DNA from: a virus
IMG/VR virus record: IMGVR_UViG_3300019873_000006
Span: 1 to 21,590 of that record
Length of the DNA: 21,590 nt
Direction: 5' to 3' (one strand)
Part shown: piece after piece, positions 1 to 21,590 of the stretch
Numbering within the stretch: the first letter of the stretch is position 1
How the letters are laid out: each line of letters opens with the position of its first letter
Made by a program: the position numbers and the translations under genes
Notes under the pieces: model-generated
What the model saw: only the letters and a program-made list of their open reading frames with translations
What the model was told of the DNA's origin: nothing
Database searches by the model: none

Positions 1-67
1 CCTCTTCGGCCGCCGCCTCTTCGGTCTTGGCCTGCTGCTTCTGCTTCTGGACCTGCTCCTGAGCCAT
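1..67 (-). CDS. Partial N-terminus of a Gln/Glu/Ala/Lys-rich protein
   Basis: An ATG at 67-65 opens a frame that runs off the left edge. The visible 22 residues begin MAQEQVQKQKQQAKTEE and continue as an alanine/glutamate run. They are strongly hydrophilic and look like a disordered or helical head. It lies downstream of the endolysin on the same strand, separated by a large hairpin. Too little is visible to name it. A tail-associated or Pup-like small protein would fit the composition, but nothing specific supports either. Confidence 0.5.
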   Translation of the reverse strand, partial: MAQEQVQKQKQQAKTEEAAAEE

Positions 68-93
68 GGTGTGCCTTTCGTGTGGAACGGGAT

Positions 94-128
94 GGGGCCC
101 CGCGTAATGGTTAGTTACCCGGGGCCCC
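94..128 (-). terminator. Long GC hairpin after the endolysin gene
   Basis: Positions 94-102 pair with 120-128 (nine G:C pairs). After one mismatch, GTAA at 104-107 pairs with TTAC at 115-118 around a seven-base loop. It begins 14 bases after the endolysin stop codon. There is no U tract, which is common for actinobacterial terminators. It could instead be an RNA stability or processing element between the endolysin and the next gene. Confidence 0.6.
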
Positions 129-141
129 GATGGTTGAAACC

Positions 142-1548
142 CTACTCGCCGGAAAGCTTCGCGACGATCGCGTCGAGCTTGCCTTCGAGGACGGCGAGCC
201 GGTTGCTCAGCTCCCGCTCCCGCAGGTAGGTCTCCCGCAGGTAGGTCGCGGCGGTCCAGTACTCGTTGGCGGAACCCTTGCCGTCGGGCGACTCGATGAC
301 GCCGTCCGTGGTGAGCAGAAGCTTCGCGTCAGCCTTGGTCAGGGCCACTGTGGAGGTCTCCTTCGGAGGTGTTGCCGGTGTGGCGGTGGAACCCGTCGCG
401 AGTTCCAGGATGCGCTTCATGTCGATGTTGCCCGGGTCGCCGTGGTCGTTCTCCGGGACGTGCTGGTGTCCCAGCCAGCCGTAGTAGGCGGTCCACTGGG
501 CGTTGGTCAGGCGGACGCCGTTCGCCCCGTAGGATGCCGGGTACGCCTTCCAGGTGACCGACGACTTGAGCGGGACGCCGTGGTTGTCGGCCAGCCACTT
601 GACGAGCTTCGCCACCTCGGCCAGCGCCCACTCGGGAGCGTCCGGCCAGAAGATGTGGGTGGTACCAGCGCCCCGCCACTTCTTGGACGTCGCCGGGTCG
701 CAGGTGCCGACCAGCTCGATCTGGAAGGCGTTGAGGGTGTTGGTCTCAACGCCGCCGGCCTTGTTGACCAGCGCGCGGGCCGACCGGTCCACGTCGAAGT
801 GCTGGAACCAGTTGATCTTCTTGTTCTTGATGTCGGGTACGCCGGTGACGTTCGGCGCCGACTTCCCGCCGTCGTAGGTCGGGAGCGTCTTGCCTTCCGT
901 GGTGTGGATAACGCCGACGTTCACCTCCATCGCGCTCCCGCCGCCGTAGAACGCCTTCTGTGACGCGAACGGAATCTTCTGCGGCCCCTTGGCCACGCTC
1001 TTCTCCTTCTTGGTCGCCCAGGCCTTCATGCCGGCCCGGTCGGTGAATTGTGCTCGGTCTTTGTCGATGCCGCCGCCGTTGCTGTACTGGTGGATCAGCC
1101 AGGGGGTCTCGATGGGCGGTTCGCCCGCGGCGTACGACGCGATCCATAGGCCGTCACCGCAGAACCCGGTGGTGTCCCTGTTCTTCCAGAAGTAGCTGTT
1201 GCAGTAGAGGCCGACCTGGTACGTCGGCCTCTTGGCGTCCACGTACTTGATCCACTCGTCCTTCTGGGCGCAGGTGACGCCGTCGTCTTCCCAGTCGAAC
1301 CAGAAGTGATCTCCGGCCTGGTAGGGGGTGAGGCTGAGGAAGAGGTCGGCCTGCGGCACCATGTCGCCCGGCTTCGAGAAGTGGTAGAAGCCGACGGACA
1401 GCCCGTTCTTCCGCGCCCATGCAGTCTGGGCGGCGAGCTTCGGATTGATGGCCTCCATGCCCTTGGTGACCTCTATGATCACGAAGTCGATGCCCTCGAC
1501 GTGGAACTCTTCCGGCTGCCACTTCGAGACATCGTGGCCCTCGATCAT
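142..1548 (-). CDS. Bifunctional endolysin: GH25 muramidase plus type-2 amidase
   Basis: This 468-residue protein should cut host peptidoglycan at the end of infection. Residues 1-178 form a glycoside hydrolase 25 domain: the start reads GHDVSKW, with Asp6 and the FDWED motif (Asp85, Glu87) as likely catalytic acids. Residues 208-385 resemble an N-acetylmuramoyl-L-alanine amidase (amidase_2/PGRP) domain, with VIHTTEG (His215), QHFDVDR (His250) and the late GHQHVPENDHGDPG segment (His361/363, Asp371). A Pro/Thr linker and a short predicted coiled coil (about 430-465) end the protein and may bind cell wall or oligomerise. There is no signal peptide, so export would need a holin; candidates lie at 9405-9833, 2868-3050 and 3923-4066. 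The ATG overlaps the upstream stop codon as ATGA. Confidence 0.93.
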   Translation of the reverse strand: MIEGHDVSKWQPEEFHVEGIDFVIIEVTKGMEAINPKLAAQTAWARKNGLSVGFYHFSKPGDMVPQADLFLSLTPYQAGDHFWFDWEDDGVTCAQKDEWIKYVDAKRPTYQVGLYCNSYFWKNRDTTGFCGDGLWIASYAAGEPPIETPWLIHQYSNGGGIDKDRAQFTDRAGMKAWATKKEKSVAKGPQKIPFASQKAFYGGGSAMEVNVGVIHTTEGKTLPTYDGGKSAPNVTGVPDIKNKKINWFQHFDVDRSARALVNKAGGVETNTLNAFQIELVGTCDPATSKKWRGAGTTHIFWPDAPEWALAEVAKLVKWLADNHGVPLKSSVTWKAYPASYGANGVRLTNAQWTAYYGWLGHQHVPENDHGDPGNIDMKRILELATGSTATPATPPKETSTVALTKADAKLLLTTDGVIESPDGKGSANEYWTAATYLRETYLRERELSNRLAVLEGKLDAIVAKLSGE

Positions 1549-1742
1549 CTTCCGGTCCTTCCCGAGCGGTTGGCCCGGACGTTCCGGACCGAACGGTTGA
1601 TGCGCCCAGAGCGTTCCTGCCGGCCCTGGAGGAGCTGACGGACGAGCCGGGCCCGTCGGTTGACGCCGCGCAGCTCCTGGTTGCCTGACTGGCTTCCGGG
1701 GACGCTGCCGGGCTTCTTGGGGGTCCGGCCGAAGTAAGCCAC
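1545..1742 (-). CDS. Small arginine-rich basic protein, unknown
   Basis: A GTG-started frame of 65 residues with many arginines (RRARLVRQLLQGRQERSGRIN) and few acidic residues. It ends in a four-base ATGA overlap with the endolysin. A purine-rich ribosome site (GAGGGAGGGG) lies in the tail of the upstream DUF3310 gene. The strong positive charge suggests nucleic acid or membrane binding, but no family is recognised. Its position directly ahead of the endolysin makes translational coupling likely. Confidence 0.65.
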   Translation of the reverse strand: MAYFGRTPKKPGSVPGSQSGNQELRGVNRRARLVRQLLQGRQERSGRINRSVRNVRANRSGRTGR

Positions 1743-1743
1743 G

Positions 1744-2085
1744 TTACCCCTCCCTCTCCGCGATCTCTATGGCGCGGTCAAGGAAGTGCCGGGCCTTCTT
1801 CAAGTCTTCCACCTTCGAGCCCTTGTTCCCAGCCCGCAGAAGGTACTTGAGGACCGAGCCGCGGAAGTAGCCGAGCTCCCACACCTCGACGATGTCCCAG
1901 ATCTGGATCGCGCGAAGGTAGTGGGAGCCACCGACCTGCTTCGGGTCAGGCTTGATCGTCTGGCGGTCGATAGCTTGGTCGACCGCCGCCGCCCGACGCT
2001 GACTCGGGCAGGCGCACGGGAAAACAGAGCAGCCCAGACGGTCGTGATAGCTGACCTGGTGCGCGCAGTTTTCGCAGGTGGCCAT
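1744..2085 (-). CDS. DUF3310 family protein with N-terminal zinc-ribbon
   Basis: This 113-residue protein has the DUF3310 signature: GGSHYLRAIQIWDIVEVWEL (about 52-71) followed by GYFRGSVLKYLLRAGNKG and a final KVEDLKKARHFLDRAIE helix. DUF3310 proteins are common in phages of many hosts; some databases label them nucleotide-kinase-like, but the biochemical role is unclear. The first 30 residues add a cysteine set (Cys4, Cys7, Cys19, Cys24/26), likely zinc binding. The ATG overlaps the stop codon of the upstream gene (ATGA at 2085-2088). Confidence 0.85.
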   Translation of the reverse strand: MATCENCAHQVSYHDRLGCSVFPCACPSQRRAAAVDQAIDRQTIKPDPKQVGGSHYLRAIQIWDIVEVWELGYFRGSVLKYLLRAGNKGSKVEDLKKARHFLDRAIEIAEREG

Positions 2086-2282
2086 CAGTCGTCCTCCCCC
2101 TTGATAACGACCATGGATGCGACGTTGTCGGTGAAGTGGACGTTGACGCCGGAGCCGAAGGTTGCGCCCGCCCAGAACTCCTCCAGCCCCGCAATCTCCT
2201 CTTCGTCGAGGACGCCGTTGTACGCGATGACCACCGTGTCACCCGGGCGGGCTACCGCCGCGAGATACTCAGGCCCACTCAT
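2085..2282 (-). CDS. Hypothetical small acidic protein
   Basis: A 65-residue acidic protein (MSGPEYLAAVARPGDTVVIA...). I chose the ATG at 2282 because GGAG lies five bases upstream of it; the GTG at 2288 is too close to that site. The N-terminus overlaps the end of the preceding 52-residue gene by 14 bases and the C-terminus overlaps DUF3310. The alternating hydrophobic strands around DTVVIAYNGVL and SMVVIKGE suggest a small alpha/beta fold. No family is recognised. Confidence 0.7.
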   Translation of the reverse strand: MSGPEYLAAVARPGDTVVIAYNGVLDEEEIAGLEEFWAGATFGSGVNVHFTDNVASMVVIKGEDD

Positions 2283-2427
2283 CGTCACTCCATTCGTGGA
2301 TGATGACCGCGTCGGTCGAGATGAGCTGCACGAGCTCCTGGAACGGCATCCCGTTGGCGTGGAGGAGAGCGTACTCTCCGGGGTTCTCCTGACGGCGCCG
2401 GGAGCTTTCGAGCTGAGTCTCGTTCAC
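2269..2427 (-). CDS. Hypothetical 52-residue protein
   Basis: A GTG start at 2427-2425 is preceded by a strong GGAAGGAAG site. The product (VNETQLESSRRRQENPGEY..., ending HEWSDDEWA) is charged, with one helical stretch (PFQELVQLISTDAVIIHEW). The start overlaps the stop codon of the upstream gene (GTGA) and the end overlaps the next gene, so it fits the gapless operon. Function unknown. Confidence 0.65.
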   Translation of the reverse strand: MNETQLESSRRRQENPGEYALLHANGMPFQELVQLISTDAVIIHEWSDDEWA

Positions 2428-2603
2428 GATTCTTCCTTCCTGTGTGCCGTGATCTTGCAGTCACCGTGCAGGTGCCCGCATTCGCAGGCCGGGCCGTAGT
2501 TCACGACCGCCGCCCAGTTGGTCCCAGAACGGGCCGAGGCCCGGATCTCCTCCACTCGCTCGGGGGAGATCGCGGGCTTCTCGGTTTTCTTCCTGGCGGC
2601 CAT
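2424..2603 (-). CDS. Small cysteine-containing protein, putative metal binder
   Basis: A 59-residue product starts MAARKKTEKPAISPERVEE, has a helical middle, and ends with a compact Cys/His group (CECGHLHGDC, about 40-49) that could hold zinc. It has no close match to a known domain. The stop codon overlaps the next gene's GTG, and the ATG lies one base after the stop codon of the gene upstream. A small DNA- or protein-binding role is possible but unproven. Confidence 0.65.
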   Translation of the reverse strand: MAARKKTEKPAISPERVEEIRASARSGTNWAAVVNYGPACECGHLHGDCKITAHRKEES

Positions 2604-2604
2604 C

Positions 2605-2868
2605 TCAGCCGCCGGTGGTGATCAGAACGCGGTCGGAGTCGGCCAGGTCGTACAGCGGCTCCCAGCGCCACTCGTAGTCGCTCTCGGTGAGCGAGTTGCG
2701 CAGGTAGGCGGTGTGGTCGCGAAGGGTGTCGGGGTAGGCGGTCAGCTTGTCCCAGCCGGAGCCGAGGAGCCTGAGGGCGACCTTCTCGGCGAGCTGCTCG
2801 ATGGTGAGCTTACCGGCGTTGTACTCGCCGACCTCGGGGCGCAGGTCGATGGAGAGGATCCAGGACAT
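2605..2868 (-). CDS. Hypothetical 87-residue protein
   Basis: The ATG at 2868-2866 overlaps the upstream membrane gene's stop codon (ATGA). The product begins MSWILSIDLRPEVGEYNAGK and contains a helix (TIEQLAEKVALRLLG) and a Trp/Tyr-rich part (YEWRWEPLYDLAD). It looks like a soluble alpha/beta mini-protein. No motif points to an activity. The same reading frame extends far upstream, but that part is antisense-like sequence under the metallophosphoesterase gene. Confidence 0.7.
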   Translation of the reverse strand: MSWILSIDLRPEVGEYNAGKLTIEQLAEKVALRLLGSGWDKLTAYPDTLRDHTAYLRNSLTESDYEWRWEPLYDLADSDRVLITTGG

Positions 2869-3050
2869 CAGGCGCCCACCCCCAGGGCGAGGAGGATCAG
2901 GCTGACGGCGACCACGAGGTTGGTGACAACCAGCAGGCGGGCCGTCCTGACGGTCACCGGCTTGCGGGGCTTGCCGATACTGCGGATGACGCCTACCGCG
3001 TCGAGGACGTAGATGCCGGCGAGGAAGTAGAGGAGAATGTCGAGGTTCAT
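2868..3050 (-). CDS. Small two-helix membrane protein, possible holin
   Basis: Sixty residues with two hydrophobic segments: about 4-23 (DILLYFLAGIYVLDAVGVI) and 38-58 (ARLLVVTNLVVAVSLILLAL). They are joined by a basic loop containing KPRKPVTVRTAR. A GGAAGAGG ribosome site lies just upstream of the ATG. Two helices with a charged loop resemble a small class II holin, and it is co-directional with the endolysin about 1.3 kb downstream. The pair at 9405-9833 are equally good candidates, so the holin call is only a suggestion. Confidence 0.7.
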   Translation of the reverse strand: MNLDILLYFLAGIYVLDAVGVIRSIGKPRKPVTVRTARLLVVTNLVVAVSLILLALGVGA

Positions 3051-3073
3051 GGTGCCTCTTCCTGGGGGAGGGG

Positions 3074-3835
3074 TTACGGGCGGTAGACGCGGCCGTCGAA
3101 CGTGAAACTGTTGTCCGCGTCGAGGAGTACCAACTGTGGGTAAGTCTTCCCGCGTTCGACGACCAGCAAACCGAATCCGCGCTGCCAGTTGGGGGACTTC
3201 GACTTGATGTACGTGGCCGCGGTTTCGACCATTCCGTGACCGACTTCCATGCCGGTGAGGCGGCGCCGGTGTCCGGGGAGGCCGACCGTCCTGGAGAGGA
3301 TGCCGGCGCGGTGCGTATGGCCACAGACGACGCTGGCGTCCCATGTGGCGGTCATCGCGAAGGCGGTACCCCCGGCGATGCGGGAGAGGCCCCCTTCGTC
3401 GCCGTGGGCGGCCACCCAGCCGGGGGCGATGAATTCGGGGGAGTGGAGGAGCTTGGTCTTCTTGGGTGTCCGGAAGAGCGCTTCGAGGTTCCACTCGGAG
3501 TCTTCGCCGCCCAGAGCGGGGGCGTACTTCTCCATGTAGTCCATAACGCGGCGGTCGTGGTTGCCGATCTTGATCCAGTCGAACTGGAACTGCTCGATGA
3601 TCTTCCGGGTCTCGCGGACCTCCGCCCAGAATGTGCCCTTGAACTCGCCGGCCGCGCCCTTGTTCCAGCGGCCCACTGTCGGCTGGTCCATCAGGTCGCC
3701 GATCTGACCGACCTCGACCTTCGTGTACCTCCGCGAAGCGCGCATGGCCTTCACGAACTTCAGCATCACCCTCACGAACTCCGGATCCTGGTACGGAACC
3801 TGAAGGTCTGGGATGACAACGATGAGCTTGGCCAT
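3074..3835 (-). CDS. Calcineurin-like metallophosphoesterase
   Basis: This 253-residue protein has the ordered metal-binding motifs of the superfamily: PDLQVP (Asp10, with Gln12 where the usual DxH has His), GQIGDLMD (Asp47), IGNHD (Asn92, His93), AAHGDE (His144) and CGHTHRAG (His173, His175). It should hydrolyse a phosphoester using two metal ions; phage members act on nucleic acid ends, cyclic nucleotides or protein phosphates, and the substrate cannot be read here. It is the first gene after a strong hairpin, so it may have its own promoter. The ATG follows a GGAGGGAAA site. Confidence 0.9.
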   Translation of the reverse strand: MAKLIVVIPDLQVPYQDPEFVRVMLKFVKAMRASRRYTKVEVGQIGDLMDQPTVGRWNKGAAGEFKGTFWAEVRETRKIIEQFQFDWIKIGNHDRRVMDYMEKYAPALGGEDSEWNLEALFRTPKKTKLLHSPEFIAPGWVAAHGDEGGLSRIAGGTAFAMTATWDASVVCGHTHRAGILSRTVGLPGHRRRLTGMEVGHGMVETAATYIKSKSPNWQRGFGLLVVERGKTYPQLVLLDADNSFTFDGRVYRP

Positions 3836-3855
3836 TTTCCCTCCGGGGAAAGGTA

Positions 3856-3911
3856 GAAGCGGGGCGCCGTAGAGTGTCCAGCTCCCCCTGTTTGGGGAGG
3901 CGCCCCGCTTC
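3856..3911 (-). terminator. Very strong 13-bp hairpin terminator
   Basis: Positions 3856-3868 (GAAGCGGGGCGCC) pair perfectly with 3899-3911. A second short stem sits inside (TCCCC 3883-3887 with GGGGA 3894-3898). It begins 11 bases after the stop codon of the 47-residue membrane gene and lies just ahead of the metallophosphoesterase gene. The stem is perfectly symmetric, so it could stop transcription from either side. Confidence 0.75.
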
Positions 3912-3922
3912 AGTCTATGGGC

Positions 3923-4066
3923 CTAGTGGCCTACTGCTACCCCGATGAGAGCCGCGGCACCAACTCCGGCGCCGACGCACAGGAGTACGATCCACACCCA
4001 GACGAGCGCCAGGAGAAGGTACTCGAAGGCTTCGTCCGTACGTTCTCGCACTGTCCTCTTTGTCAT
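3923..4066 (-). CDS. 47-residue single-pass membrane protein
   Basis: A GAGAGG ribosome site lies seven bases ahead of the ATG at 4066. A charged head (MTKRTVRERTDEAFE) is followed by a continuous hydrophobic stretch (YLLLALVWVWIVLLCVGAG, then VGAAALIGVAVG) that makes one long or two short membrane helices. It lies between tRNA-Asn and a strong terminator, so tRNA and gene may share a transcript. Possible roles are a holin partner, spanin-like or superinfection factor; none can be shown. Confidence 0.7.
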   Translation of the reverse strand: MTKRTVRERTDEAFEYLLLALVWVWIVLLCVGAGVGAAALIGVAVGH

Positions 4067-4101
4067 GATGGTGCCTCTCATCAGGGGGATTTGTGGGGGA
4101 G

Positions 4102-4173
4102 CTCCCGAGGCAGGATTCGAACCTGCGATACGCGCATTAACAGTGCGCTGCCTTGCCGCTTGGCTACTCGGGA
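4102..4173 (-). tRNA. tRNA-Asn (anticodon GTT)
   Basis: The 72-base minus-strand sequence folds as a full cloverleaf. The acceptor TCCCGAG pairs with CTCGGGA, the anticodon arm is GCGCA-CTGTTAA-TGCGC, and the T arm is GCAGG-TTCGAAT-CCTGC. The anticodon GTT lies at 4141-4139. The discriminator base is G and CCA is not coded at the 3' end. It probably supports phage translation. Confidence 0.95.
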
Positions 4174-4177
4174 AGGT

Positions 4178-4213
4178 GGAGCCCCTGCGCCCTCCTGCGA
4201 GAGCAGGGGCTCC
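4178..4213 (-). terminator. 11-bp hairpin between the 4221 gene and tRNA-Asn
   Basis: GGAGCCCCTGC (4178-4188) pairs perfectly with 4203-4213 around a 14-base loop. It follows the stop codon of the proline-rich protein gene within 10 bases on the minus strand and precedes the tRNA by four bases. It may stop transcription or mark the 5' processing point of the tRNA. Confidence 0.7.
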
Positions 4214-4220
4214 GGGTCGA

Positions 4221-4853
4221 TCAGCTACCGACGACACCCCAGAGGGCGACCGCGGCGGCCTGGGTCGGCGGAACCGGGTAACCCTTGGCGCTGAGCGCCG
4301 CAGCGAGGGCGGGGTCGACCGGGTCAGCGACCGGAGCCGGCGTCGCCGGAGCAGCCCACGAAGGGGCAGGACCCTGGTCGGCGACCGCGGCGGGCTGTCC
4401 ACCCCAGGCAGGCGCTGCCTGAGTAGCCGGAGCGACGTAGGCGGGCGGAGTAGGGGGGGCTGCCTGCGTCTGCGGCTGGGCGAACTGGTTGCGGGGGTTC
4501 GCGGCGAGGTAGGCCTCCGCCTGAGCGACCTCGGCCTCGACGTGCGGAGACAGGAGCCACGGCGGGTTGCCCTTGGTGTTCTGGCCCTGGCCGAGACGAC
4601 CGAGAACCATGCCGTCCGGGACGGCGGCCTTGAGCTGCGTGACCAGCGCGGTGGCGAAGATCAGGGCGTTGTCGAGGACGCGGCCGGTGTCGAGGTTGAC
4701 GATCTTCGTGGCGACCGCGTCGGCGACGCCGTGAGCGGTGGTGACGCCGACCTGGAGCTGGGTGGGGAAGAAGAGGAGAAGCTGGCCGTTGTGCTCCGAG
4801 GCGACGAACTTGTCCTCGGGGTTCGCGATGGCCGGCTGCTGGAACTGGGACAT
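4221..4853 (-). CDS. Putative ssDNA-binding-like protein with Pro/Ala/Gln-rich tail
   Basis: The best start is the ATG at 4853, eight bases after GGAG, giving 210 residues. Residues 12-115 look like a compact beta-rich domain (DKFVASEHNGQLLLFFPTQL and MVLGRLGQGQNTKGNPPWLL). Residues 120-200 are a low-complexity Pro/Ala/Gln tail, and the last residues are hydrophobic. A folded domain plus disordered tail, just downstream of a Cas4-like nuclease on the same strand, suggests a single-strand DNA-binding or replication accessory protein. I see no OB-fold signature, so this is inference. An upstream in-frame start at 4910 lacks a ribosome site. Confidence 0.6.
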   Translation of the reverse strand: MSQFQQPAIANPEDKFVASEHNGQLLLFFPTQLQVGVTTAHGVADAVATKIVNLDTGRVLDNALIFATALVTQLKAAVPDGMVLGRLGQGQNTKGNPPWLLSPHVEAEVAQAEAYLAANPRNQFAQPQTQAAPPTPPAYVAPATQAAPAWGGQPAAVADQGPAPSWAAPATPAPVADPVDPALAAALSAKGYPVPPTQAAAVALWGVVGS

Positions 4854-4921
4854 TCGTTGATCTCCTAGATCTGGGGGTTGGGTGCCGAGTCTAGTGGGAG
4901 GGTCTGACATCCACTAGTGTA

Positions 4922-6352
4922 CTACTTCCCGGGACAACCCCGGGTGAAACCTACATCTTTCGGAAGATGGAACGGGCAGTACCGGCAGTCGTCGGCGACG
5001 GGGAACGTGGCCGCGATCTCCATGTCGGGGCGGACACCCTTCCCCTGAGCGAGCGTCTCCCTGTTGATGTCCTCGACACGCTTGAGGGCGGCCAGGGCAA
5101 CCTTCTTGTCGTACTTCTCCGTCCAGACGTGCATCTCATCGAGAGAGCCGCCGGCCCGCGGGAGGCCGACCACAGCGACGTTCTTCACCTTCTCGCCACT
5201 CAGTTCGGCGCCGTACCCGTAGGTGTGGGCCTGGATCCGGTAGGTGTCGGACGGGCCGTTCAGCCGGAACTTGTCCAGGGAGTACTTCCCCATGAACTTC
5301 CAGTCGACGATCGTGCCGTCGCGGCGGTCGAGTAGGTCCGACGTGCCCTTCGGAACGAGCGGGTTGCCGAGGTTGACGCGCATCTCGACGGCGTACCGGC
5401 CGGTGCCGGCGTCGGCGAACTCGTAGATCTCGCCCATGCCCACGTGGCCGCAGGTGCCGACGAACGCCGCCCACCCGTCTCCGCCGGGGTTGACCGCCGG
5501 GATGCCCATGAGAGTCATCGCCAGACGACGATCGCATGGAGTGCCGATCTCAGACGGGCCGAGAGTGACCTGAGCCGAGCGATTGTCAGCCGTCTTCCGG
5601 TTCGAGTACGAATAGAACGTTTCCTTGATCTTGGTCGCCAGCTCCTTCGCGAGGTCGCCCATCGGGGCGGGCTTCACCGGGCCGTTGTACTCCGGAGGCT
5701 GAAGGAATACCGGCTTCGGCTCCTTCCACTCCGTCGGCTGAAGGAACGGGCTCCACGGCTGGTGGAACCGGTCCGACAGCCGCGTCCCCAACGAGAAGGG
5801 ATCCGGTGGCGAGGGCTCGGTTTCGGGCCTCATTGAGGGCTCGGGCGTAGTCACCGATTCCGGGGAGCTGGTCGCTGTGGACGCACCAGAACTTGCAGCG
5901 GGTGCAGACCCTGACGGGCTCTCCCATGACTCATCACTCTCCGCATTTGCAGCAGGGGCGGCATTCGGTGCAGTGCTCTCCGTGGCCGCATCGGTGGAGG
6001 TTTCGTCGAGCGACGGCAGAGGCAGATCGTCGATCTTGCGAGCGTGAGCTGCGCGCACTCCGCTTACTGGGCATCGGTCCTCTCCCCTCAGGGTTGTCTG
6101 GTGCAGGTCGAAGTAACCCAAGCGGGTCAACCTCACCCTGCGGTCACAGTTGGGGCACCTCTGGTAGTCGACGCCGGCGACCGGAACGTCAGCCGGAGCC
6201 TTGACGTCCACCGGGCCGTTCTCCAGGATGTGCGCCGGAATCGCGTCCGACGACATCGGACACGGCTCACCCTCGCCGTCGGTGTGGCTCCGGTAGCGGT
6301 CGTTCTTGGTGGGGGTGATGTTCTTGCGGCAGTCGGGGCAGGGATACCTCAC
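4922..6352 (-). CDS. Cas4-like PD-(D/E)XK nuclease with two N-terminal zinc fingers
   Basis: A GTG-started protein of 476 residues. Residues 1-100 carry two copies of one zinc module: Cys5-Cys8-His23-Cys31 and Cys66-Cys69-His84-Cys94. Residues 105-230 are a Ser/Pro/Ala/Glu linker. Residues 265-476 are a RecB/Cas4-type nuclease: His303 (CGHVGMGE), Asp339 (GTSDLLD), Asp350-Trp-Lys352, and Gln374...Tyr378. Four cysteines (273, 456, 459, 473) are placed as in iron-sulfur members of the family. The expected role is exonuclease action in recombination or DNA end processing. The start overlaps the NUMOD4 gene as GTGA. The next gene downstream may be its ssDNA-binding partner. Confidence 0.88.
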   Translation of the reverse strand: MRYPCPDCRKNITPTKNDRYRSHTDGEGEPCPMSSDAIPAHILENGPVDVKAPADVPVAGVDYQRCPNCDRRVRLTRLGYFDLHQTTLRGEDRCPVSGVRAAHARKIDDLPLPSLDETSTDAATESTAPNAAPAANAESDESWESPSGSAPAASSGASTATSSPESVTTPEPSMRPETEPSPPDPFSLGTRLSDRFHQPWSPFLQPTEWKEPKPVFLQPPEYNGPVKPAPMGDLAKELATKIKETFYSYSNRKTADNRSAQVTLGPSEIGTPCDRRLAMTLMGIPAVNPGGDGWAAFVGTCGHVGMGEIYEFADAGTGRYAVEMRVNLGNPLVPKGTSDLLDRRDGTIVDWKFMGKYSLDKFRLNGPSDTYRIQAHTYGYGAELSGEKVKNVAVVGLPRAGGSLDEMHVWTEKYDKKVALAALKRVEDINRETLAQGKGVRPDMEIAATFPVADDCRYCPFHLPKDVGFTRGCPGK

Positions 6353-6618
6353 GGGCGGTACCGCCGGTCTTCATCCCAGTCCTCGCCGCCGAACGTCACC
6401 CTCTGGATCTTGTCGATGGTGATCGACCGGGCGACACCCTTGTGGCACAAGTTGACGTGCAGCTTCCCGCGGGTCGAACCAGGCTTCAGCACCTTCGGTT
6501 CGGCCCGGCGGGCGCCCGACTGGGAGCCCTGGACGCGGTACGACCGGACGCGGCCCTCGTTCGACACCTCGTACCAGCCCCCGTGTCCGGGGATGGGCGT
6601 CCAGATCTCGTTGTTCAC
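6349..6618 (-). CDS. Stand-alone NUMOD4 domain protein
   Basis: The GTG at 6618 is seven bases after GGAGGG, giving 89 residues. The N-terminus EIWTPIPGHGGWYEVSNEGRV (about 4-24) is the NUMOD4 motif (W-x-P-I...YEVSNxGRVRS), normally a DNA-binding module fused to an HNH homing endonuclease. Here no HNH follows in the same chain; after RSYR comes a basic segment ending VTFGGEDWDEDRRYRP. The neighbouring upstream gene is an HNH-type endonuclease VII, with a GTGA overlap. It may be a DNA-binding partner or the decayed half of a homing endonuclease. Confidence 0.85.
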   Translation of the reverse strand: MNNEIWTPIPGHGGWYEVSNEGRVRSYRVQGSQSGARRAEPKVLKPGSTRGKLHVNLCHKGVARSITIDKIQRVTFGGEDWDEDRRYRP

Positions 6619-7079
6619 TGATCTTCCCTCCGGTTGTCCTGGTGAATTGCGGTGATGCCCAACTGCTTCGCGGGCGGGTTCTTCAGATACTCGAAGATCC
6701 GCCGGCCGGCCTCGGGGTCGTCCCGCACCCAGCCGAGGAACTTGTTGCATGGGCCACACAACAGCCCCCGGGTCTCGCCCGTCTTGTGATCGTGGTCCAC
6801 CGAAAGGTTCTTCGACAGCCCCTTCGACCACTGGCAGATAGCGCACTTGCCGCCCTGCCTGATGTAGATATCCCCGTACTGGCCGGGCTTCAAACCATAA
6901 ACCCGCTGAACTCTTCGCTCGTGGGCGCCGGACTTCGCGTTGCGCTTCTTCTGCGTGTCGTGCGACTTACACCGAGGGCCGGCATGCGGGGCGGGCCGGG
7001 GGTACTTCGGGTAGGGCTTGCCGAGGTTCTCGCGGTGCGTCTTGCAGTCGACACACTCGGCGTCAACGGGCCGCGTCAT
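6615..7079 (-). CDS. Recombination endonuclease VII / HNH family nuclease
   Basis: This 154-residue protein has the endonuclease VII core: CAIC (Cys79, Cys82), the DHDHKTGETRGLLC active-site strand (95-108) and CGPCN (Cys108, Cys111, Asn112). The four cysteines bind structural zinc, and the Asp/His residues with Asn112 form the metal-dependent nuclease site. In T4 the family resolves branched DNA before packaging; in actinophages it is a common HNH gene. An extra Cys/His pair group (CVDC 9-12, CKSH 37-40) suggests a second zinc site. The ATG overlaps the upstream stop codon. Confidence 0.92.
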   Translation of the reverse strand: MTRPVDAECVDCKTHRENLGKPYPKYPRPAPHAGPRCKSHDTQKKRNAKSGAHERRVQRVYGLKPGQYGDIYIRQGGKCAICQWSKGLSKNLSVDHDHKTGETRGLLCGPCNKFLGWVRDDPEAGRRIFEYLKNPPAKQLGITAIHQDNRREDQ

Positions 7080-7330
7080 CGGATGACGTCCGGCTTCAGG
7101 GTGACCGCGCACCGGTGGCAGAACTGGAACGAGAAGCGCCTGCCGGTACCAGGGAAGGTCGCCCAGCCGTAGGCGATACCCACGGGCTCGTCGAGGACGC
7201 GGACGCCGCAGGATGTACACCGGGCGCCCTTCGCGGCCTTCTCGGCCCTGGTGTCGAGCTCCTGGCGGCGCGCCTCACGGTCCGCCTGCACCTGGAGCTG
7301 CCACGGCCGCGGCTCATTCTGACTAGTCAT
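7076..7330 (-). CDS. Small zinc-ribbon protein
   Basis: An 84-residue product: a helical, charged first half (EPRPWQLQVQADREARRQEL) is followed by a zinc ribbon formed by CTSC (about 38-41) and CHRC (about 71-74). It has ATGA overlaps at both ends, with the HTH gene upstream and endonuclease VII downstream. The ribbon probably binds nucleic acid or a partner protein. The family is not recognised. Confidence 0.75.
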   Translation of the reverse strand: MTSQNEPRPWQLQVQADREARRQELDTRAEKAAKGARCTSCGVRVLDEPVGIAYGWATFPGTGRRFSFQFCHRCAVTLKPDVIR

Positions 7331-7920
7331 GCAGCAACCTTCTTCGCTGGATGCGGGTGGGTGGCGAGCAGTCGCCTGGACCGGAAGATTATACCGCAGA
7401 CGTGGCACGGGTAGTCCGGGGCGTAGTCGGCGTCGCCCTTCGCGGCGAACATCACCTGATAGTCGTCGGCTTGCTCGACGGTCACCGGTCCGGTGACATC
7501 CTCCAGGCCAGCACCCAGGGCTGCCAGGACCTTCTCCAGGTTCCCGAGCCGCGTGGGCAGCGAACGCCCGGTCTCCCAGTACTGGATGGTCTCCGAGCAT
7601 ACGCCGGACGCCTGAGCGAGGGAGTAGCGGGAGATGCCCTTCGAGTCCCGTAGCGCGCGGAACTTCTCCTTGACGAAGTCGGCGGGGTCCCACGACTTGA
7701 CGAACTCGATCGACATGATTGCCGCGAGCGTCTTCGGTGTGCACTTCACGATCGGCCGATGGTTGGCGTAGGAGCCGGCCGCGAAGCCCCTGATCATACG
7801 GTCCGACAGCCCGCACTGCCTCATCATGTCGCGGACCGCCATACCCTTCGCGGCCAGCGCCTTTGCGTGCGCAACCGCGGGCGCCGCATCAACGAGATGG
7901 TAGGTGACGGGTTTGGCCAT
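7327..7920 (-). CDS. Two-HTH transcription regulator with C-terminal C2H2 finger
   Basis: Of 197 residues, about 26-71 form one helix-turn-helix-like unit (GMAVRDMMRQCGLSDRMIRG). Residues 84-142 form an XRE/Cro-type domain (ISRYSLAQASGVCSETIQYW, then ETGRSLPTRLGNLEKVLAAL). The tail holds a zinc finger, Cys172-Cys175 with His188 and His190. It should bind DNA and control phage genes. A strong GGAGG site precedes the ATG. It overlaps the upstream WYL-like gene by 32 bases, so the two are likely translated together. Confidence 0.85.
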   Translation of the reverse strand: MAKPVTYHLVDAAPAVAHAKALAAKGMAVRDMMRQCGLSDRMIRGFAAGSYANHRPIVKCTPKTLAAIMSIEFVKSWDPADFVKEKFRALRDSKGISRYSLAQASGVCSETIQYWETGRSLPTRLGNLEKVLAALGAGLEDVTGPVTVEQADDYQVMFAAKGDADYAPDYPCHVCGIIFRSRRLLATHPHPAKKVAA

Positions 7921-8095
7921 GGACCTTCACCTCCCCGATAATTCTGTCGACGCGAAAAGAGCGAACCTCATTGCGGAGCTCGTCCAGGCCGGTGATCAAA
8001 CGATGGCCGTCCAGCGAGCTCCAAACCGAGCCCACGAGAACCGTACGAACCTCGGTCCCGTAGGCGAACTCCACGATCAGGCCGTCGAGATCCAT
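7889..8095 (-). CDS. Solo WYL-like domain protein
   Basis: Sixty-eight residues resemble the core of a WYL domain: LIVEFAYGTEVRTVLVGSVW, then DGHRLITGLD and a closing RSFRVDRI motif near residues 45-52. WYL domains sense ligands, often nucleotides or single-stranded nucleic acid, and usually follow an HTH in one protein. Here the HTH protein is a separate gene that overlaps its 3' end. A split regulator is a reasonable reading. The match rests on pattern only, and a small SH3-like fold is the alternative. Confidence 0.65.
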   Translation of the reverse strand: MDLDGLIVEFAYGTEVRTVLVGSVWSSLDGHRLITGLDELRNEVRSFRVDRIIGEVKVHGQTRHLPSR

Positions 8096-8508
8096 CAGAA
8101 CCCGGCGTCGTCCAGGGCGGTGCGCAGGAAGGCGCGGGCCGTGGCGACATGGCCGGACGCCACGAGGTCGATGAACTCGAAGACCGCGCCCTCGTCCATG
8201 TAGAAGACGTTCTCCTCGTGGGCGGTCAGGCCGAGAAGGTGGCCGGCGATCTGCGGGATGTCGTGGTTGAGCTCGTGAGCGTCGGCGAGGGCGGTCGTCT
8301 CGGGCGACAGGTCGACGATCTCACTCCAGCCCTCACGCTTGCGCCAGGTGTACAGCGGGGCGCCGGTGGTGAGGTTGACAGCCCAGCCGGCGAGGCAACG
8401 GGTGGTGCCGCAGACGGGGTCGCCCTGCGCCTCCCAGTTCGCCATGTCGAGCGACGCTTCTTCGGTGTCGACCTGGATCTTGACCTTCTTGAAGAGTTCG
8501 ATGTTCAC
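8095..8508 (-). CDS. CGT-x-CLAGW motif protein, unknown function
   Basis: The GTG at 8508 is chosen because GGAG lies eight bases upstream and it overlaps the previous stop codon as GTGA; a longer ATG start at 8526 lacks this support. The 137-residue product has DMANWE followed by the conserved CGTTRCLAGWAVNL motif (about 33-46) and a C-terminal part rich in LLGL and helical repeats. Proteins with this CGT-x-CLAGW signature are widespread in actinobacteria, their phages and plasmids, but have no known role. Confidence 0.75.
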   Translation of the reverse strand: MNIELFKKVKIQVDTEEASLDMANWEAQGDPVCGTTRCLAGWAVNLTTGAPLYTWRKREGWSEIVDLSPETTALADAHELNHDIPQIAGHLLGLTAHEENVFYMDEGAVFEFIDLVASGHVATARAFLRTALDDAGF

Positions 8509-8690
8509 CTTGAGCACTCCTTGCATCGGGACAGGTGGTTGTTCATGAAGTGGGCGTGCGCCCGGCGGTCCTGGATGACCTGGGAGGCTTTGAGGCCGAG
8601 CGTCCGCGGGTTGTCGGCCGGCTCGTTGAGCGCCGCCCTACGCAGTCTTTCCCGTTCGACGGCCGCCAAACCCTTCGGGCAGAGCTTCAC
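8505..8690 (-). CDS. Small Cys/His protein, putative zinc binder
   Basis: GTG start at 8690, 61 residues. Cys4 near the N-terminus plus the C-terminal HFMNNHLSRCKEC group (Cys57, Cys60 and nearby His) could form one zinc site, with a long Arg/Glu/Ala-rich helix between. GTGA overlaps at both ends tie it to its neighbours. No named family. Confidence 0.65.
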   Translation of the reverse strand: MKLCPKGLAAVERERLRRAALNEPADNPRTLGLKASQVIQDRRAHAHFMNNHLSRCKECSR

Positions 8691-9079
8691 TCGCCGTCGT
8701 ATCCGGCGATGATGTCCTCGAACTCGATGTCGTCCGCGGCCTGGCCGGCAGCCTCGCCGGCGGCGATAAGCAGGCCGGCGAACAGTCCGGAGAGGGCGAG
8801 ACGGTCGTGGAGGTTGCCCGGGTAGAGGTCGACGTACGACTTCGGGGCGTCCTCTTCGCCGGACGCGATGGCGTCGGCGAAGAGCTGGTCGTCGGACGGG
8901 AAGTCGGTGACGCCGGACTCCTCCGCGGCCTCACGCAGCTCCTGGAGGGTGACGCGGACGGCGTACTCGTTGAGGATGTGCCACACGGTGTCCATGGCGG
9001 AGAACGCCAGACGCTCCAGCTCGTTGTCGTACGAGTGGGCGGCGTCGGTCTTGATTTCGATGAAGCGGGGCTCGGTCAT
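8687..9079 (-). CDS. Hypothetical acidic protein
   Basis: A 130-residue, clearly acidic product (MTEPRFIEIKTDAAHSYD...). It has helices in the first half (LERLAFSAMDTVWHILNEYA), an Ala/Gly-rich hydrophobic helix (LSGLFAGLLIAAGEAAGQAA, about 96-115) and an acidic tail (DDIEFEDIIAGYDGE). A GGAG site lies six bases before the ATG. It is the first gene after tRNA-Met. Acidic size and shape would suit a DNA mimic or an anti-host factor, but nothing proves it. Confidence 0.7.
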   Translation of the reverse strand: MTEPRFIEIKTDAAHSYDNELERLAFSAMDTVWHILNEYAVRVTLQELREAAEESGVTDFPSDDQLFADAIASGEEDAPKSYVDLYPGNLHDRLALSGLFAGLLIAAGEAAGQAADDIEFEDIIAGYDGE

Positions 9080-9105
9080 GATGGGCTCCTTGGGATGGGA
9101 GGGAG

Positions 9106-9177
9106 TATCTGGGGCTGGGATCGAACCAGCGACACACGGCTTATGAGGCCGATGCTCTACCACTGAGCTACCCAGAT
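9106..9177 (-). tRNA. tRNA-Met (anticodon CAT)
   Basis: The full cloverleaf reads: acceptor ATCTGGG/CCCAGAT with discriminator A, D arm GCTC-AGTGGTA-GAGC, anticodon loop CTCATAA, and T arm GCTGG-TTCGATC-CCAGC. The anticodon lies at 9145-9143. The top anticodon-stem pair is T-T mismatched. It lacks the GGG/CCC stem and the 1-72 mismatch of initiators, so it is an elongator Met or, if lysidine-modified, an Ile2 tRNA. No CCA is coded. Confidence 0.94.
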
Positions 9178-9256
9178 TGGACCCGGTTCAAACCCGAGAG
9201 GGGCTGGTCATCTCGGCTAAGAACCGGGGGCGGTGCGCTCACAACCAGAGTATGAC

Positions 9257-9273
9257 CCCGGGGGTGCCCCGGG
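9257..9273 (-). terminator. Compact 7-bp GC hairpin
   Basis: CCCGGGG (9257-9263) pairs with CCCCGGG (9267-9273) around a GTG loop. It lies about 37 bases after the stop codon of the 32-residue zinc-ribbon gene on the minus strand, before tRNA-Met. There is no U tract. The rest of 9178-9309 shows no open frame. Confidence 0.5.
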
Positions 9274-9309
9274 AAACGTCTGGCGGGTCAAGAGATTGCA
9301 AAGGCCAGG

Positions 9310-9408
9310 TCAGGAGTGGAGAGTGGCTCCACAGCCGACACAGTAGGCCGTGCCGGGCAGGTTGGCGGCGCCGCACCGGAAGCAGTAGACGGGGCCGGGG
9401 GTGCTCAC
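9310..9408 (-). CDS. 32-residue double-CxxC zinc ribbon
   Basis: GTG start at 9408, overlapping the upstream stop codon as GTGA. The product is VSTPGPVYCFRCGAANLPGT followed by AYCVGCGATLHS. Two Cys-x2-Cys knuckles (9-12, 23-26) form a minimal zinc ribbon like the headers of many bacterial zinc-ribbon proteins, with nothing else attached. Its link to two membrane genes just upstream is shared by position only. Confidence 0.65.
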   Translation of the reverse strand: MSTPGPVYCFRCGAANLPGTAYCVGCGATLHS

Positions 9409-9596
9409 TTGACGGCTCCGGGCTTCTCGGCGTCACCGACACGCTTGGTGACCAGCGCGTAGACAGCAGCGAGGCCCGCGGAGGCAGCTCCGGCGAGCGC
9501 AGCCTTATTGAAGCCTGCGGAGACGAGGACGGGGAGGGCGGCACCGGTGAACGTGACGAGAAGCAGTTCGGCGAGCCGCTTGAGGTATACGGCCAT
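9405..9596 (-). CDS. Holin-like small membrane protein
   Basis: This 63-residue protein has two hydrophobic segments: about 8-28 (LAELLLVTFTGAALPVLVSAG) and 32-49 (AALAGAASAGLAAVYALV). They are separated by a short GFNK turn, and the end is charged (TKRVGDAEKPGAVK). Size, two helices and a charged tail fit small actinophage holins. An AGGAGATCAAC ribosome site precedes the ATG. The endolysin is 8 kb downstream on the same strand, which is unusual for a lysis cassette, so a different membrane role is possible. Confidence 0.7.
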   Translation of the reverse strand: MAVYLKRLAELLLVTFTGAALPVLVSAGFNKAALAGAASAGLAAVYALVTKRVGDAEKPGAVK

Positions 9597-9605
9597 GTTG
9601 ATCTC

Positions 9606-9833
9606 CTATGAGAGAGGGAAGGCCCAGCCGGCCAGAATGTGGCCGAGGTACCAGATGCTGAACGAACCCCATGCTACGCCGAAGAGGATCGCGCCCGCGC
9701 GTGTACGTGTGCGGAACGTCCTCCTGGTCGTCTCACTCAGAGTGTCACCCTGCTTGCCGTTGGTGAGTGCGTACACCTCGAAGGCGACACCCGCACCGAT
9801 GATCCCCGCCCAGATTGCGTCACTGATTTCCAT
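9606..9833 (-). CDS. Two-helix membrane protein, second holin candidate
   Basis: Seventy-five residues with hydrophobic segments at about 7-23 (IWAGIIGAGVAFEVYAL) and 47-72 (GAILFGVAWGSFSIWYLGHILAGWAF). The loop between is basic and Thr-rich (TTRRTFRTRTRAG). It is the first gene of the leftward block; the ATG at 9833 has no clear ribosome site, so a short leader or leaderless message is possible. With the 63-residue gene downstream it could form a holin/antiholin-type pair. Confidence 0.7.
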   Translation of the reverse strand: MEISDAIWAGIIGAGVAFEVYALTNGKQGDTLSETTRRTFRTRTRAGAILFGVAWGSFSIWYLGHILAGWAFPLS

Positions 9834-9916
9834 GAGATTCAGAGTACTTGGTTTGGGGGTGTTACCATGGGGGATACCTGATGTATCACCTCAACATCCC
9901 CTGGAGGGAACACCCC
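9834..9916. promoter_or_regulatory. Divergent control region with operator-like repeats
   Basis: This is the only gap between the leftward genes (start 9833) and the rightward genes (start 9917). It holds GGTGTTACC (9858-9866), the reverse of the GGTAACACC element found elsewhere in the window, and the inverted repeat GATAC-CTGAT-GTATC (9873-9887). Two opposing promoters must lie in about 80 bases; a minus-strand TACTCT could be one -10 box. The downstream ribbon-helix-helix protein is a natural candidate to bind here. Confidence 0.6.
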
Positions 9917-10108
9917 ATGAGCGAGCTTTCCGACCTGAAGGCGCCGACCAAGCGAGTCCGGAACTTCGACGCACAGATGGTCACCAAGGTGCCCAAGTCC
10001 GCAAAGGTGCTGGTCAGCAGCATCGCCAACGACACCGGCAAGTCCGAGGGCGCCATCGTCCGCGAAGCCCTCTCCGAGTACTTCGAGCGGCGCGGCTACC
10101 GGCACTGA
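9917..10108 (+). CDS. Ribbon-helix-helix DNA-binding protein
   Basis: I place the start at the ATG at 9917, eight bases after GGAGGG, giving 63 residues. A longer frame from 9848 would run through the operator-like repeats. A strand (DAQMVTKVPKSAKVLVSS) precedes two helices (IANDTGKSEGAIVREALSEY, then FERR). The pattern is that of the MetJ/Arc/CopG fold, which binds DNA as a dimer using its paired strands. As first gene of the rightward block, next to repeated GGTAACACC and GATAC sites, it probably regulates itself and possibly other phage promoters. That role is inference. Confidence 0.8.
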   Translation: MSELSDLKAPTKRVRNFDAQMVTKVPKSAKVLVSSIANDTGKSEGAIVREALSEYFERRGYRH

Positions 10109-10112
10109 GCAC

Positions 10113-10123
10113 CAGGTAACACC
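10113..10123. promoter_or_regulatory. CAGGTAACACC element
   Basis: An exact copy of the window's recurring GGTAACACC motif, in the 50-base gap between the ribbon-helix-helix gene and the 10159 gene. Only the left half of the CAGGT-N3-ACCTG palindrome is kept here. It may be an operator or a weak site. Confidence 0.5.
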
Positions 10124-10158
10124 CACCCATCACCCGAGAGAATCCTGAGGCATCACCC

Positions 10159-10518
10159 ATGACTGACTTCAAAGCCGGCGACAAGATCCGGTACATCGAC
10201 CCCGACGACAACGACATCGACGCCCGGCGCGTCATCAACTACATCGGCGAGCGGTTCGTCGTCTACACGGCGACCCACAGGGACGGCACCAAGAGCGAGC
10301 ACAACACCACGCTCACCTGCCTGAAGCACGACTTCGAACCGGTCCCCGAGGTGTTCGAGAAGGGCAAGCGGTACGCACCGATCAGCCCCCGCGACAGCCG
10401 GCCCGACTTCACCGTGCTGTACGCCGACGACGAGGTCGCGTTCGGAAAGTACCACGGCCCGGCGAACACCTACACGTACGTCACGCACGGCGTCCGAGCT
10501 GACCACAAGGAGGTCTGA
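10159..10518 (+). CDS. Hypothetical 119-residue protein
   Basis: The product starts MTDFKAGDKIRYIDPDDNDI; the FKAGDKIRYI opening and alternating strands (ARRVINYIGERFVVYTATHR) suggest an SH3-like or KOW-like beta barrel. There is a single Cys, so it is not a zinc ribbon. The end (GPANTYTYVTHGVRADHKEV) carries the ribosome site of the next gene. The function is unknown; it sits among small early-type genes. Confidence 0.75.
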   Translation: MTDFKAGDKIRYIDPDDNDIDARRVINYIGERFVVYTATHRDGTKSEHNTTLTCLKHDFEPVPEVFEKGKRYAPISPRDSRPDFTVLYADDEVAFGKYHGPANTYTYVTHGVRADHKEV

Positions 10519-10519
10519 C

Positions 10520-10708
10520 ATGACCCGCTACCTGAAGGTGCACGTCGAAACCCCGACCGAACAGGCCGACCTGTACGTCGACCTCGGCACGGCGACGGAC
10601 TACACCGAAGACGATCTCCTCAAGATCGGGCAGGACGCGGTCAACGAGTACGCCTCGTGGGGTGTCGACGTGATCGACGAGTCCGAGGTTCCGGAGCGTG
10701 ACCGCTAG
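10520..10708 (+). CDS. Hypothetical small acidic protein
   Basis: Sixty-two residues, starting MTRYLKVHVETPTEQADLYV, after a perfect AAGGAGG site. It appears to alternate a beta strand, an acidic loop (GTATDYTEDD) and a helix (LLKIGQDAVNEYASW), ending in charged residues. The gene begins two bases after the stop codon of its upstream neighbour and its stop codon touches the GTG of the next gene. No family recognised. Confidence 0.72.
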   Translation: MTRYLKVHVETPTEQADLYVDLGTATDYTEDDLLKIGQDAVNEYASWGVDVIDESEVPERDR

Positions 10709-10803
10709 TGTGCTGCGACAAGCCGTGCCTGATCGCGACATGGGTGGCCAGCGCGTACGGCTACCTGTGCACCAACTGCCGGGGGTTCATGCCATGCCGG
10801 TGA
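10708..10803 (+). CDS. 31-residue cysteine-rich mini protein
   Basis: The GTG at 10708 shares one base with the previous stop codon (TAGTG), and the frame ends at TGA 10801-10803. The peptide is VCCDKPCLIATWVASAYGYL then CTNCRGFMPCR. It has six cysteines in CC-x3-C, C-x2-C and a final C, enough for one or two metal sites. A GGAG lies 11 bases upstream. It overlaps the next gene by ten bases. It may be an unrecognised small zinc protein; a purely chance frame cannot be ruled out. Confidence 0.5.
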   Translation: MCCDKPCLIATWVASAYGYLCTNCRGFMPCR

Positions 10804-11027
10804 AGACGTACTACGACGCGGTCTGTGAGACGTGCGATGATCCCGCGCTGGTGTACGCCGAGACCGAGCAGGATCTGATCGCGAGGATCATGGTCAGGGG
10901 GTGGAGCGTCTATCCTCTGTTGTGTCGGAACTGCGCTCGATTCCTCCGGACGATGGTGGTGGCCCAAGATGAACAACAAGACGGCAGGCCTGTACGTGAG
11001 CCTGGCGAAGGCTCTGAACGCGCTTGA
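10794..11027 (+). CDS. Zinc-ribbon small protein
   Basis: Seventy-seven residues from the ATG at 10794. CETC (11-14) and CRNC (44-47) bracket a helix and strand (ALVYAETEQDLIARIMVRGW) and probably form one zinc site. The tail is acidic and disordered (DEQQDGRPVREPGEGSERA) and overlaps the next gene by about 59 bases in another frame. GGGGG nine bases upstream could serve as the ribosome site. Function unknown. Confidence 0.65.
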   Translation: MPVKTYYDAVCETCDDPALVYAETEQDLIARIMVRGWSVYPLLCRNCARFLRTMVVAQDEQQDGRPVREPGEGSERA

Positions 11028-11148
11028 AGAGGCCGGTGAGAGCCCGGCGGTTTACTCCCTGGGCATTGAGGGCATCTCTTCAGGTGTTACCTGGAACTAC
11101 ACCGAGTCCACCTGGACGGTAGGAGACACAAATGACGCAGGACTCTAA
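10969..11148 (+). CDS. Hypothetical 59-residue protein
   Basis: The frame runs from the ATG at 10969 to TAA at 11146-11148: MNNKTAGLYVSLAKALNALE then EAGESPAVYSLGIEGISSGV and TWNYTESTWTVGDTNDAGL. It has a helix followed by strands and it covers the otherwise empty gap between genes. The ribosome site is weak (GGTGG). The operator-like palindrome at 11081 lies inside its coding sequence, and its end overlaps the next gene's start. Confidence 0.55.
   Translation: MNNKTAGLYVSLAKALNALEEAGESPAVYSLGIEGISSGVTWNYTESTWTVGDTNDAGL
11081..11094. promoter_or_regulatory. CAGGTGTTACCTGG palindrome
   Basis: CAGGT-GTT-ACCTG is a perfect five-base inverted repeat with a three-base centre. It contains GGTGTTACC, the reverse complement of GGTAACACC. 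It lies 38 bases ahead of the ATG at 11132, inside the preceding gene. It matches the operator-like motif at 15842, 20396 and elsewhere, so it may control an internal promoter. Confidence 0.55.
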
Positions 11149-11320
11149 CCCCCCGACCCTCTCCGCGATGGCGATCACCAACAAGAACGGCAAGGTGGTC
11201 GCCAGGGGCTTCGACGCCGACTCCGGCGATGAGGTCTTCGAGCTGGTCCTCGACCCCGAGCAAGCCCGCGAGATGGCCTACCAGCTCACCGGCAACTCGA
11301 TCAAGGCCGAGGAAGTCTGA
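11132..11320 (+). CDS. Hypothetical 62-residue protein
   Basis: MTQDSNPPTLSAMAITNKNG begins the product, after an AGGAG site eight bases upstream. Three strands (MAITNKNGKVVARGFD and EVFELVLD) precede a helix (PEQAREMAYQLTG), so it is a small beta-alpha fold. It ends with TGATG shared with the next gene's start. No family recognised. Confidence 0.7.
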   Translation: MTQDSNPPTLSAMAITNKNGKVVARGFDADSGDEVFELVLDPEQAREMAYQLTGNSIKAEEV

Positions 11321-11859
11321 TGAAAACCCCATTCCCGAAGTACGACGAGGCGCTGGTCCTGGCCATCGAAGAGCACCTCGAACTCGACCACCTCACCGAG
11401 ATCGTCAGCCGGCCCGACATGATGATCTTCACCAGCACAGGCAAGCTCGTCGAACGCTTCCGCGGCATGTCGGCCAGAGGCGGGGGCATCGCCGACTTGG
11501 ACGGCACGGTCATCCCGCGACTTATGATCCAGTCCCTCTCGACGGACCCGGGAAGGTTCGGACCCAAGAGGTGGGTGGAGCCGTGCGAGGCGTGCGACAA
11601 CTTCGCTGTGTCATGGAAGTGCGCCGACCACCCGGAAAAGTCGTGGGACACCGAGATCGGGCGCTGGGTCAGGACTGACGGCCGCCCATACTTCACTCCG
11701 GTCGAAGAGCCCACGTTCCCCGACGCCGACGGTTCGATCCTGTCCCTGTTCACCGACCGGCTACCGTCCGACGCCAGCCTCACCGAACGGTTCGACGCGG
11801 TGAACAGCTACCTGGCGGAGCTCGGGGACCGTTACAGGCCGGGAGGAAGACCCACGTGA
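11320..11859 (+). CDS. Hypothetical protein with a Cys cluster
   Basis: A 179-residue product starting MKTPFPKYDEALVLAIEEHL. The first half is alpha/beta with a Gly/Arg loop (MSARGGGIADL). A central CEACDNFAVSWKCADH segment (about 88-103) looks like a zinc knuckle, and helices end the chain (SLTERFDAVNSYLAEL). The ATG shares its A with the preceding TGA, and the stop codon overlaps the next GTG. Function unknown. Confidence 0.72.
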   Translation: MKTPFPKYDEALVLAIEEHLELDHLTEIVSRPDMMIFTSTGKLVERFRGMSARGGGIADLDGTVIPRLMIQSLSTDPGRFGPKRWVEPCEACDNFAVSWKCADHPEKSWDTEIGRWVRTDGRPYFTPVEEPTFPDADGSILSLFTDRLPSDASLTERFDAVNSYLAELGDRYRPGGRPT

Positions 11860-12185
11860 CCTCACATAGCATCTTGTCCCCTCACGGCGAGGGGTACTGC
11901 CGTCACTGCCGGTTCGTCGTGGGGCTGGACGCCGACGGTCTGATGGACTACCACACCCGCGGCTCGGTCACCGAATACGGGTCGCGGACCATCCCCGAGA
12001 AGTGCAAAGGGTCGGGCGCCAAGCCGGCCAAAGTGACACCGTACGCCGCGTCGAAGAACCGGTTCCTGATGCGCCTCCCGATGGCGGTGTGCCCGGTGTG
12101 CGGCGGCCGGGCGGCGAAGACCCGCGGTGGAAGGCTGGCGTCCCACGGGCCGTACTGCGCCGGAAGCGGCCGGATCGTTCAGTAG
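11856..12185 (+). CDS. Double C-x2-C-x14-H-C zinc-finger protein
   Basis: A GTG-started 109-residue protein with two copies of one module: Cys15-Cys18-His33-Cys50 and Cys79-Cys82-His97-Cys101. The second reads CPVCGGRAAKTRGGRLASHG then PYCAGSG, a form that recurs in actinobacterial and actinophage small proteins. The same Cys-Cys-His spacing appears twice at the N-terminus of the Cas4-like nuclease at 4922-6352. The basic middle (AKPAKVTPYAASKNR) suits nucleic acid binding. It is the last gene before a terminator hairpin. Confidence 0.78.
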   Translation: MTSHSILSPHGEGYCRHCRFVVGLDADGLMDYHTRGSVTEYGSRTIPEKCKGSGAKPAKVTPYAASKNRFLMRLPMAVCPVCGGRAAKTRGGRLASHGPYCAGSGRIVQ

Positions 12186-12193
12186 AACCCCCA

Positions 12194-12228
12194 CGGAGAC
12201 CCTGGTGTCGTGTACACTGGGGTCTCCG
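12194..12228 (+). terminator. Rod-like terminator hairpin
   Basis: CGGAGACCC (12194-12202) pairs with GGGTCTCCG (12220-12228), and GTGT/ACAC with two G-T pairs extends the stem to a five-base loop. It begins nine bases after the stop codon at 12185 and is followed by CTTGTCATTAATT, a weak U tract. It should end or attenuate transcription before the excisionase-like gene. Confidence 0.75.
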
Positions 12229-12229
12229 C

Positions 12230-12245
12230 TTGTCATTAATTGTCA
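12230..12245 (+). repeat. TTGTCA direct repeat ahead of the excisionase-like gene
   Basis: TTGTCATTAATTGTCA contains TTGTCA twice at a ten-base interval, one helical turn apart, in an AT-rich patch unusual for this window. It lies 16 bases before the GTG at 12261. It may be a binding site for the small HTH protein coded next; winged-helix excisionases often bind phased direct repeats. A promoter -35 box is less likely given the short distance. Confidence 0.4.
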
Positions 12246-12260
12246 CCGAGAAGAGGCGCC

Positions 12261-12437
12261 GTGGACGGCCTACTCACCCCGCAAGAACTCGCCCAGTACC
12301 TGAAGGTCAAGGTCAGGACCCTCGACAACTGGGCATGCCAGCACAAAGGACCGCCCTTCATCCAAGTGGAAGGCGTCCGACGGTACGAGATGGACGAAGT
12401 CCGCAACTGGGTCGAAGAGCGGAAGGTGCGTCACTGA
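12261..12437 (+). CDS. Excisionase/MerR-type winged-helix DNA-binding protein (HTH_17)
   Basis: The GTG at 12261 follows GAAGAGG by four bases, giving 58 residues; an upstream TTG start at 12240 is less likely. LLTPQELAQYLKVKVRTLDN is the HTH_17 helix-turn-helix, followed by the wing (PPFIQVEGVRRYEMDEV) and a final helix (NWVEERKV). Such proteins serve as excisionases, plasmid replication cofactors or repressors. With no integrase here and a RepA-like helicase two genes downstream, a role in replication control is at least as likely as excision. Confidence 0.82.
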   Translation: MDGLLTPQELAQYLKVKVRTLDNWACQHKGPPFIQVEGVRRYEMDEVRNWVEERKVRH

Positions 12438-12682
12438 TGTTCAGCCCCACCGGGTACGTGGCGACCATCCACGTCGACGCCTGGCGCCTCGATGACAGGA
12501 AGTTCGGCCACCGGCTGGTCGAAGAATCCCGCCCCGTCCTGCATTGGAACGAGGACGGCCGGCCTGTCATCTCCGACGAGGAGGGGAACCTCGTCACCCC
12601 GCAGCAGTACATCGCCGAATACCTCGAACTCGACGAAGAGCACCGCTACACGGGCAGCTTCGAGATCCAGGGGACGGAGTGA
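12437..12682 (+). CDS. Hypothetical 81-residue protein
   Basis: The ATG at 12437 shares a base with the previous TGA (TGATG). MFSPTGYVATIHVDAWRLDD starts a mainly beta protein with several Trp and acidic residues, and a helix near TPQQYIAEYLELDEE. It is placed between the HTH gene and the helicase, with translational coupling at both ends, and so is probably a replication-module accessory. No known domain is seen. Confidence 0.7.
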   Translation: MFSPTGYVATIHVDAWRLDDRKFGHRLVEESRPVLHWNEDGRPVISDEEGNLVTPQQYIAEYLELDEEHRYTGSFEIQGTE

Positions 12683-12684
12683 CA

Positions 12685-13986
12685 ATGGCAAAACTCTTCA
12701 ATCCGCTCCCCCATGACTCCGGGGAGGTGATTCCCGCACACTTCGTCGGCGAGATGAATGACTACGGATGGGCGCCGGAAATTCCATTCGACCCCGACGG
12801 TGAAGGCGAGAAGTCGCGCCTGGAAAAGCTCCGCTCCGAATTCGAGGCGGCCCAACCCGACCTCGTAATGAAGAAGGAGTTCGAGCTCGCCGCAACAGAG
12901 ATCGCCCGCGACAACCGGCGGAAGATCCGCGAAGCGTACCTGACATCCGATGAAGGCCGGCAGGAGGCCGCCGAGCGCTTCGAGTCACTCATCGGGATCG
13001 ACGACCTCGAAGACCCCGAGCCGATCATCGAAGGGTTCCTCTACCGCGACACCGTGGCGAGGACATTCGGACCGCCCAAGTCGTTGAAGTCGTTCGTGAC
13101 GCTCGACATGGCGGCCTGCGTTTCCCTCGGCATTCCGTGGCAGGGGGTTGAGACCACACAGCAGACGGTGCTCTATGTGGTCGCCGAGGGTGGCCGCGGA
13201 ATGAGAAAGCGCAAGCTCGCCTGGAACGAACATCACGGCACCGATATGAAGGTGCTGTTCTACCCGCGGCCCGTGCAACTCGGCAAGCCAGAAGAGATGT
13301 ACGACCTGATCTCCTTCTGCATGGTGAAGCAGGTCGGCTACGTGGTGATCGACACGCAGGCCCGATGCACCGTCGGCGTCAACGAGAACGACAACACCGA
13401 GATGGGCGAGATCGTCGCCTCCTGCGACATCCTGAAGCAGCAGACAGGCGCCTGCGTGCACTTGGTACACCACTCGGTGGGCAACGACGACTCCAGGGCC
13501 CGTGGCGCCACAGCGTGGGACGGTGCGGTCGACTCGGAGTTCGCCGTGAAGCGTGACACCAGGGACCGCACCCAGGTCAAGATGGTCTCGAAGTTCCAGA
13601 AGGATGAGGGGGAGGCCGACGACGTCGAGATGGAAACCCGGGAAGTGGGGATGTCGCTGGTGCTCGTCGGGGGGAGCGGATCCGGGGGCGGTGGGGTCGA
13701 CGCCGCTAATCTGCCACCTGTGACCGAGGGGCTGCTGCCCTACCTGAACGTGCTGACCGATTATCAGGCGACTGGGGCCACACAGAAGGAACTCGTCGAG
13801 CAGACGGGTCGGGACAAGTCCACGGTCTCTCGGAACGTCAATAAGCTCGCAGAGTTCCAGGTGGTCGAACTCAAGGGGTCGAAGATCGTTCTGACGGAGC
13901 TCGGGTGGCAGGTTCTCCGGTGGCGGAGCCGTCACGAGCCGGCCACTCAGCCCCCGCCCAGGAGCGTTCAGGACCCCCTGGAATGA
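12685..13986 (+). CDS. RepA-like AAA ATPase / replicative helicase with C-terminal winged helix
   Basis: A 433-residue protein. After a charged helical N-terminus (1-110), a RecA-fold ATPase (AAA_25/RepA type) follows: Walker A TFGPPKSLKS (Gly129-Ser136, lacking the usual central Gly), Walker B VGYVVIDTQ (Asp223), and VHLVHHSVGNDDSRARGATA (258-277) as the sensor and arginine region. A Gly/Ser linker (330-338) joins a winged-helix domain (363-410; ATQKELVEQTGRDKSTVSRN). It should unwind or load at a replication origin, and a repeat array starts directly after its stop codon. The GTG at 12679 is an alternative start that overlaps the upstream stop codon. Confidence 0.88.
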   Translation: MAKLFNPLPHDSGEVIPAHFVGEMNDYGWAPEIPFDPDGEGEKSRLEKLRSEFEAAQPDLVMKKEFELAATEIARDNRRKIREAYLTSDEGRQEAAERFESLIGIDDLEDPEPIIEGFLYRDTVARTFGPPKSLKSFVTLDMAACVSLGIPWQGVETTQQTVLYVVAEGGRGMRKRKLAWNEHHGTDMKVLFYPRPVQLGKPEEMYDLISFCMVKQVGYVVIDTQARCTVGVNENDNTEMGEIVASCDILKQQTGACVHLVHHSVGNDDSRARGATAWDGAVDSEFAVKRDTRDRTQVKMVSKFQKDEGEADDVEMETREVGMSLVLVGGSGSGGGGVDAANLPPVTEGLLPYLNVLTDYQATGATQKELVEQTGRDKSTVSRNVNKLAEFQVVELKGSKIVLTELGWQVLRWRSRHEPATQPPPRSVQDPLE

Positions 13987-13987
13987 G

Positions 13988-14130
13988 TGCAACTCGGGCC
14001 GTCGAGTTGTATGGCGAGTTGCACGCCTAGTTGTATGGGTTGCACTGGAGTTGTATGAGAGTTGCACTGCCTGACCTGGGAAGTTGCAGCGAGTTGTATA
14101 GCTTCAGTGTGACCGGGTACCTGAGTTGCA
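13988..14130 (+). repeat. Iteron-like AGTTGTA/AGTTGCA array; candidate replication origin
   Basis: The seven-base unit RGTTGYA occurs at 14005, 14017, 14029, 14038 (GGTTGCA), 14049, 14060, 14082, 14092 and 14124, and once reversed at 13988-13994. Most steps are 9-12 bases, close to a helical turn, and the first six copies alternate TGTATG with TGCAC, making a higher-order unit of 20-24 bases. The array starts two bases after the RepA-like helicase stop codon and holds no gene. Its position and phasing fit origin iterons bound by a replication initiator; this is inference. Confidence 0.7.
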
Positions 14131-14168
14131 TGAGTTGGGGGGGTTTACGAAGTAACCCCCCATGCAAC
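14125..14168 (+). other. Compound hairpin at the end of the repeat array
   Basis: GTTGCAT (14125-14131) pairs with ATGCAAC (14162-14168). Inside it GGGGGGTT pairs with AACCCCCC around an eight-base loop, with GAGTT bulged on one side. The outer arms reuse the iteron sequence in both directions. It may be a transcription terminator for the helicase operon or a structured origin element such as a primer or melting site. Confidence 0.6.
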
Positions 14169-14211
14169 AACCCCACAACTTGATCTTGAGAAAAGAAGGA
14201 GACCCATCCCG

Positions 14212-14721
14212 ATGAAGATTCAGCCTGGACAGTGCAAGAGGTGCAAGGCGGTCATCTATCTGGTGAGGGAGGCGGGTATCACCTGGACGGCAGACATGAC
14301 ACCGCTGGACGCCCAGACAGTGATCCAGGCCCTCGTGGGCGGACGAGAGATCTACGCGGTCTCCCTGGACGGCAAGCAACTGAAGCCGGCCCCCGGACAC
14401 CTGGTGAAGTCCTGGCTGTCGGATGGGCGGACGATCGTCGCGAGCCACCCGTGCCCGACCGCGGTCGCAGGAGCGCTCCTGAGCGCCGTCGAGAAGGCGG
14501 GGCGGGAAGTTGTGCCGGGAAAAGGTCCCGGGCCGTCTGTGCCCCCAAAGAATCGCTCCTCGGGCCCCCTCCGCTCCTCGGCGACTGCCCCCACTGCGGA
14601 ACACCCGGGTTCTAGGCCGACGTGCGACGGGTGCAGCCAGCCGTGCGCCGATGGAACCTACGCGTCCATCGACCTCGGAGACCTGACAGTCTGGGCACAC
14701 CACGTCGACACCTGCCCATGA
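14212..14721 (+). CDS. Two-zinc-site protein of unknown function
   Basis: MKIQPGQCKRCKAVIYLVRE opens this 169-residue product, after an AAGGAG site. An N-terminal domain (1-85) holds CKRC (8-11) and HPCP near 79-82. A Pro/Ser-rich linker (100-130) leads to a C-terminal Cys/His group: CDGCSQPC then HHVDTCP. The layout, with a folded zinc domain at each end of a flexible linker, suits nucleic acid binding. It is the first gene after the candidate origin, which hints at a replication or regulatory role. Confidence 0.75.
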   Translation: MKIQPGQCKRCKAVIYLVREAGITWTADMTPLDAQTVIQALVGGREIYAVSLDGKQLKPAPGHLVKSWLSDGRTIVASHPCPTAVAGALLSAVEKAGREVVPGKGPGPSVPPKNRSSGPLRSSATAPTAEHPGSRPTCDGCSQPCADGTYASIDLGDLTVWAHHVDTCP

Positions 14722-14735
14722 AGGAGTGGATGACC

Positions 14736-14963
14736 ATGGACGAACGGCAGCAGCTCGCCGAACGAGCAACCGAGATCTTCAACGCCGACGACGCCACCAC
14801 GTACAGCCAGGCAATCGACCAAGCGATGAAGGAAGCCAACCCCACCGACAATCCGATAGGCGTCGAGAAGCTCTTCCAGGCGCTTCTCAACGTCAAGCCG
14901 GAACCCCCCGTCCTCAAGCGCCACCAGAACAAGACGGCGGCATCCGACAGTGAATTGAATTAG
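14736..14963 (+). CDS. Hypothetical helical protein
   Basis: I favour the ATG at 14736 because AAGGAG lies nine bases upstream; the ATG at 14718 (ATGA overlap with the previous gene) is in frame and may be the real start if translation is coupled. The 75 residues (MDERQQLAERATEIFNADDA...) form amphipathic helices and a basic tail (KRHQNKTAAS). It is the last rightward gene before the bidirectional terminator. Function unknown. Confidence 0.68.
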   Translation: MDERQQLAERATEIFNADDATTYSQAIDQAMKEANPTDNPIGVEKLFQALLNVKPEPPVLKRHQNKTAASDSELN

Positions 14964-14973
14964 CACACGAAAA

Positions 14974-15003
14974 GGCCCGGCCCCCTCGAAAGGGGACCGG
15001 GCC
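14974..15003. terminator. Bidirectional terminator between convergent blocks
   Basis: GGCCCGG (14974-14980) pairs with CCGGGCC (14997-15003); inside, CCCCT pairs with AGGGG around a CGAA loop. AATTT follows on the plus strand and TTTT on the minus strand. The rightward block ends at 14963 and the leftward block at 15013, so it serves both. Confidence 0.88.
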
Positions 15004-15012
15004 AATTTGGGG

Positions 15013-15174
15013 TTATACCGCGGTCGCTCCACCGAACCTGGCTGTCACATAAGTCAGCTGGTTCTCGTAATCCTCCGCGCAAATCGACGAACAGAAATTC
15101 ACCTCATCGATGTTGGGCGTCACGTACTCGACCGGGTCGAACGGGTCACCGCACTGACCGCAGTAGATCACCAT
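15013..15174 (-). CDS. Small zinc-knuckle protein
   Basis: Fifty-three residues: MVIYCGQCGDPFDPVEYVTP, then a strand and CSSICAEDYENQL. CGQC (5-8) and Cys28/Cys32 can bind one zinc, in the manner of MYM-type or FCS-type fingers. The stop codon lies nine bases from the bidirectional terminator. The ATG begins one base before the upstream 27-residue gene's stop codon ends its frame. Function unknown. Confidence 0.68.
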   Translation of the reverse strand: MVIYCGQCGDPFDPVEYVTPNIDEVNFCSSICAEDYENQLTYVTARFGGATAV

Positions 15175-15258
15175 TCACAGCACCTTCCACGCGAAGAGAC
15201 CGGAGAACGTCACGAACAAGCCGGCCAGGAACAGGAAGTCCAGCAGGTAGCGCTTCAC
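15175..15258 (-). CDS. 27-residue single-pass membrane peptide
   Basis: Tandem GTG codons (15261 and 15258) follow an AGGGGG site; the second overlaps the upstream stop codon as GTGA. The product VKRYLLDFLFLAGLFVTFSG then LFAWKVL is one membrane helix with a basic head. It fills the space between two zinc proteins in a gapless operon. Size and makeup suit a small phage membrane effector or toxin-like peptide; nothing proves this. Confidence 0.5.
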   Translation of the reverse strand: MKRYLLDFLFLAGLFVTFSGLFAWKVL

Positions 15259-15419
15259 CACTTCCCCCTTGAGCAGCCGGTGTGCGTACCGTCGGGACGG
15301 GTCCAGCCGCACTTGTAGCAGATGCTCGGCTGAAGGCTGGCCGGCACGTAGATCTCGGAGCGGGACTTCCCGGTCATCATCGACCAGTACCGCACGTAGG
15401 ACTCACGGGATTCGTTCAT
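15255..15419 (-). CDS. Small CxxC protein
   Basis: A 54-residue product (MNESRESYVRYWSMMTGKSR...) with CYKCG (34-38) and a third Cys at 49 near the basic end SRGKW. It probably binds zinc with a further ligand such as His46. The stop codon overlaps the membrane peptide's GTG. GAGG lies seven bases ahead of the ATG. Unknown function. Confidence 0.62.
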   Translation of the reverse strand: MNESRESYVRYWSMMTGKSRSEIYVPASLQPSICYKCGWTRPDGTHTGCSRGKW

Positions 15420-15420
15420 C

Positions 15421-15576
15421 TCAGTGCCTCGACCCTTCGAAGTAGACGTGGTGGTGGTGCGGGATGTAGCCGCCGCGTTCGGCGTCGTGCTGCTTCTCGA
15501 TCTCGGCGACCCGCTCCTCCGCAACCTCCCGGGGGAGGCCGCGGAGGAAGTCGGCGAACTCCGTGTCAGAACTCAT
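15421..15576 (-). CDS. 51-residue protein with natural HHHH run
   Basis: MSSDTEFADFLRGLPREVAE begins a helical, acidic chain that ends GGYIPHHHHVYFEGSRH. The tail holds four consecutive histidines and could bind metal. The gene starts inside the end of the 78-residue zinc protein gene (11-base overlap). No family recognised. Confidence 0.62.
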   Translation of the reverse strand: MSSDTEFADFLRGLPREVAEERVAEIEKQHDAERGGYIPHHHHVYFEGSRH

Positions 15577-15802
15577 AGCACACCGCGTAGGTCCCGGTGC
15601 TGGCACGGTGGGCTTTGTCGCACTCGATGCAGTGCTCGCCGATGTGGTAACCGGCCTTGTTCTTCCAGCCACCCTCGGGGACCGGGCCGGTGACCTTCTT
15701 GCCGCAGTAGGTGGTCTCACTGTCGGTGGCGAGGGTCAGGTGGGCGGTCGCCTGGTTGTCGATGACGCCGTAGCACTGGCGGGTGAGGACTGACTTCTCC
15801 AT
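15566..15802 (-). CDS. Zinc-binding small protein
   Basis: Seventy-eight residues: MEKSVLTRQCYGVIDNQATA..., with TTYCGKKV (Cys33) and HIGEHCIECDKAH (Cys58, Cys61 and flanking His). The pattern matches short actinobacterial proteins that pair a single Cys strand with a HCxxC knuckle. GGAG lies six bases ahead of the ATG. It is the first gene of a five-gene leftward cluster and sits under two palindromes at 15820-15856 that probably regulate it. Confidence 0.7.
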   Translation of the reverse strand: MEKSVLTRQCYGVIDNQATAHLTLATDSETTYCGKKVTGPVPEGGWKNKAGYHIGEHCIECDKAHRASTGTYAVCYEF

Positions 15803-15819
15803 GACCGACTCCTTTGTCG

Positions 15820-15856
15820 CTGTTACTAACAGTCTTCCCGCTCAGGTAATACCTGA
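15820..15856. promoter_or_regulatory. Two perfect palindromes upstream of the 15802 gene
   Basis: CTGTTA-C-TAACAG (15820-15832) and TCAGGTA-A-TACCTGA (15842-15856) are each perfect inverted repeats around a single base. The second is the most symmetric member of the CAGGT-N3-ACCTG family in this window. Both lie within 55 bases of the ATG at 15802. The pair looks like an operator region, and the first palindrome may bind a different dimer. Confidence 0.65.
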
Positions 15857-15867
15857 AACCGAGAACT

Positions 15868-15909
15868 GGAGGGAGAATCCCTGCCGATCTTTGCCGGCCG
15901 AGACCCTCC
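15868..15909 (-). terminator. Weak hairpin after the FtsK-like gene
   Basis: GGAGGG (15868-15873) pairs with CCCTCC (15904-15909); GCCG and CGGC pair inside. It starts seven bases after the stop codon of the ATPase gene. The internal loops are large, so this is a modest candidate. Confidence 0.4.
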
Positions 15910-15915
15910 CCTCAA

Positions 15916-16803
15916 TCATCGGGTCAAGCGCCCCTGCCACACAACAGGCAGAGCATTACGGTTACCGCCCACCAACTGCCGAGCCCTCCGCTGAGCCGGT
16001 ATAGCGGCCAGCACAAGCTCCGTAGCGTCCTCTTCAGGGAGGAGCATCAACTGGGTCTCCCGAGCCTTCCCGGAGGCGCACACCATCGCGCGGCCCCTCA
16101 CCTCCGAAGGCGTACGGTGAGGCCCGCAATCGGCCGCCAGCCACTTCCAGGCCTGCGGAGACGATCCGATCAGAGCCTTCGTCCCGAAGTTCTCCAGGAG
16201 ATCGGCAGTCAGGCCCGAGCGGTACGAAGCAAGCTGGGCGAAGGCCACCACATGGATCTGGACGGCCCGGCCCATGAACATCAGGTCGGAGAACGCGTCC
16301 AGGGCGCCATAGCCACCCGGGGTGTTCCGCTTGTCCAGGACCTTGAGAGCGGTCAGCGTGGCGTTCGTCTCCTCGAAGACCACCACGATCCGCGGACCGA
16401 TCAGACCCTCACCAGACTTGATCACCTGATTACGGCGCTGAAGCTCGTAACCCAGATTGACCAGCGAGGAGCCGATCTGCTCCGTGGTGTCCGCGTAGTG
16501 CACCACAGGGGCCAGGGGACGCGCCCACATGTGGGAGTGCATCTTCCTGTCCAGCACCACCACCAGGTCCCCCAGGGTGAGCCTCTGGACGGCAATCGAG
16601 CGGGCTATCGTCGACTTGCCCTTACCGGTGGGTGCGTTCACCAGGATGTGAGGCGACTCGGCATCCAGGTCAACGGTCACCGGACCTTGCGTACCCTCAC
16701 CGAGAATCACCTCGGATCCGGTAGTCCCCGAGTAGGTGACCACCTCGGGGATCTCAAGCCCTCCCAGCCCTGTGTAGGCGTTCGGGCGGTTCATGAAGTC
16801 CAC
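15916..16803 (-). CDS. FtsK/Tra-like DNA translocase ATPase
   Basis: The GTG at 16803 follows GGAG by eight bases, giving 295 residues; longer frames lack a ribosome site. Walker A is VNAPTGKGKST (57-64), Walker B is RIVVVFEETN (138-147), and a later VVAFAQLASYRSG segment matches the glutamine sensor region of FtsK/SpoIIIE/TraB proteins. RGRAMVCASGKARETQLMLL follows, as in the end of that motor domain. There is no membrane anchor, and the winged gamma domain is not evident. It could pump double-stranded DNA, as Streptomyces Tra proteins do, or act in genome partition or packaging. Confidence 0.85.
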   Translation of the reverse strand: MDFMNRPNAYTGLGGLEIPEVVTYSGTTGSEVILGEGTQGPVTVDLDAESPHILVNAPTGKGKSTIARSIAVQRLTLGDLVVVLDRKMHSHMWARPLAPVVHYADTTEQIGSSLVNLGYELQRRNQVIKSGEGLIGPRIVVVFEETNATLTALKVLDKRNTPGGYGALDAFSDLMFMGRAVQIHVVAFAQLASYRSGLTADLLENFGTKALIGSSPQAWKWLAADCGPHRTPSEVRGRAMVCASGKARETQLMLLPEEDATELVLAAIPAQRRARQLVGGNRNALPVVWQGRLTR

Positions 16804-17015
16804 TGTGTCCACTCCTTGTCGTCCGGCTGGAAGGGGACCCACCCAGGGCCATGCCCACATGATGTGCCGTACCAGCCCTCTCTTCAGTTAGCTACGGTGA
16901 TCAACTCCGGCGACAAGGAACCAGGGCTCAGCCCACTTGAACCATGCCAGCGAAGATCTCCGCCTTACCCGGTCACACAGTGAGGGCTCGGCCCTGTCTG
17001 TGATCGAGCGTCGAG

Positions 17016-17059
17016 CGGCCGGAGGGGGACTCGCACCCCCTTGACTGCCTATCCCGGCC
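17016..17059 (-). ncRNA. tRNA-like minihelix: acceptor stem plus T arm only
   Basis: On the minus strand GGCCGGG (17059-17053) pairs with TCCGGCC (17023-17017), with G as the discriminator base at 17016. GGGGG-TGCGAGT-CCCCC makes a T arm with a seven-base loop close to the tRNA consensus. Only 12 bases replace the D and anticodon arms. It lies seven bases after the stop codon of the gene at 17067. It may be a truncated tRNA, a tRNA mimic, or simply a terminator with a tRNA-like shape. Between 16804 and 17016 I see no gene, only short GGGCT/AGCCC hairpins. Confidence 0.45.
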
Positions 17060-17066
17060 CACCTTG

Positions 17067-17426
17067 CTAGACCCAGAGGTCGGTACCCGACCTGATCGAA
17101 TGGAACGCGAGCTCACCGCGGTCCTTCGCCCACTTGGCGGCTAGATCGACGTCGTCCGTCCAGGAGCAGCCGTCCAGGTGGTACAGGCTGGTCTCAGCCT
17201 CCATCCAGTAGCCGATCCACTCCGCCTGAGTGGACACGATCACCGACTGAACGAGGTACGCCAGGTGCTCGCGGTCATGATCAGGCTCCACGCGGATCGT
17301 CTCGCCGACACCCCCCACCCAGAAGCCATCAGTGGGGACCGAGGCACCGTGAGTCGAATAGGTGCCCCCGTACAGTCCCAGGTCGATTCCGCGGACTACG
17401 TGCGCCACAGCCTCGTTGTAGATCAT
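17067..17426 (-). CDS. Hypothetical 119-residue protein
   Basis: MIYNEAVAHVVRGIDLGLYG begins an alpha/beta product with many Trp and Tyr and acidic patches (WTDDVDLAAKWAKDRGELAF). An AAGGGG site and the string GGTCTGATCATG lead into the start. The upstream gene's TGA is two bases away. It is the last gene of a three-gene set that ends at the tRNA-like hairpin. No family recognised. Confidence 0.72.
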   Translation of the reverse strand: MIYNEAVAHVVRGIDLGLYGGTYSTHGASVPTDGFWVGGVGETIRVEPDHDREHLAYLVQSVIVSTQAEWIGYWMEAETSLYHLDGCSWTDDVDLAAKWAKDRGELAFHSIRSGTDLWV

Positions 17427-17428
17427 GA

Positions 17429-17686
17429 TCAGACCCCTTCGCCCTGGTAGTGGAGGTCGCCCGGCTCGTCGTCCGTCGAAGCGTGATCGGCGATGATGAT
17501 GTCCGCGGCCTCGCTGTTACCAGCCACCCGGAACAGCTCGGCCAGCGCCTCGGCCTCGTTACAGGTGAGCGCGCAGTCGTAGACGCTCAGGAGGGTGGTC
17601 GCGATCTCCGCGAAGTTGTCCGCGAAGTGCTCGACTGTTTCCGCGATGGCGACCAGCTCATCCAGGCTGTACGTCGGCTCGTCCAT
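17429..17686 (-). CDS. Hypothetical acidic helical protein
   Basis: Eighty-five acidic residues: MDEPTYSLDELVAIAETVEH, then helices (FADNFAEIATTLLSVYD and EAEALAELFRVAGNSEAADI) and an acidic end. The helix-loop pattern and low charge suggest a small protein-binding factor. GGGGAAGAGG lies ahead of the TCTGATC-ATG start. It is coupled to its neighbours by TGA-TC-ATG junctions at both ends. Confidence 0.7.
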   Translation of the reverse strand: MDEPTYSLDELVAIAETVEHFADNFAEIATTLLSVYDCALTCNEAEALAELFRVAGNSEAADIIIADHASTDDEPGDLHYQGEGV

Positions 17687-17688
17687 GA

Positions 17689-17832
17689 TCAGACCTCTTC
17701 CCCGTCGTGACCGACGAACACGTCGGCGTTGTCGAGTACGTTGATCGCGTCCCTGAGCTCTTCCTCAGCCGACTGGTCGACACCCAAGAGGGCGGTGTCC
17801 CTCAGGATCTCGATTGCTTGCTCTACGGTCAT
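17689..17832 (-). CDS. 47-residue acidic protein
   Basis: MTVEQAIEILRDTALLGVDQ then SAEEELRDAINVLDNADVFV and GHDGEEV. Two amphipathic acidic helices make the whole protein. GGAAG lies ahead of the ATG. It is the first gene of a three-gene set and sits below a repeat-rich region at 17891-17988 that includes an operator-like element. Function unknown. Confidence 0.66.
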   Translation of the reverse strand: MTVEQAIEILRDTALLGVDQSAEEELRDAINVLDNADVFVGHDGEEV

Positions 17833-17890
17833 CTGGTCCACTTCCTTCGGTTGATTCTGAGGATCTGGACCGAACTTCTACCAGAGATAT

Positions 17891-17988
17891 ACCCGGTAGG
17901 AGCTCGGCTCAAACACCCAGGTCAGCGGCCCTTGAGCCAGTAACACCGCACCCGGTAGTACCAGAATCGGACCCAAGAAGCCCGGTAG
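17891..17988. repeat. CCCGGTAG triplet with hairpin and GTAACACC element
   Basis: CCCGGTAG occurs at 17892, 17951 and 17981, and a related ACCGGTAC at 17995 lies just beyond. Between them GGCTCAA (17906-17912) and TTGAGCC (17932-17938) form a seven-base stem that could end the upstream gene, and GTAACACC (17940-17947) copies most of the recurring operator motif. On the minus strand TTGAGC and TATATC, 15 bases apart, could be a promoter for the 17832 gene set. Confidence 0.5.
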
Positions 17989-17992
17989 CCGC

Positions 17993-18556
17993 TCACCGGT
18001 ACTGCCTAGGGATCTCGGAGACCCATGAGGGGAGAAGGATCCCCTTCTGCTCAGGGAACCTCTCACCCTTGTTGATCCAGACCAGCGCAGACGACTGGCC
18101 GCGAGTCTCGGTGGTCATCGCAGCACGAGCCAGGCCGGAGAACATCTGAGAGTGCCTCACCCAGGCTGCTTCCTCCCCGTGACGGTCGAAACCCCTCGCC
18201 GTCATGAAATGCCCATGGAAGTCATGGACGGCCCTGAAGCGGTTGTTCTGCTCAAGGGACAGGATCGGATGCCGCTGGTCCTCCGTGGTCCTGTAGACCC
18301 TCAGGAGGCCCCTGGAGACGTCCTCGAACATCTGCCGGTGGGCATCCTCACCTGTGTACGGGTCCTCATCCTGGAAGACCACAGTGACGCCGTACGCCTT
18401 CGACGTGATCAGCGCCTCGAACTGAATGTCAACCTCTTCCACGAACTTCGCGTAAGCAACGCGAGCCATGGTCGTCACGTAAGGCGACGCCTCCGTGTAC
18501 AGACGGCCGATCTCCTCCCCCCACACGGGGTCAGCGACAATCTTCGAATAGTCCAT
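17993..18556 (-). CDS. Conserved-looking phage protein with HDFHGH motif
   Basis: The start is the ATG at 18556 after GAGGGAGTGATC; the product has 187 residues. A helical first half (MDYSKIVADPVWGEEIGRLY...) leads to RFRAVHDFHGHFMTARGFDR (107-126), whose three His and two Asp could bind metal, then a helical segment (EEAAWVRHSQMFSGLARAAM) and GERFPEQKGILLPSWV near the end. The HDFHGH and PEQKG segments look like conserved active-site loops, but I cannot name the family. An enzyme is likely; the activity is unknown. Confidence 0.72.
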   Translation of the reverse strand: MDYSKIVADPVWGEEIGRLYTEASPYVTTMARVAYAKFVEEVDIQFEALITSKAYGVTVVFQDEDPYTGEDAHRQMFEDVSRGLLRVYRTTEDQRHPILSLEQNNRFRAVHDFHGHFMTARGFDRHGEEAAWVRHSQMFSGLARAAMTTETRGQSSALVWINKGERFPEQKGILLPSWVSEIPRQYR

Positions 18557-18623
18557 GATCACTCCCTCTTGAACGATTGGACCAAAGGGACCTCGGGACA
18601 GTGATGCCCCGGGATCCGATGGC

Positions 18624-18869
18624 TCAACCCTCCGGATACGTCTTCGACCAGACCGCTGTGGCGCCCCTGACAGCTAGCCACCGGTTGACATCCTTCAGGG
18701 CCCCGCGGTTCGTCCTCTTGGTGGTGATCCCCTCTCGCTGGGCGACCATGAGGCACGAGAAGCGGGTGAGCGCCATCCCGGTGTCGATCTTCAGGATGAG
18801 ACCCCGACGGATGGTGAGCGCCCGATAGACCTCGATCCCCTCACCCCGGATCACTTCGCTGTGGTCCAT
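18624..18869 (-). CDS. Hypothetical basic protein
   Basis: Eighty-one residues from the ATG at 18869 (AGGAG nine bases upstream): MDHSEVIRGEGIEVYRALTI, then strands (RRGLILKIDTGMALTRFSCL) and a basic region (KRTNRGALKDVNRWLAVRG). It begins two bases after the upstream gene's TGA. The fold looks alpha/beta and may bind nucleic acid. No family. Confidence 0.68.
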   Translation of the reverse strand: MDHSEVIRGEGIEVYRALTIRRGLILKIDTGMALTRFSCLMVAQREGITTKRTNRGALKDVNRWLAVRGATAVWSKTYPEG

Positions 18870-18871
18870 GA

Positions 18872-19093
18872 TCACCAACTCCTGAGCTCGTAGTAGCAAG
18901 CCCAGACCTTGCCTGACTCGGTGAAGAAGATCACCGAGAACGTCTCGTCGTTCCGGTCCGTCACGAACCGGTGACCGACCTCCCAACCAGACATCACCCG
19001 TCCGGCGATAGCCTGCGTGGCCTGGCCCTCGGTCAGCTTCGTCGACCGCCGACCAGCGTAGCCAGCCAACTCATACCCGTACGTCTTGACCAC
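18872..19093 (-). CDS. Hypothetical small protein
   Basis: The GTG at 19093, seven bases after GGAG, is preferred over a TTG at 19120 that precedes the ribosome site. The 73 residues start VVKTYGYELAGYAGRRSTKL, have a helix (TEGQATQAIAGRVMSG) and two strands (ETFSVIFFTESGKVWACYYE). It is the first gene of its pair. Upstream, 19094-19222 is non-coding with a GGACA-CC-TGTCC palindrome at 19162-19173. Confidence 0.65.
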   Translation of the reverse strand: MVKTYGYELAGYAGRRSTKLTEGQATQAIAGRVMSGWEVGHRFVTDRNDETFSVIFFTESGKVWACYYELRSW

Positions 19094-19222
19094 GACCTTG
19101 CTCCTTCCAACCAGATCCAACTACCCTGAGTGCTACCCGACCGACTCGAACGGTCCCTATCGGACACCTGTCCAACAGTCCCAACCTGGGAAGGAGCGAC
19201 CTTGCGAACGTGCAATTCCTGC

Positions 19223-19531
19223 CTAGATCCAACTCTTGGTGAGGTTGACCCCCCGACGGATCATGCCGACTCGGACGGTTTCGCTGAACCCCTGACCGAT
19301 CTTTGCCCAGGTCGGGAGGAGTGTGGCCAACGGTTCTTGGGTGATGGCGAGGCTCTTGGTGAGGCCGAGGTCGACGACGGTTTCGCCGTCCTGGTCGAAC
19401 GCGTACCAGGTGGGGCCCTCGACGCTGTGGACCTTGAACTGGCCGTTGGACCCGGGGAAGGTGACGATCTTGCCGACCAACGCGATCTTGTCGACGTCGG
19501 CCTGGGGGAGGGTGGTGGTCTGGACGCTCAT
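19223..19531 (-). CDS. Hypothetical 102-residue protein
   Basis: The start is the ATG at 19531 or, six bases upstream and in frame, at 19537. The product MSVQTTTLPQADVDKIALVG continues with strands (KIVTFPGSNGQFKVHSVEGP and WYAFDQDGETVVDLGL) and a helical end (ATLLPTWAKIGQGFSE). The beta-rich first half resembles an SH3-like barrel. It follows the 36-residue membrane gene on the same strand. Function unknown. Confidence 0.68.
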   Translation of the reverse strand: MSVQTTTLPQADVDKIALVGKIVTFPGSNGQFKVHSVEGPTWYAFDQDGETVVDLGLTKSLAITQEPLATLLPTWAKIGQGFSETVRVGMIRRGVNLTKSWI

Positions 19532-19791
19532 GATCATCCCTGCTTCCTTGATCGTTCGGACAAGATCATCGTCATGATCGGCCACACGGCCAGGGGGGAG
19601 ACCATGATGATCACCCGACCCAGTTCGATTGCGTTTGCAAACATGATCTTGTCCTCTCTTGATCTTGGCTTGACCTTGATCGGTAAGCCCGTGACCAGGG
19701 GGAAGATCAACTTCCCCTTGATCATGGACCGGCCGGTCAAGATCAACTGTCAAGATCACCCAGGTGGGGGATGGCCGGGTCCTTTTCGATC
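19532..19791. repeat. GATC cluster
   Basis: GATC starts at 19532, 19550, 19564, 19576, 19609, 19645, 19661, 19678, 19705, 19720, 19741, 19754 and 19788: thirteen in 260 bases, where about one is expected by chance. Most sit in TTGATC, AAGATC or TGATCA context. Five more lie between 19896 and 20047. Part of it comes from start-codon leaders (GATCATG), but most copies lie within or between short frames. It may be a methylation-sensitive or protein-binding region. Confidence 0.6.
19534..19644 (-). CDS. 36-residue membrane peptide
   Basis: A GAGAGG site lies eight bases ahead of the ATG at 19644. The product is MFANAIELGRVIIMVSPLAV then WPIMTMILSERSRKQG: one membrane helix with a basic tail. The same frame continues upstream to an ATG at 19725 (63 residues), which lacks a ribosome site but would use the otherwise empty sequence. 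It lies inside the GATC cluster, so its coding status is moderately uncertain. Confidence 0.45.
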   Translation of the reverse strand: MFANAIELGRVIIMVSPLAVWPIMTMILSERSRKQG

Positions 19792-19967
19792 ATGTACTGG
19801 AGGGCGACCAGGTAGTTTGCTCGGAGGCCCTTCACGTTGCGATTGCGAAGCCTGGGCTGGGGGTTTGCTTCGAGGTTTGCGATTGCAACCTCGGTGATCT
19901 TGCCGGTGAGGAGAGAGATCGACTGGCCACGGACAAGCCGGACCGGGGTGGGAAGGGGGGTGATCAT
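19743..19967 (-). CDS. Hypothetical 74-residue protein
   Basis: GGAGG lies eight bases ahead of the ATG at 19967. The product MITPLPTPVRLVRGQSISLL contains a strand and helix (TGKITEVAIANLEANPQPRL), a basic stretch (RNRNVKGLRANYLVALQYMI) and an acidic end. It is the first gene of the leftward block beside the terminase intergenic region. A longer overlapping frame (to 20127) has poor composition and is rejected. Function unknown. Confidence 0.68.
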   Translation of the reverse strand: MITPLPTPVRLVRGQSISLLTGKITEVAIANLEANPQPRLRNRNVKGLRANYLVALQYMIEKDPAIPHLGDLDS

Positions 19968-20130
19968 TTGGTGCCTCCAGTTGATCTTGGGTACCAGGTG
20001 GGGTTTTCCTCCTGGTGTTCCCCCAGGATATGCCCCGGAGCATGATCATCTCTACCCCTGGAGGGTAAAGAGAAGGCAAAGTCTTCAAGTGTCCGAGTTG
20101 TGGTGGTACATGCACATACGTACCCATGTG

Positions 20131-20290
20131 TGGGGGTAGGTGTGGGTTTAAGGTGTTAGGTCTCCCTTGCCCTGGTATGGGGTGGTGTAGGTGGGTAGGT
20201 GTGGGTATGGGGTGGTATGTCCGTATTGAGTGGGTATGTATGCATGTGGGTGGGTGTGCCCTGGTATGGGGTGATGTGGGGTGATAGGTC
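20131..20290 (+). repeat. G/T-rich tandem-like repeat tract
   Basis: A 20-base unit CCCTGGTATGGGGTG with flanks occurs at 20169-20188 and again at 20258-20277 with one difference. A third partial copy, GGTATGGGGTGGTATG, is at 20204. Between them GGTGTGGG, GTAGGTGGGTAGG and GTGGGTGGGTG fill the tract. The plus strand is nearly free of C and A. Runs of three or four G separated by short loops could form G-quadruplexes. Confidence 0.7.
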
Positions 20291-20386
20291 CTAGATGTCC
20301 GTTTTGTCGCTTCTGCGAGGTTTGCTCTTGATCATCCCGGGCCCAGCGACGCTCCAGTATCTACCGGATGCTCAATTTCCCATTTG

Positions 20387-20409
20387 TAATACCGCCAGGT
20401 AACACCTAG
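20387..20409. promoter_or_regulatory. Operator-like element upstream of the terminase genes
   Basis: GTAATACC (20387-20394) is followed three bases later by AGGTAACACCT (20397-20407), so two half-related units lie side by side. The second matches the window-wide motif exactly. It ends 17 bases before the small terminase ATG, with the ribosome site AGGGTGAGG between. TGTAAT at 20386 is a possible -10 box, in which case the element would cover the transcription start. Confidence 0.6.
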
Positions 20410-20423
20410 AAAGGGTGAGGTAG

Positions 20424-20936
20424 ATGGCAAGTAAGGATGTGGTTGTCCAGCCGGGCAACGGTGACGAGTTCCAGGGCTCCGAGGGCTCGAAGGCTCTGAC
20501 GCCCAAGAGGAGCGACGGCACCCCCGCCCGGAGGAACCACCTGGAGCGCGCGTGGGTGAAGCACCGCCTGATCAGGGACTTCGCTCTGGGCGAGAAGACC
20601 GGTCAGCAGATGGCCGCGGAGTACGGGGTGTCGGCGACGTCGATCTCGGCGTTCAAGAAGCGGAATCTGATGGCCATCGAAGAGGTTAGGAACAACCTCG
20701 CCGACGAGTATGCGGGGGTGTGGGTGGCGCAGAAGATGGCGCGCATCCAGGAGTATCAGGAGGCGGCGGAGAAGATGGCCGATGGGCGTTCTCCGCGTAA
20801 CCAGGAGGTCCTGGTGAGCATCTTGAAGGCTGTCGCCGAGGAGCTGGGCCAGTTGCCGGCGCGTCAGCAGGTCAACGTGTCGACCGAGAACGTCACCTAC
20901 CAGGTGGTCGGCATCCCGCTGGAGGATCTCCAGTGA
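20424..20936 (+). CDS. Terminase small subunit
   Basis: A 170-residue product: a disordered, charged N-terminus (MASKDVVVQPGNGDEFQGSE), a helix-turn-helix (LGEKTGQQMAAEYGVSATSI, then SAFKKRN, about 56-82) for binding the packaging site, a long coiled helix (LADEYAGVWVAQKMARIQEY), a second helix for oligomerisation, and a short tail (VTYQVVGIPLEDLQ) likely to touch the large subunit. The call is strengthened by the large terminase that starts inside its stop codon (GTGA). GAGG precedes the ATG. Confidence 0.85.
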   Translation: MASKDVVVQPGNGDEFQGSEGSKALTPKRSDGTPARRNHLERAWVKHRLIRDFALGEKTGQQMAAEYGVSATSISAFKKRNLMAIEEVRNNLADEYAGVWVAQKMARIQEYQEAAEKMADGRSPRNQEVLVSILKAVAEELGQLPARQQVNVSTENVTYQVVGIPLEDLQ

Positions 20937-21590
20937 CCGATAAGGTGGATGGTCTGATCGAGGAGGCTACGGCCAGGGCGGACAAAGCGCGGCGTGAGGC
21001 TCGGCGCCAGATGGCTCTGGCTGGCCAGTCGAACACCCATCACTATCAGCCTCACGGGACGTGCATCGAGCTGTTCAAGTACCGCGGGGACGAGGTGCTG
21101 TTTGCGGGGCCGGCGGGTACGGGGAAGTCGAGGGCGTGCCTGGAGAAGCTCCACATGATGGCGCTGTTGAATCCGGGGATGCGTGGTCTGATCTGCCGTA
21201 AGACGCTGGCCAGCCTCGGTAGTACCGCCCTGGTGACGTTCGAGCAGCATGTAGCGAAGGAGCATCTGGCCGCGGGGGAGATGAAGTGGTTCGGTGGCTC
21301 GCCGAAGGAGGCGGCCTGCTACCGGTACAAGAACGGGTCGACCATCACGGTGGGCGGCATGGACAAAGCGATGAAGATCATGTCGTCGGAGTACGACATC
21401 GTGTACGTCCAGGAGGCGACGGAGCTCACCGAGCTGGACTGGGAGTCGATCACCACGCGCCTGAGGAACGGCAAGGTGTCGTTCCAGCAGTTGATGGCGG
21501 ACGCGAACCCCGATGTGCCGACGCACTGGCTGAAGGTGCGCTGCGACAAGGGGAAGACGCAGATGATCCGCAGCCGGCATGAGGACAACC
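20933..21590 (+). CDS. Terminase large subunit, N-terminal part
   Basis: The GTG at 20933 overlaps the small subunit's stop codon. The visible 219 residues hold the packaging ATPase: Walker A LFAGPAGTGKS (59-66), CRKTLASLG as the adenine-side loop, Walker B DIVYVQEATEL (155-165, catalytic Glu161), and LMADANP (188-193) as the coupling motif. This motor drives DNA into the capsid. The C-terminal nuclease domain lies beyond the right edge. Confidence 0.93.
   Translation, partial: MTDKVDGLIEEATARADKARREARRQMALAGQSNTHHYQPHGTCIELFKYRGDEVLFAGPAGTGKSRACLEKLHMMALLNPGMRGLICRKTLASLGSTALVTFEQHVAKEHLAAGEMKWFGGSPKEAACYRYKNGSTITVGGMDKAMKIMSSEYDIVYVQEATELTELDWESITTRLRNGKVSFQQLMADANPDVPTHWLKVRCDKGKTQMIRSRHEDN

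Follow-up and report, generated by a model that had tools for sequence, protein, structure and literature searches.

The alpha protein of satellite phage P4 unites origin recognition and helicase in one polypeptide that acts on short repeats. The Rep helicases of the SaPIs use their C-terminal domain to recognise iterons situated directly 3' of the helicase gene (PMC7581432), and Cch2 of SCCmec behaves like SaPI Rep (PMC6092414). At oriV of RSF1010 the iterons occur together with stem-loops (as summarised in PMC4234260), and pRN1 has a stem-loop origin 3' of its replication-protein gene, the hairpin varying in sequence and not in structure (PMC4234260).

We have analysed here a locus in a 21.6-kb IMG/VR virus record (the window, referring to the entire stretch of 21,590 nucleotides) in which a short iteron array directly follows a gene for a RepA-type helicase. 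A sequence-only reading had proposed an iteron origin beside a replicative helicase, and comparison with other phages supports that proposal well, through the place, layout and phasing of the array and its co-variation with the helicase C-terminal domain. We consider it likely that positions 13987-14211 constitute the phage replication origin and that the helicase encoded just upstream recognises it. The features are collected in Table 1.

Table 1. Features of the window, with coordinates and strand.
Feature	Position	Strand	Remarks
tRNA-Asn (gtt), tRNA-Met (cat)	4101-4173, 9105-9177	-	
Arc-like RHH homologue	9848	same strand as helicase	upstream of helicase
Small HTH_17 (excisionase-like) protein	12261..12437	+	Pfam HTH_17 E=6e-11
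Helicase gene	12685..13986	+	RecA-type motor AAA_25, residues ~108-330; C-terminal winged helix, ~346-417
Winged-helix-coding part	13720..13935	+	residues ~346-417; proposed iteron reader
Reverse iteron AGTTGCAC	13987..13994	-	directly 3' of helicase stop
Six forward iterons	14005..14067	+	5' of box
Box CTGACCTG	14071..14078	+	in 22-bp gap between sixth and seventh repeat
Three forward iterons	14082..14131	+	3' of box
Compound hairpin	14125..14168	.	G6/C6 stem flanked by last forward iteron and inverted iteron
AT-rich 40-mer	14179..14218	.	possible melting site; 58% AT, top 0.1% of contig
Downstream gene	14212..14721	+	cysteine-rich, conserved; 43% identity to Dagobah 38784-39326
ATPase-like protein	15916-16860	-	P-loop GKGKS; 44-65% identity across phage group

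Judged by its genes, the window is part of a phage genome in synteny with that of Streptomyces phage Dagobah (MT711977), for which S. coelicolor M600 serves as a host. Gene order matches, and the identities are 67-69% for the terminase, 46% for the exonuclease, 48% for the ATPase encoded at 15916 and 43% for the product of 14212. The helicase at the locus is an exception, the window and Dagobah proteins having no significant BLASTP similarity, and the paper describing Dagobah (PMC7650747) does not contain the word 'iteron'. The ATPase is well conserved and serves as a marker of the phage group, and an Rfam scan detected the two tRNAs and nothing else. We also note that 19120-20424 spans the terminal-repeat junction of the phage, as judged by synteny with Dagobah, which has 1187-bp direct terminal repeats; because the window crosses a junction of this type, the record is probably a permuted assembly.

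The 12685 protein matches Pfam AAA_25 (E=6e-29), and its C-terminal part has weak sequence-profile matches to MarR-like winged helices, with a predicted helix-helix-helix-wing-helix order and a pLDDT mostly of 88-98 over the block. The AlphaFold model of the whole protein was built from 28 sequences (pLDDT 83.6) and used instead of one built from five (pLDDT 54). Its top PDB fold matches are RSF1010 RepA (1nlf, 1g8y), with 1olo also among them, and the model suggests that the helicase core folds like RSF1010 RepA, and with high confidence it has a winged helix at residues 348-417.

The nine forward copies and one reverse copy of RGTTGYA described from the sequence were borne out (13987-14131), with GTTG starting at 14006, 14018, 14030, 14039, 14050, 14061, 14083, 14093, and 14125 on the + strand, and at 13993 on the - strand. 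Shuffles of the interval contain on average 0.15 copies of RGTTGYA and never more than 3, and AGTTGYAY matches nine times in the whole window, eight of them inside the array, where 0.95 would be expected (an approximately ten-fold excess); chance repeats are rejected. A coding repeat is likewise rejected, because 3' of the helicase stop none of the six frames of the interval is open beyond short ORFs. The iteron core is about 8 bp, repeated every 11 bp or so, and the proposed helical phasing holds, the successive spacings (12, 12, 9, 11, 11, 22, 10, and 32 bp) giving a best period of 10.8 bp that was reached in 0.2% of trials with random spacing (p=0.002). The alternation of TAT and CAC subtypes is present in the first six copies and breaks afterwards (TGCAG, TGTATA, TGCATG). 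It holds in 7/8 steps, and by our own count a randomly ordered set of 4+5 copies would alternate this well with a probability of about 0.07, so that the alternation is weak. It is not seen in the relatives, which have a fixed CTGACCTG box instead, and the idea that two proteins bind the two subtypes in turn is unsupported.

The compound hairpin that had been described after the array, with iteron copies as its arms, is also present; the outer arms GTTGCATG (14125-14132) and CATGCAAC (14161-14168) enclose GGGGGGTT..AACCCCCC, and DNA folding gives z=-3.05. The strongest AT-rich 40-mer near the array falls within the top 0-1.1% of the contig in each phage, but the AT-rich neighbour is soft evidence for an origin since the 40-mer of the window shares bases with the ribosome-binding region of the 14212 gene. 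GC skew, which had been suggested as a check, was unhelpful, with a maximum at about 14.5 kb in the window, yet a minimum near the array in Dagobah. Two perfect TTATCCACA DnaA-type boxes lie inside the helicase gene of one relative (L130), 72-84 bp before the stop and beside the array, and perfect boxes are absent from the other relatives.

Relatives were found through the flanking genes and the helicase families, and the interval from the helicase stop to the 14212 homologue was read in nine phages including the window. The homologue, present in 8/8 relatives, marks the locus, and all eight have an array at the matching place. Persistence of the repeats in close relatives had been expected of an origin, and the array is indeed kept, although the letters of the repeat change, from AGTTGYAY in the window to TGAACCGG in Dagobah, GGGAACCGG in L127, CGAACCCTA in L129 and L132, CGAAACCT in L130, TAAACCTC in L135, TGCGAACA in L136, and GTGAACCCAA in L141. 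The common layout is forward repeats, a central CTGACCTG box, further repeats, a hairpin, and an inverted repeat. In 9/9 phages the array is followed by an equivalent hairpin and by the repeat of that phage in inverted orientation, and seven (the window, L006, L127, L129, L130, L132, and L141) have a reverse copy at the array 5' end. All nine arrays have a best period within 10.7-11.3 bp, which reaches significance individually in five. Dagobah resembles the window in its synteny, its array, a hairpin, two CTGACCTG boxes and a homologue of 14212 at the matching position, but has a helicase of another lineage and another repeat. In L006 (38550-38658), and also in L129, L132, and L141, the array extends backwards into the coding part of the helicase, where it encodes a repetitive C-terminal tail, for example EPVGEPVGEPV.

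A search with a single helicase protein gave only two distant loci, and family alignments were needed to assemble a set of 34 helicase loci, consisting of the nine phages together with further phage loci and loci of Streptomyces and Mycobacterium genomes. An array, scored by comparing the 7-mer copies in 350 bp at the 3' end of the helicase with those in the other windows of each locus (p at most 0.05), is present at 25 of these loci of actinobacterial phages and prophages, in 21 of which it is the strongest repeat window, and host-genome loci also carry arrays behind the helicase; nine of the 34 have no array at this threshold. The window itself scores five copies (p=0.024), a figure that is too low on account of the degeneracy of its repeat. 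A first scan of viral contigs for the window's repeat pattern yielded, among the matches listed, no locus that encodes a related helicase. At three loci in Streptomyces genomes (L265, L266, and L267) the arrays behind the helicase are composed of palindromic CCTGTCC/GGACAGG rather than direct repeats, the L127 array resembles this type, with GGGAACCGGTTCCC, and recognition may differ at such palindromic arrays.

The candidate reader of the repeat can be sought in these comparisons. Among the nine phages, similar repeats go with similar C-terminal domains of the helicase (correlation 0.60, p 0.001) and with similar cores (0.53, p 0.002), and repeat similarity does not co-vary with the small HTH (-0.27), 14212 (-0.05), the small terminase (-0.31), or the 15916 ATPase (-0.14). 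With 24 loci, the correlation of repeats with the winged helix is r 0.75, or 0.68 in a partial Mantel test given the core (p 0.0003), and the core given the winged helix is not significant (0.08, p 0.11); after thinning of close pairs the value for the winged helix is 0.48 (p 0.0007). One locus (L275) has a core similarity of 0.66 to the window and a winged-helix similarity of 0.08, and its repeat is GACACC where that of the window is GTTGYA. By this measure the repeat sequence follows the helicase C-terminal winged helix, and not the motor core, the small HTH, or 14212. Common descent of neighbouring DNA may account for part of the co-variation, although linkage alone fails as an explanation because 14212, which is equally near to the array, does not co-vary. 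Among the binders that the sequence-only reading had put forward, the helicase therefore stands, and the 12261 and 14212 proteins do not co-vary with the repeats, which makes the 12261 HTH protein an unlikely iteron binder. That the repeat changes with the DNA-binding tail while one short box remains constant suggests recognition, by the helicase itself, of the origin adjoining its own gene.

This box, CTGACCTG, is the sole array element conserved in the relatives, and was missed in the earlier reading. The form CTGACC(T/A)G is found inside the array on the same strand in 8/9 phages, and L127 has the variant TTGACCTG on the opposite strand. On either strand, and with the wider consensus TCTGACCTGCG, the box is present in 22/24 arrays, where other windows of these loci lead one to expect 2.7. 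Since the motif was noticed before it was tested it is post hoc, but 15 of the 24 loci lie outside the nine defining phages and it holds in these as well. A literature search returned no paper with the box together with 'iteron', and it is a guess that the box or the hairpin may provide a primase start site or a site for a host factor.

There are several alternatives to consider. The locus could be an origin whose iterons are bound by a separate small protein, either the HTH_17 product of 12261 or the RHH product of 9848, which then brings in the helicase in the way that RepC recruits RSF1010 RepA. The genes of these two small DNA-binding proteins lie upstream in the same orientation, RHH proteins commonly recognise short repeats spaced by about one turn, and the RHH protein has a weak co-variation with the repeats in the nine phages (r 0.27, p 0.075). 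We nonetheless regard this arrangement as unlikely, in that the RHH protein is well conserved and the repeats are not, and the HTH_17 protein, besides its lack of co-variation (r -0.27), is not detected in L135, whose array is kept, and is 56% identical between the window and L127, yet their repeats differ.

Two further readings dispense with an origin. In every relative the array directly precedes 14212, from which a strong hairpin separates it, and it could be an operator or attenuator of that gene with the hairpin as terminator. However, neither a sigma-70-like promoter nor a T-tailed terminator was found, the repeats track the winged helix of the upstream helicase rather than the 14212 protein, and host-genome loci likewise have arrays behind the helicase, so that a control region seems to us very unlikely; an operator for 14212 was considered and rejected. 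Centromeres of the ParR/Omega type typically have phased short direct repeats and an Arc-like protein is encoded upstream, but we would be most surprised if the array were the partition site of a plasmid-type prophage, as the repeats co-vary with the helicase, no ParA/ParM-like or TubZ gene is present among the seven neighbours scanned, and none is annotated in the complete Dagobah genome. With no ParA, ParM, or TubZ motor gene beside the array, partition sites of the ParR/parC and TubR/tubC types are rejected.

We return to an origin recognised by its own helicase, which is favoured by the position and layout of the array, the co-variation, the core fold, the phasing, the AT-rich neighbour, the DnaA boxes of L130, and the analogy with SaPI and SCC elements, and weakened by the nine of 34 loci lacking an array, a GC skew that is uninformative or opposite, and the absence of DnaA boxes from most relatives. 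We infer a mechanism in which the C-terminal winged helix of the 12685 protein would bind the 8-bp iterons, and their spacing of about one helical turn, on one face of the DNA, would position several helicase subunits side by side. A RecA-type hexameric motor with the RSF1010 RepA fold would then assemble next to the GC-rich hairpin and AT-rich stretch, and the assembled helicase would open the DNA and load itself. The TCTGACCTGCG box may bind a second, common factor, or may be a fixed start or priming point.

For most phages of Actinobacteria no mapped replication origin is known to us. We lean, with somewhat less assurance than for the window, towards an undescribed and widespread class of such origins, in which RepA-type helicases with a swappable winged helix would read a private array behind their own gene, the TCTGACCTGCG box in nearly every array would be the site of a shared second factor or a fixed priming point, and wing and iterons would be exchanged jointly as a specificity cassette. 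An array with a TCTGACCTGCG box behind a RepA-type helicase would provide a sequence rule for finding these origins, and the relatives offer natural swaps for testing recognition. That otherwise unrelated arrays share the box raises a question that is directly testable.

The locus has points in common with several known systems. P4 alpha similarly unites recognition and helicase in one polypeptide on short repeats, but has a fused primase, and no primase domain was found in the 12685 protein. The pRN1 ORF904 system has a C-terminal winged helix and a hairpin origin behind the gene, but lacks iterons and uses a primase-SF3 helicase protein. Initiators of Rep_3-type plasmids bind iterons of 17-22 bp with tandem winged helices, compared with a core of about 8 bp every 11 bp or so in the window, and none was found among the neighbours of the locus. 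The RepA-RepC-oriV system of RSF1010 (IncQ) has the closest motor fold, a RepA-type RecA fold, the window helicase being a putative hexamer, and likewise combines iterons with stem-loops; its hairpins are primase start sites, and a hairpin is present here. In RSF1010, however, a separate RepC binds the iterons, whereas the window helicase carries a fused winged helix and no RepC-like gene was found among the seven neighbours of the locus, and membership of the RSF1010 replicons is rejected on the absence of a separate RepC. The Rep-ori system of SaPI/PICI elements shares with the window iterons directly 3' of the helicase gene and, as does SCCmec Cch2, a helicase with a C-terminal DNA-binding domain, in our case a predicted winged helix. 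It differs in having two iteron sets that flank an AT-rich site, where the window has one mainly one-way array with the AT-rich part after the hairpin, and in having a DUF927/D5-type motor, where that of the window is AAA_25, RecA-type, with a predicted RSF1010 RepA fold. Membership of the SaPI family is rejected on the motor type and the two-sided iteron arrangement, and the window system is further set apart by its hairpin, its fixed CTGACCTG box, and its carriage by tailed phages of Actinobacteria. By analogy, the locus may work as a SaPI Rep-ori does but with a RecA-type motor, and would thus represent a RecA-type counterpart of the SaPI self-loading initiator.
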